Part shown: piece by piece, positions 1-64,000 of the stretch
How positions within the stretch are numbered: the first letter of the stretch is position 1
Layout of the letters: each line of letters opens with the position of its first letter
Assembly: GCF_900110465.1 (NCBI RefSeq)
Contig: NZ_FODV01000002.1
Span: 1 to 64,000, forward strand
DNA from: Halogranum amylolyticum
GTDB taxonomy: Archaea; Halobacteriota; Halobacteria; Halobacteriales; Haloferacaceae
Reading direction: 5' to 3'
Length of the DNA stretch: 64,000 nucleotides
Translations under genes and position numbers: made by a program
Notes under the pieces: model-generated
Seen by the model: only the letters and a program-made list of their open reading frames with translations
What the model was told of the DNA's origin: nothing
Databases searched by the model: none

Positions 1-1001
1 CGCTCTTCTGTAGGAGATTGTTGATACAGTTCAGCTGTTGCTCTAGAATCGAAGAGGGCAAGGGCACCGCGTTAGCGGTGTCCGACACGAATGATTCCGC
101 TCGATGTGTTTGGTTCGGAATCGCTCGCAGCGGACCTGCTCCAACAGGTTCGCTGGCGTGACGGCGTCGAATGCCCCCGCTGCCGTTCTGACCGGACGGT
201 CAGAAACGGCAGCTATGGGGCGTTTCAACGCTATCTCTGTAAGAATTGCGACCGCACGTTCAACGACAAGACGGGCACAATTTTCGCTCACTCGAAGGTT
301 GCGCTCCGCAAGTGGTTGTTCTCAATCTACGCGTTTCTGCGCTTCAACACGAGTCTTCGCCAACTTCAGCGAGAGATCGGTGTCACCTACAAGACGATGC
401 ATCAGCGCGTCGAGCGCTTTACCAGAGCGCTCGACGCGCCTCAACTCGACCTCGTTGGACCGGTCGAAATCGACGAAGTGTACGTCTCTGCGGGGTTGAA
501 AGGCCGCGAGCGCGACCAAGAGTCGCGCTCGCGTGGCCTGTCCACGCGCGGACGAGGTTCGTACGAGGGAGACAAACCACCGGTCTTCTCCATCGTTGAC
601 CGTGGAACGGGACAGCGATACGTCGCCCCAGCGAAATCCGCTGACGAATCGACAGTGCGACTCCTGCTGGCGGACCACGAGGAGGAGTCGCTGACCGTCT
701 ACACTGACGGATTTCGGGCATACGACCCACTGGAGGACGACGACGAATTCACCCGCGAATACGTCGTCCACGGTGACGGCGAATACGCTGATGGAGACGT
801 TCACGTCAACACCTGCGAGAGCCACGCGTCGCTGGCGCGACGGTGGCTCTCGCCGCATCGAGGCGTCTCGAAGGACAAGTTGACACAGTATCTCCGCGCC
901 TTTCAGCTACGCAGCGAACTCTTCAGAAAACCCGGTCGAAAAGCACTCAAACACGCTGTCAAAGCGACTCTCTGAAATCAACAATCTGCTACACATGAGC
1001 G
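1..1001 (+). mobile_element. ISH4-like IS1595-family insertion sequence
   Basis: A single transposase gene lies between inverted ends. The left end at 9-25 (TGTAGGAGATTGTTGAT) matches the reverse complement of 977-993 (TGTAGCAGATTGTTGAT) at 16 of 17 positions. Similarity continues outward: CGCTC at 1-5 matches the complement of 997-1001. The true left tip may therefore lie just before the window, and no target duplication can be judged. Size and arrangement fit ISH4-type elements of about 1 kb. It abuts the lower-G+C mobile region that follows. Confidence 0.85.
91..975 (+). CDS. IS1595-family (ISH4-like) transposase
   Basis: This 294-residue transposase should catalyse cut-and-paste movement of the surrounding element. 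An N-terminal zinc ribbon is visible (CPRC near residue 29, CKNC near residue 50), as in IS1595 enzymes. The DDE-type catalytic core follows: VEIDEVYV near residue 126, VYTDGFRAY near residue 204, and HVNTCESH near residue 240, which supplies the Asn/Glu-type third acidic motif. The reading frame is uninterrupted and ends one base before the right inverted repeat, so the element looks potentially active. The ATG at 91 gives the normal family length and starts just upstream of the zinc ribbon. Confidence 0.92.
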   Translation: MIPLDVFGSESLAADLLQQVRWRDGVECPRCRSDRTVRNGSYGAFQRYLCKNCDRTFNDKTGTIFAHSKVALRKWLFSIYAFLRFNTSLRQLQREIGVTYKTMHQRVERFTRALDAPQLDLVGPVEIDEVYVSAGLKGRERDQESRSRGLSTRGRGSYEGDKPPVFSIVDRGTGQRYVAPAKSADESTVRLLLADHEEESLTVYTDGFRAYDPLEDDDEFTREYVVHGDGEYADGDVHVNTCESHASLARRWLSPHRGVSKDKLTQYLRAFQLRSELFRKPGRKALKHAVKATL

Positions 1002-2070
1002 ACTGGAAAAGACAAGTGGAAACCATCACCCTTGAAATTTTAGGTGGAAAGAACCACACCCCCAGATAGTCACGCGGTAGAAGCTCTGAAACCCGAGAAA
1101 AAGAGTAGGGTATCAAATAGTACATATAATTTGATGTCCTAAGCAACACTCATAGTAGGGGTGCAAATTTGCCACCCCCGTCTGAACTATTACTAAAATC
1201 TGATAAATGACGAGAAAAGTAACCTAATCTTGACCGCGCCGTCATACTACCCATGGGACCCCCCGAGTAGAGCAGATTGGTGGCTCCCGAGTTTTGTTTA
1301 TAGAATCTGATAAGACCCGTCTGAAGAGTCACGGTCCCGGCTCCCCTAACCTGAAGATTGAATCCTGAATCTGGTTAGAGAATCCTGAACCCGACCCCTG
1401 AACGAGAATAGTGACACCCCATTCTGAATGTGACAAGGAACACCCCAGAATGATCGACGATAAAGACACACCCCGGAACAGTAGCGACGAGAATAGAATC
1501 ACGAACAAAGCACAACAGAACACACCCCGGTCTAAGCGCAAAATACCAGACCGATGAATCAGAAGGCGTCGCGGAATGAAATCACGGTCAATGCTCACCA
1601 CACACCGGAAAACATGGACGCGACAGAATGCCGGGGAACTGCTGAACGCGAAAACTGTGGGAGCCAAATCACGTCTAAGACAGAAGGGGGTCCAAGTCTC
1701 ACAAGAACAGAACAGACAGCGCGTCGCGAATGAAGATCGAAGAGAAGCACACCGTCCCGCGAATGAAAACCGAGGTTAGGGGGGAGACAGCGCGTCGCAA
1801 ATGAAACACACCCAAATCTACAACAGAAACCACAGTCAAACTCCCGATTTCAACAAACTGATATACCTCATCGCGAATGAAAACCTGGGATGAGACACAC
1901 AGCACGTCGCAAATGTATTCACTGACAGATTCCTCCCGGGGTGACATCAGTAACACGAGTGGGGTGGACGCGCCATAACACGAACACAACTGAACCATCA
2001 ATCAGATTACCCGGCAGTGACGGTCTGAACAACGACAATACTGCAAAACCCGAATTTTAACAGGCTAGAT
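1002..2070. other. Gene-poor tract of the element, T-depleted on the + strand
   Basis: I see no convincing gene here. Open frames on the minus strand (for example 1329-1667 and 1699-2001) have no recognisable content and look like by-products of skewed composition. From about 1400 to 2080 the + strand is visibly rich in A and C and poor in T. The tract contains the repeated motif annotated at 1566-1918. Several repeats place an ATG at the same point, creating very short frames such as a 24-codon one beginning in the copy at 1721. It could be a replication or regulatory region, or DNA specifying a non-coding RNA. Confidence 0.5.
1566..1918 (+). repeat. Six dispersed copies of a CGTCGCRAATGAAA-like motif
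   Basis: Related copies lie near 1566 (GCGTCGCGGAATGAA), 1721 (GCGTCGCGAATGAAG), 1753 (CGTCCCGCGAATGAAAACC), 1792 (GCGTCGCAAATGAAAC), 1869 (CATCGCGAATGAAAACC) and 1903 (CACGTCGCAAATGTA). Two sub-types alternate: one preceded by GAGACA or AGACAG, the other followed by AAACC. All are in the same orientation. Spacing is irregular (roughly 30-155 bases), so this is not a CRISPR array. It could be iterons bound by an initiator or regulator. Confidence 0.6.
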
Positions 2071-2241
2071 ATGCAAACACAAACCACGATGCTAACGAAC
2101 CAGTTAATCCGCGAAAAAGCGCAAGAGAGCATTGACTCAGGCGTGTACGACCCTGAGGGTGTCGCGGAAAAGTTGGAACGACACGCGCGACAAATCCGTG
2201 ACCTGCACGGTGTCCCGCGTCCAGATGATTCTAACGATTAG
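2071..2241 (+). CDS. Small acidic/basic helical protein, function unknown (56 aa)
   Basis: An ATG at 2071 opens a 56-residue frame ending with TAG at 2239-2241. The product starts MQTQTTMLTNQLIREKAQ and has a plausible helical make-up, with a central VYDPEGVAEKLERHARQIRDLHG segment and an acidic tail (DDSND). Codon use looks like a real haloarchaeal gene, unlike the flanking DNA. The longer overlapping frame (2132-2461) is out of phase with it and runs into the G tract. I recognise no family. Size and position, between a repeat array and a DNA-binding protein gene, suggest an element-encoded accessory or regulatory peptide. Confidence 0.55.
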   Translation: MQTQTTMLTNQLIREKAQESIDSGVYDPEGVAEKLERHARQIRDLHGVPRPDDSND

Positions 2242-2640
2242 TTCGGGAGCTCGATCTGATTTTCTCGCGTCTCGGGTGAGTCACGACCAGCAAGGCCACG
2301 TGCCGCGAAGTAAGTACGATGTGTCGTCGGAGTCGTTTGGGGGGGGGGGGTTCTCATACCGCGATTATTTTTTTCTCACGGGGTTTTCGAGGGGTGGGGT
2401 TGAGACGCGGGATTTTGTCGGGGTTGTCGTGAACCCCGCGCAGACGGTGAGCGTGCCGTGAGCGGGGGGTACGGCGTCGCTCGCTCACCTTGTTCACTCA
2501 CTTTGCCGTAAAGGTGGCGTCTTACTCGTCCTTTGACAGTATAGGTATATAAGTGTTGTTGTTAGTTTGTTTATGTGTTTCCTTGTTTTGTGTTGTCGTA
2601 CTTACCTGTCAACGTGTTTTTGTTAGTGTTTTGGTGTTGC
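2242..2640. other. Non-coding G/T-rich spacer with a G12 tract
   Basis: No gene seen. In contrast to 1400-2080, the + strand here is rich in G and T. It contains an uninterrupted run of 12 G at 2339-2350, a T7 run soon after, and a T/G-only-like stretch from about 2545 to 2640. A TATA-like ATAGGTATATAAG lies near 2540. The switch in skew happens near 2250, at the end of the 56-residue gene. Confidence 0.5.
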
Positions 2641-2720
2641 GGGGTGGTTTCGGACCAGAACCACCCCACTTGATTTTGAAACAACCCCAGTTTGGGGTGG
2701 TTGTGTGTAAGGTATTTAAG
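2641..2720 (+). promoter_or_regulatory. Operator cluster and TATA box for the 549-aa RHH protein
   Basis: Three copies of GGGGTGGTT occur: 2641-2649 (+), 2659-2668 inverted (AACCACCCCA) and 2693-2702 (+, TGGGGTGGTT). The last two form a perfect 10-bp inverted repeat. They are followed by a TATA-like GTATTTAAG at 2712-2720. That TATA lies about 30 bases before the ATG at 2746, so the transcript should be essentially leaderless. Operators directly upstream of a gene whose product begins with a ribbon-helix-helix-like segment suggest autoregulation; this is inference. Confidence 0.6.
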
Positions 2721-2745
2721 TATGGGTCTACGACCACAGAATACA

Positions 2746-4395
2746 ATGGGTAAAAAATTGAACTATCGCGTTGACGAGAACGTCGCCGAAATGTTTCGGG
2801 AGGCTGTCGAGAAGAAGCACGGGCAGGTAGCGTATAAGGCCGGAGATGAGTTGTCCCGATTGATGCGTGAGTGGTCCGAGACCGTGCTAAACGGCGAAAG
2901 CGCGGATTCGGATGAGCCGTCGAATGAAGACCTTCTGGAAGCTATCAATGAGCTTAGAGAGGAGTTCGAGGACGGGATCGTTGCACCCCCCTCCCCCTCA
3001 AAACCCCCGCGAGAAAAAAATAATCGGGGGGATGCCGAAACCACCCCAAGTTCAGACGATTCTGAGTCAGATTCCGAGTCAGATTCGGAATCTGATGTGG
3101 AGTCGGATGGGGGTCAGGACATGGACGCGTCCACGCCCACACGTGAGAAGCCGTGGCTAATCACGGATTACAATCCATATGATTTCAACGGTGAGATATC
3201 ATCGGAGAAGTTCGACGAGCTTCACGAAACCGTGAAGAGCGGGGGTGACGTGCCTAACGACTTAGTGATCAATCCGGAGCATGTCGAAAAAACGAATGTG
3301 CCGAACACGACGGTTGGCACGCAGACGGAGATTGTGTTGGGGATGTTGCGGTACGATTCTGGTGGGCCGTATTCGAAATCCGAGTTGTCGCGAGTCATTA
3401 AGACAGTCTGGCCGACGGATTACTATTCGAATCCGAGTGACGGGAGTCTGATTAATCGTGTGTGGGGTCAGATGCCGGATCATCCGTTCAAGTCTGGGTC
3501 TGCGGTTGACATGCATACGATTCAGAGTGACGCGAATGAGAAAGCGGCGCGTGAGGTTGCGTTGGCGAAGAAAGAATTGTCGAAGGTTGACAGTGTTGAA
3601 TCGGTTCGCGAGCGGGACGAACTAATCGAAAGGGTGGAAGAGCAGGAGGATGTGGTTGATGAGTTGACGGACACGTACCAGCTTGATGGGATTCATCAAG
3701 AGGGTATGCGCGATGTGATGGATGACTTGGAGGAGGCCCAGGAGACGATGACGGAGAGTATCCGTGAGTCGCGTGAGCAAGACGTGCAGGATGTTGCTGA
3801 CAAGGTTCGAGGCTACGTTGACGACTTGGATGAGACAGTTGATGAGTCGGATGTTGTCGACATTGTTGAGTCGGCACGCAAGTCGGCGTCAACGTATCTT
3901 GACGTTGATACGGACATGCAGGCAGCGGATGATTTGTCGGTGCGCATGATTGCGGCTGAGTCGTCGTCATCGTCGGATGACGTGACTGACCTTGGTGTGT
4001 CGACTGCGCCGGTTCGAGATGCGCTTGATGAGGTTGAGTCTGCGGCGGAGGATCGTACTGAGTGGTTGGAGGAGAATGACCCGACGCGGAGTTTAGATGA
4101 CATCCCTGAGGATGCGTATCGGCAGACATCCAACCGTGACTTCAGCAAGGTGGACGCCGGGACGCGTGACGGTGATCAAATCGTCTTCGGATCTAGTCTG
4201 CATCCACGTGAGAAGGCGCGTGTGGTTGTTGATGTGTTAGGGTATGACTTCGCGAATGATGTTATCGGGACCATCCATGTCTACGCAGTTGGGGGGGATG
4301 ATGTTGCTGATGCACTTGAGGAGACTGTGCTTGACGAGTTCAGTGAGGATACGGATGCGGATGCTGAGACGATGCTGGAGAATGCGGACTTATGA
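2746..4395 (+). CDS. RHH/coiled-coil DNA-binding-type protein of the integrated element (549 aa)
   Basis: I do not recognise a named family. Residues 1-45 (KLNYRVDENVAEMFREAVEKK and the following helix) look like a ribbon-helix-helix fold. Residues about 75-125 are a Pro- then Ser/Asp/Glu-rich linker with repeated SDSES units. Residues about 180-255 contain a winged-helix-like stretch (EIVLGMLRYDSGGPYSKSEL). Residues about 265-370 are strongly coiled-coil and a mixed acidic domain ends the protein. I chose the ATG at 2746 because the TATA at 2712-2720 would initiate within a few bases of it; an upstream frame extension to 2692 would overlap the promoter. Codon use is more A+T-rich than the host genes, consistent with mobile DNA. 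DNA-binding plus coiled coil fits a replication, partition or master-repressor role (inference). Confidence 0.65.
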   Translation: MGKKLNYRVDENVAEMFREAVEKKHGQVAYKAGDELSRLMREWSETVLNGESADSDEPSNEDLLEAINELREEFEDGIVAPPSPSKPPREKNNRGDAETTPSSDDSESDSESDSESDVESDGGQDMDASTPTREKPWLITDYNPYDFNGEISSEKFDELHETVKSGGDVPNDLVINPEHVEKTNVPNTTVGTQTEIVLGMLRYDSGGPYSKSELSRVIKTVWPTDYYSNPSDGSLINRVWGQMPDHPFKSGSAVDMHTIQSDANEKAAREVALAKKELSKVDSVESVRERDELIERVEEQEDVVDELTDTYQLDGIHQEGMRDVMDDLEEAQETMTESIRESREQDVQDVADKVRGYVDDLDETVDESDVVDIVESARKSASTYLDVDTDMQAADDLSVRMIAAESSSSSDDVTDLGVSTAPVRDALDEVESAAEDRTEWLEENDPTRSLDDIPEDAYRQTSNRDFSKVDAGTRDGDQIVFGSSLHPREKARVVVDVLGYDFANDVIGTIHVYAVGGDDVADALEETVLDEFSEDTDADAETMLENADL

Positions 4396-4596
4396 TACGG
4401 TAGATGTGCGTCGCGTCCATGTTCGCGTGTGTGTTTGGTTGCTGTTTCTGTGATGGGGTTGGTTTGGGTTGTGAGTGTGGTTGTGTGCGGTTTGTTTGCT
4501 GATTCTGAGGGATGCATCCTTTGAGCAGAGTTTTGATTGTGAGTGGTTTCTGAGAGATGGTTTGTTATTCTAAATGTTACCAAACCAATGTGAGTC

Positions 4597-4604
4597 TTTA
4601 TAAG
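4597..4604 (+). promoter_or_regulatory. TATA box of the 50-aa gene
   Basis: TTTATAAG is a near-consensus haloarchaeal TATA element, 31 bases before the ATG at 4635. Transcription should begin just upstream of, or at, the start codon. The rest of 4396-4634 is T/G-rich and shows no gene. Confidence 0.55.
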
Positions 4605-4634
4605 TGAGTCTGCGATACAAGAGGGGCGACAACA

Positions 4635-4787
4635 ATGAGTTCGGCGACGAGAGGTAGTGAGGATGGCAATGACGTGGGCATTGCCTCTGACGGAAGTAAC
4701 GGTGAACAAGAAGAGTTGGAGCGACTTGCAGAGCGAGAGGACGCTACGGGGTGGATCGCTCGGGCAATGCTGTCTGGGAAGACTTAA
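4635..4787 (+). CDS. Small acidic protein, function unknown (50 aa)
   Basis: This 50-codon frame begins MSSATRGSEDGNDVG and ends IARAMLSGKT. It has a well-placed TATA box (4597-4604) and ends in TAA at 4785-4787. It runs tail-to-tail into the integrase gene, whose stop lies at 4784-4786, so the two overlap by 3 bases. The protein is acidic with a short amphipathic C-terminal helix and no recognisable domain. Good promoter placement and clean spacing against the integrase are the arguments for a real gene. Confidence 0.5.
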   Translation: MSSATRGSEDGNDVGIASDGSNGEQEELERLAEREDATGWIARAMLSGKT

Positions 4788-6205
4788 TCCACGAGTGTTT
4801 CAATGGATTCCTCAACGGCTTCTCGTGGTGCTTCAAATCCGCTGAAGTGGTGTTCGAGTTCGTTCTCGGACAAGTGCGCGGACAAGACGCTGTCCTCCCC
4901 CTCAAACAAGTTGTTTAGCGTCTCTCGGGCTTCCGCTGCTTCTTCATCAGTCCCCTCGATTTGTTTTTTCACAAGACCAACTGCCACCCGTGCACTGACC
5001 TGTTTGAACGTTTGAAAGCCTAGTTCTCCAATATTCCGAGGTTCGTGTTGACGGAGATAATGAGTCAGATCGTCATCTTCTTCGGCGACATCGAAGAACG
5101 CTTGAAGCCACTGGGGACGGGCATCGTCGGAGACCCGGAGATGACACCGTGGGCATTGCGATGTCCCGGCAGCCATGATGGTGTCGCAACGCGGGCATTT
5201 GATGGCTTCTTCTTCGACGTCGATATCGACGTCTGCGTCGATGTCAGCGGCTCTAAGCAGTGATTTGATTTGGTCGGATTGGTTGATGTGTTCGTAGCGC
5301 TCGTGCTGATTAGTCCCTTCTGTCCAGTCCAGGTTGTGTTCAATGTCGCCAGGTCCGTATTCGTCTTTCTTGCGCATCCATGTTGCTCTTGCGTGCCGGA
5401 ATGCGTGGTTATTCACCCTCTCAGGGTCAATCCCGGCTTCTCTCGCGATTCGCTTGATTTTCACCCTGAACGATTCCGGGGTCATATGCTCACCGTAGTG
5501 TTTCTCGCTGTCTTGTCGGCAAAACAGCGCGGCGTCATCGTCATCAGCACACGGGTGTTCGGAGAGCCACTTGTCGACATACCCGCGAGCGACGGTCAAG
5601 GGCTTCTTGCGTCCATCTGCACCTTTGAGTCCGGTTGCGCCAGTAGGTGTGGTTAAAATTGCGTGAGTGTCCTCTATTGGTTCGTAATCCCCGACTCTAA
5701 GTGATGCGAGTGCAGTAACTCGGGGAGCGGCTTCCCAGTATGTGGCGATAATCGCTTTTTGACGTGGTTTTGATGCTGTCTCAATCAGCGTTGAAACTTC
5801 ACTGAATGACAGTACGACGTCTTCATCGATTTTGCTCTGGTTAACGCTTGGAACCGTGAGATTGTCTGCGACGTCTAAGTTGTGATGCCTCGAAAAGTAA
5901 ACAAATGCTTCAATGTACTTTCTTCGTGTGCCATCTGCGTAGCCGTTCTCGGAGTCGTAGTCACGGCCCATCTCTCGGAGAACGTTCTTGAATTCTCTCC
6001 GGTCAAGTTTCCTGAGTGGTTTCTCAGCGTTAGCAGATAGTCGTCGGAGTCGACCTATGTAGTCGCGTGTTGTTGCGGGGGTCGCGTCCAGCGCGTCAAT
6101 GTAGTCGACAATGTCTCCCTTGTTGGGGTCGTCAAGAGAGTCCATCACGAGATTGAGTTCGCGTTGAACGTCTGATTCGTAGTTGGCTACGTCAAGGTCG
6201 ACCAT
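4784..6205 (-). CDS. Tyrosine recombinase/integrase with C-terminal zinc ribbon
   Basis: This 473-residue site-specific recombinase should insert and excise the element. Residues about 10-105 form a SAM-like core-binding domain. The catalytic domain shows the conserved Arg at about 162 (PRVTALASLRV), HAFRH at 267-271 (H-x-x-R) and the nucleophile Tyr at about 304 (HERYEH). After the catalytic domain come CPRC (337-340) and CPRC (351-354), a zinc ribbon, then a helical tail; this C-terminal addition is not part of the minimal recombinase. The ATG at 6205 gives a normal N-terminus. The frame stays open upstream through ATG 6235 and into the disrupted PLD gene, giving a potential 971-residue fusion. 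No TATA lies between the junction and the start, so expression in the integrated state may depend on the host gene. Confidence 0.9.
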   Translation of the reverse strand: MVDLDVANYESDVQRELNLVMDSLDDPNKGDIVDYIDALDATPATTRDYIGRLRRLSANAEKPLRKLDRREFKNVLREMGRDYDSENGYADGTRRKYIEAFVYFSRHHNLDVADNLTVPSVNQSKIDEDVVLSFSEVSTLIETASKPRQKAIIATYWEAAPRVTALASLRVGDYEPIEDTHAILTTPTGATGLKGADGRKKPLTVARGYVDKWLSEHPCADDDDAALFCRQDSEKHYGEHMTPESFRVKIKRIAREAGIDPERVNNHAFRHARATWMRKKDEYGPGDIEHNLDWTEGTNQHERYEHINQSDQIKSLLRAADIDADVDIDVEEEAIKCPRCDTIMAAGTSQCPRCHLRVSDDARPQWLQAFFDVAEEDDDLTHYLRQHEPRNIGELGFQTFKQVSARVAVGLVKKQIEGTDEEAAEARETLNNLFEGEDSVLSAHLSENELEHHFSGFEAPREAVEESIETLVD

Positions 6206-6244
6206 TTTGTGTCCAACAATTGGTGTTTGGAACATCAACCTTGG

Positions 6245-7699
6245 GTACGGATTCCAGTTGACGCTGCCGACGACGACGCGGTCGTCGGCGACGACGGCCT
6301 TCGCGTGGATCTTCTCGAACCGGCCGTCGGGGGCGGCGACGCGAGCCTCCAGCGGCAGGTTCCGACGTTCGGCCCGCTCGTTCAGCCAGTCGACGAGTCG
6401 GCGGTTCTCCTCCGCGACGTACCACGTCCCCGAGAGAAGGATCCGGACGTCGACGCCGCGCTCGGCGGCCCGGAGCGTCGCACGGAGGAACGGGTGGTGG
6501 CGGCCGCCGACCGTCGGCTGGACGACCGAGACACGTTCGGTCGCGCTGTCGACGACGCCGACGATTGCTCGCTCGGCGTTGCCGGGTGCGGTCACGAGCC
6601 GCACGCGGTCGACGGCGACCGAGCGAGAGTCGAACTGCGCCCGATACGTTCCGTTCGCAGACCGACTCGCGGTGAACGATCGGCCGCGGCGGAACTGCGA
6701 CCACGGCGTCGTATCCGGCCCGGTGGCGTCGGTCCGAAAGACGGCGGCGAGTTCGTCGGCCGTCGCCGTCGACGCGACGCGGACGCCCCACCCGCGGTTG
6801 CTTCGGCCGCCCGTCCCGCTCGGCTTCCAGTTCTCGGTGAGCACGAGCGCCCGGTCGTCGACGACGGCGTACTTCGGGTGGTGGTAGTCGTACCGTGCAC
6901 GCTCGCCACCGACGACGGCGACGTCGACGCCCGCCGCTTCGAGTCGGTCGAGTGCGGCCGCCTGTCGGATCGTCGTCCCGCCGACGGGCGCGTCGTCGAC
7001 GAGCACTCGGACGCGAACGCCGCGTTCGGCGGCCGCGACGAGCAGGTTCGCGACGTGGGGCGAGGCGAACGTGTAGCCGGCGAGGAGGATGCGTCGGTCC
7101 GCGCTCCGGAGCGTCCGTCGCGGGACGTCGGGGGCGTCGGGAAGCACGAACGTCTCGGCCGTCGTCGACCCCGCGACGGCGACCGACCGGGGGGAGAACC
7201 CGAGCGGTCGCCACCGCGGCGTTCGATCCCGGCGCCATCGCTCTCCTTCGGGTGCGTTCTCGTAGGCGACGCGGTCGACGACGACACCGTCTCGCTTGAG
7301 TCGGAGTCGCTCACCGCCGTTGGCGAGTTCGAACGCCGCCGGCGCGCGGACGACGCGCCCGGTCGTCCCGTTCGGGAGCGCCGTAGGCGTCACGGTGACG
7401 ACGAGACGGGTCGGACTGCCGTTCGAACCGGTCGCGTCGGTCGGCAGCGCCACCGTCGCCTCGCCGTCCGTGAGCGTCCAGTTTCCGGACCGCTCGGCCG
7501 AGAGGCCGACGACGACGAACTCACCGCGGTCGCCGTCGGCGAACGGGTTCGGGTACAGCGAGACGACGTACGCGTCTCGGTCGTCGTGCGGCGGGGACGA
7601 ATCGGGTGGGGGCGAGGCGGCGGAGGCGACGCCACCCGAGGGTGGACTCATCGCTACACAGAGAATGACGAGTACACAGAGCGTAGCGGGACGAGACAC
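6245..7699 (-). pseudogene. Phospholipase-D-like secreted protein, 3' end removed by element integration
   Basis: The N-terminus is a signal peptide (residues 1-29). A beta-rich lamin-tail-like domain follows (about 43-160), then two PLD phosphodiesterase halves with the motifs HHPKYAVVDD (about 273-282) and IHAKAVVADD (about 464-473). Haloarchaeal homologues continue past the second motif (VGSVNWNP, ending near residue 484) for a further segment that I expect to include a membrane anchor. Here composition changes at residue 485 and the frame runs into the integrase. Both catalytic motifs remain, so the truncated or fused product might still fold, but normal anchoring is lost. Its start at 7699 is supported by the signal peptide. 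Confidence 0.85.
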
Positions 7700-7795
7700 G
7701 CGAGGCGGTGGTCGCCTCCTCGAACAAAAACGTTCGGCGCGGAGTGGGGGCGCAGTCGCTCCGGACGCGGCGGTGGGAAAACGAGGGAGACCCGT

Positions 7796-9070
7796 TCAGG
7801 CCGTCTGCTGGACCGAGAGCGCGTCGGAGGCCTTTTCGGACTCCGACTGGACGAGGTACGAGCGGTCGTCGCCGTACTCGGCGGCCGCCTCGAGCGCCTT
7901 CTCGGTGCCGATCTGTCGGAGTGCCCACGCGGCGCTGGCGCGGACGGTGTCGTTCTCGTCGTCGGCGAGGACGTCCGTGAGCGGGTCGACGGCACGGGTG
8001 TCGCCGAGGAGGCCGAGCGCGCGGGCCGCGTACGGACGGACGTTCTCGTTCTCCATGACGAGTTTGTTCGCCAGCGGCTGTGTCGCGCGTTCGTCACCGA
8101 TCTCGCCGAGCGCCTTGAACGTCACCTTCTGCAGTTGGGGGTCTTTGTCGGCGTCGACATACTCGACGAGCGTCTCGACGGCGTCGGTCGCGCGCATCTT
8201 CCCGAGCGCCTTGATCGCGGGTTTGTTGCGCTTCTGTGCGCGCTGGTGCATCGCGTCGAACGCCGCCTGGTCGTTCATGCGGATGATCGACTCCAGGCAG
8301 TTCTCCTCCATGAAGTCCGACTGGAAGCTCTCGAGCGCGAGTAGGACCATCTCGACGTTCCCCTCCTGCTCCCATCCCTTGACGGCAGACCACTCCGGCG
8401 GGTAGTCCTTGTAGTGACCGAGCACGTCGTAGAACCCCTGTACCTGGAGCTGCTCGCGGGTCTCGAGGTCGTCCCACTCCTGGGCGTCGTCGAGGTCGGA
8501 CTCGAGGTCGTCGGCCGCCTCGACGAGCGTGGCGATGGTCTCCGCGTCGTCGTCGGCGTCGAGGTCCGCGGCTTCGATGGCCGCCACGGCGTCGTCGAGT
8601 GCGGCGGTCAGTGCGCTCTCGTCGGTGCCGTCGACAGATACGGAGGTGTCGAGGATGTTGTTCACCGAGTCGACGAACGACTCGACCGCCGTGACGATCT
8701 CCGTCTCCCCGCGTTCGGTCCAGCGGGTGTCGGAGATCTTCGTCTCGGCCTCCTCGACCATCTCGACGACGTCCGCGGCGTAGGGGCCGCGCTGCGCTTC
8801 GAGCTCCTCGCGGAGGTCCGAGAGCGTACCCTCCAGTTCCTCGCGGACGTTCTCCTCGTCGTCCTCGTCTTCGTCCGGTTCCGGGAGGTCGGCGGCCTCC
8901 AGGTCCGACTCGATGTCGTCGAGTTCCGCTTCGACGTCGTCGAGGTCGTCCTCGGTCTCGGCGGCCTCCAGGTCCGCCTCGGCGGCCGACAGCCGTTCTT
9001 CGAGGCTTTCGGCCGAAATCTCGTCTTCCGCTGCGCCCGAATCCTCGGGCGCGTCGTCCCCGTCACTCAT
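7796..9070 (-). CDS. HEAT-repeat protein with acidic coiled-coil N-terminus
   Basis: The 424-residue product has a very acidic N-terminal half (residues 1-90) with predicted coiled coil, a helical middle region, and a C-terminal array of HEAT/PBS-lyase-type repeats from about residue 285. Examples are AIKALGKMRATDAVETLVEY, TFKALGEIGDERATQPLANK and AARALGLLGDTRAVDPL. Such repeats usually mediate protein-protein contact; no catalytic motif is visible. The gene stands alone, divergent from the nitrilase-family gene and separated from the PLD gene by about 95 bases. I expect a cytoplasmic scaffold, but a specific role cannot be given. Confidence 0.85.
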   Translation of the reverse strand: MSDGDDAPEDSGAAEDEISAESLEERLSAAEADLEAAETEDDLDDVEAELDDIESDLEAADLPEPDEDEDDEENVREELEGTLSDLREELEAQRGPYAADVVEMVEEAETKISDTRWTERGETEIVTAVESFVDSVNNILDTSVSVDGTDESALTAALDDAVAAIEAADLDADDDAETIATLVEAADDLESDLDDAQEWDDLETREQLQVQGFYDVLGHYKDYPPEWSAVKGWEQEGNVEMVLLALESFQSDFMEENCLESIIRMNDQAAFDAMHQRAQKRNKPAIKALGKMRATDAVETLVEYVDADKDPQLQKVTFKALGEIGDERATQPLANKLVMENENVRPYAARALGLLGDTRAVDPLTDVLADDENDTVRASAAWALRQIGTEKALEAAAEYGDDRSYLVQSESEKASDALSVQQTA

Positions 9071-9311
9071 ATGTTGGACGTCCGTGCGACGGTGAAAAGA
9101 GCGTTTCCCTTTGCGAACCGCTCGGCGGTGCGTTCGAAGACGGGCGACCGCACCCTACCTCCGTGGGAGACCATGACGAAACCCACGTCGTTCGCGGACG
9201 CCCTACCGGTGTCGGTATCCGACCGCCACCGGCACGATAACATATGTCATGCAGGTATATCTCTCTAGCGGCTGTCGAGACGCTTTTCGTCTACCCGGAC
9301 GAGCACCCCAT

Positions 9312-10085
9312 ATGCCGACCGTCGCCGTACCACAACTCGCCGTCAAGGACCTGTCGGTCGACACGAACGTCGCCGAAATCGTCGAACGGGCTGACAGACT
9401 CGAAAGCGGCGTCGACGTCGCACTGTTCCCCGAGTACGCTCTGACGGGGTTCGTCGACGACGACCGACTGGCCGACGTCGCACTCGACGCCGAGGGGCCC
9501 GTCCTCGACCGGGTTCGGGAGACCGCCCGCGACAACGATCTCGCGCTCCTCGTCGGGTTCGTCGAACGCGGAGACGGACGGTGCTACAACGCGACGGCGT
9601 ACGTCCGACCCAGCGGCGAGACGACAGTCTACCGCAAGCGTCACCTCTGGGGGAGCGAACGCGACGTCCTCACGGCGGGCGACGAACGAGTGATCGTCGA
9701 CACGCCGGCAGGACGCACCGGGATACTCACCTGCTACGACCTGAACTTCGTCGCCGAGAGCGCGGCGTTCACGCGCGAGCGGGTCGACGCGCTGTTCGTC
9801 ACGGGCGCGTGGCCCGCGGCTCACAGCGAGAACTGGCGGCTCCTCCTCCGGGCGCGGGCGCTCGACGGCGTCCGGTGGGTCGTCGGCGCGGGCCGAACCG
9901 GTCCCCATCGGACGACGGCGACGCCACCCGCGGAGTACGCCGGACGGTCGATGGTCGTTCGACCCGACGGGGCCGTCGCCGCCGCGGTGAACCGGGACGA
10001 GCGGGACCTCGTCGTCACGCTCGACCCGGCGGTACTCGCCGAACAGCGGGCGTTCATCCCGATCTTCGACGAACGGGTCGAGTAG
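9312..10085 (+). CDS. Carbon-nitrogen hydrolase (nitrilase superfamily)
   Basis: The nitrilase Glu-Lys-Cys triad is visible: Glu in FPEYALTG (about 37), Lys in YRKRHLW (about 105) and Cys in TCYDLNF (about 139). These enzymes hydrolyse amides or nitriles; the substrate cannot be deduced. I place the start at ATG 9312 (MPTVAVPQLAVKDL) because the family begins with this beta strand. The frame extension to 9249 would overlap a promoter-like region. The 257-residue length is normal for an amidase-type member. There is no operon partner. Confidence 0.88.
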   Translation: MPTVAVPQLAVKDLSVDTNVAEIVERADRLESGVDVALFPEYALTGFVDDDRLADVALDAEGPVLDRVRETARDNDLALLVGFVERGDGRCYNATAYVRPSGETTVYRKRHLWGSERDVLTAGDERVIVDTPAGRTGILTCYDLNFVAESAAFTRERVDALFVTGAWPAAHSENWRLLLRARALDGVRWVVGAGRTGPHRTTATPPAEYAGRSMVVRPDGAVAAAVNRDERDLVVTLDPAVLAEQRAFIPIFDERVE

Positions 10086-10205
10086 TTCGGGTGTCGAGAA
10101 CGACGTCGGTCGTCAACTCGACGGTAGTTGTCGGTCCGTCCGTGTATATCGTGAACACGTGATACACTGGCATGGGCTATCGGCGTCGGCAATTGGGAAG
10201 AATTG

Positions 10206-10250
10206 TTTAGGTAAACCAAAGATTGGTTTTCGGGTCGTCAAAGTTTATAT
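10206..10250 (+). promoter_or_regulatory. dpsA promoter with nested palindromes
   Basis: TTTATAT at 10244-10250 lies about 30 bases before the dpsA ATG, predicting a near-leaderless transcript. Just upstream are two overlapping palindromes: GTTTA-GG-TAAAC at 10205-10216 and AACCAA-AGA-TTGGTT at 10214-10228. The TTTAGGTAAACCAAA core resembles the boxes of DtxR/SirR-type metal repressors. A stronger box of the same type stands in front of the neighbouring 57-residue gene. Iron control of dpsA is therefore inferred. Confidence 0.55.
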
Positions 10251-10276
10251 GGCTCGCGTGCTAAGGGGAGAGTGTA

Positions 10277-10825
10277 ATGAGTACTCAGAAGAACGTCCAG
10301 CAGAAGGCGGGTACAGTCGAAACGAGTCCGGCGCTCCGACTCGATCAGGAGAAGGCCGAACAGCTCGTCGACGCGCTGAACACGGACCTGGCGGCGACGT
10401 ACGTGCTGTACCACCAGCTGAAGAAGCACCACTGGAACGTCGAGGGTGCGGAGTTCCTCGAGGTCCACGAGTTCCTCGGGGAGGCCGCCGAAGAGGCAGA
10501 AGAGGCGGCCGACGAACTCGCAGAGCGCGCCCAGGCGCTCGGCGGCGTCCCGATCTCGGGGATGAAAGACCTCCAGGAGGCGGCACCAGTCTCGCCCGAG
10601 GACAACGACGTCTACGACATCCGGACCTCGCTGTCGAACGATATGGAGATGTACGGCGACATCATCGAGACCGTCCGCGAACATATCGAACTGGCGACGA
10701 GCCTCGGCGACCACGCTACCGCCGAGATGCTCCGTCTTCACCTCGTCGAACTCGAAGAGTACGCTCACCACATCGAACACTACCTCGAAGACGACACGCT
10801 CGTGCTCGAAGAAGCGACGCACTGA
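10277..10825 (+). CDS. dpsA: DNA starvation/stationary-phase protection protein (Dps family)
   Basis: This 182-residue ferritin-like protein should assemble into a dodecamer that oxidises and stores iron and protects DNA from peroxide. The first helix contains TYVLYHQLKKHHWNVEG with the family His ligands. It is followed by EVHEFLGEAAEEAEEAADELAER, supplying the inter-subunit ferroxidase acidic residues, and GGVPISGM in the loop. The C-terminal helix has HLVELEEYAHHIEHYLED. The length equals haloarchaeal DpsA. The start is set by the TATA at 10244-10250. The palindromes upstream suggest control by a metal-dependent repressor. Confidence 0.95.
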   Translation: MSTQKNVQQKAGTVETSPALRLDQEKAEQLVDALNTDLAATYVLYHQLKKHHWNVEGAEFLEVHEFLGEAAEEAEEAADELAERAQALGGVPISGMKDLQEAAPVSPEDNDVYDIRTSLSNDMEMYGDIIETVREHIELATSLGDHATAEMLRLHLVELEEYAHHIEHYLEDDTLVLEEATH

Positions 10826-10904
10826 TCGGAACCGGTCGAGGAAACGAGTCCACTACAGTCCGCTACGTCCGTTTTTGTGCTGACGCTGGAGAGTGTCCGT
10901 AGAA

Positions 10905-11078
10905 CTACCGCTCGAGGTCGACCGCGAGATCCGTCGCGATCCATCCGTCGGTGTTGTTCTCCTCGGTGAAGACGAACCGGTCCGGAGACGACTGGTGGAC
11001 AGAGATCGTTGCTCGTGAGGTGTCGATGTCGGTGTCGGCCAGCTGCTCGGCGCCGTCACGGCCGTCGGTGACTTCCAT
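10905..11078 (-). CDS. Small conserved haloarchaeal-type protein, likely iron-regulated (57 aa)
   Basis: An ATG at 11078 opens a 57-residue frame starting MEVTDGRDGAEQLADT and ending NTDGWIATDLAVDLER. A short beta-type segment (SSPDRFVFTEENNTDGWI) resembles the tiny haloarchaeal proteins grouped as DUF7331; that assignment is from memory and uncertain. The strongest support is the perfect palindrome TTAGGC-GA-GCCTAA 9-22 bases before its start, with a second weaker box farther up. It lies beside dpsA on the opposite strand. A role in metal homeostasis is inferred from the operator only. Confidence 0.6.
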   Translation of the reverse strand: MEVTDGRDGAEQLADTDIDTSRATISVHQSSPDRFVFTEENNTDGWIATDLAVDLER

Positions 11079-11086
11079 ACACGGAG

Positions 11087-11127
11087 TTAGGCGAGCCTAA
11101 AGACAAATAGGTTTTGGTTGCCCTAAA
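11087..11127 (-). promoter_or_regulatory. DtxR/SirR-type operator and promoter of the 57-aa gene
   Basis: TTAGGCGAGCCTAA at 11087-11100 is a perfect inverted repeat with a 2-base centre. It matches the known form of DtxR-family (Idr/SirR) metal-repressor boxes in haloarchaea. A TATA-like CTATTTG lies just upstream on the minus strand, and a half-conserved TTTAGGGCAACCAAAA box lies at 11112-11127. The perfect box overlaps the expected transcription start, a position suited to repression. Confidence 0.65.
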
Positions 11128-11163
11128 TCGAGTTCGGGCGTCAGCCGGACGGGGTCGACGGTC

Positions 11164-11847
11164 TCAGAGTGGTATCCACGAGCTCTCGAGCGCCCCGTCT
11201 TGGAGCGTCCAGCGGTGTTCGGGGAGCCCGTCGCGGACGCGGAGCTGGATGACGGCGTCGAAGCCGGGCGCGAGCGTCTCGACGATCGGTTCGGAGCGCG
11301 ACAGCGGGAGGTGGTAGTGTGCCATCCCGCTCGACGCACGGACGCGGTTGCCGACTGTCTGGACGAACCGGCGTACTGCCGTGGCGTCGTGCTCCGAGAG
11401 CAGCGGAGCGAGCGAGTCGAAACAGAGGCGGAGTTCGCCGTTCGAGAACCCCCCGGCGTGGCGTTCGAACGTCTCGATCTCCTCTTGGATACACCACGCG
11501 AGAGAACCCAGTCGTGTCGTCTCCAGCTGCCGCCGTGCGATTCGACCGGGCGTCGACGTCGAAGGGACGGCGGCGGCCGTAGTTCTCGTCTGCGTCGTTC
11601 GGTCGATCACTCGTACGGTCTCGGGGCCGACGGCACCGTGTCCGATTCTGGCGTCTGCGTGGGTTGCGTCGGTGAAGACGAACAACCGACGACGCGTCTC
11701 GGCTACTCCATCCCCGAGGAGCCGACGGGTCGCTGCGTCTCGAGCCTGCTCTGCGGGCGACCCGACGACGAGGAGATTGCTCCCCCGTCGTTTGAGCTCC
11801 TGCAGTGACCGAGCGAACGAGTCGTTCCTATCACCAACGCTCCCCAT
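11164..11847 (-). CDS. DUF7504-type haloarchaeal protein (degenerate RecA/KaiC-like)
   Basis: The 227-residue protein begins near a strand with SNLLVVGSPAEQARDAATRRLLG, the position where RecA/KaiC-like proteins have a P-loop but here without a Walker A. It then has RRRLFVFTDATHADARI and later CFDSLAPLLSEHDATAVRRFV, which correspond to core strands of that fold. This pattern fits the haloarchaeal family I know as DUF7504, often found near signal-transduction genes; the name is from memory. The C-terminal part is beta-rich (HYHLPLSRSEPIVETLAPGF). The gene is monocistronic. No enzymatic role is suggested, since nucleotide-binding residues are missing. Confidence 0.7.
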   Translation of the reverse strand: MGSVGDRNDSFARSLQELKRRGSNLLVVGSPAEQARDAATRRLLGDGVAETRRRLFVFTDATHADARIGHGAVGPETVRVIDRTTQTRTTAAAVPSTSTPGRIARRQLETTRLGSLAWCIQEEIETFERHAGGFSNGELRLCFDSLAPLLSEHDATAVRRFVQTVGNRVRASSGMAHYHLPLSRSEPIVETLAPGFDAVIQLRVRDGLPEHRWTLQDGALESSWIPL

Positions 11848-11975
11848 TACTTTCTTATAATTGTTACCTTAGATAATAAGTGTTGCGGGGGCGATTGTGA
11901 CTCGTCCCTGAGTGAATGGAGGTCTCGTTCTCCGGTGTCAACAGGGGTTTCAGCCGTCGCTGCCAACGACCGACG

Positions 11976-13058
11976 ATGACAGAGTCGCTTTTCAGTCCGT
12001 TGTCGCTTCGGGAGACGACCGTCCCGAACCGTGTGATGGTGTCGCCGATGTGTCAGTACTCGACGGCAGACGGCGTCGCCACCGACTGGCATCTCGTCCA
12101 CCTCGGTAGTCGCGCGGTCGGCGGGGCGGGCGTCGTCATGACGGAGGCGACGGCGGTCGAAGCGCGCGGTCGCATCTCGCCACACGACCTCGGCATCTGG
12201 AACCAGGAGCACGCCGACGCGCTCGCACCGGTCGCGGAGTTCGTCCGCTCGCAAGGGAGCGTCCCGGCCATCCAACTCGCACACGCGGGCCGAAAGGCGT
12301 CGAAGAGTCGACCGTGGGACGGGAGCAGACCGCTCTCCGCGGACGACGGCGGGTGGGAGACGGTCGCTCCGTCGGCGGAGCCGTACCCCTACGACGACGA
12401 TCCGCCGGGACAGCGTGCGATGACGGCGGCCGACGTCGAGGACGTCACGCAGGCGTTCGTGAAGGCGGCGAAGCGCGCCGACGACGCCGGTTTCGAGATC
12501 GCGGAGGTCCACGCCGCCCACGGCTACCTGCTCCACGAGTTCCTCTCGCCGGTCACCAACGACCGCGACGACGAGTACGGCGGGAGCTTCGAGAACCGCA
12601 CTCGACTCGTCCGCGAAGTGACGGCGGCCGTCCGCGAGGTCTGGCCCGACGACAAACCCGTCTTCGTCCGTATCTCCGCGACTGACTGGTTACCCGACCG
12701 AGAGTCGTGGGATATCGATCAGTCGGTCCGCCTCGCGCCACTGCTCGCGGAGGCGGGTGCAGATCTCGTCGACGTCAGCGCGGGCGGCATCCACCCCGAC
12801 CAGCAGATTCCGAACGCGGGACCGGGCTACCAGATCCCCTACGCCGAGACGATCAAGGAGAACACGGAGCTCGCCGTCGGAGCGGTCGGCGGCATCACCG
12901 AGGCCGAACAGGCCGACCAGCTAATTCGCAACGGTCGTGCCGACCTCGCCATCGTCGGTCGGGAACATCTCCGTGACCCGTACTTCACGCTCCACGCGGC
13001 ACAGGAGCTCGGTGCCGACGTCGACCTCCCGGTGCAGTATCGCCGCGGGTTCGACTGA
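11976..13058 (+). CDS. Old yellow enzyme family NADH:flavin oxidoreductase (YqjM-like)
   Basis: An FMN-dependent TIM-barrel ene-reductase. Starting at ATG 11976 (MTESLFSPLSL) puts Cys at residue 26 in VSPMCQYS, the position of the flavin-tuning Cys in YqjM-class enzymes. The active-site His pair and Tyr lie in EVHAAHGYLLHEFLSP (about 170-185). The C-terminal phosphate-binding region contains GGITEAEQADQLI and LAIVGREHLRDP. Length (360 residues) fits the class. The frame is open 20 codons farther upstream, but that segment has no family similarity. The physiological substrate is unknown; such enzymes reduce activated C=C bonds. Confidence 0.92.
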   Translation: MTESLFSPLSLRETTVPNRVMVSPMCQYSTADGVATDWHLVHLGSRAVGGAGVVMTEATAVEARGRISPHDLGIWNQEHADALAPVAEFVRSQGSVPAIQLAHAGRKASKSRPWDGSRPLSADDGGWETVAPSAEPYPYDDDPPGQRAMTAADVEDVTQAFVKAAKRADDAGFEIAEVHAAHGYLLHEFLSPVTNDRDDEYGGSFENRTRLVREVTAAVREVWPDDKPVFVRISATDWLPDRESWDIDQSVRLAPLLAEAGADLVDVSAGGIHPDQQIPNAGPGYQIPYAETIKENTELAVGAVGGITEAEQADQLIRNGRADLAIVGREHLRDPYFTLHAAQELGADVDLPVQYRRGFD

Positions 13059-13144
13059 CTGGGTTCGACCGATGGGTTCGACCGAGTCGGACTAGGGTCC
13101 GCGCGCGACCAACCCTTTTGGCTGTGCCCGTCGAACGGCCGAGT

Positions 13145-13855
13145 ATGAGTTCCCGTGACGACGACCTCGTCGACCTGCTCGACGACCTCGAACTGACGCT
13201 CGGCGACCTCCGGGACGAACTACAGCGACGCCCCGAGGCCCGCCGGACGTTCCGACCGCCGACCCCGAGCGAGATCCTCCGGTTCACCGACGAGTACACC
13301 ATCCCGACGGTCATCACGATTCTCGAGGTGAACATCCGCGCGCTCGAACTGCTCCAGAAACTCCTCCGACTGGCGAACCCCGAGGGAACGCTCCGGGAGG
13401 GGAGCGACGAGACGCGCCGCCGCGTCCGGACCGTCCGCGACGACGCCGTCGACGGTCTCGACCGTGCGCTCTCCGAGCTCCAGCGCGCGCTCGCCGAGGC
13501 GGACCTCCCGGACGACCCCGAGTCGCGGAACATCGTCGAAGACGCACGAAGTCTGACCGACGAGATCGAGCGCCGCATCGAGGAGAGTCGCTCCGGCTCG
13601 CGTACGCGGTCACGGAGTCGCTCGCGCAGTCATTCTCGGCCGGAGAGCCGCAGAGGGTCGTCGCAGCGGAGCGACCGTAGCGGACGCTCCGGCCCCGTCG
13701 AGATCGCCGTCGACGAGGAACCCGACGGCGGGCGGGACGTCGAGACGGACGAACCGGAGTCCGTCGACGACGAGATCGACGTCGAGTCCGAACTCCAGTC
13801 GATCAAAGACGAGTTGGACGACGTCGACGGCGACCAAAGCCGAGACGACTACTGA
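13145..13855 (+). CDS. Uncharacterised haloarchaeal helical protein (DUF7547-like)
   Basis: The 236-residue product starts MSSRDDDLVDLLDDLELTLG. Residues about 1-40 form an acidic helix, then a conserved-looking block FRPPTPSEILRFTDEYTIPT and an aliphatic helix (VITILEVNIRALELLQKLLR). A further helical region follows to about 155. From about residue 158 the protein is a low-complexity Arg/Ser stretch (RSRSRSHSR and similar) and then a highly acidic tail. The order fits a haloarchaeal family I know as DUF7547; the number is from memory. The ATG at 13145 precedes the conserved helix, while the upstream frame (13118) adds unrelated residues. Function unknown. Confidence 0.75.
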   Translation: MSSRDDDLVDLLDDLELTLGDLRDELQRRPEARRTFRPPTPSEILRFTDEYTIPTVITILEVNIRALELLQKLLRLANPEGTLREGSDETRRRVRTVRDDAVDGLDRALSELQRALAEADLPDDPESRNIVEDARSLTDEIERRIEESRSGSRTRSRSRSRSHSRPESRRGSSQRSDRSGRSGPVEIAVDEEPDGGRDVETDEPESVDDEIDVESELQSIKDELDDVDGDQSRDDY

Positions 13856-14038
13856 GCGTCACTGCGTACCGCTTTCGACGTGGTAAAACGAGCGAAGGTC
13901 ACTCTTCGAACCGGCTTCAGCAGACGAACCTGTGGTCAGACCGGCACGAACCCCCGACCCCACGTCGGCGCGATGAAACGCGCCTACTGGGTCGGCTCGA
14001 ACCTTCGTTCTGAACCAGTTTCCGCGCGACGGAGCGCG

Positions 14039-14413
14039 CTATTGGACTGGTTCAAAACGATACCCGTCCCACTCCTGGCTCTCCGGTTCCCGGATACCGG
14101 CGCCGGGTTCGCGGAGTTCCTCGCAGTAGACCGGTTTCACTTCGTCGCCGATGTCGACCTCGTCGGTCGTCATCTGGCCGAGCGCGCGGACGGGTTCGCC
14201 GTCGACGTCGAACTCGACGATTGCGAGCGTGTTCGGCTGGCGGACGCCCGGCGGCGTCGCCGTCGACGTCGTCCACGTGACGACCTCGGCCGTGTACTCG
14301 CTGAGGTCGACGGTGCCGACGGACTCCTCGCCGTCGGGACCGAGTGGGTGGCCGGGGTAGGTGATGCTTCCGTCCGAGTAGCGGTACGCCTCCAGTGGTG
14401 GGTTTTCGCTCAT
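14039..14413 (-). CDS. OB-fold (DUF35-type) acyl-CoA-associated protein
   Basis: This 124-residue OB-fold protein belongs to the group that pairs with thiolases. SDGSITYPGHPLGPDGEE occupies the place of the usual rubredoxin-like zinc region, and only one Cys is present in the whole protein (VYCEEL), so the zinc site is lost. The OB-fold strands follow (VVTWTTSTATPPGVRQPNTLAIVEF, ALGQMTTDEVDIGDEVKPVY). The ATG shares one base with the thiolase stop, showing a translationally coupled operon. In known thiolase/DUF35 pairs the small partner bridges or channels acyl intermediates; that role is inferred here. Confidence 0.85.
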   Translation of the reverse strand: MSENPPLEAYRYSDGSITYPGHPLGPDGEESVGTVDLSEYTAEVVTWTTSTATPPGVRQPNTLAIVEFDVDGEPVRALGQMTTDEVDIGDEVKPVYCEELREPGAGIREPESQEWDGYRFEPVQ

Positions 14414-15564
14414 TAGTTGCCCTCCAGAATCGTGGTCGAAACACAGTTCCCGAAGCCGCCGACGTTCGTCGCGAGGCCGACGTCCGCGTCGACCTGCCGC
14501 GGCCCCGCTTCACCGAGCACTTGCTTGTAAATCTCGTACACCTGCGCGACGCCCGAGGCACCGAGCGGGTGGCCCTTCGATTTGAGGCCGCCGGACGTGT
14601 TGATGGGGAGATCGCCGTCGCGTTCGGTGACACCCTCCTCGACTGCCTTCCACGCCTCGCCTTTCTCGAAGAAGCCGACGCCCTCCGCCTGCAGGAACTC
14701 GAGGATGGTGAACATGTCGTGGAGCTCCGCCACGTCGACGTCTTCGGGACCGAGGTCCGCCATCTCGTACGCCTGCTGGCTCGACTCGACGACGCCGCGC
14801 ATCGTCGTCGGGTCCGAACGCTCGTGAACGACGTGCGTGTCGGTGGCACCGCCGACCCCAGAGACGACCGCGTAGTTGTCGGTGTACTCCTGAGCGACCG
14901 ACTCGGGACAGAACATCAGTGCTGCACTCCCGTCCGTGATAGGACAGAAGTCGTAGAGTCGAAGCGGGTCGGCGACGATAGGCGAGTCGAGCACCGTCTC
15001 GAGGTCGACCTCTTTTTGGAACTGTGCGTGGGGGTTGTCGACGCCGTTCTTGTGGTTCTTCACAGCGACCTTGGCGAGACTCTCTCGCGGCGCGTCGTAC
15101 GTCTCGAGGTAGAGTCGCGCTGTGAGTCCGGCGAAGCTCGGGAGCGTCACGCCGTGTTTGTACTCGACCGGGTGTGTGATCGAGGCGATGACGTCGGTCG
15201 CTTCCGCCGTCGTCCGGTGGGTCATCTTCTCACCGCCGACGAGCATCGTCATCTCGCTTGCGCCGCTGGCGACGGACTGCCAGGCAGCGTAGACGCCGGC
15301 GCCACCCGAGGACGAGGTCTGGTCGATGCGGGCCGTGTAGGCCGGCATCGCTGCCAGGTCGTGAGCGAGGGCGTTCGGTATGCCCGTCTGCCCCTCGAAC
15401 TCGCCGCTCGCCATGTTCGAGACGTACAGGTGGTCGATCGCGTCGGGCGAGACATCGGCGTCTTCGAGACACTCCTGTCCGGCCTGCGCGAGCAGTTCAC
15501 AGATCCACGCGTCGCGTTGCCCGAACTGGGTCATCGACGCGCCAATGATTGCTACGCGTTCCAT
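14413..15564 (-). CDS. Thiolase-family protein with Ser at the nucleophile position
   Basis: The 383-residue product has the thiolase fold: N-terminal ERVAIIGASMTQFGQR, the central GGEKMTHRT, the C-terminal NTSGGLKSKGHPLGASG that provides the catalytic His, and a final GGFGNCVSTTIL. At the nucleophile loop, where active thiolases carry C-A-S-G-G, this protein has T-S-S-S-G-G (residues 83-88), so Ser84 replaces the Cys. The start is ATG 15564, directly before the first strand. It is the first gene of a two-gene operon with the OB-fold protein. Acyl-CoA condensation or cleavage is the family role, but activity of this member is uncertain. Confidence 0.88.
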   Translation of the reverse strand: MERVAIIGASMTQFGQRDAWICELLAQAGQECLEDADVSPDAIDHLYVSNMASGEFEGQTGIPNALAHDLAAMPAYTARIDQTSSSGGAGVYAAWQSVASGASEMTMLVGGEKMTHRTTAEATDVIASITHPVEYKHGVTLPSFAGLTARLYLETYDAPRESLAKVAVKNHKNGVDNPHAQFQKEVDLETVLDSPIVADPLRLYDFCPITDGSAALMFCPESVAQEYTDNYAVVSGVGGATDTHVVHERSDPTTMRGVVESSQQAYEMADLGPEDVDVAELHDMFTILEFLQAEGVGFFEKGEAWKAVEEGVTERDGDLPINTSGGLKSKGHPLGASGVAQVYEIYKQVLGEAGPRQVDADVGLATNVGGFGNCVSTTILEGN

Positions 15565-15659
15565 ACGGGACCCGCGCAACGGAACGCTTTACAGTTTTCC
15601 CCTCTGACAACCGAAACCTGTCTCGGGTTCTTTATCTTCCGACCGTCCGGACTGGACAC

Positions 15660-16079
15660 ATGGATCTGGAAGACGTTGCGCCCACCGTCGGGGTCGGTGC
15701 CTGCGTCGCACTACTCGTCGCACTCGGAATACCGTACGTCGCCGTCACCGACGCGGGTCCCACCCTCGGGGCGTACTACGCCTCGGGCCCCGTCGGCAGC
15801 GGGGGCATCGCTTTCATGTCGCTTCTCACCGTCGTCGTGCTGCTTTCGGGGACGCGCGGGACGGCGGAACCGGATCTCGTCGCCGGCATCGCGCTCGTCC
15901 TCGGCGTCGTCACCTTCGCGCTCGCCGTCCTCTGGGCGGTCTCGGTCGATCCGACCGTCCTGTTCAGTTTCCCGCCGTCGGCCGCGTGGATCGCGAACCA
16001 CCGCTGGGTCGTCGTCGCCCTCGCGGCGGTTGTCCCTCTGGCTGCCGCCGGCTACGCTCGCGGCGTCCTCTGGAGGTGA
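15660..16079 (+). CDS. Four-helix membrane protein, function unknown
   Basis: The 139-residue protein has four hydrophobic helices: about 10-28 (VGVGACVALLVALGIPYVAV), 50-63, 71-93 and 114-136, with short polar loops. There is no signal for cofactors or transport motifs. It resembles a small haloarchaeal family I recall as DUF7548. ATG 15660 is chosen because it directly precedes the first helix and lies after a promoter-like stretch; the open frame from 15549 overlaps the divergent thiolase promoter. It precedes the SRP RNA gene. Confidence 0.7.
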   Translation: MDLEDVAPTVGVGACVALLVALGIPYVAVTDAGPTLGAYYASGPVGSGGIAFMSLLTVVVLLSGTRGTAEPDLVAGIALVLGVVTFALAVLWAVSVDPTVLFSFPPSAAWIANHRWVVVALAAVVPLAAAGYARGVLWR

Positions 16080-16174
16080 GGGGCGCCCGGAGACTCGCAG
16101 AACCGTTCCCCTCGTCAGCCGGTTTTCGGACCGAAGTCGAAAGGCCCTTATGAGGCCGACGGATACAATGAAGT

Positions 16175-16490
16175 GGACTAGGTCGGGCAGTTAGGCCCTG
16201 CTCACTTCCCGCAATAGAGTCTTTAGCGGGGACCGAACGACGGGCGCGTCCGGTCTGACCGGCACGGGCCCCGAAAGCCAACGTAGAAACCTCGTCCTGC
16301 GGGGACAGCGGCTCGACGAAACACGTCCGCAGGGACGTCGACTCGTCGTTCATCGGTGGCACTGGGTCAGGCGCGGAAGCGAGCAGCCCACCGCCGGACG
16401 TGCGTCGCTCGTAGGGTCGCGGGGTGGAGGAGGCAACCGGGATTACCCGTGCCGGAACGCCGGGCAACCCCGTCCTGTCCGCATTCATAC
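16175..16490 (+). ncRNA. ffs: SRP (7S) RNA
   Basis: The diagnostic helix-8 sequence is at 16364-16388: GGGTCAGGCGCGGAAGCGAG followed by CAGCC. This is the universally conserved SRP54-binding loop (GGUCAGG...GGAAG...AGCAGCC). The archaeal 5' and 3' ends can pair: CGGGCAG at 16184-16190 with CTGTCCG at 16475-16481. A TATA-like CCCTTATGAG near 16145 would start transcription at about 16175. The roughly 310-base length fits archaeal 7S RNA. Exact ends are estimated. It forms the core of the particle that targets membrane and secreted proteins. Confidence 0.88.
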
Positions 16491-16538
16491 TTCATTACAA
16501 TCGATAGCTTCGACTGTCCCCGTTCCGAAGTGACTGCT

Positions 16539-16820
16539 ATGCCCGAAGCTACCGCAGCGGCCACTGCGAACGGGATTATCGCCCACTACAACGAGACGGA
16601 CGGCGAGCGACTGCTGACGTTCGATCGTGACGGGCGGACAGCGGCCGTCACCCAGAACGTTGAGGGGTACGCCATGTTGAAAGTACGACCCACCGCCGAC
16701 GGTGACGAACTCGAACGGTACTACGGGTTCGAGATGGCGCTGGACCACGCCGCCGAGCTGCTCGGCGTCGACGTCCACGACCTGCCGATCCCCGACGACG
16801 CTGCCGACATGGGGATGTAG
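16539..16820 (+). CDS. Small conserved haloarchaeal protein (93 aa)
   Basis: The product begins MPEATAAATANGIIAHYNET and is a compact alpha/beta protein with beta strands (RLLTFDRDGRTAAVTQNV, AMLKVRP), a helix (FEMALDHAAELLG) and the ending DLPIPDDAADMGM. I believe it matches a conserved haloarchaeal family (DUF7111, from memory). ATG 16539 is the first start after the SRP RNA; the frame is open farther upstream only because it crosses the RNA gene. It is convergent with pssA. Function unknown. Confidence 0.75.
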   Translation: MPEATAAATANGIIAHYNETDGERLLTFDRDGRTAAVTQNVEGYAMLKVRPTADGDELERYYGFEMALDHAAELLGVDVHDLPIPDDAADMGM

Positions 16821-16836
16821 CGGTCGCGCCTCCCGA

Positions 16837-17511
16837 CTACTTCCGCCAGTAGAACCGCGGCCCAAGGAAGAGATACCCCAGCGCCAAGAACAGCAGGCCG
16901 AAGGCGAACACTTCTCCGGGGTACCCCGTGAGGAGGATCGCCAGCGCCTGGACGACGCCCATCACGAGCGCGTCCTGCCAGTGAAGGTCCGGATAGTTGA
17001 TCGTCGTCACCATCATCACCGAGAGCACGCCGACGAGCGGGACGAGGACGACCGGGTCGGCGAACCCGGCGAGCACTCCCGCCGAGAGGATCGTCGCTGC
17101 GAGCGTCGTCGGCACCCCTTCCGTCGAGTCGGACTTGCTGTCGTAGGCGGTGTAGAGGCCGAGTCGAGTGACCCCCATCGCGACGAACAGCGCACAGAGT
17201 CCGGCGGCGACCCACGACCGGAGCGGGTCGAACCCCCAGGTCGCCTGGACCACGCTCACGACGAGCACCGCGGGAGCGACACAGAAGGAGGCGACGTCGG
17301 CCAGCGAGTCGAGATACGGTCCCGCCTCGGAGCCGCCGAACTGCCGGGCGAGGACACCGTCGAGACCGTCGGCGACTGCACCCAGGAGGACGACTCGGGC
17401 CGCGAGCGTCGGGTCCACCAGCGCGGCGACGGCGGCGAGGAAGCCGAGCGCCGCGTTGCTGACGGTGACGTAGTCGGCGACTCCGAAGTGGCCGACGAAC
17501 CGCGGTTTCAT
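16837..17511 (-). CDS. pssA: CDP-alcohol phosphatidyltransferase (archaetidylserine synthase-like)
   Basis: This membrane enzyme transfers a polar head group onto CDP-archaeol. The family signature D-G-x2-A-R-x8-G-x3-D-x3-D is complete: DGVLARQFGGSEAGPYLDSL plus the following AD, at about residues 50-72. Six to seven hydrophobic helices span its 224 residues. Absence of a long N-terminal extension and similarity to haloarchaeal PssA favour serine as head group, but inositol or glycerol phosphate cannot be excluded by eye. The ATG at 17511 directly precedes the first helix. Monocistronic, convergent with the 93-residue gene. Confidence 0.88.
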   Translation of the reverse strand: MKPRFVGHFGVADYVTVSNAALGFLAAVAALVDPTLAARVVLLGAVADGLDGVLARQFGGSEAGPYLDSLADVASFCVAPAVLVVSVVQATWGFDPLRSWVAAGLCALFVAMGVTRLGLYTAYDSKSDSTEGVPTTLAATILSAGVLAGFADPVVLVPLVGVLSVMMVTTINYPDLHWQDALVMGVVQALAILLTGYPGEVFAFGLLFLALGYLFLGPRFYWRK

Positions 17512-17642
17512 GTCTCTGCAGTCGGATAGGACCGGTTTACGTGTTTATATCCCGCGGCCGGACGTCCACAGACGGACGGAGGGGAGACGGTTTCGACGCG
17601 TGAACCACGCCGCATTTATTCGTCGCGTCCCGAAGGTCGGAT

Positions 17643-18050
17643 ATGCAACGCAGGGCGTTTCTCGCGAGCGTCGGGACGGCCGGACTGACGGCCGTCGCCG
17701 GCTGTGCGAGCGTCGGCGGGTCCGAGGGCGACGTGTTGATGCGGGCGACCGCCTTCGACCCCTTCGAGTTCACCGTCGAGGTCGGCGACACCGTCACCTG
17801 GTACAACGGGAGCACCCGACTCCACACCGTCACCGCCTACGAGAACGCTATCCCCGAGGAGGCGGCGTACTTCGCGAGCGGTGGATACGAGGACGAGGCG
17901 GCCGCACGAGCGGCGTGGGAGAACGGCAACGGCGGTATCACGAGCGGCGAGACCTACAGCTACACCTTCGAGGTCCCCGGCGAGTACGAGTACGTCTGCA
18001 TCCCCCACGAGCAGGGCGGGATGGTCGGCACTATCGTCGTCGAGGAGTAG
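17643..18050 (+). CDS. Halocyanin-like cupredoxin lipoprotein
   Basis: The 135-residue protein starts with a twin-Arg/lipobox signal (QRRAFLASVGTAGLTAVAGC), so Cys20 is the likely lipid anchor and export probably uses Tat. The mature part is a blue-copper fold. The first ligand His lies in RLHTVTAY (about 60). The Cys, His and Met ligands are in YVCIPHEQGGM (about 118-128). It would act as a membrane-tethered electron carrier on the outer face. The ATG at 17643 gives the intact signal. It stands alone between pssA and the eS1 gene. Confidence 0.9.
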   Translation: MQRRAFLASVGTAGLTAVAGCASVGGSEGDVLMRATAFDPFEFTVEVGDTVTWYNGSTRLHTVTAYENAIPEEAAYFASGGYEDEAAARAAWENGNGGITSGETYSYTFEVPGEYEYVCIPHEQGGMVGTIVVEE

Positions 18051-18102
18051 CGAAAAAGTCGGAGAGTCGGTGTCGAGAGTCGCCCCGTCGGCTGCGACGG
18101 CG

Positions 18103-18756
18103 TTACTCTTCTGCGGCTTCGTCGACTGCGACGTCTTCCTCGTCGACGTCGACTGCGGCCTCTTCCTCGGCGGCGACCTCTTCGGGTCGGGCTTCGAGGT
18201 CGAGCTTCTGGATCTCGACGCGGCGCAGCGGGTAGATCGTCTTGGCCTCGCCGTAGATGGCCGACGAGAGTCGACCTTCGACGACGCTGTCGACGAGTTC
18301 CTCGAAGGTGCGGTCCTGAGCGGCCTCTTCGACGAGGTCGATCATGACCTTCCGGATGGCCTTCTCCTGGCTGTTGTCGGCCTTCTTCGTCGTGAGGGCG
18401 ACGGGCTGAACCTGCACGCGGTAGTCGTCCTTCGTTAGGACGGTCACGTTCACGTCGATCTTCGACGCACCGCGGCGCACGAGGCTCCGCAGGTAGTCAC
18501 GGGTCAGTTCGTGCTTGATGAACTCGGTGTACGCCGAGTCGCTGCCGACGTCCGTGATCTTGAACGTGAGCTTCGTGTTGTTCGCACCGGCGTCGCCCGT
18601 GAGTTCACCGAGGGTGACCTCGATGGTGCGGCCGTTGATCTGTTCGACTTCGTCGGCGAAGGTCTCGCCGAGCTCGGCCCGGTCGAACTGCTCGGGCGCG
18701 AGAATGCTGTACCATCGCTTGCCTTTCTTCTGCTTGGATACTGATCGTTCGCTCAT
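18103..18756 (-). CDS. rps3ae: 30S ribosomal protein eS1 (S3Ae)
   Basis: A structural protein of the archaeal small subunit near the mRNA exit. Recognisable blocks are KKGKRWYSILAPEQF (N-terminus), GRTIEVTLGELTGD, HELTRDYLRSLVRRG, KIDVNVTVLTKDDYRVQVQP and YPLRRVEIQKLD. The last 35 residues are an acidic tail (EEVAAEEEAAVDVDEED), common in halophiles. It is the last gene of the uS15-DHH-Pcc1-eS1 operon; its start at 18756 overlaps the pcc1 stop by 4 bases. Confidence 0.97.
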   Translation of the reverse strand: MSERSVSKQKKGKRWYSILAPEQFDRAELGETFADEVEQINGRTIEVTLGELTGDAGANNTKLTFKITDVGSDSAYTEFIKHELTRDYLRSLVRRGASKIDVNVTVLTKDDYRVQVQPVALTTKKADNSQEKAIRKVMIDLVEEAAQDRTFEELVDSVVEGRLSSAIYGEAKTIYPLRRVEIQKLDLEARPEEVAAEEEAAVDVDEEDVAVDEAAEE

Positions 18757-18983
18757 GAGTTGCTGTGTCGTGTTGCGTTGTCTGCGACCGTCTCTGCGAC
18801 GGTCAGGTTCACCACGTAGTCGTCGACCGTCGCCTGCAGGCCGCCGGTCGTCTCCCGCTCGATGACCGTGACGATAGAGTCGTCCTCCACCGTCGTCGTC
18901 ATCGAGTCGGTGTTGTCGGGAGTCACCGCTTCGGCGAGGAGACGAGCGTGCTCGTGTTCCGTCTCGAGTCGTGCCCGTCTCAT
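18753..18983 (-). CDS. pcc1: KEOPS complex subunit Pcc1
   Basis: The 76-residue dimerisation subunit of KEOPS, the complex that makes the t6A37 modification of tRNA. Visible family features are an N-terminal strand (MRRARLETEHEHARLLAEAV), PDNTDSMTTTVEDDSIVTVI and the C-terminal helix ATVDDYVVNLTVAETVA. ATG 18983 overlaps the upstream DHH gene stop by 4 bases. The stop overlaps the eS1 start by 4 bases. The open frame extends to 19358 but that part is only the anti-frame of the DHH gene. This operon order is typical of Euryarchaeota. Confidence 0.93.
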   Translation of the reverse strand: MRRARLETEHEHARLLAEAVTPDNTDSMTTTVEDDSIVTVIERETTGGLQATVDDYVVNLTVAETVADNATRHSNS

Positions 18984-20176
18984 CGCGTCAACGCCTCCCG
19001 GACCGCCGTGATGAACTCGGTCGTGTCCGTCTCTGTGTCGAACCGCGCTTCGCCACGCGTGTCGGTACCGCGTCCCGTCCCGTCGAACGACGCTGCCGTC
19101 TCGGTCATCACCGTGCCGAGGTCCCGGTCTTCGATGCTCGCGGCGGCCGCCCGACCCTCGGCGTCGTCCGACGCCGTGTCGGTGACGACGAGTGCGACGG
19201 GTTCCGGCGACCGGAAGTCCCGAAGCAGTCGTGCGACCGTCGGCAACGCCGTCGCCGACTCCGCGTCTGCGTCGACGCGAGCGACGAACACGCCGTCGTA
19301 CCGGCCGGTCGTCGCCTCCCGAAGGAGTCGGTGAGCGGCGACGGCGTGCGCGCGCCACGCGTCGAGTGCGGCGGCCCGCGCCACGTCGCCGTGACCGAGT
19401 GCGAGCGCTACGCCGGTGCCGGGCTGTTCGCGCGCGACGGCGTCGAGCACGTCGGCGTAGCCACCGACCGTCTCGAACGTCCCGTCGGGTATCGCGTACG
19501 GGCGGAGTGCCCGTTCGACTGCCTCGGCGGCGCGAGCGGTCGCCTCGTCGGCCGTCGTCGCGTCGATGGCGACGACGGAGGCGAGTCGGCGGTGTGCCTC
19601 CTCGCCGAGTTCGGCCGGGAGGTCCATCTCCGCGAGCATCGCCCGGACGCGTTCGACCTCACCCGAACTGGGCGTGTGGACGAGCGTCGAGTGGGCGATG
19701 CCGTCGCTGACGTCGGCGGTCGGCACCGCGAGTCCCGGTCGGCGTTCGACCGTTCCGCGGCGTTCGGCCGCGTCGAGCATCGTGCCGCTGCCGTCTGCGC
19801 CGACGGTCGATTCGGCGGCGACGACGCCCGCGAGTCCGAGAATCGGGTCGGGTTCGACGCCGAGCTCCCGGGCGACCTCGAAGGCGGTCACGCTCGCGGG
19901 GCGACTCGCGCCAGCGAGTGCGACGTCGCCACCGGTCAGACCGACGGCGACGGCGAGTCCGTCGTCGGCGGCGCGTCCGTCGTCAGCCGCGAGAGCGGCT
20001 GTCGTTCTAACGTGGAAGGGGGTTCTGACGCTCCGACAGGCGGCGGCGAGGATGCCACTGGCTGCCAGCGAGTCACCGTCCGCGCTCGCGACGACCCGAA
20101 CGAACGGGACCTCGTGGAGCGCCGCGGCGACGTCGGCGGCGGGGGCTTCCTCGGCTGTGGAGCGCGCGGTCGACAT
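18980..20176 (-). CDS. DHH-family (RecJ-like) exonuclease or regulator
   Basis: A 398-residue archaeal RecJ/GAN-type protein. The N-terminus has FVRVVASADGDSLAASGIL, aligning with the DHD-type metal site. The middle contains ALALGHGDVARAAALDAWRA, and the C-terminal DHHA1-like part has RVDADAESATALPTVARLL and the acidic end. Several canonical DHH motif residues are replaced, so nuclease activity is doubtful; some archaeal members act as inactive partners at the replisome. It lies between the uS15 and pcc1 genes with a 4-base overlap downstream, the usual archaeal synteny. Confidence 0.85.
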   Translation of the reverse strand: MSTARSTAEEAPAADVAAALHEVPFVRVVASADGDSLAASGILAAACRSVRTPFHVRTTAALAADDGRAADDGLAVAVGLTGGDVALAGASRPASVTAFEVARELGVEPDPILGLAGVVAAESTVGADGSGTMLDAAERRGTVERRPGLAVPTADVSDGIAHSTLVHTPSSGEVERVRAMLAEMDLPAELGEEAHRRLASVVAIDATTADEATARAAEAVERALRPYAIPDGTFETVGGYADVLDAVAREQPGTGVALALGHGDVARAAALDAWRAHAVAAHRLLREATTGRYDGVFVARVDADAESATALPTVARLLRDFRSPEPVALVVTDTASDDAEGRAAAASIEDRDLGTVMTETAASFDGTGRGTDTRGEARFDTETDTTEFITAVREALTR

Positions 20177-20185
20177 GAACTGTGC

Positions 20186-20650
20186 TTACTCGAGAAGCTC
20201 GACCGCGTTCTCGTAGCTGTATTTGAAGTCTTCGTCGAGCTTGTTGCCCCGGTAGTAGTCGACGAGCCGTCGGATCTTCGACTCCGTGTTCTGGAGTGCG
20301 CGCTTGTTCTGAGCGTCCTGCTGGTTCTCCTCGACGTGTCGGCGCAGGCGGATCGCGCGTTCCATGAGGTTCCGGAGGTCCTCCGGAATCTCGGGGGCTG
20401 CGTCGTTGTCCTCGAGGATTTCGGTGACGCTCTTGTCGGTGACGAGCTTCACGTTCGGGACGGGCGTGCCTTTCACGCCTTCGTCGCGAAGCTTCAGACC
20501 GATTGCGGCGGGGTCGTGACCCTGCTCTGCTAGTTCGACGACGCGCTCTTCGACGGCATCGGCGTCGACGTCGCTCCATTCGGGGGCTTCGTCTGCCACC
20601 GGCTTGTCCGAAGCGGACGAGCCACGGCGGCGGGTGTGCATTCGTGCCAT
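20186..20650 (-). CDS. rps15: 30S ribosomal protein uS15
   Basis: The archaeal form of S15, 154 residues, starting MARMHTRRRGSSASDKP. The archaeal N-terminal extension (PEWSDVDADAVEERVVELAE...GLKLRDEGVKGTPVPNVKL) is followed by the conserved S15 helices: DLRNLMERAIRLRRHVEENQ, NTESKIRRLVDYYRGNK. It binds 16S rRNA in the platform. First gene of the operon with DHH, pcc1 and rps3ae; the next gene starts 10 bases after its stop. Confidence 0.97.
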   Translation of the reverse strand: MARMHTRRRGSSASDKPVADEAPEWSDVDADAVEERVVELAEQGHDPAAIGLKLRDEGVKGTPVPNVKLVTDKSVTEILEDNDAAPEIPEDLRNLMERAIRLRRHVEENQQDAQNKRALQNTESKIRRLVDYYRGNKLDEDFKYSYENAVELLE

Positions 20651-20873
20651 TGTTGTGAGTTGGAACGCACAGACCGCAGAAAGCGTGTCCGGGAGCCGCT
20701 ACGAACGGCTCTCGGCGCACCTCCGTAATCCCAAGCCCGCAGATGCGGGCGAGTCAGAGTTACGGCCGTGCTGTTCCCGTCTTTACATCCTCGCGTCTCG
20801 GATTAAACGGTTTCGACTTCAGCGAGGGGGAAACCGAAGCGTCCTTTAGGCACCTCGGGGTAAGAGAAGGTGC

Positions 20874-20945
20874 GGGCTCGTAGATCAGGGGTAGATCACT
20901 CCCTTGGCATGGGAGAGGCCCCGGGTTCAAATCCCGGCGAGTCCA
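20874..20945 (+). tRNA. tRNA-Ala (anticodon GGC), copy 1
   Basis: A complete cloverleaf is seen. The acceptor stem is GGGCTCG/CGAGTCC, and the D-arm contains AGATCAGGGGTAGATC. The anticodon arm CTCCC-TTGGCAT-GGGAG has anticodon GGC. The T-arm is CCGGG-TTCAAAT-CCCGG, with discriminator A and no encoded CCA. A TATA-like TCCTTTAGG lies about 30 bases upstream. An identical copy is at 23389-23460. Confidence 0.96.
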
Positions 20946-21078
20946 CTTCTCTTTGTCTCGCTTCGCTCGACCCGTTCAGTGGCCTCGCCTAACTCCCAGC
21001 GAGTTCACGTAGTGTCGGCGAAGAAGATAATCGACTACACAAGAATCGTAAGACGAGTTGGATAAAGTCGAGGCGACA

Positions 21079-21987
21079 ATGCAGACGTCTCCAGTGGGCC
21101 TCGTGGTCGGAACTCGTTATACGCAGGGCGAGATCGAGGAGATGTTCGACACCGGGTTCGGCTATCAGATCTCGGGGATCAACCCGCGACGAGACGACCA
21201 AGACGGACGGTACGTACTACTGTTCGCTAACGAGGACGGCCCGTACAACGATTCGGTGACTGCGGGACGGTTCGAGTACGTTGGCGAGGGACTCCGCGGT
21301 GATCAAAGTGAGACGTCGCCGGGAAACTCGGTTCTCGTCGACGCCGTCGACAGCGACTTCCCGGTTCACTTCTTTTACCAGCACTCAGACCTCGCTGGGT
21401 GGGAGTATCAGGGACTCGTCGACGTGCTCGGGTGGGAGTCGCGACGACGAAACGGTCGAGAGATTCTCGTGTTCACGATGGAGCATCGAGAGGAGAAAAC
21501 GAGCGACGTCGCCGCCGACGTAGAAGAACAACGAGAGCGGTTGAGAACACGACTCACTTCGGAACCGACACTCACAGCCGAGACGGCGGAGTTCACCGAC
21601 CAGCAGCGACGTGTTCGAGACAGTGCGTTCGCGAGGCTCGTCAAAGAGAACTACGAGCGGACATGTGTCGTGTGTGGGGAAAAGTCGAGAGACTCCGAGT
21701 GGGGATCCCGAAGTCGAGGCGGCGCACATCTACCCGAGATCGGAGAACGGTGCTGATGACCCGAGAAACGGACTCGCGCTGTGCAAGCTGCACCACTGGG
21801 CGTTCGATAGCGGGTGGCTCGCTGTCAGCGACGACTACGAGATACTGGTCAAAGACGTTCCGAGCGAGACGGATACTACGATTTCATGCAGTTAGCGGGC
21901 GACTTGTTGCAATCTCCCGAAAGTCTGCGTACACACCCAGCACAGGTGTATCTCGAAGCTCACCGCACTCTCCACGGGTTCAACTAG
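21079..21987 (+). pseudogene. HNH endonuclease with two compensating frameshifts
   Basis: The N-terminal 200 residues (MQTSPVGLVVGTRYTQGEIE, then a beta-rich domain) resemble the DNA-binding half of modification-type HNH nucleases. The zinc/HNH part is split. CVVCGEKSRDS ends in the first frame near 21700; AAHIYPRSENGADDPRNGLALCKLHHWAFD continues in the next frame; the last 40 residues (YYDFMQLAGDLLQS to HRTLHGFN) return to the first frame near 21862. A single base gain and a single base loss would restore one 302-codon gene ending at 21985-21987. Either the gene is dead or the assembly has errors. It lies between the two tRNA-Ala copies, a typical place for accessory DNA. Confidence 0.82.
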
Positions 21988-22379
21988 CTCCGACTCCGCT
22001 CCATCTCCAACTCCCTCAGCGTATCCGGCGTATCCAACAATCGTTCCAACCGTTCGTCGAACTCGTCGTCATCGATTCGCCCTTCAGCGTAGCGGCGCTT
22101 TAGCAGTGCAAGTGGATCTTCTGTCGGGCCCTCGACGCCGTTCGACTTTGCGGTCTTCGTCTCTGACTCCCTCTCCGAGTCCGACGAGAAGAGATTCCAG
22201 AACGCCTCGTCGTCTTCGAACAAGTCCAAGAACGTCAGCCAGGCGAGACCGTAGAAGACCCAGAACCAGAAGCTGAGTCCTGTAGAGCTAGCGACGAGTG
22301 CGACGATGCCGACGAGACCAAGGACGATAGCGACGACGTGTGCGAATTTCGAGTCGAGGAGGGACTGTGCATCGACCAA
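21984..22379 (-). CDS. SHOCT-domain membrane protein
   Basis: The 131-residue protein has two adjacent hydrophobic helices (about 13-32 and 34-52), an acidic linker, and a C-terminal SHOCT module (DPLALLKRRYAEGRIDDDEF and the following helix, residues about 92-122). SHOCT segments are short interaction modules appended to membrane or secreted proteins. It converges on the HNH gene, overlapping its stop by 4 bases. Function cannot be given more precisely. Confidence 0.85.
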   Translation of the reverse strand: MVDAQSLLDSKFAHVVAIVLGLVGIVALVASSTGLSFWFWVFYGLAWLTFLDLFEDDEAFWNLFSSDSERESETKTAKSNGVEGPTEDPLALLKRRYAEGRIDDDEFDERLERLLDTPDTLRELEMERSRS

Positions 22380-22474
22380 GTGAGGACGTTGACAGCGAGC
22401 ATACTAAAGAACTCACTCACAGCGCCGTCGCTCGGGTGGACAGCATCCGAGAGAACACGTCGTGACTCGATCGT

Positions 22475-22762
22475 TCAGACGTTGATGTGACCTTCGCGTC
22501 GGAGCTGGTCGGCTTCGGACTTCTCGTAGCGCCACGTGACGTCGGCTTTCTCGTCCTGCCAGTCCCACGGCTCACAGAGGACGATGTCGTCCTCGCGGAT
22601 CCAGATCCGTTTGCGCATCCGGCCGGGGATGCGACCCATGCGTTCCTTGCCGTCGTTGCAGCGGAGCGTGACGCGGCCGTGGCCCTGCATATTGGTTACG
22701 ACGGCGAACAGCTCGTCATCGTCGGGCATGCGAAGGTTCCGACGCCCAGATTCTTCGCTCAT
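22475..22762 (-). CDS. eif1A: Translation initiation factor aIF1A
   Basis: An S1/OB-fold factor that binds the A-site of the small subunit during start selection. The 95-residue form starting at ATG 22762 begins [20 protein letters not shown] and shows [41 protein letters not shown] and the C-terminal [14 protein letters not shown], all conserved family blocks. The frame is open to 22786, but those eight residues lack family similarity. The gene is monocistronic. Confidence 0.96.
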
Positions 22763-22846
22763 AGTTCGAAGTTGTCGTCGGGCCAATTAAATCGTAGCAT
22801 TCTCCGGTTCGAAGATGGGTTCGACCGCAGTCGGGAGACCGACAGG

Positions 22847-23248
22847 TCACTCGATACGGAGATACATCCCCTTCGAGGCGGGCGCGGTCGGTTCGAAGCC
22901 GAACTGTTCGTAGAAGCCGTCGACGTCGGCCACGAGGTTCACATATGCCGACGGCGGGGCGTTCTCGTGCAACCAGTCGACGAGGGCCTGCGTGATCTCG
23001 GTGCCGAGGCCCCGTCCTTGGTGGTCGGGGTGGACGGCGATATCGGTGAGCTGGAGGACGGTCGCACCGTCGCCGACGATGCGTCCCATACCGACGACGT
23101 CGCCGTCGTGGACGACAGTGACCCCGTAGCAGCTGTTCGGGAGCCCACGTTCGGCGGCCTTGAGCGTCCGTGACGTCATTCCCGCAGCCTCGCGAAGGGC
23201 GACGAACTCTTTCGGTGTTGGGAGGCTCTCGCGGAGTGCGTAGGACAT
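22847..23248 (-). CDS. GNAT-family N-acetyltransferase
   Basis: The 133-residue protein has the GNAT fold with the acetyl-CoA pyrophosphate-binding motif QGRGLG (about 82-87) following LQLTDIAVHPDHQ, and a C-terminal DGFYEQFGFEPTAPASKGMYL. Such compact members acetylate small amines or protein N-termini; the substrate is unknown. It sits between aif1A and tRNA-Ala copy 2, transcribed alone. The start at 23248 gives the first beta strand (YALRESLPTPKEF). Confidence 0.9.
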   Translation of the reverse strand: MSYALRESLPTPKEFVALREAAGMTSRTLKAAERGLPNSCYGVTVVHDGDVVGMGRIVGDGATVLQLTDIAVHPDHQGRGLGTEITQALVDWLHENAPPSAYVNLVADVDGFYEQFGFEPTAPASKGMYLRIE

Positions 23249-23388
23249 CGTTCGGTCGTCAGCCGGCGAATAGTTAGGTGTGTATATCGGCGTGCAGTCG
23301 GGGGTTCGATCCGTGACAGCGTTTCTCCCTCGACTCCGGAAGTCGAAGCCCTTATTAAGGGAACCACAGAAGATGTGGATGCGTTCGA

Positions 23389-23460
23389 GGGCTCGTAGAT
23401 CAGGGGTAGATCACTCCCTTGGCATGGGAGAGGCCCCGGGTTCAAATCCCGGCGAGTCCA
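23389..23460 (+). tRNA. tRNA-Ala (anticodon GGC), copy 2
   Basis: Identical over all 72 bases to the copy at 20874-20945, with anticodon GGC. A TATA-like CTTATTAAGG lies about 30-40 bases upstream. Flanking DNA differs from that of copy 1, so only the tRNA is duplicated. A degenerate 3'-end copy follows at 23588-23613. Confidence 0.96.
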
Positions 23461-23587
23461 TCAGATATTATCGACACAACACGACGAGCGAAGCGAGGAG
23501 TCTGTGTCGACAAATCGGAAGACGCGAGGCGGGATTTGAAGTAGAGAAGTCGCAGCGCGCGGCGAAGCGAGCAGGACTGTTTTCGCG

Positions 23588-23613
23588 TAGTTCGAATCCC
23601 GGTGAAGTCCCAC
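23588..23613 (+). repeat. Degenerate tRNA 3'-end fragment downstream of tRNA-Ala
   Basis: TAGTTCGAATCCCGGTGAAGTCCCA resembles the T-arm and acceptor end of the tRNA-Ala just upstream (GGGTTCAAATCCCGGCGAGTCCA). Such partial tRNA 3' copies are what integrative elements leave as attachment-site duplicates. The rest of 23461-23749 has no gene; a T8-containing TATA region near 23715-23724 serves the downstream pilin. Confidence 0.5.
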
Positions 23614-23749
23614 CTGCCCGCTCGCACGCCAAGTCCACCTTCCACTCGTGGAACATCGATACCAACTTGACCGTGCGTGAGACCACTGCAGTCTCACGAC
23701 GTACAGCTTAGGGCTGTTTTTTTATGCACCGGTGACATTCTGGTAGACA

Positions 23750-24976
23750 ATGATTTCGTCTGGGCGCAGTGACTCTCGTCGGAGGTGGGAGTCACAGAGG
23801 GGGAGAGGGCAAACGGAGACGTTAGGTATCGTGTTGTTACTTGGACTCGTCATCGCTGGGACGACTATCGTGGTGGCGCTCGGAGGGACGGCGGTGTCGG
23901 ACGCACAGGCACGCTCGGACGTCGAGCGTGTCTCGAACGCGATGACGCTCTTCGACTCACAGTCGGCGACCGTCGCGCTCGGTGAGTCGGCCGTCCGGAC
24001 GGCGCGGTTCGGCCAGTCGAGCGGAAACTTCCGTGTTGACGACAACGCCGGACACATAACCATCGTTCACCAGAACTACGACGGGTCGGGGACCGATGAG
24101 ACGCTCTACGATGCCTCACTCGGGAGTGTCGTCTACGAGACGCAAGATGGCGGAACCGTCGCGTACCAAGGTGGTGGCGTCTGGCAGACCGACGCGGGCG
24201 GGAACACCGTCATGGTCTCTCCGCCGGAGTTCCACTTCCGTGACTCGACGCTGACACTGCCTGTCATTCGAGTCGCTGGCTCCGGCAGTGCCTCGGGGAC
24301 CGTCGAGGCGACGGTCAAAGAGTCCATCCGTGGGAAAGCGGTGTACCCTGCGGTGGGAACGACGTATCCGAACGACGACCCGTTCGCAAATCCCATCCAA
24401 GAGGGGACAGTCGCGATCCGGGTCCAAAGCGAGTACGCTGAGGGATGGGCCGAGTACTTCGAGACACGGACCGACGGGACGGTGACGCTCTCTGGAGATA
24501 CCGCCGAGGTGGTGCTCGAATCAGCCGGCACCGTCGGTGCGTTCAGTATGCCCGCCGAAGGCAATGGGGTCGACGTACGTGCGATGAAAGACAGTGATCA
24601 TCCGAACGCAGACTTCTCGGTCACGCTCGCCGAAGACGGCCACTTCAACAACTTACACTGGTCACTCTATGCCGACGAAGGCACTGAAAAGCTCGAGTTC
24701 CATGTCTACGCGGACGACAAGTGCAAGGGAGGAAGCTACGACGGAACCGTCGACCTGAGCGTCTTCTACAGCGACGAGAGCGGCTCGTACGAGGGATGGC
24801 AAGGAGATTTCGACCCTTCGAGTGATGCGGTCGATGTCGATTGCAGCGCGGGCGAGATGACCATCGACCTGACGAGCGCGACGACCGACCTGGAGTACAA
24901 GCAGATTCAAATGACCGGCAGCGACAACAAGTCCTACATCCCCCATACGATCACCTCCACTCGGAGCACGTTGTAG
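23750..24976 (+). CDS. Pilin-like secreted protein (DUF7289-type)
   Basis: Near the N-terminus, RGRGQTETLGIVLLLGLVIAG gives a type-IV-pilin-like signal, with a basic stretch, a short polar segment and a hydrophobic helix to about residue 46. The remaining 360 residues are an acidic beta-rich extracellular domain with few hydrophobic segments and two Cys near residues 325 and 365. The pattern resembles the haloarchaeal family DUF7289 that travels with secretion ATPase/membrane pairs; the number is from memory. A TATA (TTTTTTTATGC at 23715-23725) sits about 30 bases before the ATG. It converges on the neighbouring pilus gene, overlapping it by about 40 bases. Confidence 0.82.
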   Translation: MISSGRSDSRRRWESQRGRGQTETLGIVLLLGLVIAGTTIVVALGGTAVSDAQARSDVERVSNAMTLFDSQSATVALGESAVRTARFGQSSGNFRVDDNAGHITIVHQNYDGSGTDETLYDASLGSVVYETQDGGTVAYQGGGVWQTDAGGNTVMVSPPEFHFRDSTLTLPVIRVAGSGSASGTVEATVKESIRGKAVYPAVGTTYPNDDPFANPIQEGTVAIRVQSEYAEGWAEYFETRTDGTVTLSGDTAEVVLESAGTVGAFSMPAEGNGVDVRAMKDSDHPNADFSVTLAEDGHFNNLHWSLYADEGTEKLEFHVYADDKCKGGSYDGTVDLSVFYSDESGSYEGWQGDFDPSSDAVDVDCSAGEMTIDLTSATTDLEYKQIQMTGSDNKSYIPHTITSTRSTL

Positions 24977-25551
24977 ACGTCCGACGACGAGGACACGTCG
25001 CTCGCGTAGAAGTTCGCGGTCGACAACGATGACCCGGTCGGCTCGGCAACACCGTCACCGTTGGCATCAACGCCTGGGTTATGCAGTACGTCGTCGTCAA
25101 ACAACGTGACGTACGTCGAGGTGGTGACGGCGTTGTCACTGGGCTCACCGCGGGAGATGTACCGAATCTCGCGGAAGCCACCGCCCGGTGGCTGATAGCC
25201 GATGCGGACGTTGTACGCGATGCCGCGCGGGCCGTACGTCCGGTCGAGCAATCGCCCGAACTCGATGCCCGGCGGCGGCGGTGCGTTGGTGTAGTAGGGC
25301 CGTCTCGGCCCTGCGTCGTGGAACCGCCCGTCAGCCTCGTTCCAGAACAGGACGGCTCGCTTGAGCGACTCGTCCTCGGCAGCGTGTGAGAGGACGCCCG
25401 CGGTCATCGACTCCTGTTGGTTCTCGATGTGCTGACTCGACGTACTGGCCGACAACGGGGTCACCGCCGTTACCTGCAGCGCGAAGACGACGCTCCCGAC
25501 GACGAGCAGTGCCGCCGAGATTGCCTCCAAGGTATGGGCCTGTGCTCGCAT
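24934..25551 (-). CDS. Pilin-like minor component (DUF7288-type)
   Basis: The 205-residue product starts MRAQAHTLEAISAALLVVGS, a pilin-like N-terminus with a single hydrophobic helix directly after the start. An extracellular domain with EIRYISRGEPSDNAVTTSTY and a C-terminal VYNVLRVEVIVWGM follows. It is the last gene of the minus-strand locus ATPase-membrane protein-25553..26092-this gene, one base after its neighbour. It is probably a minor pilin or assembly component. The DUF name is from memory. Confidence 0.78.
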   Translation of the reverse strand: MRAQAHTLEAISAALLVVGSVVFALQVTAVTPLSASTSSQHIENQQESMTAGVLSHAAEDESLKRAVLFWNEADGRFHDAGPRRPYYTNAPPPPGIEFGRLLDRTYGPRGIAYNVRIGYQPPGGGFREIRYISRGEPSDNAVTTSTYVTLFDDDVLHNPGVDANGDGVAEPTGSSLSTANFYASDVSSSSDVYNVLRVEVIVWGM

Positions 25552-25552
25552 C

Positions 25553-26092
25553 TCACCACATCCTGACGAGCAGCGTCACGTCGGTGTTGGCCAGCGAGAC
25601 GATACGGTGAGCGACGACGACGGAACCGGTGTCCGTCGGTGGGTCGCTCGTCTGCTCGACGAGCAGTTCGTCCACGTCGCACACGGCGGCTCCCTCCTCG
25701 ACGAGTGACTCACTGTCGGTGTCCCAACAGAGCGTGGTCGCGGCGTCGTCGTCGTCGAGGTCCGCGACGAGCATGACGTCGACCGACTGGGTGTCGCCGA
25801 CGCTGATTCGCTCGGTGAGGTCACTACCAGTGAACCGACACGTCGTCGGGCTGGTGTCGCCGAAGAACGCGACGGTACAGTCAGTGTCGAGCGTGTACGG
25901 CTCGTTCGGATCGCCTAACAGGTCCGTCGAGAGCTGTGTGGCGACACGGTCGGCGGTGACCGTCTCGCGCTGGATGCCTTCGTACGGGTCAAGCATCCCC
26001 GGGATGAACGCGACGACGAACGCAACCGCGAGTAGGAATACGCCCGCACCGATCGCGAAGTCGATTGTCGTCTGCGCGCGTGACCGTCTCAT
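25553..26092 (-). CDS. Pilin-like minor component (DUF7287-type)
   Basis: The 179-residue protein begins MRRSRAQTTIDFAIGAGVFL, a basic start then a hydrophobic helix (about 12-35) like the other pilin-type products. ATG 26092 overlaps the stop of the upstream membrane-protein gene by 4 bases (ATGA), so I prefer it to the 5-codon longer frame. The ectodomain carries three to four Cys residues (DCTVAFFGDTSPTTCRF, LCWDTD, AVCDVDEL) that could form disulfides. A similar protein in the same locus suggests joint export by this secretion system. Confidence 0.8.
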   Translation of the reverse strand: MRRSRAQTTIDFAIGAGVFLLAVAFVVAFIPGMLDPYEGIQRETVTADRVATQLSTDLLGDPNEPYTLDTDCTVAFFGDTSPTTCRFTGSDLTERISVGDTQSVDVMLVADLDDDDAATTLCWDTDSESLVEEGAAVCDVDELLVEQTSDPPTDTGSVVVAHRIVSLANTDVTLLVRMW

Positions 26093-27771
26093 CCGACCAC
26101 CATCCACACGAGCAGTGCGATCGTCTGCAACACGACGACGAACTTCACGCCCGAGACGATGTCGGCGTCCGTGAGGTAGCCCGAGATGAACCCCGACAGG
26201 ATCGCCTGTAGCGTGACGGCGTGGAAGAACAACACTGAGAGGAGGTTCGGATCGACGCCGCCGCCGAAGTCCATCCCGCTGCCACCGCCCGCGCCCCCAC
26301 CGCCACCGGAACTCGCCTGGTCGGTCAGTCCCGCCATCACATCGAGGAACTGCGTCTTCAGGATGGCCATCACGGCCAAGAGTGTGAGATAGGTCATCAC
26401 GATGATGACCACCTGCATCCGCGTGCGGGACTTCCGCTCGCGGTCGATGTCGTCTTGGTTCTCGGAGGCCTGCGCGGCCGTACTCAGCACGTCCGTGATC
26501 TGGCTCGACGCCTCCTGCGCCTTCGTGATGAGCTTGACCGTCCGCGCCAACCGGGGGATGTGGTACTTGTTGTTGAACTCGACGAGTGCCTCCTTGAGAC
26601 TCATCCCGTAGTTGACCTTCCCGTGCATCACGGCGAACTCGTCGGCGAGTTTCCCCGAGGAGGTGTCCGAGACGGTCTCGATCGACTCGAGCAGCGTCTG
26701 CCCGGTGTCGTTCGCACTCGACAGTTTCCGGGGGTTATCCGACAGTTTGCCGATGACGGCGGTCCGCGAGCGGACGTTCCACGTGTGGAAGACGGCGAGC
26801 GGGATCGCAACGACATATATCGGGACGTACACCCAGATGAACGTCCCCCAGACGGGCGCGTCGACCATCCCGTCCCAGGAGGTCGGAGCCGACCCGCTCG
26901 CGACGGCGAGACCGACCAAGACGACTGCGGCCGGGACGGTGAGAAAGAGCGTAAAGAGCGGGAAGTCGCGGAAGAAGTAGTGTGGGCGACGCAACAGCTC
27001 TTTGGTCTTGTAGGTCCCCTCGCGGGACTTGATGCGGTCGAACACGCCGTGGTCGCCGACGAAGCTCTCGACGAACCCGAGGTGGAGAAGCCCCTCTTTT
27101 CGGCTGTCGTCGAGGCGGGCGCTGGAGTCGGCAGGGCTGAGATAGCCGTCGCCGATCTCGTCCTGTTTGACCGTCGAGACGAGAACGAGGAAGCCCGCTC
27201 CCGTGATGGGGATGAGCCCGTACACCGTCGCATAGAGCATTACGTCGTCGGCGTTGCCGAGCATGCTCATGATGACGAGGATGATGATGAGAAGCAGGGG
27301 AAACAGCGAGAGCGTCATGTACATCTCGCCGAACAGTTCGAGCGTCTCCAGCGTCAACTCCTGTTGCTGTTTGGCCGTCCGCATGTACTTGTCCTTCTTG
27401 TCGTCGAGGAACTGTTGCATGTTCCCGCCGGAGTTGACGATCGAGAGCATGTCGGTGAGGAACTGCGAGAGTTCGTCGCTCGGCGTCTCCATCGCCTGAT
27501 TGCGGATGGCGGTCCGGTAGTCGACGCCGAAGTACTCCGTCTCCTGAACGATGCTCTGGAACTCCTTTGCGACCTCGCCGTAGGTGTCCTCGGCTTTTGC
27601 CATCGACTCCAGCACCTCTAACTGATTGAGTCCGCCGACAAACAGCGCGTACATGAACGAGACAGAGTCCGAGAGCAGCATGTTGATCTCGCGTTTTCGG
27701 GCACTGGCCTTCGAGTAGGGGATGGCGACGAGCGACCCGAACCCGAGTCCGAAGCCGACCGAACCGAACAC
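26089..27771 (-). pseudogene. Pilus/secretion membrane platform protein (TadC/FlaJ-like), N-terminus missing
   Basis: The 560-codon frame encodes two T2SS-F-type modules. The first starts immediately at GFGLGFGSLVAIPYSKASAR and contains SFMYALFVGGLNQLEVLESM. The second, after about residue 270, contains GMSLKEALVEFNNKYHIPRL. Both are followed by long hydrophobic helices. The paralogue at 40142-42241 has about 145 residues, including membrane helices, before the equivalent point; none are present here. The only start is a GTG at 27771 inside the ATPase gene's frame. I therefore read it as a 5'-deleted gene. A Gly-rich stretch (SSGGGGGAGGGSGMDFGGG) lies near the C-terminus. Confidence 0.75.
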
Positions 27772-30398
27772 CAGTCCGGGACGTCCGTGGTGGCCGCCGT
27801 CGACTCGAGGTCACCGAGTGCGTCCGCGACGCTCCCGCGGTCGGTCCCGCGATAGTCGGGGAACAGCTCCTCCTCTGCACGACGGAGCAGCTCGTCGGCC
27901 TCCGCGAGGATCTCGTCGGTCGGCTCCGGCCGCGGCACCATCTCCTCCTTGTCGGGGTCGATGTCGATCAGCACCGACTCCATCTCGCGGAGATCCTCGA
28001 GACTCCGCTCGAGGTCGTCGGTCGCCATCAGCGAGATGATGGTGTCGGGGTCGTTGATGAACGCCTGAAACGTGGCGGCGACCTGCGTGTACGTGTTCAA
28101 CCCGTTGACGAGGAGGTACGCGAGGACGACCTGTCGCTGGAACAGTTCGTCGTCGAGCGTCGCCCTGTTCCACCCGCGGTCGAACATGATCTCGTCGAGC
28201 GTGTTCGAGTCGCCCATGTGGAGGAACTCGTCGGTCTCGGCCTGCCACTGATAGACGTCCTGGACGTTGATCTCGTCGTTCTCGGCGTCGTAGTGGTTGA
28301 TCTCCGTGAGCGACTTGTTCCGGCGTACTTTCCGCCCCTGGACGCGCGTCGACGTCTGAATGGAGACGAGATCCAGCGCCGAGAACATCGTCTTCGAGAC
28401 GTTGATCGGGTCGGTGGTGAACCGCTTGAGCACCTCGCCCACCGAGTCGGCGTGGAACGTGGTGTAGGTGGTGTGGCCGGTCGACATGACCTGGAAGAGC
28501 GTCCGCCCCTCCTCGCCACGGATCTCGCCCATGACGATGTAGTCGGGGCGCTGTCGGAGGGCGGCCTCTAGGAGGTCGAACTCGTCGACGTCGCCCTTGT
28601 CGTCCTCGGAGAACGACGGCCGCGTGACCGAGGCGATCCAGTTACGCTGGGGCAACTCGACTTCGCGAGTGTCCTCGATGGAGACGATCTTCGAACTCGA
28701 CGGGATGAAAAGCGAGACGGCGTTCAGCGACGTCGTCTTCCCAGAGGCCGTCCCGCCGGCGAAGATGAGCGACTTGTTGTTCTCGATGCAGAGCCACAGG
28801 AACGCCATCTCGTCCAGCGAGAACGTCTTCCAGTTGATGAGATCCAGCGGCGTGAACGGGACGTCCTTGAACTGACGGATGGTGTAGTTCGTCCCGTGGT
28901 CCGACACCTCCCGACCCAGCGTCAACTGCGCGCGAGAGCCGTCGGGGAGCGTCGCGTCGACCTGCGGTTGGCGCTTCGAGATCCCTTTCCCCGACCGCTG
29001 GGCGAGTTTGACGACGAACTCGTCGAGCTCCGTCTCGCCGTGGAGCACGTTCGAGATGATCTGTTCGTACTCGCCATGGTAGACGAACACCGGCGAGTTG
29101 TAGCCGTCACAGGAGATGTCCTCGACGTTGATGTCGTGTTTGACGGCGTCGATCCGCTCGTAGCCGATGAAGTCACGCGTCAGGTAGTACAGCAGTTTGT
29201 TCACCTGATACTCGGTGAGCGTCCGGGCGTCCTCGGCGAGGACGGCCGGTTCGGGTCGGGCGGCGATGCCGTCGAGGTTCACATCGTCGACGGCGGGCGG
29301 CTGATACCCGAACAGGCGGAGGATGCGACTCACCGACCCGTCAGCGTCGTCGTCGACGTCGAGATCCAGTCGATCCGCGACAGTGTTGGCGAACCCGCCG
29401 TCGTCGTCGCGGCTGTAGAGGTCGTAGCGGTCGAGCAGGCGGTACGTCTCGCGTTCGATGACGTCCCGGCGACTGTCGTCGCCCGCCGCGACCACGTCCG
29501 TGTCAGAGTACTTGATCGCCGTCCGGAGTTTCCCGGTGAGGAACTCCTTCAGGTCGACCTCGATCTCGTTGAGGTACGGTTCGACGACGTAGTACTTCTT
29601 CTCGTTCTCCTTCGTCGAGTGGAAGACGACGACGAACGCGTGGGGTTCGTTCACCCAGTAGCGTTCGACCTCTCGGAAGTGCGTCTTCTTCGGCATCGGG
29701 ACGGTCTTCTCCAGGTCGTACCGATTGGCGACGGTCGTCGCCCCCTCCTCGGTGTGGAAGAACGCGTCCTCGTCGATGCCCTCGACGACGTCGACGGTTC
29801 GCTCGTCGACAAGCGCCGTCATCTCCTCGCCGCGGTCGTGGAGTCGCGAGAGCGTCTCGTCGAGCCTCCCGTGTTCGTAGTCGAGATACTCCGAACGGTC
29901 GAACGGGACCTTCTCACCCTCCTCGTCGTACGGGGCGGAACCGTCTTCCTCGTAGTAGTAGAGGCGCTTGTGGTGCTCCCACAGCCACTCGTCTTTGACG
30001 ACCAGCGTCGTCTCCGGGTCGCAGAACGCTTCGAACGTCTCGTGGAGGCGTGCCGCGTCGCCGCCGCCCTCTGCGAGTCGTGGTTCGAGATCGTCCGGAT
30101 GGAACCCCAGATGCTCCGCCGGGTCGACGTCGACACGTTCCCAGTCCGCTGCGGTCGGCGTGTGCGTCTCGTCGTCCGCGTCGCAGCGGTCGCTGCCCGG
30201 TGCGGGACCGACGTCGGCGTAGAGTTCGTCTGCAACACCCTCGGGGCCGTACTCCTCAAGGTAGTCCCGCCACGTGTACGACCCGACGACGGCCGTCTTC
30301 GGCGCAGTCGCTCCCTCCTCGTTCTCCCCCGACGACTGCTCTGTGTCGACGGTCCCCTCCAACTCCGTGGCGGAACCGTCGACCCCGTCTGTAGCCAT
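27618..30398 (-). CDS. pilB: Type II/IV secretion (pilus assembly) ATPase, 3' end altered
   Basis: A hexameric motor ATPase for pilus assembly. Residues up to about 240 are an acidic N-terminal domain. The core starts at PHAFVVVFHSTKENEKKYYV; Walker A is GGTASGKTT (about 546). An Asp-box (IEDTREVELPQRNW), Walker B-type VMGEIRGEEGRTLFQVMSTG and the His-box (TTYTTFHADS) are all present. The genuine protein seems to end near DVPDW (about 27773). The last 50 residues are Ser/Arg-rich translation of the membrane gene in the wrong frame. No stop or intergenic region separates the two genes, suggesting a deletion. ATG 30398 is preferred over a TTG three codons upstream. Confidence 0.87.
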   Translation of the reverse strand: MATDGVDGSATELEGTVDTEQSSGENEEGATAPKTAVVGSYTWRDYLEEYGPEGVADELYADVGPAPGSDRCDADDETHTPTAADWERVDVDPAEHLGFHPDDLEPRLAEGGGDAARLHETFEAFCDPETTLVVKDEWLWEHHKRLYYYEEDGSAPYDEEGEKVPFDRSEYLDYEHGRLDETLSRLHDRGEEMTALVDERTVDVVEGIDEDAFFHTEEGATTVANRYDLEKTVPMPKKTHFREVERYWVNEPHAFVVVFHSTKENEKKYYVVEPYLNEIEVDLKEFLTGKLRTAIKYSDTDVVAAGDDSRRDVIERETYRLLDRYDLYSRDDDGGFANTVADRLDLDVDDDADGSVSRILRLFGYQPPAVDDVNLDGIAARPEPAVLAEDARTLTEYQVNKLLYYLTRDFIGYERIDAVKHDINVEDISCDGYNSPVFVYHGEYEQIISNVLHGETELDEFVVKLAQRSGKGISKRQPQVDATLPDGSRAQLTLGREVSDHGTNYTIRQFKDVPFTPLDLINWKTFSLDEMAFLWLCIENNKSLIFAGGTASGKTTSLNAVSLFIPSSSKIVSIEDTREVELPQRNWIASVTRPSFSEDDKGDVDEFDLLEAALRQRPDYIVMGEIRGEEGRTLFQVMSTGHTTYTTFHADSVGEVLKRFTTDPINVSKTMFSALDLVSIQTSTRVQGRKVRRNKSLTEINHYDAENDEINVQDVYQWQAETDEFLHMGDSNTLDEIMFDRGWNRATLDDELFQRQVVLAYLLVNGLNTYTQVAATFQAFINDPDTIISLMATDDLERSLEDLREMESVLIDIDPDKEEMVPRPEPTDEILAEADELLRRAEEELFPDYRGTDRGSVADALGDLESTAATTDVPDWCSVRSASDSGSGRSSPSPTRRPVPENARSTCCSRTLSRSCTRCLSADSIS

Positions 30399-30612
30399 TG
30401 TCAACAACAGGCCGGTAGAGTTAAAAAAAAGTCTTCTCCCAGAGAAAGTGTTGGAAAGAAGTCTGTTAAAATACTAGAGAGGTCCGTGGGTGACGACGAG
30501 CCACCGCGTACGGCAGAACGCCGGCGAGATACGAAGTCGCTCGCGACGTGCCGCCGTCACTCGGAGAACAGCGGGCGTGACGGGACTCTCGCGAGCGAGT
30601 GAAACGAACGAG

Positions 30613-30638
30613 ACGGCCGTGGCGGGATTCGGAACCAC
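30613..30638 (-). repeat. Degenerate copy of the tRNA-Arg 3' end
   Basis: CGGCCGTGGCGGGATTC-GGAACC at 30614-30636 repeats CGGACGTGGCGGGATTCGAACC at the 3' end of the minus-strand tRNA-Arg (30712-30784), in the same orientation and about 100 bases away. A second T-arm-like piece (CTTCGAATCCCGCG) lies at 30662-30675. It looks like an attachment-site or decayed-tRNA remnant. No gene is present at 30480-30700. Confidence 0.5.
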
Positions 30639-30711
30639 GGTCGCTCACTCCGTGCTCCCTGCTTCGAATCCCGCGTGTCGTTTGCACGCCTCGCTGTCGC
30701 TCGGCGAAAAA

Positions 30712-30784
30712 CGGACGTGGCGGGATTCGAACCCGCGATCGAGAGGTTAGGAACCTCTCGCCCTGTCCACTAGGCCACACGTCC
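30712..30784 (-). tRNA. tRNA-Arg (anticodon CCT)
   Basis: Read on the minus strand, the acceptor stem is GGACGTG/CACGTCC. The D-arm contains GCCTAGTGGACAGGGC. The anticodon arm AGAGG-TTCCTAA-CCTCT has anticodon CCT (reads AGG). The T-arm is GCGGG-TTCGAAT-CCCGC and the discriminator is G. The fold is complete without CCA. A short degenerate copy of its 3' end lies about 100 bases downstream. Confidence 0.95.
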
Positions 30785-30866
30785 CGGCGGAGGTACGAAA
30801 GCACACACAAAAAGCGTGCGCTTCCAGCCGCAGAGAATCGGCCCGATCCGGTCGGGCAGAAGGGAG

Positions 30867-31190
30867 TTAGTTATTGCGCTCGGTTTCGGTCTCGCGCTCG
30901 GTCACGGCGTCGCGGTCGGTGTCGCGGTCCGCCTCGGTGCTGTCGGCACCGATGTCGGGCGTCGGTTCGTCTTCCTCGTCGTCTCGCGAGCCCTTGCCCT
31001 GTCGCATCTGTTCGAGTTCGTCTTCGACCTCTTCACGGCCCTTCTGGAACTCACCCATCGCCTGACCCGTCGAACGGGCAAGCTTCGGAATCTTGTTCGC
31101 GCCGAACAGCAAGACGAGCACGAGGAGGATGATGAGGAGCTCCGGCCCGCCGGGGATCGGTCCGAACAGTGGAATCACGGTGTCAATCAT
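30867..31190 (-). CDS. tatA: Twin-arginine translocase subunit TatA/E family, copy 1
   Basis: The 107-residue protein has the TatA layout: an N-terminal membrane helix (IPGGPELLIILLVLVLLFGA), the FGANKIPKLARSTGQAMGEF hinge and amphipathic helix, then a charged coiled tail rich in Glu and Asp. It would form the translocation pore with TatC for folded proteins. Haloarchaea export many proteins by Tat, and several in this window carry RR signals. A second copy lies at 34155-34457. It is monocistronic, directly upstream of divergent peroxiredoxin. Confidence 0.92.
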   Translation of the reverse strand: MIDTVIPLFGPIPGGPELLIILLVLVLLFGANKIPKLARSTGQAMGEFQKGREEVEDELEQMRQGKGSRDDEEDEPTPDIGADSTEADRDTDRDAVTERETETERNN

Positions 31191-31351
31191 CTCTACCCCT
31201 GCCTAACCATGTATCGATTATAGGCTTTTTGCTCGTCGCGGTCGTCAGAAACTGAGCCGACACCCCCACCCTCGTCGTCCCTGGGTGAGTTTTTCACCCA
31301 ACCGACGTCGAGAGCACAAACATCATCATTCGAGCGACTGTACGCCGAATC

Positions 31352-31852
31352 ATGGTAGACGTAGGCGACGACGCTCCCGACTTCACCGCACCGTTCGTGA
31401 CCGACGAGATCGGCTCGAAGACGTTCTCCGACGTGCTCGACGAGGAGGCTCCCGTCGTGCTGGCGTTCTTCCCCGGCGCGTTCACCTCCGTCTGCACGGA
31501 CGAGCTGTGCACCTTCGAGTCCGAACTCGCCGCCTTCGACGACGTCGGTGCGTCCATCTACGGGATCAGCGTCGACACCCCCTTCGCACTCCAGGAGTTC
31601 AAAGAACAGAACGACCTCTCGTTCGGACTCGTCAGCGACACGAACAAGGAGATCGTCGCCGACTACGACGTCGAGATGGACTTCGACGACATCGGCTACT
31701 ACGGCGTCGCCAAGCGCGCCGTCTTCGTAGTCGACGGCGACGGAAAGGTGACGTACGAGTGGGTCAGCGACGACCCCGGCGTCGAACCCGACTACGACGA
31801 GGTCGAGGCGGCCGCCGCCGCCGCCGCAGGACAGCGCGCGTCAATGAACTAA
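31352..31852 (+). CDS. Peroxiredoxin (AhpC/TSA family)
   Basis: This 166-residue thiol peroxidase has the peroxidatic Cys in FFPGAFTSVCTDELC (about residues 40-54); a second Cys five residues later could act as resolving Cys. Other family blocks are DDAPDFTAPF at the start, YGISVDTPFALQEFKEQN and KRAVFVVDGDGKVTYEWV. It reduces hydrogen peroxide and organic peroxides using thiol donors. The short C-terminal region is Ala-rich. Nearby at 38087-38272 is a dead fragment of a related protein. Confidence 0.94.
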   Translation: MVDVGDDAPDFTAPFVTDEIGSKTFSDVLDEEAPVVLAFFPGAFTSVCTDELCTFESELAAFDDVGASIYGISVDTPFALQEFKEQNDLSFGLVSDTNKEIVADYDVEMDFDDIGYYGVAKRAVFVVDGDGKVTYEWVSDDPGVEPDYDEVEAAAAAAAGQRASMN

Positions 31853-31897
31853 CCGAACCCCGAGGACTTTTTCTCGCCGGCGCGTCAAGCCGTAGCC

Positions 31898-32728
31898 ATG
31901 AGTAGCGACACAGAGGACGTCGGTGAGATCGACGGTACGGACGGTGCGCGAAGCTACGATCCTGACGAGGAACACGCCTTCCCTGACGAGAAACTGAACG
32001 AGGTTCTTCCCGCCATCAAGAACGACGTCGAGATCACGACCTATCTCAAAGCCCAGAACGTCAACGCGGTGACGCGGAAAGGATACAACGACCACGGACC
32101 GAAACACATCGAGATCGTCCGGAACCGGGCACTGCGGCTCTACGATCTGCTCAAGGCGGGCAACGTCGAGTTCAACGGTGCACAGGACCAGCATCTCGAC
32201 GAGGCGGACGAGTCGGTCATCGTCGCGCTGGCGGCGACGATCCACGACATCGGCCACGTCGTCCACCGCGACAGCCACGCCTACTACTCCATCCCGCTCG
32301 CGGCGGATCTCCTCGACCGGTTCCTCCCACAGTTCTACGACACCGAGGAGGCCGTCCGTATGAAGGCAGAGGTGCTCCACGCCATTCTCTGTCACCACAC
32401 CGAGGAGGACCCGCTGACGACGGAGGCCGGCGTCATCCGCATCGCCGACGCTCTCGACATGGAACGGGGTCGCTCGCGTATCCCCTACGAGAAGGGCGGT
32501 CGCGGCATCAACACGCTCTCGAGTCAGGCTATCAACAGCGTCACGCTGAAACCCGGCGAGGGAGTGCCGGTGCTCGTCGAGATCGAGATGGTCAACGCCG
32601 CCGGCGTCTACCAGGTCGACAACCTCCTGAAGGCGAAACTCCACAAGTCGCGGCTGGAGGACGACATCCGTATCGTCGCGGTCAACACCAAAGCGGACGA
32701 CCAACTCGTCGAACGGATCGAACTCTGA
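31898..32728 (+). CDS. HD-domain metal-dependent phosphohydrolase
   Basis: The 276-residue protein carries the HD metal site: first His in NDHGPKHIEIVRNRA (about 68), the HD pair in ATIHDIGHVVHRDSHAYY (about 115), a further His at AILCHHTEED and Asp in IRIADALDMERGRSR. These proteins hydrolyse phosphodiesters or nucleotides; the C-terminal half (LSSQAINSVTLKPG) is less conserved. It follows the peroxiredoxin gene by 45 bases on the same strand and may be co-transcribed. Substrate unknown. Confidence 0.88.
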   Translation: MSSDTEDVGEIDGTDGARSYDPDEEHAFPDEKLNEVLPAIKNDVEITTYLKAQNVNAVTRKGYNDHGPKHIEIVRNRALRLYDLLKAGNVEFNGAQDQHLDEADESVIVALAATIHDIGHVVHRDSHAYYSIPLAADLLDRFLPQFYDTEEAVRMKAEVLHAILCHHTEEDPLTTEAGVIRIADALDMERGRSRIPYEKGGRGINTLSSQAINSVTLKPGEGVPVLVEIEMVNAAGVYQVDNLLKAKLHKSRLEDDIRIVAVNTKADDQLVERIEL

Positions 32729-32836
32729 GGAGACAAGCGGGGCCGCGAGACGCGTCGTCGCTCGCACTTACGAACGCGGCGAACGCGTCGGTGAAAGCGC
32801 CGTTTTTCAGGCCGAAGATCGTCGCTGTAAGCAACT

Positions 32837-34132
32837 GTGTCGTCAGGGTTGGGTCGCTCGGTGGCGCTGTTTCGTGACCGCGAGTTCGCTGCACTGGCAG
32901 GGACGGCGTTCGCCCGAAGTCAGGCGTACTCGACGGTGCTCATCGCACTCGCGCTGTACGCCGAACAGTTCGACACGACGGGGTTCGTCGAGGGGCTGTT
33001 CGGGACGTCGTTCGCGCTGGCACAACTGCTCATCGTCCTGCCGCTCGGCCGGAAGATCGACACCGGCAACGCGAAGCGCTTCCTCCTCGCCGGACTCGTG
33101 GTGAACGTCGCCGTCTTCGGCGGCTTCGCTCTCGTCGAGAACGCGACACACGTCGTCCTGATGCGTGTCGCACAGGGCGTCGGTGCGAGCATCCTCTGGA
33201 TCACCGGATCGACGGTCGTCGGCGAGATCAGCCCCGACGACCAGAGCGGTCGCTGGCTCGGATCGTACAACCAGGTCGCCGCGTTCTCCAGTCTCGCCGG
33301 CGACGTCGTCGGCGGCTACCTGCTCTACGCCTACGACTTCCGGCTCACCTATCTCGTTCTCTCGCTCGTCACCATCGGGGCGTTCGTTCTCGTCTTCGCG
33401 TTCCTCCGGGACAACCCCGGCGGGAAGACGGACCCCGCGGAAGCGACGAGCGTCGAGACGTTCCGGACGCTCCTCGGGCGGCCGATGGTCCGGGCACTCG
33501 TCTCCTTCCGCCTCACGTTCAGCTTCGGGAAGATGGCGGTCATCATCTTTCTCCCCATCCTCGCCCGCACCGAGTTCGGTATCAGCGCCTTCGCTATCGG
33601 CTGGATTCTGGCCGGCGGAAAACTCACGAAGTCGATACTCCAGGGGTACACGGGTGAGTTGACCGACCGGATCGGTCGAAAACCGTACTTCGTCGCGGCA
33701 GGCGCACTCCTCTACGGAGTCGGGACCGCCGCGATCCCCCTCTCGTACGTCGCGGAGGGGACACTCAACCCGGTGACGGTGGGATTCGCCGGCAACACGG
33801 TCGAACTCGGCGGCGCGTTCTTCGCGCTGTTCGCCGCGTACGGGTTGCTCGGTGTCGCCGACAGTCTCCGACTGCCGGCGAGTATGTCGCTGTTCGTCGA
33901 CGAGGGCGAACGGTTCGACTCCGTCGCTAGCAGCATGTCGCTCCGGTCGATCTCGTGGAAGGTCGGACAGGTGATCGGACCGGCCGTGGTCGGGATCATC
34001 ATCGACCTCGTCTCGACGACCGCGGCGTTCCTCACCGCGGCCGGGTTCATCGTCGTCGCGACCACGGTGTTCACCGTCGTTCAGGCGCGGGAACGGCAGA
34101 CGACGGCCACCGTTTCGACGCTTGGAGACTGA
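32837..34132 (+). CDS. Major facilitator superfamily transporter
   Basis: The 431-residue protein has about 12 membrane helices, with the MFS signature loop between helices 2 and 3 (LPLGRKIDTGNAKRF) and its repeat in the second half (YTGELTDRIGRKPYFV). GTG 32837 starts the family-like N-terminus (SGLGRSVALFRDREFAALAG). It would be a drug- or metabolite-type exporter in the cytoplasmic membrane; the substrate cannot be inferred. Single gene, with about 108 bases from the HD gene upstream. Confidence 0.9.
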   Translation: MSSGLGRSVALFRDREFAALAGTAFARSQAYSTVLIALALYAEQFDTTGFVEGLFGTSFALAQLLIVLPLGRKIDTGNAKRFLLAGLVVNVAVFGGFALVENATHVVLMRVAQGVGASILWITGSTVVGEISPDDQSGRWLGSYNQVAAFSSLAGDVVGGYLLYAYDFRLTYLVLSLVTIGAFVLVFAFLRDNPGGKTDPAEATSVETFRTLLGRPMVRALVSFRLTFSFGKMAVIIFLPILARTEFGISAFAIGWILAGGKLTKSILQGYTGELTDRIGRKPYFVAAGALLYGVGTAAIPLSYVAEGTLNPVTVGFAGNTVELGGAFFALFAAYGLLGVADSLRLPASMSLFVDEGERFDSVASSMSLRSISWKVGQVIGPAVVGIIIDLVSTTAAFLTAAGFIVVATTVFTVVQARERQTTATVSTLGD

Positions 34133-34154
34133 CGAGCGGGTGAGTTCGGTTCGA

Positions 34155-34457
34155 TTACACGACGTTTCGGCTCATCCCCGTCTCGGCGTCCTCACTGTCT
34201 ACGCCGGTGGCGACGCCGCCCGTACCGACGGTCCCGGCGTCGGAGTCGACAGCAGTGTCGCGCTCCGCGTTCGCTGCCGCTCGGATCTCCTGTTCGATCT
34301 CCTCGCGACCGCGGCGGAACTCGCCCATCGCTCGTCCGCTCGCGTGAGCGAGTTCCGGAAGCCTGTTCGCGCCGAAGAGGAGGACGATCACGGCCAAAAT
34401 GATGAGGAGTTCGGGACCGCCCGGGATGGGTCCGAACAGTGGGACGCTGTCGTACAT
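34155..34457 (-). CDS. tatA: Twin-arginine translocase subunit TatA/E family, copy 2
   Basis: This 100-residue paralogue of the gene at 30867-31190 starts MYDSVPLFGPIPGGPELLII. It has the same membrane helix and FGANRLPELAHASGRAMGEF amphipathic helix, then an acidic tail with Gly/Thr. ATG 34457 gives the family start; the open frame beyond it is only the anti-frame of the gene at 34615. Two TatA types commonly coexist in haloarchaea. It converges on the MFS gene. Confidence 0.9.
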   Translation of the reverse strand: MYDSVPLFGPIPGGPELLIILAVIVLLFGANRLPELAHASGRAMGEFRRGREEIEQEIRAAANAERDTAVDSDAGTVGTGGVATGVDSEDAETGMSRNVV

Positions 34458-34614
34458 GACAGCCACAGTACGATTGCGAACGAGATGAACTTCGCTGTCG
34501 ACCGTGCGACACGACCCGTCGCCGACGGTGTCCCCGAGGCGGTGTGCGGTGACCAGGGGCGTTGGACTTGAGGAGACCCGGAGTGTTTTGCCGGTCGCGA
34601 CCGAACGACGAGCG

Positions 34615-35049
34615 ATGGCTCCCGACGGCAGCGTCCGAGACACGACACTGACCGCGCTCCGACACGGGCTGGTCCACCGGTCGGCAGACGAGTTCGTCGT
34701 CGGCGTCGTCTGCCACCCGCCGAGCGCGCTGCGCGCCGTCGTCGACGAGTGTGAACCGGCGCTCGCGCCACCGGCCGAGGTGCTGGAGACGTTCGAGCGC
34801 CGCTGCGAAGCGTTCAAACGCGGAGGGTTGTGCGACGAAGGCGCGCACAACGCCGCGTGGGAAGACGTCGGCGTCGACGACCGGTACCGCGACCTCCTCG
34901 AGACCGATCCCGGCGCAAGCGATGCTCTCGACCGACTCCGAGATCGACTCGAGGCGGGACAGTCGCTCCTGCTCGTCGGCGACGAACCCTCGGAGAACCG
35001 GCGGAGCCACCGGACGATACTCCGAGAGCGACTCGAACGAGTCGAGTGA
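34615..35049 (+). CDS. Uncharacterised protein, 144 aa (possibly DUF488-like)
   Basis: The product begins MAPDGSVRDTTLTALRHGLV. It has alternating helices and strands with FVVGVVCHPPSALRAVVDEC, a Cys-containing loop (RGGLCDEGAHNAAWEDVGVD) and a C-terminal block GQSLLLVGDEPSENRRSHRTIL. The last block recalls the C-terminal motif of DUF488 proteins, where a C-x-x-C-H-R-type sequence occurs, but the Cys residues are absent. That link is weak. ATG 34615 is chosen because it follows a plausible promoter and coding bias begins there. Divergent from tatA copy 2. Confidence 0.65.
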   Translation: MAPDGSVRDTTLTALRHGLVHRSADEFVVGVVCHPPSALRAVVDECEPALAPPAEVLETFERRCEAFKRGGLCDEGAHNAAWEDVGVDDRYRDLLETDPGASDALDRLRDRLEAGQSLLLVGDEPSENRRSHRTILRERLERVE

Positions 35050-35052
35050 GTC

Positions 35053-35364
35053 TCACCGGAACGGGTTGACGCCGACGAGCGCGTCCGACAGGGCTCGCGA
35101 GACGGGGAGTGCGAACGTCCCCTCGACGGAGAAGAGCACCAGCCCGTTGGCGAGCAGGTACACCGACATTGCCCCCGCCGCGACGCCGAGGAGGACCGAC
35201 CCGACGGGAAGCGCTCGGTCGTCATCGCCGAACAGTTCGGTGCCGACGAACCAGCCGGCGACGACGAGCCCCAAGACGAACGCCCCGAGTCCGTAGAGCT
35301 GGACCGCTTCGCCCTGAACGGCGTCGAACAGCGCGAGCGCCCCGAGATACGCCGTTGGGAACAC
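35053..35364 (-). CDS. Small membrane protein, probably 5'-truncated or split by stop codons
   Basis: A GTG at 35364 opens a 103-residue frame with three membrane helices (about 12-30, 50-70 and 75-90) and an internal charged loop (GTELFGDDDRALP). Upstream in the same frame a hydrophobic sequence (SLPSALLFFALY) is read but is cut by TAA at 35374-35376. A second in-frame stop lies at 35419-35421, where the SDR gene ends. The continuous hydrophobic reading on both sides suggests a once longer protein. No family recognised. Confidence 0.5.
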   Translation of the reverse strand: MFPTAYLGALALFDAVQGEAVQLYGLGAFVLGLVVAGWFVGTELFGDDDRALPVGSVLLGVAAGAMSVYLLANGLVLFSVEGTFALPVSRALSDALVGVNPFR

Positions 35365-35418
35365 CTCGATACGTTAGTACAGCGCGAAGAACAGCAGCGC
35401 CGACGGGAGACTCGGCGT

Positions 35419-36180
35419 CTACAGTTCTTGGTCGGTCGGTCGGATGAGGATCTCGTTGACGTCGACGTGCGACGGTTGGCCCACGGCGTAGGCGATCGAC
35501 CGGGCGATGTCGTCGGGGGTGAGCGCGTCCATCGCCTCGAGTGCTTCTTCCGCCTGTTCTTGCTGCTCGTCGTCCGGGATGTGCTCGGCGAGTTCGGTGT
35601 CGACGAACCCGGGTTCGATGAGCGTCACGCGGATGTCGTTCTCGCCAGTAACTTCCTCGCGGAGCGCCTCGGAGAAGCCGTTGACGCCGAACTTCGTCGC
35701 GTTGTAGCCGCTCGATCCGGCGTACGCCTTCCGACCGGCGACCGAGGAGACGTTGACGACGTGTCCCTCGCCCTGTTTCTGCATGATCGGCAGTGCGGTG
35801 TGGGTGACGTTCATCAGACCCAGGAGATTCACCTCGACCATCTGCCGGAAGTTGTCGATGTCTGCGTCTTCGACGCGTTCGAGCAGCATCACGCCGGCGT
35901 TGTTGACGAGGATGTCGAGGCTCCCGAACTCCTCGTACGTCCGGTCGACCATCTCCTGTATCTCGGCTTCGTCAGTGACGTCGGTCGGAACGACGAGCGC
36001 CTCGCCGCCGTCGGACTCGATGCGGTCGGCGAGCTGTTCGAGTTCGTCCTCGCGTCGGGCGGCGAGCGCGACGCTCGCACCTGCTTCGGCCAACGCCTCG
36101 GCGGTCGACTCGCCGATACCGGAGGACGCGCCTGTGACGAGTGCAGCCGTGTCGTCGAGATTCTCGGTGATTGCGTTCAT
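35419..36180 (-). CDS. Short-chain dehydrogenase/reductase
   Basis: A 253-residue classical SDR. The NAD(P)-binding TGASSGIG is at about 14-21, NNAGVM near 90, the catalytic Ser in NVSSVAGRKAY (about 142), and Tyr-x-x-x-Lys in YNATKFG (about 157-163). It should oxidise or reduce an alcohol/carbonyl; the substrate is unknown. ATG 36180 begins just before the first strand (ENLDDTAALVTGAS); the open frame farther up is unrelated. An acidic insertion (DDEQQEQAEEALEAMD) near the C-terminus is typical halophilic decoration. Confidence 0.92.
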   Translation of the reverse strand: MNAITENLDDTAALVTGASSGIGESTAEALAEAGASVALAARREDELEQLADRIESDGGEALVVPTDVTDEAEIQEMVDRTYEEFGSLDILVNNAGVMLLERVEDADIDNFRQMVEVNLLGLMNVTHTALPIMQKQGEGHVVNVSSVAGRKAYAGSSGYNATKFGVNGFSEALREEVTGENDIRVTLIEPGFVDTELAEHIPDDEQQEQAEEALEAMDALTPDDIARSIAYAVGQPSHVDVNEILIRPTDQEL

Positions 36181-36356
36181 CGGACCTCCATCTTGGACGG
36201 TCACCGGAAAGAGGGGTCCGCTGGGGGAGACACTGACCGGCACTGTCGGTCGGGGCGGATTCGGCCGGTATGCGTGTTCCGTGGTGGTGTGACACAAGGA
36301 ACCGACGCGCTATATCGGGACGAGACGCGCCGCTCGTCGTGCAGAATACAGAGAAG

Positions 36357-36427
36357 TGCACCGGCCGGGAGTTGAACCCGGATCGTTGGCTTGGAAGGCC
36401 AAAGTCATGCCATTAGACCACCGGTGC
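36357..36427 (-). tRNA. tRNA-Gly (anticodon TCC)
   Basis: Read on the minus strand, the acceptor is GCACCGG/CCGGTGC with discriminator A. The D-arm is TGGTCTAATGGCATGAC. The anticodon arm TTGGC-CTTCCAA-GCCAA has anticodon TCC. The T-arm is CCGGG-TTCAACT-CCCGG. A complete cloverleaf of 71 bases without CCA. Confidence 0.95.
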
Positions 36428-36470
36428 GCACTCGTCGTTTCATCCTCCCCCATTAAGGATGTTACCCTTT

Positions 36471-37499
36471 TCAGTCGTCGCCGAGGCTGAACGCGCGGGC
36501 CGCCTCTCGGAGCGACGGCGAGATGGCCGGCGTCTCCTCGGTAGCGACGGGACCCGACTCCCGGATCTCGTCGAGGCTCTTCGGGAACTCTCGGAGGTCG
36601 TAGTGGATACCGATGCCGGCTTTCGCCCCCTGACCCATCGCGACCGGAATCTGGTTGTGGCCGGGGACGAGGTCGCCGACGGCGACAACGCCGTCGACGC
36701 TGGTGCGACCGTGGTCGTCGACCGCGACGGTGCCGTCGTCGTTGATGTCACAGCCCAGTTGGTCCGCGAGGTCGTTGTTGTACTCGGAGCCGTACATCGG
36801 GAAGCCGCCGCGATACTCGCGGACGGTTCCGTCCTCGAACTCGAAGCTCTCCAGCCAGCCGTCCTCGCCCTTCGTCATCCCGGCGATCTCCTCCTCGACG
36901 ACGTCGACGGGGTGGGCGCGGAGCTGTTCGTCGGTCTCGTCGCTCCATTCGGGCTCCTTCCCGCGGAGCAGCAGGTCGACCTCGTCGGTGAAGTTGAGCA
37001 TGATCATCGCGACGTGGGCGGCGCTCTCGCCGTGACCCATCACGTACACCGACTCGTCGACGAACATGTAGGCGTCGCAGTGCAGACAGTAGTGGAGACC
37101 GCGACCCGTCCGCGGGAGCGGCGGGTCCGGTCGCTTGTCGGAGAACCCGGTCGCGAGCACGACGCTCTCGGTCAGGTATTCGCCGTCGTTCCCGCTCACG
37201 CGGAACCGACCGTCTTCGAGCCGCTCGACTTCGGTGACGAGGTCCCTGTGGAAGGTCGCCCCGTACTCGGCGACCTGCTCGCGTGCGGTCTCCAGGAACT
37301 CGTTGCCGGAGACGTCTTCGGTGATCCCGATGACGTTGTGCGTCTCCATCATCATCGCCGCCCGCCCGCCACCGCGGTCGACGACCGCAGTGTCGTGCCC
37401 CAATCGTGTCGTGTACAACGCAGTCGTCAGACCCGCCGGGCCGCCGCCGACGACGACGACCTCGTACTCGACGGTGTCGGCTGCTTCCGTCTCGGACAT
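36471..37499 (-). CDS. FAD-dependent thioredoxin-reductase-like oxidoreductase
   Basis: The 342-residue flavoprotein has an N-terminal FAD-binding GGGPAGLTTALYTTRLG (about 19-35) and an ATGF strand. A redox-type CLHCD motif lies near residue 138. The second nucleotide-binding site appears altered (VMGHGESAAHVAMIMLNF), and the C-terminal flavin-binding GVVAVGDLVPGHNQIPVAMG is conserved. The layout equals thioredoxin reductases, but with CLHCD rather than CATC. The partner thioredoxin-like protein and electron donor are unknown. It stands alone next to a degraded mobile region. Confidence 0.87.
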   Translation of the reverse strand: MSETEAADTVEYEVVVVGGGPAGLTTALYTTRLGHDTAVVDRGGGRAAMMMETHNVIGITEDVSGNEFLETAREQVAEYGATFHRDLVTEVERLEDGRFRVSGNDGEYLTESVVLATGFSDKRPDPPLPRTGRGLHYCLHCDAYMFVDESVYVMGHGESAAHVAMIMLNFTDEVDLLLRGKEPEWSDETDEQLRAHPVDVVEEEIAGMTKGEDGWLESFEFEDGTVREYRGGFPMYGSEYNNDLADQLGCDINDDGTVAVDDHGRTSVDGVVAVGDLVPGHNQIPVAMGQGAKAGIGIHYDLREFPKSLDEIRESGPVATEETPAISPSLREAARAFSLGDD

Positions 37500-37599
37500 T
37501 GTCTACCCAATCTTGCGGCTGGTGAGATTTAAGTACATAGCAACTGTGCGCACATCGTATCATCCCGTTGTATGATGACAGTGACCACACCGCTATAGT

Positions 37600-38085
37600 A
37601 CGTGAGTTACCCACGACCGAAGTCGTGGGCTTTCCCCCGCAAGGGTTTCGTCCCACATGATTTGGAAGACGCGGTACGTCTTCCGTCATCACGAGACGGC
37701 GAAGCCGTCTCGAATGACTTCGTCCGCCGTCGGGGGCGGGTTTCACGACGGCGGGTTGGTCACACGGAGGGGTTTCTTACGTGGTTTTCCGACCCGTGGT
37801 CTGCGTCCGACGCCGTCTCACACCACTGTAATCATCGGTGGACTCCCCCCGCTTCATTGTCGGAGAAGCCAACGAGAGAGGCGTAGTGTCATCCGTCCCC
37901 GATTTCAGGGCCTCTCCACGGAGGCCCTTCCACAGTTAACACAGTTGACCGACTGGGAGTGTGGTATGAATGTAATTAAATTTATATTTGGCGCTTTCGG
38001 TGGCGAAACCAGTCGTGTTATCGACGGCGGTTTATCGACCATTGTCGGCTTCCTCCACGGCTCAAGCCGTGGGGTTCCACCTTGA
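37600..38085. mobile_element. Hairpin-bounded IS200/IS605-like remnant (non-autonomous)
   Basis: No gene is open here. The segment is bounded by two perfect hairpins: CCCACGAC-CGAA-GTCGTGGG at 37610-37629 and CCACGGCT-CA-AGCCGTGG at 38055-38072. The latter is followed by GGTTCCACC, a sequence I associate with haloarchaeal IS1341-type (TnpB-bearing) ends. IS200/IS605 transposases recognise such subterminal hairpins rather than inverted repeats. With no tnpA or tnpB inside, this would be a MITE-like derivative or a deletion remnant. Confidence 0.5.
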
Positions 38086-38086
38086 A

Positions 38087-38272
38087 CTATGTGTGAGTGG
38101 CATCGATCGCGGTCACAAACTGGATTGGCCGCGTGTTATCGATCAGAAAGACAGCTCGCTGATGGACGTGCGATATATCTTCATACCCGTTGTTAATTGC
38201 GCCGTAGCGTTCGCCTACCTGCTTGCTCGTGTCGGCAGGTAACGGATAGTTGATGTGATGTTGCTGTGCGAA
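38087..38272 (-). pseudogene. Peroxiredoxin C-terminal fragment (dead)
   Basis: In one minus-strand frame the sequence reads FAQQHHINYPLPADTSKQV, GERYGAINNGYEDISHVHQ, RAVFLIDNTRPIQFVTAIDA and stops at 38087-38089. The order of these blocks is that of the C-terminal half of an AhpC/TSA peroxiredoxin (compare KRAVFVVDGDGKVTYEW in the intact protein at 31352-31852). An in-frame TAG at 38273-38275 interrupts it on the upstream side and no start or peroxidatic Cys is present. It lies between transposon relics. Confidence 0.75.
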
Positions 38273-38291
38273 CTACTCATGCGCGTGAACC

Positions 38292-38314
38292 GCCTCGGGG
38301 TCAAGCTCCGAGGC
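38292..38314. repeat. Hairpin resembling an IS200/IS605-type end
   Basis: GCCTCGGGG-TCAAG-CTCCGAGGC forms a 9-bp stem with one mismatch. It resembles the subterminal hairpins of IS200/IS605-type elements. No associated transposase is visible between here and 38700; that stretch is low in coding signal and contains AT-rich and GA-rich segments only. Confidence 0.4.
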
Positions 38315-38756
38315 ACTCGCCTTGCTCATCTATAGAGATTCTCGACTCTCGAAATGCTGTGAGCGTCATCTGCGCCGGTACGCTCTTCTCACGGCGAGTC
38401 GTGGCCGTGTCGCTACGGCTCCCGTCCTCTGGCGAGTCATCGCCTGCAGATCTCCACGGCAGGCTCTCTCTACGGGTCGACCATTGTGCTGTGAAAAGAG
38501 AGTGATTGATATTCAAACTATTTCGTTCAAAATTTTGAGTGCAAATTTGACTCTGACTAGTTCAAAACCACGCTGGCGATACTCTCTTCTCAAAGAGGAA
38601 AGTGTAGTGAGGTGCGAGGAGTGGGCGTGGAGCGAGTGGGAGAGACATTGCGCAGAGAGGTGGGTATTGAGTTGAGTATGAAGAGTTACCAAAGAGAGTG
38701 GAGAGATTGAGTGTCTTCTCTGAGGAGAGGGTTCAGTACATCACAAAGCCGGTTAG

Positions 38757-38972
38757 TTGAGACTTCTGCTTGCAGAAAGTGTGTCTCCGACCCAGCAAGC
38801 AGACGGTGAAATCCACAAGAATCATCTGCTTAATTTCCTCGCCAACTCCCTTGATGGAGAAGTCGCTCTTTCCCTCGCTGAAAACGCCATAGTTGACGCT
38901 GAAGACATCTACGAGGAGTCCTCGTTGGCACTTGACAAGAATGTCGCTCTCGAAGAGGTTCAGATCGACTGA
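38757..38972 (+). pseudogene. ISH3-type transposase N-terminal fragment
   Basis: The 71-codon frame contains EIHKNHLLNFLANSLDGEVA and LSLAENAIVDAEDIYEE, which I recognise as the start of ISH3-family transposases (LLNF-x-x-NSLD-x-EV-x-LSLAEN-x-x-x-x-AEDIYE). Full-length enzymes are several hundred residues and carry the DDE core later. Here the frame ends after about 70 residues and nothing of the core follows. It is a truncated relic; 38973-39231 shows no gene. Confidence 0.7.
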
Positions 38973-39231
38973 GACTCCCACGAGAGGAATCACACGATTT
39001 CAGTCGCAGATAGGTGTCAAACGGCGGTGACGTCTCGATCAGAGTATCATATTACCAACCAAACCCGATGCGACATCGCTGTCAAACTCCACTCGCTGTG
39101 ACCGCTTTGGTCTACTAGAATACCGGCTGTGTCACCCGTTCTTCCGTGCGGTTCTCGACTGGGTTCGCTCGTCGTTGGAGTGCTGTGTCATCGTCGGAGT
39201 GAGTCTCGTCGTGGGTAGGCGGTCGCCGCCC

Positions 39232-39459
39232 TCACCGACCAGACGGCTTCCCTGGTTTCTTCCCCGAGATGACCTCGACCTCGGTGTGCTGGACGAACCG
39301 CTCGTCCTCCAGTCTGTTCAGGTACGCTCGGAGGTCCGAGTCGAACGCCTCCTTCTCCTCGCCGAACGTCGCCGGCGAGCAGAACGACAGCGAGAACACG
39401 TAGCCGACGACGCTGTCGACATCCCACTCGCGTTCGACGGCGAGCGTCGACCGTCTCAC
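39232..39459 (-). pseudogene. Methyltransferase C-terminal fragment
   Basis: The 75-residue frame (REWDVDSVVGYVFSLSFCSP, then ATFGEEKEAFDSDLRAYLNR and ERFVQHTEVEVISGKKPGK) matches the C-terminal domain of haloarchaeal class I SAM-dependent methyltransferases. The SAM-binding domain that should precede it is absent. The frame begins with a GTG overlapping the stop of the complete methyltransferase gene upstream. It could be translated by coupling, but as an isolated tail I consider it a remnant. Confidence 0.65.
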
Positions 39460-40088
39460 CGCCCGCCGACGACGGCGTAACAGTTGCCGCTGGAGACGAA
39501 CGTCTCGACGACGTCGAGGTCGCTCGACTTGAGGTCCGCCTGGAACTCTTCGGAGTCGTAGATGTGGTAGTAGCGCGGCACCGTCTCGCCGCCCGGGAGC
39601 GTCCAGTCGACGGTGGTGTCGAAGCCCACCTCGGCGTCGAAGGTGTCGTGTTCGGTGCTCCAGACGCTCACGACCGCCCGCCCGTCGGGGGTCAACACGC
39701 GAGCGAGTTCCGAGAGGCTGGCGACGCGCGTCTCACGGGACTGGAGGTGGTGGAGCGTCGCGACATACACCGCGAGGTCGAACCCGTCTGCGACGAACGG
39801 CAGTCGGGCGGCGTCGCCGTGGACGAGATCGACCGAGAAGTTCCGTTCTGTGGCTCGTACCCGCGCCTCCGCGAGCAGGCCGCGACTGACGTCGAGTCCG
39901 ACGACCCGTTCGACGTGGTCGGCGAGCAGTTCCGCGTGCCTGCCGTTACCACAGCCGAGGTCGAGTGCCCGCCGCCGGTCGCTCCCCCACTCGTCGACGA
40001 ACTGCTCGACCTCCGGCCAGGCGTACTCACGGGTCGACGCGAAGTGCGCGGCGATGCGGTCGTACGTCGCCTGTGGGTCCGCGTCCAT
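39456..40088 (-). CDS. Class I SAM-dependent methyltransferase
   Basis: The 210-residue enzyme shows the SAM-binding motif I ALDLGCGNGRHAELLA (about 40-56), motif II VVGLDVSRGLL, GDAARLPFVADGFDLAVYV (motif III/IV) and the post-motif LARVLTPDGRAVVSVWS. The start MDADPQATYDRIAAHFAST and the end SGNCYAVVGGR fit small UbiE/Trm9-like methyltransferases; the substrate may be a tRNA wobble uridine or a small molecule. ATG 40088 is chosen because the long upstream open frame is the anti-frame of the pilus gene. Its stop overlaps the fragment downstream. Confidence 0.9.
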   Translation of the reverse strand: MDADPQATYDRIAAHFASTREYAWPEVEQFVDEWGSDRRRALDLGCGNGRHAELLADHVERVVGLDVSRGLLAEARVRATERNFSVDLVHGDAARLPFVADGFDLAVYVATLHHLQSRETRVASLSELARVLTPDGRAVVSVWSTEHDTFDAEVGFDTTVDWTLPGGETVPRYYHIYDSEEFQADLKSSDLDVVETFVSSGNCYAVVGGR

Positions 40089-40141
40089 GCGGTGAGGTTG
40101 GGGCGGTCCGATAAAGGCCCGCCGACTCGGCGGGCGTCGAC

Positions 40142-42241
40142 TCAGACGACGAGAAACGCCGCGTAGGCGACGACGAGGAGGACGACCCCGTGTTTCACGC
40201 CGTCGGCGACCGACTCCTCGCCGAGTTGACCGGCGACGAGTCCCGAGCAGACCGCCTGGACGACCGACGCGTGGAAGAACAGCAGTCGGTAGGCGTCGGT
40301 GTCGACGTCGCCGATACCGCCGAAGACGCTCCCCGTGGGGAGGCTGCCCGTGGCCGACCCACCGCCGACCGTCTGGGTCGCCTCGACGGCCGGCAGGAAC
40401 GACACCGACAGCGCGGCGACGATGCCGAGGAAGACGAAGAAAGAGATGTAGATGACCAGCAGATAGGTCACCATCTCGGTGCGTCGCTCCCGACGGAGTC
40501 GCCAACTCGCCTGCGCCTCGTCGGCGGCGATGCGGAGGACGGGAGCGACGTCGTCGGTCGCCCGCATCGCGTTCGTGACGAGCGTCACCGCACGCGCGAC
40601 CGTCGGCGATGACGTGCGGGCGGCCATCCGGCGGAGCGCCGTCTCCGCGTCGGCCCCCCACCGGACGTCCCGCCACGCCCGCTCGACCTCCGGCGTCAAC
40701 CCGCCGAGGTCGCTCCGGGCCACTCGCTGGAGGCTCTGGACGACGGTCACGCCCGCCTCGTTGACGCTGGCCATCCGATCGAGGAAGTCGGGGACGGCGG
40801 CCTCCATCGTCCGGAGGCGACGCTTCCGAACCTCGTAGGCGAGTGCGAAGACACCGAGGACGAAGATCATCGCCTGGACGAGCGGTTCGTCGACCGCATC
40901 GAGCACCGCGGCGAGATCGAAGCGAGCGAGCGACGACCGGACCGACCAGTCGACGCGCCAGACGACCCACAGCAGGCCGAGCGGGACGGTGAGCGCGAGC
41001 GACCGCGTGGGACGGCTGAACGCCGTCCCCCACGGATCGTCGAACCATCGCCGGAGCGGGCGGAGTCTGTCGTACGCACGCAGGCGCTGGTGGTTCGCGG
41101 TCGACGCCTCGTTCGCGGTCGACGTGCCGGAGACGGCTCCACCGTCGGGGGCGAACCGGCGAGCGCCGTCCGTCGGTCGGTCGACGAAGTGTCTACCGTC
41201 GCCCGACCCCGGCGTCGGAGTCACGCTGTCGACGTAGACGACCAACCCGGCGGTGCCGAGCGGGATGGCCACGTAGCTGACGAACCGGACGATCCCGAGC
41301 GTGTCCTGAATGACGAGGCCGACGACGACGAGGGTGGTGATGAAGAAGAGCGGGCCGGCGACGAGGACGGTGACGTACACCTCCGCGAACGTCGCGAGCA
41401 GTTCCAGATACTGCTCCTGTTGGGCCCGGGCCTCCTCCTGATACCGCTCGTACTGTCCGTGCAGGAACGTCGAGAGGTTCCGCCCGCTGGAGAGGACGCT
41501 CGCGAGGTTCTCGGCGAACTCCCCCAGTTGCTCGCTGGGCGTCCGGCGGGCTACCCGTCGCAGCGCGGTCAGCACGTCGGTACCGAAGGCGTCCATGTCT
41601 CGGACGGCGACGTTCACCTCGTCGGCCGCGGCCCCGTACACCGTGCGGTTGTCGACGAGCGTCGCGAGCACGTTCGGAACGGACATCCCGCTGCGCGAGA
41701 GCGCGTAGACGAACGCGACGGTTCGGGGGAGCGTCGCCTCGATGGCGCCGGCCCGGGCGACGGCCAACTGATCGAGATACAGCCACCGTCCCCAGTACGA
41801 CCCGACCGCGAGCACCGTCCCGACGGTGGCGCTCGCGAACAGCAACAGACCGAACAGTTCGCCGAGCGCGAGCGACGGGAGCGTCGCGAGGTCGCCGAGG
41901 AAGCTGAGTGCGGCGGGGAGCGACGCCCGGATCTCGTCCGCCGACACCGACAGTGCCGACACGACGCCGGCGGCGAGATAGACGCCGAGGACGCTCCCGA
42001 CGACGCCGAAAAGCGTGCTGTACAGCAGCGTCCGCGACGCGTACACTCGGTGGGTGACGCCGACGTGTGCGGCGTGCATCCGCCGTCGCTGTCGCTCCGC
42101 GCCGTCGGCCGTCTCGACGTAGTCGCCGAAGAGCGCCAACCCGAGGCGGGTGACGGCGAGGCGGACGCGGTCATCAATGTGGTCCAGTACGACGACGAGA
42201 CAGACCACGCTGACGAACCCGAGCGGAACCGACCAGAGCAT
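40142..42241 (-). CDS. Pilus/secretion membrane platform protein (TadC/FlaJ-like)
   Basis: The 699-residue protein has two T2SS-F modules. The first includes AFVYALSRSGMSVPNVLATL and SEQLGEFAENLASVLSSGRN, the second DFLDRMASVNEAGVTVVQSL and SSPTVARAVTLVTNAMRATD. Eight or more membrane helices flank them. It forms the inner-membrane platform that the ATPase acts on. The ATG shares a base with the stop of the ATPase gene (TGATG), so the two are translationally coupled. Unlike the locus at 26089-30398, the N-terminal region with its helices is complete. Confidence 0.9.
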   Translation of the reverse strand: MLWSVPLGFVSVVCLVVVLDHIDDRVRLAVTRLGLALFGDYVETADGAERQRRRMHAAHVGVTHRVYASRTLLYSTLFGVVGSVLGVYLAAGVVSALSVSADEIRASLPAALSFLGDLATLPSLALGELFGLLLFASATVGTVLAVGSYWGRWLYLDQLAVARAGAIEATLPRTVAFVYALSRSGMSVPNVLATLVDNRTVYGAAADEVNVAVRDMDAFGTDVLTALRRVARRTPSEQLGEFAENLASVLSSGRNLSTFLHGQYERYQEEARAQQEQYLELLATFAEVYVTVLVAGPLFFITTLVVVGLVIQDTLGIVRFVSYVAIPLGTAGLVVYVDSVTPTPGSGDGRHFVDRPTDGARRFAPDGGAVSGTSTANEASTANHQRLRAYDRLRPLRRWFDDPWGTAFSRPTRSLALTVPLGLLWVVWRVDWSVRSSLARFDLAAVLDAVDEPLVQAMIFVLGVFALAYEVRKRRLRTMEAAVPDFLDRMASVNEAGVTVVQSLQRVARSDLGGLTPEVERAWRDVRWGADAETALRRMAARTSSPTVARAVTLVTNAMRATDDVAPVLRIAADEAQASWRLRRERRTEMVTYLLVIYISFFVFLGIVAALSVSFLPAVEATQTVGGGSATGSLPTGSVFGGIGDVDTDAYRLLFFHASVVQAVCSGLVAGQLGEESVADGVKHGVVLLVVAYAAFLVV

Positions 42242-43935
42242 CAGCTCCGCTCCGTGGCCTCGAGGCCGTCGACGAGTCGAGCGGTCGCCGCCTCGGGGTC
42301 GGCGTAGTACTCGTTGACCAGCGCGGTGAACCGACGGTAGTCGTTGACGCCGCGTTCGTGCAGCGTCTCGAGGAACCGTTCCCGTCGTCGGACCTCCGCG
42401 AGCAGTTCGGACCGCGACCAGCCGCGTTCGGCCTGGATCTCCGACAGCAGGTCACTGTCGCTTCGGGTGAACGTGTCCGTCTGGACGTCCCACTGGAACG
42501 CCGAGGAGTAGTCCAACTCGCCGGTCCGCTGGTCGATGCCGCCGATCTCGCCGACGACCTTCGAGCGCCGGACGCGCTCGCCCTCGAGGCGGGTGAGCGT
42601 CTGCACCGAGAGGAGATCGAGCGACTGGACCATCGCCCGCGGCACGTTGATCGGTTCGTTCTCCAACCGGTTTATCACCGTCTCGATGCTGTCGGCGTGC
42701 ATCGTCGAGAACGTCGTGTGGCCGGTGTTCATCGCTTGAAACAGCGTCACCGCCTCCTCGCCGCGGACCTCGCCGACGACGATGTACTCGGGGCGGTGCC
42801 GGAGCGCCGACCGCAGCAGATCGTACATGTCGATGTCGGTGCCGTCGTGAAGCTGCTCGCGGGTCACGCTGGCGAGCCAGTTGTCGTGGTGGAGAGAGAG
42901 TTCACGGGTGTCCTCGATGGTGAGCACCTTCGCTCGCGGCGGGATGAACATCGACACCGCGTTCATCGCGGTGGTCTTCCCGGAGGCCGTCCCGCCGGCG
43001 AAGATGAGCGACTTGTTGTGCTCGATACAGAGCCACAGGTAGGCCATCGTCTCGACGGAGAACGTCCCGTACTCGATCAGGTCGATCGGCGTGAACGGTT
43101 CGTCGGCGTACTGTCGGATGGTGAACGCCGACCCGCGCGGCGTCACCTCCCGGCCCAGCGAGAGCTCCGCCCGTGACCCGTCGGGGAGCGTTGTGGAGAC
43201 GACGGGGTTGCCGACGCTGACGTGGCGGCCCGACCGCTGGGCGAGACGGACGACGTAGTCGTCGAGTTCCTCTCCGGAGAAGACGACGTTCGTTTCTATG
43301 TCGGTGTACTCGTCGTGGTAGACGAAGACGGGGAGGTCGTAGCCGTCACACGAGACGTCCTCGATGTGAGAGTCGTGGAGGAGCGCGTCGATCTTCCCGT
43401 AGCCGACGAAGTCCCGATAGAGGTAGTAGAGGACGGAGTGGTACGTCGTCGCGTCGACGTCGACGCCGTACTGCTGGAGCAGCGCCGTCAGCTCCTCGCG
43501 GAGCACCGACTCGCCGACCACGTCGTCGGCGTCGGTCTCCGGCGCGCGGTACAGAAGCGGGTCGCGGATGTCGACGACGATGCGGTCCAAGAGCGCCGCA
43601 GTGAACTCGTCGGTGTCGGGTTCGACGACATGGTAGCGGTGTTCGCTGGCGTCGGCGTCGTAGGTGACGACCGCGTAAGCGAACGGCGCGTTCACCCAGT
43701 AGCGGTCGACCTCCTCGTGTCCTGCCGGCGTCGTGAACGTCGAGAGTGTTCGGTCCTCGCCCGGCCGGAACGGTCGACCGTCGACGGTCGACCCCCGGAG
43801 CACCTCCATCGCGCGAACCACGTGTCGTCGGAGTGTCGAAAGCGACCCCTCCTCCGCCTGCGTCTGCGCCTTCGACCGGGGTTCGTCTCGTGATATGTGG
43901 CTCCGATTCAATTGAACCCCTCTACCGTCTGGCAT
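42241..43935 (-). CDS. pilB: Type II/IV secretion (pilus assembly) ATPase
   Basis: The 564-residue motor ATPase shows Walker A GGTASGKTT (about 317), IEDTRELSLHHDNWLASVTR (Asp box), IVVGEVRGEEAVTLFQAMNT (Walker B) and TTFSTMHADSIETVINRLEN (His box). The N-terminal part is shorter than in the paralogue at 27618-30398. ATG 43935 (MPDGRGVQL) is preferred to a GTG one codon upstream. It forms a two-gene operon with the membrane platform gene; no pilin gene is adjacent, so its substrates must be encoded elsewhere. Confidence 0.93.
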   Translation of the reverse strand: MPDGRGVQLNRSHISRDEPRSKAQTQAEEGSLSTLRRHVVRAMEVLRGSTVDGRPFRPGEDRTLSTFTTPAGHEEVDRYWVNAPFAYAVVTYDADASEHRYHVVEPDTDEFTAALLDRIVVDIRDPLLYRAPETDADDVVGESVLREELTALLQQYGVDVDATTYHSVLYYLYRDFVGYGKIDALLHDSHIEDVSCDGYDLPVFVYHDEYTDIETNVVFSGEELDDYVVRLAQRSGRHVSVGNPVVSTTLPDGSRAELSLGREVTPRGSAFTIRQYADEPFTPIDLIEYGTFSVETMAYLWLCIEHNKSLIFAGGTASGKTTAMNAVSMFIPPRAKVLTIEDTRELSLHHDNWLASVTREQLHDGTDIDMYDLLRSALRHRPEYIVVGEVRGEEAVTLFQAMNTGHTTFSTMHADSIETVINRLENEPINVPRAMVQSLDLLSVQTLTRLEGERVRRSKVVGEIGGIDQRTGELDYSSAFQWDVQTDTFTRSDSDLLSEIQAERGWSRSELLAEVRRRERFLETLHERGVNDYRRFTALVNEYYADPEAATARLVDGLEATERS

Positions 43936-44098
43936 CACTTAAAACCGAGCACGGGACCGACCGACGGACCGCCGGAATAGTACGGCGCGGAAACTCGTTC
44001 AATTAACTACATAGGAGCTGTAGCCCCGACTCCGGGTGTGTTATCTACTGTCGGGGGCGTTACGTTCATACGCTGGGCTATCTAAGACCCGGTACGGA

Positions 44099-44572
44099 AT
44101 GAGGCGTGACTACTTCGAACTGACTGTCGAACATATTGACTGGGTCGACCACGGTGCGGACCCCGAGAAGCCACTCGTCCGCATCGACTTCCACGGACCG
44201 GAGGAGTTGCTCCGAGAGGGCCTCACGGGTGCCGAAGACGAACTGCTCTCCGCCGGCGAGACCGACGTCGCCTTCCGTCTACAGGCGTCGCTGGACGACC
44301 CTGACGCGACGGGCGTGGTCGGCGTCACTAACCGCATCACGGGTGACTTCGTCCTCGAACTGAACGAGGACGCCGACGACGTCCTGAAGTTCATCCGCGC
44401 CGCCCGCGAGTACGGCGCGTCGACGGACGTCGACGACGGTCGATACCGGGTTGAGATCACCGTCGACAGTGAACCGCTCGTCACCTACGAGAAACGTACT
44501 TTCCTCGTCTACGACGCCGACGGGAGTCTCCTCCGCGCGAAGAGTCTTATCCCCTCCGGCGTCGAACTCTGA
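44099..44572 (+). CDS. Conserved haloarchaeal protein (DUF5793-like)
   Basis: The 157-residue product begins MRRDYFELTVEHIDWVDHGA and is an all-beta/mixed protein with RIDFHGPEELLREGLTGAED, TDVAFRLQASLDDPDATGVV, ITGDFVLELNEDADDVLKFI and the C-terminal KRTFLVYDADGSLLR. The start and this block order correspond to a conserved haloarchaeal family I recall as DUF5793. ATG 44099 is the family start; 21 extra upstream codons lack similarity. Function unknown; monocistronic. Confidence 0.8.
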   Translation: MRRDYFELTVEHIDWVDHGADPEKPLVRIDFHGPEELLREGLTGAEDELLSAGETDVAFRLQASLDDPDATGVVGVTNRITGDFVLELNEDADDVLKFIRAAREYGASTDVDDGRYRVEITVDSEPLVTYEKRTFLVYDADGSLLRAKSLIPSGVEL

Positions 44573-44651
44573 GCGTCCTCGTGGCCTTTCGGCGGCGCAG
44601 TATCGACCGAAACCACGTCACCTAAAACCTCACAGAGACGTACACATTCCC

Positions 44652-45284
44652 GTGAGAAACGTCACTGACCGCACGAGCAACCCCTTCGGAATGCGGCCGT
44701 CCTGCGAGCAGTTCGTCCCGGGGTACGGCGACGCCAACGCAGACTTCCACGTCGTCGGCGACCATCCGGGTCGTCACGGCGGCGTCGACAGCGGCGTCCC
44801 GTTCACCGGCGAGAGCGGGTTCCGACTCCAGCGCGCACTCGTCGACGGCGGCCTGCTGCGCAGCGTCGGAACCGAACCGGGGATGCGCCGCACGTTCTTC
44901 TCGTATCTGCACATGTGTCTCCCCGACGGCGAGGGTGACCCCAGCGAGTCGTCGTACGGCGACATGGAGCGCTTCTTCGACGCCGAGCTCCGCGCCATCG
45001 CCGCACACGTCCTCCTCCCGGTGGGCGAGCGGGCGACGCGGTACGTCCTCGAGAACTACACCGCACGGGCGCACAAGACGACCGTCGACATGGAGACGCT
45101 CCACGCGATGGAACTCCGCGGGAGCGGCTTCCTCGTCGTCCCGATCCGGGACCCGAGCGAGTGGGACGACAGTGATCACGAAAAGCTCGTAGACGCGCTG
45201 CAGACGCTTCGTTCGACCGATTTCCGCCGCGAGGCTGACCTCGGGCGGTTCCTCGCCGGCGACGACCCGTACTTCGTCCGGTAA
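44652..45284 (+). CDS. Uracil-DNA glycosylase family protein
   Basis: The 210-residue protein has FHVVGDHPGRHGGVDSGVPF (water-activating loop region), FTGESGFRLQRALVDGG and VVPIRDPSEW near the C-terminal DNA-contact loop, the order seen in haloarchaeal UDG-superfamily proteins. It would excise uracil from DNA, though some family members are catalytically altered. A GTG at 44652 (VRNVTDRTSNPFGM) is the best start: it lies about 80 bases after the previous gene and before the first conserved block; no ATG occurs until NPFGM. Confidence 0.82.
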   Translation: MRNVTDRTSNPFGMRPSCEQFVPGYGDANADFHVVGDHPGRHGGVDSGVPFTGESGFRLQRALVDGGLLRSVGTEPGMRRTFFSYLHMCLPDGEGDPSESSYGDMERFFDAELRAIAAHVLLPVGERATRYVLENYTARAHKTTVDMETLHAMELRGSGFLVVPIRDPSEWDDSDHEKLVDALQTLRSTDFRREADLGRFLAGDDPYFVR

Positions 45285-45647
45285 CTGTCGCTAACAATTG
45301 TGATTGTTCCGTGATTCTCAGCGGGATTGTGCAACCGTCCAGTAAAAACTCTGAGATATTTGTGATGTTCGTATCTGTCCGTTTCGACGCCGTGGTTGAT
45401 TGCCAAGCGAGTGAAAATATTGCACCGTCTGGCTGGTATTGGTAGGAACGTAGCACTTTTTACAGCGTCCGTCCAAGAGGATGCTGGCGCGCGTGGTGTG
45501 GAACGACAGACCGCCGATGCGCGCCGGGTAACTGCGAGACTGGTGCTCTTCGCAGTTGGCTTGGTCAGTCACAGGCCCGCGCTCTGCGCGGGTCTGATGT
45601 CACTCGAACTTCTGAGAGTAATCGACGCCCTAAGAGCCGTCGGGCCG
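45285..45647. other. Intergenic region with a G+C hairpin
   Basis: No gene recognised. Short frames on the minus strand have no family features. The first 200 bases are relatively A+T-rich (for example AACAATTGTGATTGTTCCG, which contains the partial palindrome AACAATTGTGATTGTT). A hairpin CAGGCCCGCGC-TCT-GCGCGGGTCTG lies near 45571-45595 and could terminate transcription from either side. Confidence 0.4.
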
Positions 45648-47315
45648 TCAGGCCGTCGGATCGGCCGTCTGGTCGCGGAGCTCCGTCCGTCGGATCTTCC
45701 CGGTGACCGTCTTCGGCAGGTCGTCGACGAACTCGATCTCGCGGGGGTACTCGTGGGCCGACAGCTCGTTGCGAACGTGCTGTTTGATCTCCTCGGCCAG
45801 TTCGTCGCTCTCCTCGTAGTCCTCGGTGAGGACGACGTACGCCTTGACGATATTGCCACGTTCGGGGTGGGGTTTGGGGACGACCGCCGCCTCGGCGACG
45901 GCCTCGTGTTCACCGAGCGACGACTCGACCTCGAACGGGCCGATGCGGTAACCCGACGAGAGGATGACGTCATCGGCCCGTCCCTCGAACCAGATGTAGC
46001 CGTCCTCGTCCATCCGCGCGAGGTCACCCGAGAGATACCAGTCGTTTACGAAACAGTCCCGCGTCTGCTCCGGTTTCTGCCAGTACTCCGCGAAGAAACA
46101 CGGGAAGTCTCCACGATGGGCGATCTCCCCCGTCTCGCCGCGCGGCAACTCCTCGCCGGTCTCTGGATCGACGATGGCCGACGTGACACCCGGGAGCGGT
46201 TTGCCCATGCTTCCCGGTCTGATCTCCATCGTCGGATAGTTGTTGACGACCATGTTGCCCGTCTCGGTCTGGCCGTAGGTGTCGTGGATGGTGACGCCCA
46301 GCCGCTCTTCGCCCCAGTCGACGACGCCCGCCGAGAGCGGTTCGCCGATAGACAGCGCGTGTCGCAGATCGAGGTCGGTGCCGGCGAGCACCTCCTCGTT
46401 GGCCCGCAGCATCCGGTAGGCCGTCGGGACGCTGAACAGCACGGAGATGGGATACTCGTCGAGCAGGTCGGCCCACGTCGCAGGGTCGAACTCGCCCTCG
46501 TAGGTGAACAGCGTCGTCCCCCAGAACCACGCACCGAGCGTGTTGATGGGGCCGGTCAGCCAGCCGAGGTCGGCCGTCGACCAGTAGAGGTCGCCCTCTT
46601 GGAGGTCGGCAGCGTACCGCTGGGTGGCCGCGACGCCGGCGACCCAGCGGTGTTTGTGGAGCACGCCCTTCGCCAACCCGGTCGTCCCGCTGGTGTAGTA
46701 GAGTAACGCGTCGTCCTCGCCGCCAGTCTCGGCGGCTTGGTACTCGTCGCTCGCGTCGGCCATCGCCCGCTCGAAGTCGACGTCGTCGTGTCGTTCGTCG
46801 CCCCGGGCCTCGTCCGCGCCGAGGACGATCACCGTCTCGACGCTGGGGGCGTCGTCGAGCGCGCGTTCGACCGTCTCCTCGTTCTCGGCCGTGGTCACGA
46901 CGAGTTTCGCGTCACAGTCGTCGAGGCGGTAGGCGATGCCGTCGGGACCGAACCGCTCGTTGACGCTCCCCCAGACGGCACCTCGCTTGAGCGTGCCGAC
47001 GAGCGCGACGTAGTGTTCGGGGACGCGCGGCATGTAGGAGAACACGCGGTCGCCGCGGTCGACGTCGAGCGACTCGAGCACGTTCGCGAAGCGGTTCGAC
47101 TGTCGTTTCAGTTCCGCGAACGTCAGCGACCGTCGGTCGCCGTCGGTGCCGACGTACCGCAACGCCACGTTCTCCCCGTCGGCGGCGTGACGGTCACAGA
47201 CCTCGTGACCGACGTTCAGTCGGTCGGGGGCGTCCCAGTCGGCTTCGGCGTAGATATCGTCCCAGTCGAACGACTCGTAGGTCTCCTCGTAGGAGTGAAG
47301 GTTGTGTTCTGACAT
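45648..47315 (-). CDS. Acyl-CoA/acetyl-CoA synthetase (AMP-forming)
   Basis: The 555-residue ANL-family enzyme activates a carboxylic acid to its CoA thioester with ATP. The P-loop-like YYTSGTTGLAKGVLHKHRW is near residue 225; then come DTYGQTETGNMV (A5 motif), WYLSGDLARMDEDGYIWFEG (A7), ADDVILSSGYRIGPFEVES (A8) and the catalytic Lys in KTVTGKIRRTELRD near the end. It resembles haloarchaeal medium-chain/acetate-type synthetases; the exact acid is undetermined. Start MSEHNLHSYEETY at 47315; an ATG immediately upstream (47318) is equally possible. Confidence 0.92.
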   Translation of the reverse strand: MSEHNLHSYEETYESFDWDDIYAEADWDAPDRLNVGHEVCDRHAADGENVALRYVGTDGDRRSLTFAELKRQSNRFANVLESLDVDRGDRVFSYMPRVPEHYVALVGTLKRGAVWGSVNERFGPDGIAYRLDDCDAKLVVTTAENEETVERALDDAPSVETVIVLGADEARGDERHDDVDFERAMADASDEYQAAETGGEDDALLYYTSGTTGLAKGVLHKHRWVAGVAATQRYAADLQEGDLYWSTADLGWLTGPINTLGAWFWGTTLFTYEGEFDPATWADLLDEYPISVLFSVPTAYRMLRANEEVLAGTDLDLRHALSIGEPLSAGVVDWGEERLGVTIHDTYGQTETGNMVVNNYPTMEIRPGSMGKPLPGVTSAIVDPETGEELPRGETGEIAHRGDFPCFFAEYWQKPEQTRDCFVNDWYLSGDLARMDEDGYIWFEGRADDVILSSGYRIGPFEVESSLGEHEAVAEAAVVPKPHPERGNIVKAYVVLTEDYEESDELAEEIKQHVRNELSAHEYPREIEFVDDLPKTVTGKIRRTELRDQTADPTA

Positions 47316-47399
47316 CATCGAACATGACGGAAAGGGAGATGATAAACTCTCGGCCGTCCGGCGGGGCAAGGTTTTGCCCCTCCGGCACCTGAGAGAGGG

Positions 47400-49313
47400 A
47401 TGGAACCACGGCAGTCACGGAACCCGATGGGACGCCTCCTGCGGACCTACGGGCGTGACCACTGGCACGCGCTCGCGCTGGGACTGCTCGCGAGTCTCGT
47501 CGCGCGCGTTGCCGACCTGATGCCACCATTGCTCTTGGGACTCGCCGTCGACACGGTGTTGCTCGACGAGCGAGCGTTCGATCTCCCGGGCGTCCCGACG
47601 GCGTGGCTTCCGGCGACGCCCGCGACGCAGTTCGTCCTCGTCGGTGGGCTCGTCGCTCTCTCGTTTCTCACGAGTTCGGTGTTCCACCTCCTGCGCGGAC
47701 GGGCGCTCAACCGTTTCGCCCAGCGGGTCCAGCACGACCTCCGGGTCGACAGCTACGACCGACTGCAGCGACTCGACTCGGCGTTCTTCGACAGTCGGCA
47801 GACCGGCGAACTGATGAGCATCCTCTCGAACGACGTCAACAACCTCGAACAGTTCCTCAACGGCGGCGTCGACGGCGCCTCCCGCCTCGGCGTGATGGTC
47901 GGCGGCATCGTCGTCATCCTGCTGGTGCTCGACGCGTCGCTCGCGCTCGTCGCACTCGCACCCGTGCCGTTCGTCGCCTACTTCACCTACCGCTACGTCG
48001 GCATCTACCAACCGACGTACACCGCGGTGCGGGAGAGTCTCGCCGACCTCTACTCGCGGCTGGAGAACAACCTCGGCGGCGTCCGCATTATCAAGACGAG
48101 CACTGCCGAGACCTACGAGCGCGACCGCGTCGCCCGCGCCTCCTGGGACTACTTCGAGAAGAACTGGGCGGCGATCCGGATCAGCACGACGTTCTTCCCG
48201 TCGCTCCGCGTCATCGCCGGCGTCGGCTTCGTCCTCACCTTCCTCGCCGGGGGGTTGTGGGTGCTACAGGGGTCGGTCGCTGGCGTCGCCGGGTCGCTGA
48301 CGGTCGGGACGTTCGTCACGTTCATCTTCCTCACGCAGACGCTCGTCTGGCCCGTCTCGGAGTTCGGCGAGATCATCAACCTCTACCAGCGGGCGAAAGC
48401 CTCGGCCCGGCGCATCTTCGACCTCGCCGACACGCAGGCGGCCGTCCGCGACGCCGACGACGCCGAACCGCTACAGGTGACTCACGGCACGGTCGAGTAC
48501 GACGGCGTCTCGTTCGGTTACGGTCGCGGGACGGTGCTCCGCGACGTCGACGTCACGGTTCCCGGCGGGACGACGCTCGGCATCGTCGGCCCGACGGGGG
48601 CGGGTAAGTCGACCGTCGTCGAACTGCTCGTCCGGATGTACGACCCCGATTCCGGTGCGGTGCGCATCGACGGACAGGACCTCCGGACGGTGACGCTCGA
48701 CAGCCTCCGATCGGCGGTCGGCTACGTCAGCCAGGACCCGTTCCTCTTCTACGGCACCGTCCGGGAGAACATCGCCTACGCCCGCCCCGACGCGAGCGAA
48801 CGAGAGGTCGAGGACGCCGCTCGGCGGGCCAACGCCCACGAGTTCGTCCGGAACCTCCCCGACGGCTACGACACGCTCGTCGGCGAGCGCGGCGTGAAAC
48901 TGTCGGGCGGGCAGCGGCAGCGCATCTCCATCGCGCGGGCGGTGCTCGCGGACCCCGACGTGTTCGTGTTCGACGAGGCGACGTCCGCCGTCGACACCGA
49001 GACTGAACTCCTGATCCAACAGTCGATCGCCGACCTCACCGCCGAGCGGACCACCGTCGTCATCGCCCACCGCCTCTCGACGGTTCGGCACGCAGACACC
49101 ATCGTCGTCCTCGACGACGGGCGGGTCGTCGAGCGAGGAACTCACGAGGAACTGCTCGCGCGCGACGGTCTCTACGCCAACCTCTGGGCGGTACAGGCCG
49201 GACAGATCGACGACCTCCCGCCGGAGTTCGTCGCGCGCGTCCGGGGACGGGCAGCGGAGATCCGGACCGACGGCGACGGCGACGAGGGGGCCGACGAGTC
49301 GACCGACCAGTGA
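47400..49313 (+). CDS. ABC transporter, fused permease-ATPase (exporter type)
   Basis: A half-transporter with six N-terminal membrane helices (residues about 20-340) and a C-terminal ATPase. Walker A GPTGAGKST is at about 397, the Q-loop in YVSQDPFLFYG, the signature LSGGQRQR at about 500, Walker B VFVFDEATSAVDT and the H-loop IAHRLSTVRHADT. It likely dimerises to export lipids, peptides or drugs; the substrate is unknown. An acidic C-terminal tail follows. Divergent from the acyl-CoA synthetase gene by 85 bases. Confidence 0.94.
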   Translation: MEPRQSRNPMGRLLRTYGRDHWHALALGLLASLVARVADLMPPLLLGLAVDTVLLDERAFDLPGVPTAWLPATPATQFVLVGGLVALSFLTSSVFHLLRGRALNRFAQRVQHDLRVDSYDRLQRLDSAFFDSRQTGELMSILSNDVNNLEQFLNGGVDGASRLGVMVGGIVVILLVLDASLALVALAPVPFVAYFTYRYVGIYQPTYTAVRESLADLYSRLENNLGGVRIIKTSTAETYERDRVARASWDYFEKNWAAIRISTTFFPSLRVIAGVGFVLTFLAGGLWVLQGSVAGVAGSLTVGTFVTFIFLTQTLVWPVSEFGEIINLYQRAKASARRIFDLADTQAAVRDADDAEPLQVTHGTVEYDGVSFGYGRGTVLRDVDVTVPGGTTLGIVGPTGAGKSTVVELLVRMYDPDSGAVRIDGQDLRTVTLDSLRSAVGYVSQDPFLFYGTVRENIAYARPDASEREVEDAARRANAHEFVRNLPDGYDTLVGERGVKLSGGQRQRISIARAVLADPDVFVFDEATSAVDTETELLIQQSIADLTAERTTVVIAHRLSTVRHADTIVVLDDGRVVERGTHEELLARDGLYANLWAVQAGQIDDLPPEFVARVRGRAAEIRTDGDGDEGADESTDQ

Positions 49314-49324
49314 GACAGAGCGGG

Positions 49325-50161
49325 CTACCCGTCGAGCGCGACGAGGTCGGCCGACCCGTTGGAAACCGACAGCCGGAGGCGGTTGCCGCCGTCGCCCAGT
49401 CGCCCCGTGATCCGTCGAGACGTCCGCTCGAGGTTCGCGAGTTCTAGCCCGTCGACGTCGACGGTTCCGTTGCCGGCCGTGAGCTCTACCTCGGCGTCGA
49501 GTGAGGGGGGGACGGCCACCTCGACGGAGCCGTTGGCGGTGGAGACGTCGACGTCCTGCCGGATGTCGAGCACCTCGACGTCGACAGTACCGTTGGCGGT
49601 TCGAACGCCGTCGACGCCCCGACAGCCGCTCGACTCGACGGTGCCGTTGTTCGTCGTGAGCGTGACGAACCCGTCGACGTCGGTGGCGGTGACCGTCCCG
49701 TTCTGGCTCGTGATCGTCGCGTCGCCTCTCGTCCCCGTCGCTTCGACGGAGCCGTTCTGCGTCTCGACGCTGGAGACCGAGAGCGACGCCGGGACGCGGA
49801 TATCGAGGTCGACCGCGACGCGACGTGCCCGGTCGGTGGCGTAGTCGACGCCGACCGAGAGCGTCCCGTCGGCGACCTCCGTCCGGACGGTCGCGTCGTC
49901 GAAGGCGTCGCGACCGACGAGGCTCCGCTTGGTAGCGGTGAGTTCGACGGTGTCACGGTCCCGCGCCTCGACGGTCACCGACCCGTTGCGGCCGGTGACG
50001 ACGAGTTCGGTCGCGTCGGCGACGTCGACGGTGTCGGTCGTCCGCTCGCGCGCCTCGACCGAGGCGGCGTTACAGCCGGCGAGCGCCGTCGTCGCCGTCA
50101 CACCGAGTGCGAGGAAGGCACGTCGGGAGCGGGCGGAGGGGGAGTGAGGGAAGCGAGGCAT
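49325..50161 (-). CDS. DUF4097-type beta-repeat lipoprotein
   Basis: The 278-residue product has a twin-Arg/lipobox leader (ARSRRAFLALGVTATTALAGC), anchoring Cys30 to lipid on the outer face. The rest is a regular beta structure with eight NG[S/T]-type turns about every 20-25 residues (NGSVTVEA, NGSVEATG, NGTVTATD, NGTVESSG, NGTVDVEV, NGSVEVAV, NGTVDVDG, NGSADLVA), consistent with a right-handed beta-solenoid of the DUF4097 type. It is probably a surface adhesion or envelope protein. ATG 50161 gives the intact leader. Confidence 0.82.
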   Translation of the reverse strand: MPRFPHSPSARSRRAFLALGVTATTALAGCNAASVEARERTTDTVDVADATELVVTGRNGSVTVEARDRDTVELTATKRSLVGRDAFDDATVRTEVADGTLSVGVDYATDRARRVAVDLDIRVPASLSVSSVETQNGSVEATGTRGDATITSQNGTVTATDVDGFVTLTTNNGTVESSGCRGVDGVRTANGTVDVEVLDIRQDVDVSTANGSVEVAVPPSLDAEVELTAGNGTVDVDGLELANLERTSRRITGRLGDGGNRLRLSVSNGSADLVALDG

Positions 50162-50223
50162 CACCCGAAGCCAGACGGGACGGTGACAAAAGAGTATCTC
50201 GACCGACCGGATAGCCGAGCGGT

Positions 50224-50889
50224 TCAGAGTCTGTCGGCCAGTTGTCGGAGCGCGATCCCGCCGTTGGCGCGGACGGGGTTGCCGTGGCCGACCGCGAGCA
50301 CCTCGGTCTCGGGGACGTTGTCGGCCAACTTCCGGATGCTCCGCTTGACGTCGCGGAGGCTGTACGAGAGCACCCACGGCGAGGGGTGGAGTTCTCCGTC
50401 GATGGTGCGGACGAGGTCGCCGACGAACGCGACGTCGTACTCGTCGTGGACGTAGGCCGTGTGGCCGGGGGTGTGGCCGGGCGTGTGGTGGGCGACGAAC
50501 GGGCCGATCCGCTGACCGTCGTCGACAGTGTGGACGGGGAACGTCGGTTCCGAGAGGAGCAGGCCGGTCAGCCGCTGGAACAGTCCCTTGTGGTTCGTCA
50601 GCGGCGGCGACTGGGTTCGACGGAAGTAGTCGGCGTCGGGGGCGGCGAGATAGACGTCGGCGTCGAGGTCGAGTTTCCCGAGCGTGCCGACGTGGTCGAG
50701 GTCGTAGTGCGTGAGCAACACGCGGTCGATGTCCGCCACGTCGTGGCCGACGTCTTCGATACGCGTCCGGATGCGATCTGCGTCCCACGGCGTCCCGGCA
50801 TCCACGAGCGTCAGCACGTCGGCGTCGACAAGATAGGCGTTGACGCCACGCAACCGCATTCGCCAGACGTGGTTCGGCGGAAGTCCCAT
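50224..50889 (-). CDS. MBL-fold metallohydrolase
   Basis: The 221-residue protein has the metallo-beta-lactamase metal site: VLLTHYDLDHVGTLGKL (H-x-D-x-D-H variant of HxHxDH, about 60-72), HHTPGHTPGHTAYVHD (His ligand, about 135), FVGDLVRTIDG (Asp) and AVGHGNPVRANGG (last His). The first His-x-His is Tyr-containing (THYDLDH), as in several MBL subgroups. Substrate not deducible. It is followed 61 bases downstream by the DnaJ gene's end on the same strand orientation. Confidence 0.9.
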   Translation of the reverse strand: MGLPPNHVWRMRLRGVNAYLVDADVLTLVDAGTPWDADRIRTRIEDVGHDVADIDRVLLTHYDLDHVGTLGKLDLDADVYLAAPDADYFRRTQSPPLTNHKGLFQRLTGLLLSEPTFPVHTVDDGQRIGPFVAHHTPGHTPGHTAYVHDEYDVAFVGDLVRTIDGELHPSPWVLSYSLRDVKRSIRKLADNVPETEVLAVGHGNPVRANGGIALRQLADRL

Positions 50890-50922
50890 ACGTTCACACG
50901 GTGACGCCCGGGGTGAAAGAAG

Positions 50923-51981
50923 TTAGCGTGTCGCCACGAGATATCGCCCGACGTCACCGAGGAAGACGAGCGCCGCGGCGACAGGGAGCACGACGAACAG
51001 CGCGAGGTCGACAGCGGCCGCCGTCGGCGACAGCGCCCCGACGGCGAGGCCGACGAGCGGACCGAGCGCACCGAACAGATACAGCCACGCCGTCCCGCGG
51101 CCGAACTCGACGACCGTCGTCACGAGGGCGGCCGGCAGGAGGAGCGCCCCCAGCGGGAACAGCAGTGCGAGCGAGGGATCGGCCGCCAGCGACTGGACGA
51201 CTGCCGTCGGCGACCCGAGCCCCCACCCGGTGGTCAGCGCCGCCACGGGGTCGGCGGCCAGCCGAGCGAGGAACGATTCGAGGGCGGTACCGCTGGCCAG
51301 CGCGAACTGCGCGAGCCCGGCGACGTAGACGCCGACTGCGAGGCAGACGGCCACCCACCGGTTCCGTAGTCGCCGCCGCCGTTCTGACGACGTCGTCGAC
51401 CCCCGTGGCTGGTACCGCCGTCCCGTCGTCTGTGAGGAGCGTGCGGTTCGGGTCGTCCCCGTTCCGCCGGCAGCGGAACCGTTCGCCGTCGACGACGATG
51501 ACGTCGTAGAGCGCGCGGACGACGTAGACCGCCGCGAACCGGACGCGGTCGACCGGTCGTTCGTCGCGCTCGAAGACGCCGTAGCGGTCGACCGAGAGGT
51601 CGTAGACGTTCGCGAGGCCGTGGACGTTCGCGAACTGGAGGCGGTCGAACCGTCGGCGGCGTTCGCGGAGGACGAGGAAGGAGAGGAAGACGGGGTGTCC
51701 GAGGTGTTCGACGAGTTCGACGAAGATGGCGACGAGGTGGGCAGTCCCTTCATCCGCTCTCGGACGTACGTCTCGTGACCGAGACGGTCGTAGGCCGACC
51801 GTTCCGTCTCGTCCCGGAGCACGTCGTACGCGCGGCGAACCGTCTTGAACTGCGTTCCGGCGCGAGCGTCGGCGTTGACGTCCGGATGGTACTCGCGGGC
51901 ACGCTCTCGGTACGCGCGTTTGAGTTCGTCCTCCGTCGCGTCTTCGTCGACGCCGAGTAGGTCGTAGAAGTTTTCGGGCAT
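50923..51981 (-). CDS. J-domain membrane protein
   Basis: Residues 1-70 are a J domain (FYDLLGVDEDATEDELKRAY, HPD in YHPDVNADA, YDVLRDETERSAYDRLG). A very long Ser/Thr-rich stretch (about 80-200) follows, then four membrane helices (about 205-345). Membrane-bound J proteins recruit DnaK (Hsp70) to the membrane. The Ser/Thr segment coincides with another open frame that reads more like an ordinary protein, so a frameshift or overlapping frame cannot be excluded. ATG 51981 gives the canonical J-domain start. Confidence 0.85.
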   Translation of the reverse strand: MPENFYDLLGVDEDATEDELKRAYRERAREYHPDVNADARAGTQFKTVRRAYDVLRDETERSAYDRLGHETYVRERMKGLPTSSPSSSNSSNTSDTPSSSPSSSSANAADGSTASSSRTSTASRTSTTSRSTATASSSATNDRSTASGSRRSTSSARSTTSSSSTANGSAAGGTGTTRTARSSQTTGRRYQPRGSTTSSERRRRLRNRWVAVCLAVGVYVAGLAQFALASGTALESFLARLAADPVAALTTGWGLGSPTAVVQSLAADPSLALLFPLGALLLPAALVTTVVEFGRGTAWLYLFGALGPLVGLAVGALSPTAAAVDLALFVVLPVAAALVFLGDVGRYLVATR

Positions 51982-52120
51982 ACCCTCTGACGAGGACGGC
52001 TACGATATGCCACGCTTTCAATGTATCGGGAAACCGAGCAAAATCAACTCTGGCTGCTCTCCGAACGAGCGTCTCGCCATCGAGCGGTGAGAAACGAGAG
52101 GCGAGAAACGACGTGAGCGG

Positions 52121-52360
52121 CTACTCCAGCCGCTGGCCGGCCGTCTCGCGGTTTCTGAGTCGCTGGGCCTCGTCCCAGTCCTCGAAGATGCCGTACTCCG
52201 TCATCGTCGTCATCCCGGCGAGCGCCGCGCGGAGTTTGAGACCGACCAGCGGGATGTCGGCGACGGCGATGACGACGTCGGCCTCGATGACCGCTCCCTT
52301 CCGGAGGATGACGTCCACGAGGTCGACGAGCGCGTCGTCGTCAGACTTCGTCGGACGCAT
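52121..52360 (-). CDS. gvpM: Gas vesicle protein GvpM
   Basis: The 79-residue GvpA-related minor component starts [20 protein letters not shown]. The GvpA/J/M core is KGAVIEADVVIAVADIPLVG followed by LKLRAALAGMTTMTEYG. It is probably part of the nucleation complex at the vesicle tip with GvpF, G, H, J, K, L. The start at 52360 overlaps the gvpL stop by 20 bases; it is the last gene of gvpFGHIJKLM. Confidence 0.93.
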   Translation of the reverse strand: MRPTKSDDDALVDLVDVILRKGAVIEADVVIAVADIPLVGLKLRAALAGMTTMTEYGIFEDWDEAQRLRNRETAGQRLE

Positions 52361-53171
52361 CGGGTCCCTCCTCTCCGAGTTCGGGTGTGAACGTGTACGG
52401 CGGCCACGGACCGGTGAACCGGACCTCGATGCCGGGATCGGCGGCGACGTCGTCGAGCAGCAGTCCGACGGCCTCCTGTTCGTCGTCGGTCGCGAGGACG
52501 GCGAAGCGCGCCAGCACGTCGACCTCTTCGTCGGCCCCGCCGACGTCAAGGCCGACCGTCGACCGCTCGCCGAGGTCGACGAGCTCCGTCACCTCGCTCC
52601 CGATGCGCTCAGCGAGGTCGGCCGCCTCCGCGCGGCGCTGTTCGCTCAGCAGTTGGTCGAGACGCGTCTCGTACTGTTTGTTCAGGAGGAACCCCGTCCC
52701 TTCGTCGGCGGAGTCCCGACGCTCGGCGAGCTGCTGCAGTTCGTCGTCGGCCGCTTCAAGTTCCTCGCGTGCGGCGTCCTCGTCCCAGACGACCTCGATG
52801 CGGTACTCCCAGCGCCCGGCGAGCGCCTCGAGGTGGTCCGTCAGCGTCGCTTCCTCCTCGCGGAGCCACGACCGGACCGCCTCGTCGTCGCCGCGGACGA
52901 TCGTGTCGAACTGGAACGGCAGCGGCGTCCCGAACGCCTCGCCCGCGTCGTCGACGACCGACTGGTGGGCGAGGATCCACCGCTGGATCTCCGTCGCGGA
53001 GTCCGAGTCGTACAGGGAGCTGCAGTCGTGGACGACGGCGACGAGGCCCGCTTCACGGATCACGCGGACCTGCTCGTCCTCGAGTCCCGTCGTCGACAGC
53101 GACCCGTCGCCGTCGGTGACGACACAGTAGAGGTATCGCCCCTCGTCGAACGAGGTCTCGGGCTCACTCAC
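52341..53171 (-). CDS. gvpL: Gas vesicle protein GvpL
   Basis: A GvpF/GvpL-family protein of 276 residues: N-terminal [20 protein letters not shown], a coiled-coil middle ([20 protein letters not shown]), and C-terminal [16 protein letters not shown], which parallels the FTGPWAPYNFV end of GvpF. GvpL binds several accessory Gvps and is required for assembly. It starts 8 bases inside the end of gvpK and ends 20 bases inside gvpM, so translation is coupled. Confidence 0.94.
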
Positions 53172-53490
53172 GGGTCATCTCCCCCAGCACCGCGCCGCGG
53201 CGGTCGTGGTCCATCTGTTGAACGGCGTCCGAGACGAGCGAGTCGAGGTCGCCGCGCAGGCGGTCGACGTCGTCGTCGATCCCCTCTTCCTCTTTGAGTC
53301 GCTCCAGTTCGTCCTCCATCGCCGCGAGCTGTCGGCCGAGGCGCTCGATCTCCTCGTCCGTGAGCGACCCCGACTCCATCCGGCGGATCGCCTCCCGTTC
53401 GAGCGCGTCGACCAGCAGTTCGACGACGGTGACGACGAGCGTCGTCAACCCGTTGGTCGCCTCGTCGCCGTCGATGTCTATCGTCGTCAT
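53164..53490 (-). CDS. gvpK: Gas vesicle protein GvpK
   Basis: The 108-residue essential accessory protein shows GvpK blocks [40 protein letters not shown] and [18 protein letters not shown]. It overlaps gvpJ by 4 bases (ATGA) and gvpL by 8. Its precise role in assembly is not established, but deletion prevents vesicle formation in haloarchaea. Confidence 0.94.
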
Positions 53491-53963
53491 CGGTCGTCGG
53501 TGCCGTCTGTCTCCGTCGTCTGCTCGGCGGCCCGTTCGTCCGTCGTCTCGTCGTCTTCGACCTCGTCTGCGTCGGTCCCGTCGTCGGGTGACTCCGCTTC
53601 GTCGCTGGCGTCGGCGTCGGTGCCGGTCTCGACGACCGTCTCCTCGTCGGTCGTCTCTTCTTCTTCCTCGGGGTCGACGGTGCCGACGCGCGTCGACAGG
53701 CCGCGCTCGGGTGGTTTGCGGAGGTCGCGCCGCTGGGACGCCTCCTCGACGCGTTCCATGTCGGTCCCCTCGGGGAACTCCAGCCCGTACTGGGAGGCCG
53801 TCTCGAACGAGGCGATCGCCGCCCGGAGTTTGATGCCGAGCAGCTCCGTCTGTCCGACCGAGACGGCGATGTCGGCGTTGATGACGACGCCTTTGTCGAG
53901 GAGCATCTCCACGACGTCGGCGAGGCTGTCCTTCTCTCGGGTTGGGGCTGTTCCGTTAGTCAT
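53487..53963 (-). CDS. gvpJ: Gas vesicle protein GvpJ with acidic C-terminal tail
   Basis: A GvpA-related minor protein. The core [20 protein letters not shown] and [20 protein letters not shown] occupies residues about 13-62. The protein then continues to 158 residues through [18 protein letters not shown] and a long Asp/Glu/Thr tail. Typical GvpJ is about 110-115 residues, so the tail of roughly 45-50 residues is an addition. Start [13 protein letters not shown] at 53963; 8-base overlap with gvpI and 4-base with gvpK. Confidence 0.93.
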
Positions 53964-55062
53964 CGTCGTTTTCACTCCGTTCGTTCGCGTCGTCGAACCG
54001 CTGGCCGTAGATGCGCGGGCGGTTCGGCGCGTTCGAGTAGCGCGTCTCCTCGGGCACCGTCGAGAAGCGGGTCGATCCGCCGAAGTCCGACCGTGACGTG
54101 GGCATCGTCGAGACGGCGGTCGGGTTCCGCGAGTCCGGCTGTCCCGCCGGCTCGGTTCGCTCCTGGTTCTTCTCGACGATCTTCTCGAGTCGCTCACGGG
54201 CGTCGAGGATGCTCCCGCGGAACTCTCCGACCGAATCGCTGATCTGCTTCTGGATGGCCGCCTGCTTCGATTCGTCGGTCTCCAGCATCCCGAGTTCGGG
54301 TTTCGACAGTCCGTCGTCCTCGTCCGCGGCGTCGGCCGCCGCCTCCTCATCGTCACCGACGAGGTCGGCGGCGTCGTCAAGCAGCCCGTCGTCCGTCTCG
54401 TCGTCGTCGGCCGCCGCCTCCTCATCGTCGTCACCGACGAGGTCGGCGGCGTCGTCAAGCAGCCCGTCGTCCGTCTCGTCGCCGTCCGGCTCCTGCTCGA
54501 ACACGTCCTCGACGGCGTCGTCGAGCTCGCGTTTGTTCCGCCAGAACTCGCGGACGTCGACCGCGTCCCAGAGGTCGGTGAGTTCGATCAGTTCGTTGAG
54601 GTTCCGCAGTTCGATCGCCTGTTTCGGGTCGCCGCTGGCGACGGCGTCCGGCAGTTCGTCGGTGTCGACGGTGTCCGGGAGTTCGCTCGCGTCGATCGCG
54701 TCGGGGAGTTCCTCGAAGTCGACCGTTCCCAGCAACTCCTCGGCCTCGCTGGCGACGACGCGGAGATCCTCGAAGATCTCCGCGGCGCGTTCCTGCGACT
54801 CGGGGTCGTCGTCGAGGTCGAGCAGTTCGCGCAGGAGCGCCTCCGTCTCCTCGACGAGTTCGCCCGCATCGACGACGTTGTCGGTGGCCGCGTCGACCGC
54901 CTCCTCGACGGCATCTGGGGCGTGTTCGACGGTGACGACGTCCTCGACGTCGTCGTCTCCGTCCGTAGACTCCGATTCGTCTGTCGACTGCGACTCTCCG
55001 TCTCCGTCGGGCGTCTCCTCCTCTGTCGTCTGCTCTTCGTCGTCGGTAGTATCCTCACTCAT
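53956..55062 (-). CDS. gvpI: GvpI-position protein, enlarged and acidic (368 aa)
   Basis: Position between gvpH and gvpJ is that of gvpI, and the C-terminus (NPTAVSTMPTSRSDFGG, FSTVPEETRYSNAPNRPRIY, GQRF) looks like the conserved end of GvpI-type proteins, though this is by memory. Otherwise it is unusual: residues 1-50 are Asp/Glu/Ser-rich, a helical middle follows (about 60-180), then a tandem 25-residue acidic repeat (54334-54480). Classical GvpI is small and basic and is dispensable for vesicle formation. Overlaps both neighbours by 8 bases. Confidence 0.68.
   Translation of the reverse strand: MSEDTTDDEEQTTEEETPDGDGESQSTDESESTDGDDDVEDVVTVEHAPDAVEEAVDAATDNVVDAGELVEETEALLRELLDLDDDPESQERAAEIFEDLRVVASEAEELLGTVDFEELPDAIDASELPDTVDTDELPDAVASGDPKQAIELRNLNELIELTDLWDAVDVREFWRNKRELDDAVEDVFEQEPDGDETDDGLLDDAADLVGDDDEEAAADDDETDDGLLDDAADLVGDDEEAAADAADEDDGLSKPELGMLETDESKQAAIQKQISDSVGEFRGSILDARERLEKIVEKNQERTEPAGQPDSRNPTAVSTMPTSRSDFGGSTRFSTVPEETRYSNAPNRPRIYGQRFDDANERSENDDD
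54334..54480 (-). repeat. 75-bp tandem repeat in the gvpI-position gene
   Basis: Two near-identical units follow each other with period about 75 bases. Each encodes DETDDGLLDDAADLVGDD plus EEAAAD-type residues; the units differ mainly by one extra Asp codon. The repeat is in frame and lies in the acidic linker of the 368-residue protein, a likely site of length variation between strains. Confidence 0.8.
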
Positions 55063-55552
55063 GGGTCTGGTCTTCCTCGGCTTCGAGGTGGAGTTCGAGT
55101 ATGCCGTTTCGGTACGCGCCCGCGACGACCGTCAGTCCGCGACGAGGCATGTCGACGCGCGTGAAGACGGTGTCGTCAGTGCTGTCGTCTGTGCCGACGA
55201 CGAGCGTCCGTCCGTCGACGCCGGTGACGACCGTGTGGCCCTCGGCCTCCGGCAGGTCCAGGTGGACGATGAACCCCTCGTCGGTCTCGCGGATGCTCGT
55301 CGGCGAGTCCGGCGACACCTCCGGACGCGGCGTCCGCTCGTCCATCTCGTCGTGACGGGCGTGTCCGATGTGGATGGAGTAGTCAGCGATGCCACGGTCG
55401 GAGCTCACGCGTCCCCGTCGGGTCGACTCGCCCTGCTGTTCCATCTCCTGAAGCGTCTCCAGGAAGCGACGGAGCGAGCCGAGAATCCCGCTCTCGCGGT
55501 CGGGTCGATCCTCCGGGCTGTCGTCCGATCTGTCGGGTGTGTCGTTCGTCAT
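55055..55552 (-). CDS. gvpH: Gas vesicle protein GvpH (Hsp20-like)
   Basis: The 165-residue protein has an N-terminal helix (SGILGSLRRFLETLQEMEQQ), an alpha-crystallin-like beta sandwich (EGFIVHLDLPEAEGHTVVTG, VDGRTLVVGTDDSTD) and the terminal GILELHLEAEEDQ, which parallels the small-heat-shock end. GvpH stabilises other Gvps but is dispensable in known systems. Overlaps gvpG by 4 and gvpI by 8 bases. Confidence 0.92.
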   Translation of the reverse strand: MTNDTPDRSDDSPEDRPDRESGILGSLRRFLETLQEMEQQGESTRRGRVSSDRGIADYSIHIGHARHDEMDERTPRPEVSPDSPTSIRETDEGFIVHLDLPEAEGHTVVTGVDGRTLVVGTDDSTDDTVFTRVDMPRRGLTVVAGAYRNGILELHLEAEEDQTHE

Positions 55553-55800
55553 CGTTTCACCTCGACTCTCCCCTGGAGGTTCTCGTGGGCCGCCTCGGCG
55601 ACCTCCAATCGTTCCTCCAGTTCGGTTCGTCGCTCGCGGTACTCGGCCTCGGAGCGCTCGCCGAGTTCGTAGAGCAGTTGGTTCTCCTTGAGCTCGTCGC
55701 GGATCGCGTCGAGGTCGTGGATCTCTTCGACCGCCATCGAGTGGATGGTGTTGAGCAGCGAGACGAACGGCTTGAGGAGGAGGTCGTCGACGAGGAGCAT
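55549..55800 (-). CDS. gvpG: Gas vesicle protein GvpG
   Basis: The 83-residue protein starts MLLVDDLLLKPFVSLLNTIH and continues as a long helix (LDAIRDELKENQLLYELGER, RRTELEERLEVAEAA), the usual GvpG pattern. It is one of the essential accessory proteins. It begins one base after the gvpF stop and overlaps gvpH by 4 bases. Confidence 0.93.
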   Translation of the reverse strand: MLLVDDLLLKPFVSLLNTIHSMAVEEIHDLDAIRDELKENQLLYELGERSEAEYRERRTELEERLEVAEAAHENLQGRVEVKR

Positions 55801-55801
55801 C

Positions 55802-56428
55802 TCACTGTGCCGCCCCGATCTCGATGTCGACGAAGTTGTACGGCGCCCATGGGCCGCTGTACTGGACCGAGAGGTCCTCGTAGTCGTCCCGAACCGCCTG
55901 GACGGCCTCCGAGAACGCCTCCTGGTCGTCGTAGTCGACGAGGTACGCCCGGTTCAACACGAGCCGGTCGCTGAAGAGGTCGTTCTTGACGTCACGCTCT
56001 GCGGCCGCCGTGAGTCGGTCGGCGACGTCCTGGAGGATCTCCTCGTCGACGGTCTCGCCCTCGTCGACGACGACTTTGACGCCGAGTTCGACCATCCCGT
56101 CGACGTCGAGCAGTGCCTTCCGGAACGCGCGACGGCCGCTCCGGAGGACGCTCTTGAGCGTCCGTCCGGTCTTGAACACCATCCCGAACTGCATCGGGAC
56201 GACGGTGCGGCCGTCGCCGGCCTCGATGACTTCGCGAAGCACCTCGTCGTGTGCGCGGACGTTCTCGTCCGACCGTTCGGGTTCGAGCTCGTCGATGTCG
56301 CTGACGACGGCCGACAGCGTCCGGTACTGGACCGTCCGGATCGGCGTCCCACCGTTGACGCCCGAGACGTCCAGTTCGAACTCCTCGTCGTCGACGACGC
56401 CGTAGGTGTAGAGATGATTTTCACTCAT
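55802..56428 (-). CDS. gvpF: Gas vesicle protein GvpF
   Basis: The first gene of the minus-strand operon, 208 residues. N-terminal domain: HLYTYGVVDDEEFELDVSGV and TLSAVVSDIDELEPERSD; then VVPMQFGMVFKTGRTLKSVL, and a C-terminal half with NDLFSDRLVLNRAYLVDYDD and SGPWAPYNFVDIEI. GvpF contacts GvpA and starts aggregate-free assembly in haloarchaeal studies. ATG 56428 is 118 bases from the divergent gvpA start. Confidence 0.95.
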   Translation of the reverse strand: MSENHLYTYGVVDDEEFELDVSGVNGGTPIRTVQYRTLSAVVSDIDELEPERSDENVRAHDEVLREVIEAGDGRTVVPMQFGMVFKTGRTLKSVLRSGRRAFRKALLDVDGMVELGVKVVVDEGETVDEEILQDVADRLTAAAERDVKNDLFSDRLVLNRAYLVDYDDQEAFSEAVQAVRDDYEDLSVQYSGPWAPYNFVDIEIGAAQ

Positions 56429-56546
56429 GGGGCCACGCTATCGGTATAGCTTCTCCCAGCGCACGGGTATGGCTTTCGGCCGGCGGCGGAGACTGTGAGT
56501 AGAGACGGCCAGTGTAGTTAAAAGGGAGGCAAGAGTCGACCCTAGT
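56429..56546. promoter_or_regulatory. Divergent gvpF/gvpA promoter region
   Basis: On the + strand GTTAAAAG at 56517-56524 is a weak TATA about 27 bases before the gvpA ATG, predicting a leaderless or near-leaderless transcript. On the minus strand no strong TATA is placed correctly for gvpF; GCTATACC at 56443-56450 is too close and a weaker candidate lies near 56465. I do not see the paired GvpE activator sites known from other haloarchaea, and no gvpE gene is present in the window. Confidence 0.45.
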
Positions 56547-56861
56547 ATGCCCGCATCAGCATCACCAAACTCGTCAAGCCTCGCGGAAGTGCTCGACCGC
56601 ATCCTCGACAAGGGGATCGTCATCGACGTTTGGGCACGGATCTCCGTCGTCGGTATCGAGATCCTGACGATCGAGGCGCGTGTCGTCGCCGCGTCGGTCG
56701 ACACGTTCCTGACGTACGCCTCCGAGATATCGAAGATAGAGCAAGCCACCCAGACTGGCGACCTGGACGACATCCGCGACCTCGAGATCGAGACGACCTC
56801 GGCCCGGAAACACGAGCAGACGATCGAGAAGAGCCGAGCGGGCGTCGAAGCGTCGTCCTAA
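56547..56861 (+). CDS. gvpA: Gas vesicle structural protein GvpA with C-terminal extension
   Basis: The rib-forming shell protein. Residues 10-65 ([56 protein letters not shown]) are nearly identical to known haloarchaeal GvpA. The protein is 104 residues rather than the usual 75-80: after EQA it runs [20 protein letters not shown] and a Lys/Glu/Ser tail. The tail would lie on the vesicle surface. Followed by gvpO after 43 bases; no gvpC or gvpN lies between. Confidence 0.95.
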
Positions 56862-56904
56862 CGGCGTCGCCTGCTGACCACTCACCCAACCGAGGTTTAG
56901 TTTC

Positions 56905-57612
56905 GTGACAACGGACATAGACGAATCGGCAGATATCGAATCAATCGACGGCATCGGGCCGAAGACAGCGGAGGCACTGGCGGACGCAGGCGTCGAGACG
57001 GTCGGAGATCTGCGCTCGATCGACCGGAGCGAACTGTACGATATCGAGGGCATCGGTGCGGCGACGGCGTCGCAGCTCTTCTCATTCGTCGACGGGGACA
57101 CGTCGGACGGAGACGACGAGACCCGAGAAGGCGCCGAGTCCGACGAGGAAGAGTCTGAAACCGACTCGGAGACCGAAGGTGACGAATCCGAATCTGACTC
57201 GGAGACCGACGCCGACGCCGAGTCCAGCAGTGACGAATCCGCCCCCGACTCGGAGGCCGACGCCGACGCCGAGACCGAAGGTGACGACGAAGACGTGGCA
57301 GACGACACAGCTACAGACGACACGACCGACGACGGAGCGTCGACGGGATCGGTCGGCTTGCTCGACATCCGCAACCAGACCGTCGAGTTGGCCCCCGACC
57401 TCATCAACCGAGACCTCGACGGGATCATCGAGGTGACGCAGCGCGGCGACCAGTGGGTGTCGGTCGTCGAGATGATCGAACGGAAGTCCGTGCCGGACAC
57501 GCAGGACATCCTCGGCCGGTACGAACTGGAGTTCGACGAGGCGGGGACGCTCACGGGGTATCGCCGCGTCAACCGCTACCGACGCAACGAGTCGAACCCC
57601 GACGAGTTCTGA
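56905..57612 (+). CDS. gvpO: GvpO fused to an N-terminal helix-hairpin-helix domain
   Basis: The C-terminal about 85 residues (LLDIRNQTVELAPDLINRDL, GIIEVTQRGDQWVSVVEMIE, YELEFDEAGTLTGYRRVNRY) are the GvpO domain. The N-terminal 60 residues (IDGIGPKTAEALADAGVETV, GDLRSIDRSELYDIEGIG) are a helix-hairpin-helix module of the Rad51-N-terminal/HhH type, normally DNA-binding. The two are joined by an acidic linker (about 65-145) with DSETEGDESESDSETD-like repeats. Standard GvpO is about 120-140 residues and lacks this module. GTG 56905 is the start; no ATG occurs before the HhH domain. GvpO is essential and affects gvp expression in known systems. Confidence 0.92.
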   Translation: MTTDIDESADIESIDGIGPKTAEALADAGVETVGDLRSIDRSELYDIEGIGAATASQLFSFVDGDTSDGDDETREGAESDEEESETDSETEGDESESDSETDADAESSSDESAPDSEADADAETEGDDEDVADDTATDDTTDDGASTGSVGLLDIRNQTVELAPDLINRDLDGIIEVTQRGDQWVSVVEMIERKSVPDTQDILGRYELEFDEAGTLTGYRRVNRYRRNESNPDEF

Positions 57613-57684
57613 TCCCCTCGTCCCACCGCTCTTCCGACGTGAAATGAGGAACCCTCATAGTTCCGCGTCTCGACCCGCGAACGT

Positions 57685-58665
57685 ATGAAGCGCATCCAGC
57701 TCGGCAACACCGTCTTCGAGGGGAAGAACGACGTCTACCTGCTCGACGGCGACCGAACGGTCCTCGTCGACGTCGGCGTCTCCCTCCCGGACGTGCGCGA
57801 ACAGTTGCGCGACGGACTCGCCGCACACGATCTGACCGTCGCCGACGTCGACGAGATCTTCCTCACACACTGGCACCACGACCACGCCGGCCTCGCCGGC
57901 GAACTCCAGCGAGAGAGCGGTGCCACCGTCCGAATCCACGAGGCAGACGCACCGCTCGTCGCGGGCGACGAAACCGCGGAGAACGACGACGACGAGCGCC
58001 TCCGGGCGGCGCTCGACGACTGGGCGATGCCCGTCGAGTCGCGCGAACGGCTGCTGTCGTTTCTCGACTCCCACGACGAACTCGCCGGCGAGGACGTCGA
58101 CGTCACCCCCTTCACCGACGGCGAGACGTTCGACGTGAACGGACGGACGCTCGAGGCGGTCCACCTCCCGGGCCACGCCGCCGGCCTCTCCGCATTCGCC
58201 TTCGACGGCGAGTCCGGTCGCGAGGCGTTCGTCGGCGACGCCATCCTCCCGAAGTACACCCCGAACGTCGGCGGCGCGGACCTTCGCGTCGACTCGCCGC
58301 TGGCGCAGTACGTCGACAGCCTGCTGCGACTCGTCGATCTCGATCTCGCCCGCGCGTGGCCCGGTCACCGCGACGTCATCGACGACCCCTCGGCCCGCGC
58401 GCTGACCATCCTCGACCACCACCGAGAACGCACCGAGAACGTCGTGAGCGTCCTCGCCGAACACGGCCCCTGCGACACCTGGACCGTCAGCGCCCACCTG
58501 TTCGGCGACCTCGACGAGATCCACATCCTCCACGGCCCCGGCGAGGCGTACGCCCACCTCGATCATCTCGCCCGCCACGGCGTCGTCGAGCGCGACGGCC
58601 GCGAGTACGAACTGGTCGACGAGACGGTCGACGTCGACGCGCTGTTCCCGGCCGTCGAGCGCTGA
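57685..58665 (+). CDS. MBL-fold metallohydrolase (glyoxalase II/LACTB2-like)
   Basis: The 326-residue protein has the classical HxHxDH site in FLTHWHHDHAGLAGELQ (about 60-72), HLPGHAAGLSAFAFDG (His ligand, about 160), VGDAILPKYTPNVGG (Asp) and ARAWPGHRDVIDDPS (last His, about 230). A C-terminal winged-helix-like part follows (TWTVSAHLFGDLDEIHILHG, LDHLARHGVVERDG), as in LACTB2-type proteins that often act on nucleic acid or thioesters. ATG 57685 with a TATA-like CCTCATAGTTCC about 32 bases upstream. It is the third gene on this strand after gvpA-gvpO but likely independent. Confidence 0.9.
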   Translation: MKRIQLGNTVFEGKNDVYLLDGDRTVLVDVGVSLPDVREQLRDGLAAHDLTVADVDEIFLTHWHHDHAGLAGELQRESGATVRIHEADAPLVAGDETAENDDDERLRAALDDWAMPVESRERLLSFLDSHDELAGEDVDVTPFTDGETFDVNGRTLEAVHLPGHAAGLSAFAFDGESGREAFVGDAILPKYTPNVGGADLRVDSPLAQYVDSLLRLVDLDLARAWPGHRDVIDDPSARALTILDHHRERTENVVSVLAEHGPCDTWTVSAHLFGDLDEIHILHGPGEAYAHLDHLARHGVVERDGREYELVDETVDVDALFPAVER

Positions 58666-58742
58666 TCGGGGCACAGCTCCTCGATTCGACTCGCGGCAGT
58701 TCACCACTCACTGTTATTTTGGCCCCATCCCTACCTGCCCCC

Positions 58743-59495
58743 GTGTGCACACTCACTATCGCGTGGCAGGTGTTCGAGGACGCGCCCGTTGCCGTCGCCG
58801 CCAACCGCGACGAGGCGGTCGACCGACCGTCGGAACCGCCGGCGAGGATCGAGGACGACCCGGCTGTCGTCGCCCCGCGCGACGTCGACGCGGGCGGGAC
58901 GTGGGTCGGCTACAACGAGTATGGGCTCTTCGTCGGGATCACCAACCGCTGGGTGACGGGACTCGCGAGCGAGCGGTCGCGCGGCTTGCTCGTCCGCGAC
59001 GCGCTCGGACAGGAGAGCGCCGAGGCGGCGCTCGACCTCGTCGCCGACGCCGTCGACGCCCACGAGTACGAGGGGTTCAACCTTGTCGTCGCCGACGCCG
59101 ACGCGGCGTACCTGCTGGAGTGGGACGGCCACCTGCACGTCCGCCAGTACGACCCCGGCGTCCACGTCGTCGTCAACGTCGGCACCGACGACTCGTTCTT
59201 CGTGCCGGACCGCCGGCCGGAGATCGGACGACGACAGGCCGCGAACGCCCGCGCCGTCCGCGACGCGCTCCGGCCCGAGGCGGGCGAGACGGCCGACGCG
59301 TGGCTCGACCGCGCGGCCGACGTCCTCGCCGACCACGAGTACGGCGTCTGCATCCACGCCGAGCGGTACGGGACGCGCTCGTCGTCGCTCGTCAGACTCG
59401 GACGCGACGACGACGGGACGCTCCGGGCGGGCTATCGGTTCGCGCCGGGGCCACCCTGCGAGACGGACTATCTGCCGGTGGAAAGCCAAATATAA
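58743..59495 (+). CDS. NRDE-family (TANGO2-like) protein
   Basis: The 250-residue protein begins VCTLTIAWQVFEDAPVAVAA (GTG start) so that Cys2 becomes the N-terminal nucleophile-type residue after Met removal, as in the NRDE family; NRDEAVDRPSEPP at 21-33 gives the name motif. GGTWVGYNEYGLFVGITNRW follows, and the C-terminal CIHAERYGTRSSSLVRL block matches too. The eukaryotic relative TANGO2 is implicated in haem or lipid metabolism; role here unknown. Its stop codon overlaps the promoter of the next gene. Confidence 0.87.
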   Translation: MCTLTIAWQVFEDAPVAVAANRDEAVDRPSEPPARIEDDPAVVAPRDVDAGGTWVGYNEYGLFVGITNRWVTGLASERSRGLLVRDALGQESAEAALDLVADAVDAHEYEGFNLVVADADAAYLLEWDGHLHVRQYDPGVHVVVNVGTDDSFFVPDRRPEIGRRQAANARAVRDALRPEAGETADAWLDRAADVLADHEYGVCIHAERYGTRSSSLVRLGRDDDGTLRAGYRFAPGPPCETDYLPVESQI

Positions 59496-59521
59496 GGAGG
59501 GGCCACCTCCTTGTAAGAGTA
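59488..59521 (+). promoter_or_regulatory. TATA box with an overlapping perfect palindrome
   Basis: AAATATAA at 59488-59495 is a strong TATA whose expected start site falls on the ATG at 59521 (leaderless). Directly over the core promoter lies AAGGAGG-GGCCA-CCTCCTT (59494-59512), a perfect 7-bp inverted repeat. An operator in this place would block initiation. The next full gene encodes a winged-helix regulator, so autoregulation is a natural guess. Confidence 0.6.
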
Positions 59522-59556
59522 TGAGCGAGCACACGACGTCGGGGTGGTTCGCGTGA
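59521..59556 (+). CDS. 11-residue leader peptide MSEHTTSGWFA
   Basis: The predicted transcript starts exactly at this ATG, which opens an 11-codon frame (MSEHTTSGWFA) closed by TGA at 59554-59556. The GTG start of the winged-helix gene at 59553 overlaps that stop (GTGA). This is the arrangement of a translationally coupled leader peptide. The peptide contains a Trp near its end. No leader-attenuation system is known to me in this gene context. Confidence 0.45.
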   Translation: MSEHTTSGWFA

Positions 59557-59906
59557 GCGCCTCCGAGACGGAAGCCGAGCTCTCGGAGGACGAGCGTGCC
59601 GGACTCGAACTCATCCGCCAGTCCGGCGGTATCCACCAGAGCGACTTCTGGAAGGAGTTGGACGTCTCCTCCCGGAAGGGGAGTCGGATCGCCGAGGCGC
59701 TGGCCTCGACAGGACTCATCGAGCGCGAGGAGACGGTCTACAACGGACACAACACCTTCTACCTCCAGCCGGCGGCGAAGGATCTCGACTTCTCACTTCT
59801 GATGGCGGGCGACATGCTCTCGCCGTTCATCGGCGAGGAGGAGATCAACGCCAACAGCGACGCCTTCTCGCAGTGGCTGATGAACCTCGCGTACGACGAC
59901 TACTGA
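59553..59906 (+). CDS. Winged-helix transcriptional regulator
   Basis: The 117-residue protein has a winged HTH at about 15-75: EDERAGLELIRQSGGIHQSD, FWKELDVSSRKGSRIAEALA, STGLIEREETVYNGHNTFYL. A C-terminal helical part ends in DAFSQWLMNLAYDDY. The fold resembles archaeal TrmB/MarR-like small regulators; there is no metal-binding cluster. Start GTG 59553 overlaps the stop of the 11-codon leader; a GTG three codons upstream (59544) is in frame. The palindrome over its promoter suggests it represses itself. Confidence 0.82.
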   Translation: MSASETEAELSEDERAGLELIRQSGGIHQSDFWKELDVSSRKGSRIAEALASTGLIEREETVYNGHNTFYLQPAAKDLDFSLLMAGDMLSPFIGEEEINANSDAFSQWLMNLAYDDY

Positions 59907-60055
59907 CGCCGGAGTTCCGTTCGAACGGCCGTCCTCCGTTTTCGCTGGGAAACCAGACGAGAGAGCGACAGCCGGTGCCGTCGCTCGTCGTGATCCTCAC
60001 ACGGCGGTCGCTCGGCTACTGAGATACCGAGAACGAAAGAACGGGTCGGCGGGAC

Positions 60056-60829
60056 TTACTCTTCTTCCTCTGGCTCTTCGTCGGCGGCGGCGTCCTCGCT
60101 GGCGAGCACGTCGTGCTCGGCGAGGATGTCGGCGAGTTCCTCCTCGGAGGGCTGGCTGAACTCCTCGGTCTCGACGTCGACGGTGGCGACGCCGATACCG
60201 GTGGGCGAGAGACCTTCCTCGTTGACCTCGCCGAGCGCTTCGACGGCGAGACCGACACCGGCGTCGAGGTCCATGTCCTCGCGGTAGTGTTCCTCGAGGT
60301 AGTCGCGGATCTCGGCGCGGTCCGCACCGATGGAGACGGCCTTCCACTCGTAGGGCGTTCCGGAGGGGTCCGTCTCGTAGAGCCGGGGCGTCCCCTTCTC
60401 GACGCCGGCGATGAGGAGGGCGACGCCGAACGGACGAGCGCCACCGACCTGCGTGTACTGCTGGATGTGGTCGGTGATCTCCTTGGTGAGCGTCTCGATA
60501 CCGATGGCCTCACCGTAGCGGAGGCGGTTGACCTGCGCCTGCCGACGGGCGAAGTCGATGAGTTGGCGCGCGTCGGCGACGTGGCCGGCGCTCGCGACGC
60601 CGATGTGGTCGTCTGCCTTGTGAATCTTCTCGACGCTGGACGGCTCCATCAGCGGCGATCCGCTGCGTTTGTCCGCCGCGAGGACGACGCCGTCCGCCGT
60701 CCGGATGCCGATGCTCGCTGTCCCTCGCTTTACCGCCTCACGTGCGTACTCGACCTGGTAGAGGCGTCCGTCGGGCGAGAAGATGGTGATGCCGCGGTCG
60801 TACGCTTGCTGTTGCGCTTGTCCCTGCAT
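60056..60829 (-). CDS. psmA: Proteasome alpha subunit
   Basis: The 257-residue outer-ring subunit of the 20S proteasome. The signature YDRGITIFSPDGRLYQVEYA is at residues 10-29, followed by the alpha-subunit EAVKRGTASIGIRTADGVVL and VASAGHVADARQLIDFARRQ. An acidic C-terminal tail ends in EEEE. It gates entry to the degradation chamber together with PAN ATPases. It lies 6 bases downstream of the RNase P gene on the same strand, an association seen in other haloarchaea. Confidence 0.97.
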   Translation of the reverse strand: MQGQAQQQAYDRGITIFSPDGRLYQVEYAREAVKRGTASIGIRTADGVVLAADKRSGSPLMEPSSVEKIHKADDHIGVASAGHVADARQLIDFARRQAQVNRLRYGEAIGIETLTKEITDHIQQYTQVGGARPFGVALLIAGVEKGTPRLYETDPSGTPYEWKAVSIGADRAEIRDYLEEHYREDMDLDAGVGLAVEALGEVNEEGLSPTGIGVATVDVETEEFSQPSEEELADILAEHDVLASEDAAADEEPEEEE

Positions 60830-60835
60830 AGAGTA

Positions 60836-61315
60836 TCACTCGAAATCGAGTTCCGTCGCTCCCACGAACCCCGACGGAAGACGGACGTCGAGGACCGTAT
60901 CCCGTGCCAGGGCGGTCCGGTCGGCGTTCGCGAACACGACGCTTCTCTCCTCGGGAACTCCGGCCGGGCGTCGTAAATACCTTTCTTCACAGGCACGTAC
61001 CGTGCCCGAGACGCCGCGCACCCGGAGGCCGACCGGCTGTCCGTCGACCTCGTCGATACAGGCCAGCGCCGCGCGCACCTCCGAGACGTGTCCGCGACGG
61101 GCTCTAACGACCGTCTCGCCGACGCCGCCAGAGAAGTGGAAGTCCAGCACCGTCAGGTCGGCGTCGGCACTTCCTGCGTCGCCGACGAGGTTCTGGGCAG
61201 CGAACCACAGTTCGCGCTGGAACGACCCGCGCGAGAGGTCGGCGTCCGGCCACGTCTCGAGCTCGACGGCGAGATACCGCCACCGCGGTCGGATATGTTT
61301 CGGGAGGTGTTTCAT
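60836..61315 (-). CDS. rnp2: RNase P protein subunit Pop5
   Basis: The 159-residue protein starts MKHLPKHIRPRWRYLAVELE, the Rpp14/Pop5 opening, with FQRELWFAAQNLVGDAGSAD and VLDFHFSGGVGETVVRARRG following. It pairs with Rpp30 to stimulate tRNA 5' processing by RNase P RNA. The start overlaps the downstream end of the methyltransferase gene by 4 bases; psmA follows after 6 bases. Confidence 0.94.
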   Translation of the reverse strand: MKHLPKHIRPRWRYLAVELETWPDADLSRGSFQRELWFAAQNLVGDAGSADADLTVLDFHFSGGVGETVVRARRGHVSEVRAALACIDEVDGQPVGLRVRGVSGTVRACEERYLRRPAGVPEERSVVFANADRTALARDTVLDVRLPSGFVGATELDFE

Positions 61316-61974
61316 TCGGCGTCGCCGACTCCGTCGACTTCGCCGCGCTCGCCGCTCTCGTCGGGATCGTTCGCCCGTTCGGCGACCAACACGCCCACCT
61401 GGTCGTGGACACGCTCGACGGCGGTGAGTGCGAATCCGGCGTCCGTGAGCGCGTCGGCGAGCGTTCCGACCGTCGCCGGGTCGTCGACCTCGGGGCTGTA
61501 GAACGGGTCGTCGGGGTTCGGTTCGCCGAAGAACATCACGTCGCCGAGGACGAACCGTCGAGGACGGAGGTCGGCGACGACCCGGATCGCCTCGCGCTTC
61601 TCCTCGTCGGAGAGGTGGTGCATCGCGAAGTTCGAGACGACGATATCGACATCGTCGTCGTAGTTCGGGTCACGGAACCGTCCTTCGCCGAACTCGACGT
61701 TCTGGATACCGCGCTCGGTCGCTTTCTTCCGGGCCTGTTCCATCATTCCCTCGCTGATGTCGCGGCCGACGACGCGCTTCGCGTTCGGGGCGAGTGCGAG
61801 CGCGATGGCACCGGTTCCGGTGCCGAGATCGAGGACGACGTCCTCCGGACCGGGATCGGCGTAGTCGACGACGAGCGAGGCGCAGGCCTTGTACTCGTCG
61901 CTCGACTGAGACTCGTCGTAGTCGGCGGCTATCTCGGAGAAGCGGTCGGCGTGTTCCTCAATCGTCTTCTTCAT
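61312..61974 (-). CDS. Class I SAM-dependent methyltransferase
   Basis: The 220-residue enzyme starts MKKTIEEHADRFSEIAADYD with SAM motif I VVLDLGTGTGAIALALAP (about 47-64), VVGRDISEGMMEQA, VDIVVSNFAMHHLSDEEKRE and a C-terminal VERVHDQVGVLVAERAN. It lies between rnp3 and rnp2 in one operon: its start overlaps rnp3 by 17 bases and its stop overlaps the rnp2 start by 4. The constant location suggests an RNA substrate, but this is inference. ATG 61974 is the first with family similarity. Confidence 0.9.
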   Translation of the reverse strand: MKKTIEEHADRFSEIAADYDESQSSDEYKACASLVVDYADPGPEDVVLDLGTGTGAIALALAPNAKRVVGRDISEGMMEQARKKATERGIQNVEFGEGRFRDPNYDDDVDIVVSNFAMHHLSDEEKREAIRVVADLRPRRFVLGDVMFFGEPNPDDPFYSPEVDDPATVGTLADALTDAGFALTAVERVHDQVGVLVAERANDPDESGERGEVDGVGDAE

Positions 61975-62650
61975 ATCTGCCCCGTTCGACACCCGGGGCA
62001 ATGAACGACTCGGACGTCAGTCGCCGGTTCCGCTCGGCGAGTCGCCCCCACTCGGCGAGTCCCTCGCGGATCTGGTCTTCGGAGAAGCCGATCGTCTCGC
62101 CGACGGCGACGAGTTCGCGTGGCGCACGGAGTTGGAGATGCGACTGCGGTGTCGCGCTGACGACGTAGGGCGCGTCGTACTGCTCGACGAGTTCGCGCAG
62201 CTTTCGGAGGTTTCTGATCGCTCGGACGCGGTGGCCGCCGTCGAGACGGAGCACGGGGCCGAGGTCGAACTCAACGCGAACGCCGTTCTCGTTTGCCGCC
62301 CGCGCGAGGACGTGGTTGAAGTCCCCGTCGTCGGCCATCGGACGAGTGAGCACGTCCACCCGCTCCTGCTCGACGGCGAACCGGTTGAGGGCGTTCGTCC
62401 CGCCCCGAAGCAACAAGAGCGTCGTCTTGGGTCGGTAGTTGCCGATGCCGCCGCTGGCCTGATCGGGCGTGTCGGCGACGACTTCGACGCCGTCGACGAC
62501 GTCGTAGCCGGCGTCGCGGAGCGTGGCGTAGTCGGGCGTCGCCTCGCGAGCGCGGACTACGACCCCCTCGTAGCCGTAGCGGGCGGCCGTGTCGGCGAAC
62601 CGTGCTGCCGTACTCTGACCGTCGGGGTACGCGTAGACCGCCTCGTACAT
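61958..62650 (-). CDS. rnp3: RNase P protein subunit Rpp30
   Basis: The 230-residue TIM-barrel subunit. Recognisable blocks are MYEAVYAYPDGQSTAARFAD, PKTTLLLLRGGTNALNRFAV, VDVLTRPMADDGDFNHVLAR, VEFDLGPVLRLDGGHRVRAI and YVVSATPQSHLQLRAPRELV. It is the first gene of the operon rnp3-methyltransferase-rnp2-psmA. Together with Pop5 it binds the catalytic domain of RNase P RNA. Confidence 0.94.
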   Translation of the reverse strand: MYEAVYAYPDGQSTAARFADTAARYGYEGVVVRAREATPDYATLRDAGYDVVDGVEVVADTPDQASGGIGNYRPKTTLLLLRGGTNALNRFAVEQERVDVLTRPMADDGDFNHVLARAANENGVRVEFDLGPVLRLDGGHRVRAIRNLRKLRELVEQYDAPYVVSATPQSHLQLRAPRELVAVGETIGFSEDQIREGLAEWGRLAERNRRLTSESFIAPGVERGRYEEDD

Positions 62651-62906
62651 GGGTAGACGATGGCGACTCTGGGGTTTGGTGATTACGGTTCGGGGAGCGA
62701 GAGCGCGGTGGAACGAGCGCGGTCGCTCGCAGCAAAAGGGGAGTCAGAAGGTGGCACGGGTGCGGTGAGCACCGAGGTGGCTGGCTGGTACATGCGCGGA
62801 CGAACGCGACTGGGGCTGGACAGTACGCGTCCGGATGCTCACCGACGTTTGACTCTTTACTCGAAATAGAATAAATGTTTTGGTGATGGACTTCAGAGAG
62901 GGAGGT

Positions 62907-63983
62907 ATGAAAGCCATCGCAGTTCGTGAAGGAACGAGCACTCCGGTAGTCATTGACAAGCCCATTCCGGAGCCACAGGAAGGAGAGGTACTCGTGCGGA
63001 CGCTTCGCGTCGGCGTCGACGGCACCGACCACGAGGTCATCAGCGGCGGCCACGGTGGGTTCCCGGAGGGAGAGGACCACCTCGTCTTGGGCCACGAGGC
63101 GGTCGGCGTCGTCGAGGACCCGAACGGAACGGAGTTCCACGAGGGCGAGGTCGTCGTCCCGACGGTCCGGCGGCCACCGAACGGCACCAACGAGTACTTC
63201 GAGCGCGGTGAACCCGACATGGCGCCCGCGGGTCAGTATCACGAACGCGGTATCGTCGGCGCACACGGGTTCATGGCGGAGTACTTCACCAGCCCCGTCG
63301 ACTCGCTCGTCCGGATCCCGCCGTCGCAGGCGGAGATGGGGTTCCTCGTCGAACCGATCTCGATCACGGAGAAGGCCGTCGAACTGGCCGAGGCGTCGCG
63401 GTCGTCGTTCGGCTGGGAGCCCGAGTCGGCGCTCGTGCTCGGCAACGGGAGTCTCGGACTGTTGACGCTGGCGATGCTCGACGACGACGAGAACTACGAG
63501 CGCCTCTACTGTCTCGGCCGTCGGGACCGTCCCGACCCGACCATCGACATCATCGAGGAGTTGGGGGCGACGTACGTCGACTCTCGACAGACGCCGGTCG
63601 ACGAAGTTCCCGACGCACACGAGGAGGTGGACTTCGTCTACGAGGCGACGGGCTACGCAAAACATCCGTTCGAGTCGGTCCACGCGCTCGCACCGAACGG
63701 TGTGGCCGCGCTGCTCGGCGTCCCGAGTTCGTGGGAGTTCGAGATCGACGGCGGGGAGTTCCACGAAGAGATGGTGCTGCACAACAAGGCGATGGTCGGC
63801 AGCGTCAACTCCAACGTCCGGCACTTCGAGGCCGCCTCGCGGACGCTGACGACGGTGTCCGACTGGTTCCTCGACGAACTCGTCACTGGGGTGTACGGAA
63901 TCGACGAGTTCGAGCGGGCGTTCGACGATGGGGACACCATTATAAAAACCGCCGTCCAATTCAGCGCGTATGAAGAACGTTGA
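62907..63983 (+). CDS. gdh: Glucose 1-dehydrogenase (haloarchaeal, zinc-dependent)
   Basis: The 358-residue medium-chain dehydrogenase starts MKAIAVREGTSTPVVIDKPI. The catalytic-zinc site shows DGTDHEVISGGHGGFPEGED and LGHEAVGVVEDPNG. The nucleotide-binding strand is ALVLGNGSLGLLTLAML, and the C-terminus ends in TIIKTAVQFSAYEER. The family's second zinc site is absent, as in known haloarchaeal glucose dehydrogenases. It opens the semi-phosphorylative Entner-Doudoroff pathway by oxidising glucose with NADP. ATG 62907 is the family start. The following gene overlaps its end. Confidence 0.95.
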   Translation: MKAIAVREGTSTPVVIDKPIPEPQEGEVLVRTLRVGVDGTDHEVISGGHGGFPEGEDHLVLGHEAVGVVEDPNGTEFHEGEVVVPTVRRPPNGTNEYFERGEPDMAPAGQYHERGIVGAHGFMAEYFTSPVDSLVRIPPSQAEMGFLVEPISITEKAVELAEASRSSFGWEPESALVLGNGSLGLLTLAMLDDDENYERLYCLGRRDRPDPTIDIIEELGATYVDSRQTPVDEVPDAHEEVDFVYEATGYAKHPFESVHALAPNGVAALLGVPSSWEFEIDGGEFHEEMVLHNKAMVGSVNSNVRHFEAASRTLTTVSDWFLDELVTGVYGIDEFERAFDDGDTIIKTAVQFSAYEER

Positions 63984-64000
63984 CGACCTCATCGCGAGTG
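63970..64000 (+). CDS. gfcR: Start of a GfcR-like regulator (partial)
   Basis: An ATG at 63970, overlapping the end of gdh by 14 bases, opens a frame reading MKNVDDLIAS up to the window edge. This matches the conserved start of GfcR, the PyrE-like transcription regulator of haloarchaeal glycolysis genes (MKN-[I/V]-DDLI). Only ten codons are visible. Coupling to gdh would fit its role in glucose metabolism. Confidence 0.6.
   Translation, partial: MKNVDDLIAS

Follow-up and report, generated by a model that had tools for sequence, protein, structure and literature searches.

A putative replication initiator and candidate origin in a pleolipovirus-like provirus of Halogranum amylolyticum

ORF 2746-4395 (plus strand) of a 64,000-nucleotide stretch of Halogranum amylolyticum DNA, referred to here as the window, encodes a 549-aa protein (P0001) that we propose to be the autoregulated, origin-binding replication initiator of a pleolipovirus-like provirus, a reading to which we assign a probability of about 0.5. 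This proposal draws on the repeats at the promoter of the gene, on AT-rich DNA enclosed by an inverted array, on the DNA-binding-like layout of the protein, on the lack of another candidate among the proteins of the element and on the varied types of element in which the gene occurs. Established directly were the provirus, the protein family, the inverted-repeat structures, the link between these structures and the family gene, and the failure to detect known replication proteins. Support is good for the family and its repeat structures and moderate for the role in replication, and a role of P0001 in the maintenance of the element appears plausible.

Identification of the provirus

A host gene of the PLD family is interrupted by the element, a provirus of the pleolipovirus type that measures about 22 kb. 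The window holds one of its ends; the opposite end is found on a second contig of this genome, C33, of which 1-15.6 kb constitutes the remainder of the provirus. The nature of the element had been hidden from the initial annotation because the structural genes are on this other contig, and its description can now be extended to a pleolipovirus-like provirus on the basis of the VP3-like, spike, ORF6/7-like and VP8-like ATPase genes of C33. The spike is 38% identical to VP4 of HRPV-1 (E=7e-79), the VP3-like and ORF6/7-like proteins were recognized by PHROGs matches, and the VP8-like ATPase has relatives in HHPV3 and His2. Both the VP4-like spike and the collinear arrangement of VP3-like membrane protein, ORF6/7-like protein and VP8-like ATPase by which Pleolipoviridae are recognized are thus present. 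None of the replication genes that define the genera of this family (HUH RCRE, DUF7845 Rep or PolB) was found in the provirus.

The right end of the provirus is marked in the window by the 10-bp attachment core TTCCAGTTGA (6252-6261), which reads TCAACTGGAA in the sense of the PLD gene and is carried by both junctions at the PLD active-site motif. On the inner side of this core, the minus-strand gene at 4784-6205 encodes a tyrosine integrase (PF00589, E=5.6e-13) with a zinc-ribbon-like C-terminal region, which is convergent to the P0001 gene and whose start codon is presumably at 6205. On the outer side lies the N-terminal part of the split PLD-family gene (6262-7699, minus strand), the other part of which is located at C33:15630-15923. 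Integrase and N-terminal PLD part are fused in frame into an ORF of 971 aa (window 4784-7699). In relatives of the same genus the PLD gene is intact and followed by a 633-aa gene, and both the missing PLD end and the 633-aa gene are found on C33. G361, G363 and G262 (L057-L059) have elements with a related integrase at this PLD site, and other members of this integrase family adjoin an rlmE/rrmJ-like gene (L060, L064, L065).

An insertion sequence within the provirus, encoding an IS1595-family transposase (91-975, plus strand), interrupts the contig assembly. This IS1595-family copy (window 1-1000; L071:1-98) forms an end of contig C25 as well as of C33, and the first 95 bp of C33 are the reverse complement of the first 95 bp of the window. 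Judging from this 95-bp overlap, the window contig and C33 probably adjoin at the IS1595 copy. Since it carries an IS, the provirus may be replication-dead. At L071:1500-2123 and 2264-3319, a second, Xer-like tyrosine recombinase adjoins a SIR2-like, defence-like gene; this recombinase is 70% identical in the G118 provirus and 52% in that of G142.

The 549-aa protein and its gene

The P0001 gene starts with the ATG at 2746 and is, as had been claimed for it, the largest gene of the provirus, the spike having 517 aa. A TATA-like element, TATTTAAG (2713-2720, plus strand), is predicted 26 bp ahead of the ATG, a distance from which the mRNA is probably leaderless. Upstream of the gene there is a small ORF of 56 aa that belongs to no family (2071-2238, plus strand). 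Between the IS and this ORF, about 1 kb of A-rich non-coding DNA with an AT skew of 0.36 contains 5 or 6 copies of CGCGTCGC(G/A)AATGAA at a spacing of 33-76 bp (window 1566-1920).

By residue, P0001 can be read as an RHH-like N-terminus (1-48), an acidic Ser/Asp linker (80-125), a YNP..INPEHV..RY motif (142-203) and a wHTH-like region (189-241) that is followed by a coiled/acidic tail. Both domain labels, RHH and winged helix, were assigned by eye. The DNA-binding-like architecture suggested in the initial annotation is supported as a hypothesis; P0001 itself matched no RHH profile, and weak RHH matches were confined to relatives. RHH_1 matched the relative from G192 at 15.6 bits (E=0.016, below the cut-off), and the RHH stretch of NikR matched the family profile at E=0.2. 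AlphaFold models made without relatives reached a pLDDT of 45 for the whole protein and 41 for residues 1-274, values too low to be informative on either fold. No helicase, nuclease or polymerase signature was detected in P0001.

Searches of Pfam, PHROGs and PDB returned no family match for P0001; an AAA_30 match (E=0.11) and SepF/phosphodiesterase matches in PDB (E=0.007-0.3) were dismissed as noise. When relatives were sought in plasmids and phages with tblastn, in viral contigs and genome contigs by pattern, and in 392 Halobacteriales genomes, coiled-coil chance matches were all that emerged. The lack of a known family, previously noted by eye, was therefore borne out in Pfam, PHROGs, PDB, plasmids, phages and the 392 genomes of the order. 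A weak N-terminal match in Haloprofundus (H8) was rejected, as it is a helix-turn-helix gene amid signalling and sugar genes.

A divergent protein family

Related proviruses were located from their ATPase and their gene order was then read. The family as tallied here comprises P0001, its counterparts in six related proviruses (G118, G059, G192, G142, G046 and G332) and those in three other integrated elements (G006, G062 and G232). Several of the proviral proteins share a layout of an RHH-like start, an acidic linker, the motif YDP...(I/L)NPEHV...VLxAxxRY and winged-helix-like helices, with an acidic or coiled tail forming the C-terminal end. Profile A2, built from three members with P0001 left out, extended the family to five further genomes, the gene lying in a pleolipovirus-like provirus in G046 and G332 and in one of the other elements in G006, G062 and G232; it did not recover P0001. 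The two-sequence profile A4 gave no confirmed relative in genome and viral contigs. Like P0001, the family relatives scanned had no Pfam or PHROGs match.

The sequence link between P0001 and this family is weak, though P0001 ranks first. Compared pairwise with the G059 protein, it gave E=4.5e-5. With a nine-member profile that excluded it, P0001 was the top non-member in hmmsearch (E=0.0022 among 3902 ORFs; next 0.032) and scored 41.6 in hhalign (E=7.3e-5), compared to 24.0 for the best of 249 real decoys. The YDP..NPEHV..RY core followed by wHTH-like helices is present in P0001, with residues 140-222 aligning as TDYNPYDF...VINPEHVEKTNVP...IVLGMLRYDS. Taken together, these comparisons make it likely that P0001 belongs to the divergent family. 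Read by eye, the family gene of G118 has the Xer-like recombinase ahead of it and CxxC and nuclease-like genes behind it, and the P0001 gene is placed alike in circular order. This is a fast-changing and seemingly undescribed family in integrated vesicle-like viruses of salt-loving archaea.

Repeats at the promoter

The three GGGGTGGTT sites that had been described ahead of the TATA-like element, two of them as a perfect inverted repeat, were all found in place. Box 1 (2641-2649, plus strand) and box 2 (2659-2667, minus strand) form the perfect inverted repeat with 9-bp arms, and box 3 (2694-2702, plus strand) is immediately upstream of TATTTAAG. A fourth box that had not been noted before lies within the P0001 gene (3039-3047, minus strand), and its surroundings extend the match with box 1 to 13 bp (2641-2653 and 3035-3047). 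Region 2241-3100 contains 4 copies of GGGGTGGTT, compared to an average of 0.024 and never more than 1 in 2000 dinucleotide shuffles of the local sequence; an inverted repeat with 9-bp arms arose in the promoter in 30 of the 2000. The boxes are placed over the P0001 promoter, as the autoregulation envisaged in the initial annotation would need.

The palindrome at 2641-2667 could also belong to the upstream region, as its transcription terminator or as an RNA hairpin, with the other boxes being chance occurrences in G/T-rich DNA. In a terminator scan its 10-pair stem, followed by a tail containing T, came out best, although such sites were as frequent in shuffles. Four copies of GGGGTGGTT within 410 bp far exceed the 0.024 expected by chance, however, and box 3 adjoins the TATA-like element while comparable repeats occupy the same place in relatives, which makes such a terminator highly improbable.

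Long-range inverted repeats

The window also contains a 41-nt long-range inverted pair, a feature absent from the initial annotation. Its left arm (2359-2399, plus strand) consists of GATTATTTTTTTCTC and a G-rich part, while its right arm (2989-3029, minus strand) falls in the codons for the acidic linker of P0001. The arms match at 35 of 41 positions, and the best of 100 shuffles reached 30. Between them is an AT-rich peak (2540-2579; 75% over 40 bp) that is a candidate unwinding element. A run of 12 Gs at 2340-2351 is located just ahead of the left arm.

Corresponding structures were observed at most other family genes. In G046, three copies of a 47-48-nt repeat that are 104 bp apart, followed by three inverted copies 104 bp apart, precede the gene. 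G059 likewise has a 3+3 inverted set at a spacing of about 104 bp. A 2+3 set was present in G142, repeat pairs 114 bp apart in G192, shorter 2+2 sets in G232 and G006, and a perfect 24-mer pair in G332. In G118, whose provirus is the closest one judged by the ATPase, the repeats are long and direct, and no long-range inverted pair was found. Repeat sequences differ in each genome; by eye, the G046 unit resembles the 41-mer of the window in its TATTTTTT-CT core and in having one end rich in G. The promoter-proximal copy ends about 30-44 bp ahead of the start codon. Conservation of the operator repeats in relatives, which the initial annotation had named as a test of its reading, gave a mixed result, applying to their placement and not to their sequence: GGGGTGGTT itself is not conserved, but most relatives have promoter-proximal repeats with element-specific sequences.

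When loci were scanned for an inverted 24-mer matching at 20/24 or better within -700/+300 of a gene, a long-range pair was detected at 9 of 10 family genes vs 3 of 179 other genes of the same loci that served as controls. One of these three, L106:637, is in fact the family gene of G192, which an overlapping locus had brought into the control set. AT-rich peaks of 70-82% over 40 bp were located between the arms in all 7 cases measured. The P0001 gene follows the family in having a long-range inverted pair around AT-rich DNA, with one arm inside the gene, while the pairs found in relatives are upstream. Because of this intragenic arm and the absence of 104-bp repeat arrays in the window, the geometry of a putative origin is less certain here than in G046 and G059. 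As in iteron-type systems, the repeats of the window lie over the gene's own promoter as well as beside an AT-rich region. Since nearly every family gene checked adjoins a large inverted repeat around an AT-rich stretch, the family protein is probably what initiates copying of these viruses, in which none of the known initiators was found.

The repeats over the promoter could alternatively serve a lysogeny or copy-control regulator, an RHH/wHTH repressor that represses itself via GGGGTGGTT and also acts on other genes of the provirus but does not initiate replication, which is close to the view of the initial annotation. RHH proteins are typically repressors, and this possibility would account for the GGGGTGGTT boxes over the promoter with their perfect inverted repeat as well as for the RHH-like N-terminus and the RHH_1 match in one relative (E=0.016). 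We nevertheless consider it unlikely, as inverted structures of 0.5-0.7 kb around AT-rich DNA exceed the needs of a promoter, a scan covering the 64-kb window alone gave a single GGGGTGGTT copy outside 2241-3100, at 59541, and the proviruses have no other candidate replication protein among the families listed. Because the boxes belong to a larger inverted structure around AT-rich DNA, the P0001 gene looks less like that of a simple repressor and more like that of a replication initiator accompanied by its origin.

Known replication proteins in the proviruses

Replication relies on the Rep-Arvir initiator (DUF7845) in betapleolipoviruses, on HUH Reps in alphapleolipoviruses and on a protein-primed polymerase in gammapleolipoviruses (PMC13107129, PMC10599561), the betapleolipovirus Rep having been identified only in 2026 (PMC13107129). 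In HFPV-1 and in most genomes of the proposed Epsilonpleolipovirus group, no gene for a known replication protein is present (PMC10599561). Among the seven genomes with family-bearing proviruses, DUF7845/Rep-Arvir was absent in G000, G118, G046 and G332, while in G059, G142 and G192 it is encoded outside the provirus, elsewhere in the genome. P0001 gave no match to the PF25227 domain with its catalytic Tyr. A Halfgib1-type HUH Rep was not matched in any provirus; HUH Rep fragments are present in G059 about 23 kb from the provirus region. Pfam and NCBIfam scans of the 133 proteins of the seven proviruses revealed integrases, methylases, restriction enzymes and surface domains and no Orc1/Cdc6, MCM, PolB or Rep among the 25 commonest families listed, a scope within which a weak single match might be hidden. 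RepA of SNJ1 was set aside as a relative of P0001, since it is described as an HUH protein (PMC12642351).

DNA-binding proteins beside repeats are also known in partition and regulatory systems, which weighs against the initiator reading. ParR/parC partition systems combine an RHH protein with repeat arrays at its own promoter. P0001 might similarly be a ParR-like RHH centromere-binder of the promoter repeat arrays that segregates an excised plasmid form of the element; the RHH-like N-terminus, the coiled tail and the two repeat arrays in several relatives, one of which adjoins the promoter, are consistent with such a function. No ParA, ParM or TubZ-like partner adjoins the gene in the relatives inspected, however, nor is there an ATPase partner here, and the repeat layout differs, with widely spaced inverted arrays in place of short same-direction iterons. 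In addition, the element would still require a replication protein and none was found among the families listed, so that we regard a partition function as improbable.

Comparison with known systems and proposed mechanism

Rep-Arvir/DUF7845 (PF25227; SNJ2 ORF19) resembles the candidate initiator P0001 in being large, in its wHTH-like region, in coming from the same virus family and in being a replication initiator beside a cis-acting repeat (PMC13107129). In contrast, neither P0001 nor the provirus has a DUF7845 match, and the Rep-Arvir repeat is a hairpin downstream of the gene, whereas the P0001 family has long-range inverted pairs at and upstream of it. The HUH rolling-circle Reps of alphapleolipoviruses (HRPV-1/2, Halfgib1) share the virus family and the VP3 and spike neighbourhood, but have no homologue in any provirus. 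Haloarchaeal orc1/cdc6 origins likewise have an AT-rich stretch between inverted repeats by the gene of a DNA-binding initiator, and G-rich strings like those in the window repeat (PMC3936714). They differ in that the provirus has no Orc1/Cdc6 among the families listed and P0001 is an unrelated protein. The family repeats, whose sequences vary between elements, are presumably also unlike origin recognition boxes.

Bacterial iteron plasmid initiators of the winged-helix RepA/RepE type are autoregulated and have repeats over their promoter and around an AT-rich segment. P0001 with its putative autoregulation resembles this layout but has no detected sequence relation to these initiators, carries an RHH-like N-terminus and belongs to a family whose inverted arrays are about 104 bp apart in relatives. 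According to the proposed mechanism, P0001 would bind DNA via its RHH-like N-terminus and winged-helix-like middle and would recognize the repeats over its own promoter, thereby limiting its own synthesis. It would also recognize the repeats of the long-range inverted pair around the AT-rich stretch, and binding would open this stretch and recruit the host replication machinery for theta-type replication after excision.

If correct, the initiator reading provides a further set of pleolipovirus-like proviruses with a concrete initiator and origin that lend themselves to experiment, and it addresses the open question of how Rep-less pleolipoviruses replicate. The family could furthermore be a source of new haloarchaeal shuttle vectors and would represent a case of initiator and repeat sequences diverging together. 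Tentatively, and at a little under even odds, we suggest an undescribed class of archaeal replicon, with an RHH and winged-helix initiator, element-specific repeats and an AT-rich stretch for unwinding that these repeats enclose in an inverted structure of 0.5-0.7 kb, that is common to Rep-less pleolipoviruses and other haloarchaeal integrative elements.

Family gene and repeats are also present in non-viral elements. The initiator-like gene of G006 (L138) is in an element with BrxA and DUF6079 genes and that of G232 (L142) in one with an Eco57I-type restriction gene, while G062 (L141) and G006 have a common gene set. In the G070 provirus (L121:16409-19501 with L103:9-1607), a protein of ~1500 aa without a Pfam family takes the place of a detected family member and is possibly another replication module.

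Follow-up and report, generated by a model that had tools for sequence, protein, structure and literature searches.

SNJ2-type elements (SNJ2, HHPV-4 and Halfgib1) encode a tyrosine recombinase on a pleolipovirus-like provirus, target tRNA genes and recombine at a short core, which comprises 14 bp in SNJ2. To our knowledge, the described pleolipo-proviruses use tRNA genes. In published pleolipo-proviruses, attP is located downstream of the integrase gene (PMC7911831), and the SNJ2-type family is delimited by 30% identity over 60% of the protein (PMC8371274). For the AvPV1 provirus, which is related to the Archaeoglobi pleomorphic viruses GAPV1 and ThalV2, a tRNA-Gly site with 27-bp repeats was reported (PMC10919331). 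Furthermore, protein-coding targets are documented in archaea, namely the HMG-CoA reductase gene for BJ1, as well as the targets of Msmi-Pro1 and of thaumarchaeal iMGEs (PMC8371274, section 19; PMC6563490). Most archaeal integrases residing in protein-coding genes are known from isolated examples, and a 2021 review of archaeal tyrosine recombinases asks whether coding targets carry the required dyad symmetry (PMC8371274).

In this study, the first 64,000 nucleotides of contig C25 (NZ_FODV01000002.1) of Halogranum amylolyticum, referred to as the window, were analyzed. The corresponding genome assembly comprises 5.19 Mb in 61 contigs, with a contamination value of 10.8%. Based on the evidence described below, an approximately 21.8-kb pleolipovirus-like provirus was very probably integrated into a host phospholipase-D-like (PLD) gene, conserved among haloarchaea, by site-specific tyrosine recombination. 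As in BJ1, Msmi-Pro1 and the thaumarchaeal iMGEs, attB lies in a coding gene and a short sequence is shared between the junctions. The thaumarchaeal elements occupy 3'-distal regions, whereas the break observed here is located just past a catalytic motif. Moreover, unlike in the known coding-gene cases, a single integrase clade retains one target across three families of haloarchaea. The earlier note had described a protein-coding target as unusual for archaeal integrases, which is too strong in view of the documented cases; what is new is the integrase clade together with its target and the layout of its attP, archaeal coding-gene targets as such being already known. A literature search, mostly covering papers accessible without subscription, found no paper naming PLD as an integration target. 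Since the same coding target is used by one clade in three families and both ends are mapped, target choice becomes open to comparative study. Coordinates of the features discussed are compiled in Table 1.

Table 1. Features of the integrated element, its attachment site and the interrupted host locus (window coordinates unless contig C33 is indicated).
Feature	Position	Strand	Basis
IS1595-family insertion sequence in the element	1..1002	+	Transposase 91-975; Pfam DDE_Tnp_IS1595; other copies
567-aa ORF of the element	2692..4395	+	Replication protein guessed from position only
Integrase gene (473 aa), starting with an ATG of its own	4784..6205	-	PF00589, E 2e-12; start aligns with the relatives' MVASGDD starts
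Right arm AGGTTGATGTTCCAAA	6226..6241	-	15/16 inverted copy of the left arm
13-bp stretch separating the 7-mer from the right arm (putative core-type half-site)	6242..6254	-	Five reconstructed attP sites
7-mer TCAACTG, attP dyad centre, putative crossover (overlap) region in attR	6255..6261	-	Junction comparison of attL (C33) and intact attB
Host PLD-like gene, 5' part	6255..7699	-	Pfam PLDc_2/PLDc; 68-73% identical to same-genus intact PLD proteins
Host HEAT-repeat-like gene, upstream of PLD	7796..9070	-	Synteny with empty-site genomes L003 and L004
Left arm TTTGGAACACCAACCT	C33:15647-15662		Junction/attP reconstruction

The 971-codon reading frame joining a PLD-like part to a tyrosine recombinase part, which had been noted previously, was confirmed at 4784-7699 on the reverse strand and is free of internal stop codons. 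Pfam analysis of this frame revealed a PLDc_2 domain (residues 195-323), a PLDc active-site motif (465-483) and a Phage_integrase domain (630-807). The change in base composition claimed for the junction was also recovered, with the GC content falling from approximately 0.67-0.72 to 0.52. Within the PLD part, a signal-peptide-like N-terminus and both HKD motifs are present, and the protein is severed after Gly-Ser-Val-Asn. An intact PLD gene was found in two genomes of the same genus, the identity given in Table 1 referring to the common part. Both congeners read through the site and define attB, as the earlier note had proposed. The break is located at 6255-6261, just past the second catalytic motif, in agreement with its description of the element. 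Past GSVNWN, the intact proteins continue with NWNNNSVRENREV and comprise approximately 70 further residues including a hydrophobic C-terminal segment; integration strips the protein of these residues, the hydrophobic anchor segment included. In the congeners, the PLD gene ends beside a convergent DHH-family gene and is preceded by the HEAT-repeat-like gene, which also neighbours PLD in Halorubrum californiense (L042). PLD orthologues elsewhere in the family are mostly uninterrupted across the site. Two genomes with PLD matches ending near the site (G092 and G169) were rejected as occupied, since the two matches abut and represent small frame interruptions lacking an insert. An unrelated insertion of approximately 15 kb (L132, G165:C1:299392-314413) also interrupts this PLD gene, but at the HHPK codons of the first HKD motif.

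Since the window begins at a contig end within the element, the left attachment site has to be located on another contig. The missing 3' part of the PLD gene, whose absence from the assembly would, according to the earlier note, speak against an integration, was found together with the DHH gene on contig C33 of the same genome (from position 15676; DNA 87% identical to the congener). Hence, the host PLD gene is disrupted by an integrated element, and both junctions were identified. Contigs C25 and C33 overlap by 95 bp, each ending in an IS1595 copy. On both contigs the 8 bp bordering the IS read ACTGGAAA, the right copy lying directly beyond the IS end and equalling the C33 flank; another copy of the IS is flanked by ATTTCGAC. 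As shown by this identical target duplication, C25 and C33 flank one IS inside a single element, the size of which is approximately 21.8 kb, or 20.8 kb without the IS. The fragmented assembly and its contamination value might suggest a chimera in which an unrelated integrase was joined to PLD. However, both PLD parts show conserved synteny at their flanks, the IS target duplication matches between the contigs and the same architecture is repeated in independent genomes, making an assembly artefact extremely unlikely.

Contig C33 also carries the viral part of the element. A spike protein showed 38% identity to HRPV-1 VP4 over 87% of the query, an NTPase resembles its HHPV-3 and His2 counterparts, and a small protein belonging to the phage family phrog_3232 occupies the VP3 position. 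The VP4-like, VP3-like and NTPase genes form one cluster (L009:4739-11776), and by its gene content the approximately 21.8-kb element is a pleolipovirus-like provirus. For its 567-aa ORF, no match was obtained in Pfam, PHROGs or phage records. The provirus additionally encodes a second, short tyrosine recombinase (L009:1500-2165) and a protein with a weak match to a SIR2-like domain (L009:2264-3319), the latter possibly representing a defence gene.

The recombinase encoded in the window scored 47.5 bits against PF00589 (curated cut-off 27.1) and features a C-terminal CxxC...CxxC motif. The catalytic residues R162, K194, H267-x-x-R270, H290 and Y304, assigned by motif, are invariant in all five members of the group described below; AlphaFold modelling on five sequences yielded a pLDDT of 46. 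This integrase presumably carried out the cutting. BLASTP comparison with the integrases of SNJ2, HHPV-4 and Halfgib1 gave no match, and the window integrase occupies a separate position in the tree. Assignment to the SNJ2-type family was rejected, as no match placed the integrase within the family threshold and neither a tRNA attB nor an attP downstream of int was observed; attP is located at the 5' end of int and the target is the PLD gene. The nearest matches in the phage collection were GAPV1 and ThalV2, with 28-29% identity over 65% of the query, and in these records the integrase is the first gene. In contrast to AvPV1 with its tRNA-Gly target, the window element occupies the PLD gene. 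Single-sequence scans of genome contigs and viral contigs gave no match, as did an alignment scan of viral contigs.

Searching 171 genomes from the family and 394 from the order for the integrase yielded four close relatives (46-48% identity): G109 (Halorubrum californiense DSM 19288), G384 (Halapricum hydrolyticum HArc-curdl7), G452 and G367. All four interrupt the PLD orthologue of their host at the codons used in the window's genome, and the PLD target is therefore shared among the five elements. Their integrases form one clade (support 100/99) spanning three families. The G367 element is whole on one contig (approximately 21 kb) and is inserted in inverted orientation, its 7-mer CAGTTCA being the reverse complement of TGAACTG; a stop noticed in its integrase proved to be merely the normal gene end. 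In G452, the PLD parts are approximately 88 kb apart. For G109 and G384, the left ends are located on other contigs and the elements are not closed.

Comparison of the junctions showed that attR and attL share 10 bp (TCAACTGGAA, 6252-6261), which are also common to attB. The 7-mer TCAACTG lies past the second HKD motif, within the codons for Ser-x-Asn-Trp-Asn, and the same or a near-identical 7-mer occurs at the junctions of all five elements. The reconstructed attP has the order TTTGGAACACCAACCT, 13 bp, TCAACTG, 13 bp, AGGTTGATGTTCCAAA; similar arms, again 13 bp from the 7-mer, were found in all five members. Within the window's element, only two close copies of the 16-bp arm exist, and arms are absent from the host side. 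Around the 7-mer, 20 of 36 positions pair (shuffle p ~1e-4 for the window's genome), the values for the relatives being 8e-4 (G367), 0.02, 0.02 and 0.05, of which the last three are individually weak. With regard to the question raised in the 2021 review, dyad symmetry in the five PLD elements resides mainly in the attP arms. These patterns suggest that crossover takes place within the 7-mer, so that recombination would occur in TCAACTG between two flanking 13-bp half-sites. The arms are probably bound by the integrase and are regarded as putative arm sites, and attP would carry two of them in inverted orientation that are absent from attB. A similar asymmetry is found in lambda, likewise with arm sites in attP and not in attB. 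A scan with the left-arm pattern identified 6 of 394 genomes (0 for the reversed control), representing four PLD elements and two orphan sites. The orphans, left-arm plus TCAACTG sites at the edges of low-GC stretches (L199, G074:C1:2309462; L197, G043:C1:359145), have no PLD gene or integrase nearby. In G048, contigs C149 and C94 (end of L130, start of L131) both break off precisely at the PLD attB and overlap there by 12 bp (TCTCAACTGGAA), a pattern that would be expected if only some cells of the population carried an element; a related integrase was not found in this bin.

In order to characterize attB conservation, 47 PLD orthologues were used, ORFs having been chosen for containing G[ST]xNW, a selection favouring the motif and not the Asn codon choice. 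Among these, the highest conservation of any 7-mer was that of AACTGGA (0.997), and TCAACTG was placed in the top few of the 1464 windows compared. The 7-mer reads TCAACTG in 39 of the 47 genes and TGAACTG in seven. In these G[ST]xNW-selected ORFs, attB is thus among the best-conserved stretches of the PLD gene. The near-invariance of this DNA is attributed to Asn-Trp-Asn being encoded as AAC TGG AAC, since this tripeptide would leave little synonymous freedom. The Ser-x-Asn-Trp-Asn codons following the second HKD motif serve the integrase clade as attB.

The earlier note had also treated the in-frame read-through from PLD into the integrase as a feature of the locus, and this did not hold up. 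A functional, selected fusion produced on PLD transcripts would explain the frame lacking stops and the 49 bp from core to ATG, in which inspection revealed no obvious TATA-like element. However, only one of four same-orientation junctions, that of the window, is in frame. Counted from the AAC codon, the integrase ATG is reached after 54 bp in the window and after 50 bp, which is not divisible by three, in G109, G384 and G452, where the PLD frame stops after 3, 207 and 33 bp, respectively; the fourth relative is inverted. Measured from the 7-mer, the integrase ATG follows at a near-constant distance (45-46 bp in four members, 49 bp here), and only 49 bp gives an open fusion. Moreover, inspection suggests that the signal-peptide-like PLD N-terminus would send a fusion out of the cytoplasm. 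Taken together, a selected fusion appears highly improbable, and PLD-integrase fusions were rejected as a protein family, the frame not being conserved among homologues. Since the PLD and integrase frames mismatch elsewhere and the ATG-crossover distance is near-constant, the in-frame join is regarded as a coincidence of one insertion, resulting from the 49-bp spacer. Translation of the integrase from its own ATG at 6205 is most likely, given the position of the relatives' ATGs relative to the 7-mer and the signal-peptide-like N-terminus of PLD.

At the opposite junction, some members have a left end whose frame runs on into the PLD remnant, and others have stop codons there; such a frame would also follow from DNA conserved at a codon-fixed site. 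The frame of the reconstructed circle, which extends without a stop to an ATG in the left end, would be compatible with an attP inside the integrase ORF and loss of the first codons (MTLVVDLEHQPNFVSINWN from the left end) upon integration, as in suicidal SSV-type integrases, which likewise have attP near the start of int. However, the left end of H. californiense has stops in the integrase frame, and the integrase starts are located on the right side of the core, at a fixed spacing from it. Integration splits the int ORF in SSV-type elements, whereas the integrase is whole in all five integrated elements, so that this mode of integration is very unlikely.

The integrase points inward with its 5' end beside the 7-mer, and its translation probably begins at the ATG at 6205. 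The previous statement that no integrase promoter is visible is in line with the 49 bp separating the core from the ATG. Compatible with the preferred explanation is a re-wiring in which attP lies between the promoter region and the integrase, and the integrated gene needs read-through from the host. The integrase 5' end adjoins attP in all five members, and at the other end the closest ORF is divergent, so that a promoter in the circle would have approximately 147 bp available, a stretch split by integration. Furthermore, the same-direction upstream gene is PLD in four members and the DHH gene in G367. Nevertheless, a TATA-like TTATACC occurs within the right arm of three relatives, 26 bp ahead of the integrase ATG, and could serve them as a promoter of their own, and G367 has no PLD promoter upstream. 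Dependence of the integrase on host-gene transcription, to which the earlier note had pointed, is plausible, and the re-wiring as a whole can be put forward tentatively.

The five elements have one integration module in common and share little other gene content. Pleolipovirus genes occur in the window's element only, and the cargo is accordingly not common to the group. In the Halapricum element (G384; L164, L174, L175), Dpd-type genes and apparent preQ0-pathway genes, the latter read by eye, were found. These DpdA/DpdJ-like and preQ0-pathway-like genes represent a 7-deazaguanine DNA-modification defence island. The same element encodes a homologue (L175:3185-3802) of the short second recombinase of the provirus with 55% identity. 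With the pleolipovirus, the Dpd defence island and the 88-kb island counted as cargo, an integrase plus arm-bearing attP may form a module that uses low-degeneracy catalytic codons as a widespread coding attB and hands integrase control to the interrupted host gene; this broader reading is considered rather unlikely. Sister-clade integrases (L045:9222 and 18315; L169) split the rlmE/FtsJ gene, identified by eye, at Tyr-Tyr-Asn codons. In these insertions, the element end provides a new ATG for the gene, which represents another coding target in the wider family.

Follow-up and report, generated by a model that had tools for sequence, protein, structure and literature searches.

The gvpO gene of Halogranum amylolyticum raises the question of what a helix-hairpin-helix (HhH) domain does at the front of a gas-vesicle protein. 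The gene lies at 56905-57612 (+) of a window comprising the first 64,000 nucleotides of contig NZ_FODV01000002.1; it starts with GTG and encodes 235 amino acids. The N-terminal HHH_5 domain occupies residues 10-58 (56932-57078, +), with GIG hairpins at residues 16-18 and 49-51, and is matched by Pfam at 51.5 bits (E 1.4e-13, cut-off 27), or 54.2 bits in a search of the organism's own genome. An acidic linker rich in D, E, S and T (about residues 62-144; 57088-57336, +; low pLDDT, dN/dS 0.44) leads to the GvpO domain (PF05800, residues 145-230; 57337-57594, +; 82.9 bits, E 1.6e-23, cut-off 25). Both matches are far above chance level and bear out the initial annotation, which had described an N-terminal HhH and an acidic linker on GvpO. 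The single-sequence structure model places helices at residues 19-27, 33-38, 41-44 and 52-63; in predictions from one and from three sequences the HhH helices are as expected, with pLDDT of about 70-88 over residues 1-60, and the GvpO domain is poorly predicted.

The gene shares its C-terminal GvpO domain (PF05800) and its place beside gvpA in a gvp cluster with the gvpO of Halobacterium salinarum and others. The gvpA gene (56547-56861, +; PF00741, halo_gas_GvpA) is directly upstream, and gvpF to gvpM are encoded on the opposite strand. The divergent intergenic region between gvpF and gvpA measures 118 bp (56429-56546). The opposite strand contains gvpF (55802-56428; PF06386), gvpG (55549-55800), gvpH (55055-55552; PF05455, a weak match of 28.1 bits against a cut-off of 22), a gvpI-like gene (53956-55062), gvpJ (53487-53930, start uncertain), gvpK (53164-53490), gvpL (52341-53171) and gvpM (52121-52477, true start downstream inside the frame). 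Profile matches identify gvpG, gvpJ, gvpK, gvpL and gvpM. The gvpI-like gene is without a Pfam match; its assignment relies on its place in the cluster and on matches with GvpI from other clusters. Its product is 368 residues long, with an extended acidic N-terminal region, against 144 residues in the classical GvpI of L091.

No gvpC, gvpN, gvpD or gvpE was found in the gvp cluster of the window. A search of the whole genome with GvpD, GvpE and GvpN of a classical cluster gave no match for GvpE or GvpN and at best 21.6 bits for GvpD, where 13 GvpD genes near GvpO in other haloarchaea reach 417-1204 bits. The initial annotation was thus correct that gvpD and gvpE are missing, and the genome lacks the genes for regulation of the GvpD/GvpE type. 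Two GvpD-family matches (29.4 and 24.9 bits) were rejected as GvpD, scoring 26 and 19 bits against a true GvpD; by their appearance they are presumably KaiC-type ATPases. The GvpE upstream element, searched as a sequence pattern, had no match in the window, the gvpF-gvpA intergenic region included. A bacterial promoter scan of the gvp region, a method ill-suited to archaea, returned nothing.

The surroundings of GvpO genes were surveyed at two levels. In the class, 391 genomes were sampled out of a larger group, and 161 of them had GvpO; in the family Haloferacaceae all 170 genomes were covered, 44 of them with GvpO. Counting the window, the survey yielded 185 GvpO frames from 181 sources, with sites in G134, G195 and G226 left out. 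Proteins were sorted by N-terminus with regular expressions and by eye, and L149, L189 and L224 were moved by hand from 'none' to Cys/His. An N-terminal module is present on 146 of the 185 proteins: 119 carry a Cys/His module of DUF5763 type, as assigned with a composite query, 21 a helical module and six the HhH, which leaves 39 with none. The view that GvpO normally consists of one domain of 120-140 residues therefore fails for the haloarchaea as a whole; it is true of the classical, well-studied clusters and not of most haloarchaeal GvpO. The helical (TVDEL-like) module has no Pfam match and no relative in the PDB (best E 0.33), and the Cys/His module no convincing one (best E 0.11, SAP30L). 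A literature search found nothing on DUF5763, and no work on gvpO together with the helix-hairpin-helix among the matches listed.

Several proteins of the survey depart from these patterns. The Cys/His module of L149 has arginine in place of its first cysteine, and L202 and L213 have very long acidic N-terminal extensions behind a helical module, with more than 300 residues ahead of the GvpO domain. Six GvpO (L054, L055, L078, L081, L082 and L121) are orphan paralogues: the sequence fetched around each shows no further gvp gene, and their genomes hold another gvpO elsewhere.

A search of gvpO orthologues for the same fusion, proposed in the initial annotation, did recover it beyond the window, but sporadically, in six of the 185 GvpO and in 4 of 52 within the family. 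The six are the window protein, those of Halogranum rubrum (L051) and Halorubrum sp. Hd13 (L075), one from another genus of the same family (L052) and two from one genus of another family (L083 and L084). A contig scan with the single HhH-GvpO protein as query found no relative; with an alignment as query it returned the fusion in Halogranum rubrum CGMCC 1.7738 (L250) and Halorubrum sp. Hd13 (L251). The fusion is therefore no assembly accident. The glycines of the second hairpin are invariant in all six rows of the HhH alignment, and L052 has a degenerate first hairpin, GID in place of GIG. The L084 row begins inside the domain, so its 44% identity is a partial value. Beside one HhH-gvpO, at G274:C1:1206017-1207030, lies a gvpN match with one in-frame TGA, a possible pseudogene.

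The HhH part of GvpO is under purifying selection, to judge from codon comparisons. Between the window and Halogranum rubrum (L051), 38 of 52 HhH residues are identical, and dN/dS is 0.157 for the HhH, 0.436 for the linker and 0.085 for the GvpO domain. The linker evolves fast relative to both flanking domains. The other two pairs compared gave 0.24 and 0.29 for the HhH; all these values are simple Nei-Gojobori counts over short stretches, with dS near 0.8-1.0 in the HhH. They bear on the reading in which GvpO acquired by chance one of the HhH domains common among haloarchaea, the linker merely aiding solubility in high salt. Such an origin would suit the sporadic distribution and the frequency of HHH_5 in the genome (19 matches). 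The low dN/dS in all three pairs and the retention of the fusion in two genomes of the Halogranum group and a Halorubrum make it distinctly unlikely.

The modules can also be followed on the tree of the GvpO domain, built from 94 columns and 185 rows, with 80 of its 180 inner branches open. On this tree the four N-terminal classes need 14 changes, against a mean of 60.7 when shuffled, which indicates that modules were swapped several times and yet inherited within lineages. Independent origins of the six HhH-GvpO were considered and not accepted: a quick tree set them in three places, while the AU test does not reject a single clade and a better tree was found with all six together (p 0.83). 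By pairwise scores, the HhH of the two proteins of family f6 (L083 and L084) is closer to the ribosomal protein L32e than to the HhH of the window. The number of origins is probably between one and three.

The initial annotation had proposed that the HhH compensates for the missing gvpD and gvpE. In the survey, 'absent' for gvpC, gvpD, gvpE and gvpN refers to the sequence fetched around each GvpO, which extends less than 4.5 kb upstream for four GvpO, all of class 'none'. Both gvpD and gvpE are near 14 of the 185 GvpO; all 14 are without a module and belong to one clade of 25 rows, the classical gvpACNO/gvpDE-type clade, which has no modules. The plain GvpO of this clade sits with gvpC and gvpN and often gvpDE, whereas the window protein has an HhH and a long acidic linker and none of the four genes. 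All 25 GvpO with gvpC nearby are module-free, and none of the 146 module-bearing GvpO has gvpC, gvpD or gvpE nearby. At first sight this cross-table favours a trade-off between the module and gvpC/D/E. The GvpO with gvpC or gvpD form a single clade, however, so the link between module and gvpC absence rests on about one event, and module presence is confounded by ancestry with loss of gvpC/D/E.

The counts do not fit a substitute for GvpD and GvpE. Clusters without gvpDE are the norm (171 of 185), and only six of these carry the HhH; 119 have the Cys/His module, 21 the helical module and 25 none, the module being other than HhH in 140 of the 146 module-bearing proteins. For 21 of the 25 module-free cases the upstream sequence reaches 4.5 kb or more. 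The 25 comprise 11 GvpO inside the gvpC/gvpD clade (8 with at least 4.5 kb upstream), still without a module, and 14 outside it (13 with enough sequence). Fourteen of all 39 module-free GvpO are in loci without gvpC or gvpN, and a module is thus not required by the reduced cluster. That other haloarchaeal clusters lack gvpDE, or both gvpC and gvpDE, was already published, according to part of one review (PMC4390858), and excerpts of two place several clusters without gvpC and gvpDE in species not seen making vesicles (PMC4390858, PMC9501494).

Direct control of transcription by HhH-GvpO, bound to the gvpF/gvpA intergenic region in place of GvpD and GvpE, is also very improbable. In its favour, that region is compact, and gvpD and gvpE are missing genome-wide in all six HhH genomes. 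There GvpD reaches at best 24 bits and GvpE 22.4 bits or no match, whereas the three control genomes G233, G072 and G391 give 321-1204 bits for GvpD and 54.6-412 bits for GvpE. The distribution of modules among the clusters without gvpDE argues against it. So does the nature of the domain, HhH being usually a non-specific binder of DNA. The statement that GvpO is known to influence gvp expression has no support in the part of one review consulted (PMC9501494), and in the excerpts used here neither review assigns GvpO a regulatory role (PMC4390858, PMC9501494).

The nearest relative of the HhH outside GvpO among PDB sequences is haloarchaeal L32e (37.9 bits, E 1.5e-8), followed by topoisomerase V (23.1 bits) and Rad51/RadA (22.4 bits or less). 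Pairwise scoring of four GvpO HhH queries ranked L32e first among non-GvpO matches each time, and the L32e of the organism's own genome has the same layout of N-terminal HHH_5 and acidic linker, differing by its C-terminal ribosomal L32e domain. The NCBIfam L32e model covers residues 5-91, the HhH and linker, at 38 bits, far under its cut-off of 239 bits. The HhH of GvpO thus resembles the extension of L32e more closely than the HhH domains of DNA repair. From this likeness it might be supposed that the HhH and linker hold GvpO near translating gvpA mRNA, as an L32e-type extension docked on ribosome or RNA, and aid capture of the hydrophobic GvpA. The likeness may also reflect just shared origin or halophilic composition, and this role is given only a small chance.

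The HhH of the window has a net charge of -8 over 49 residues, which puts it towards the acidic extreme among the 19 HHH_5 matches in its genome; across the six HhH-GvpO the domain, about 50 residues long, ranges from -5 to -11. Two proteins of this genome that do act on DNA, RadA and PolX (named by reading of the frames), are also acidic, with charges not far from that of the window HhH; composition speaks clearly neither for nor against DNA binding. In a Foldseek search with the HhH-GvpO model the matches were weak, the top ones being Y-family DNA polymerases over about 55 columns with E of about 0.007 or worse. Three further proteins of the genome, with no function assigned, have HHH_5 at or near the C-terminus (L238, L241 and L235); one has a weak PspA/IM30 match.

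By analogy with other inclusions, the nucleoid would be the most attractive partner for the HhH of GvpO. The domain would bind DNA non-specifically and tie nascent vesicles to the nucleoid, so that they are distributed through the cell and divided between the daughter cells. Two PhaC-type PHA synthases of the same genome (L232:1489-3036, -; L239:1489-3162, -) also carry HHH_5 at the C-terminus. According to part of one article, PhaC of Hfx. mediterranei has an HhH, and the HhH phasin PhaH of Caulobacter affects granule size and distribution, with an interaction with the nucleoid proposed (PMC12028471, citing Salinas et al. 2023). GvpO resembles these proteins in having the HhH on a builder of an intracellular inclusion. 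They are otherwise an unrelated enzyme or phasin, with no sequence relation past the HhH, and their nucleoid role is merely proposed. The Y-family polymerase matches point the same way, but at the E-values given above. The strongly acidic charge of the domain, tempered by that of RadA and PolX, the degenerate first hairpin of L052 and the closer sequence relation to L32e argue against tethering, and among the titles listed on gas vesicles, the nucleoid and segregation none concerned vesicle tethering. Tethering of vesicles to the nucleoid is therefore a possible but doubtful function. The wider proposition, that haloarchaea tether inclusions to the nucleoid through HhH domains, PHA granules by PhaC and gas vesicles by GvpO, and that the Cys/His and helical modules on other GvpO serve this end by different contacts, is unlikely.

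The explanation preferred here, with about even confidence, is that the HhH and acidic linker act as a docking or adaptor module, with the linker as flexible tether, and belong to a set of at least three module types able to replace one another on GvpO. It is suggested by the combination of a small module on an acidic tether, swapped in relatives and kept by selection, which is what would be expected of a docking site. The HhH looks like one among several interchangeable adaptors and not a stand-in for absent regulators. The N-terminus of GvpO would be a swap site in reduced haloarchaeal clusters, without gvpC, gvpD or gvpE, and would be occupied by a small module of one out of at least three unrelated kinds (DUF5763-type Cys/His, helical or HhH). 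The GvpO of most other haloarchaea has the same layout of small module, acidic linker and GvpO domain with no gvpC, gvpD or gvpE nearby, although its DUF5763-type and helical modules have no detected relation to the HhH.

To our knowledge, no binding partner is known for any module on GvpO. The module would bind something, the partner presumably being nucleic acid or a nucleic-acid-protein complex. The conserved C-terminal GvpO domain would work in vesicle assembly, and the N-terminal module would join the assembly complex to this second partner outside the shell. Contacts on the assembly side are reported in parts of two articles: Halobacterium GvpO binds GvpA, GvpC, GvpN and itself (PMC9372576), and GvpF and GvpO bind GvpA monomers and GvpL (PMC9501494).

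In parts of two reviews GvpO is described as essential and of unknown function (PMC4390858, PMC9501494). The wider pattern, in which small modules are exchanged at the N-terminus of GvpO, is what deserves pursuit, and the swap site offers a direct handle on this protein, as the module can be altered inside an otherwise fixed cluster. Together, GvpO and PhaC point to the HhH as a recurring add-on of haloarchaeal proteins that build inclusions. If the inclusion-tethering reading were true, GvpO would link the assembly of gas vesicles to their placement or inheritance.
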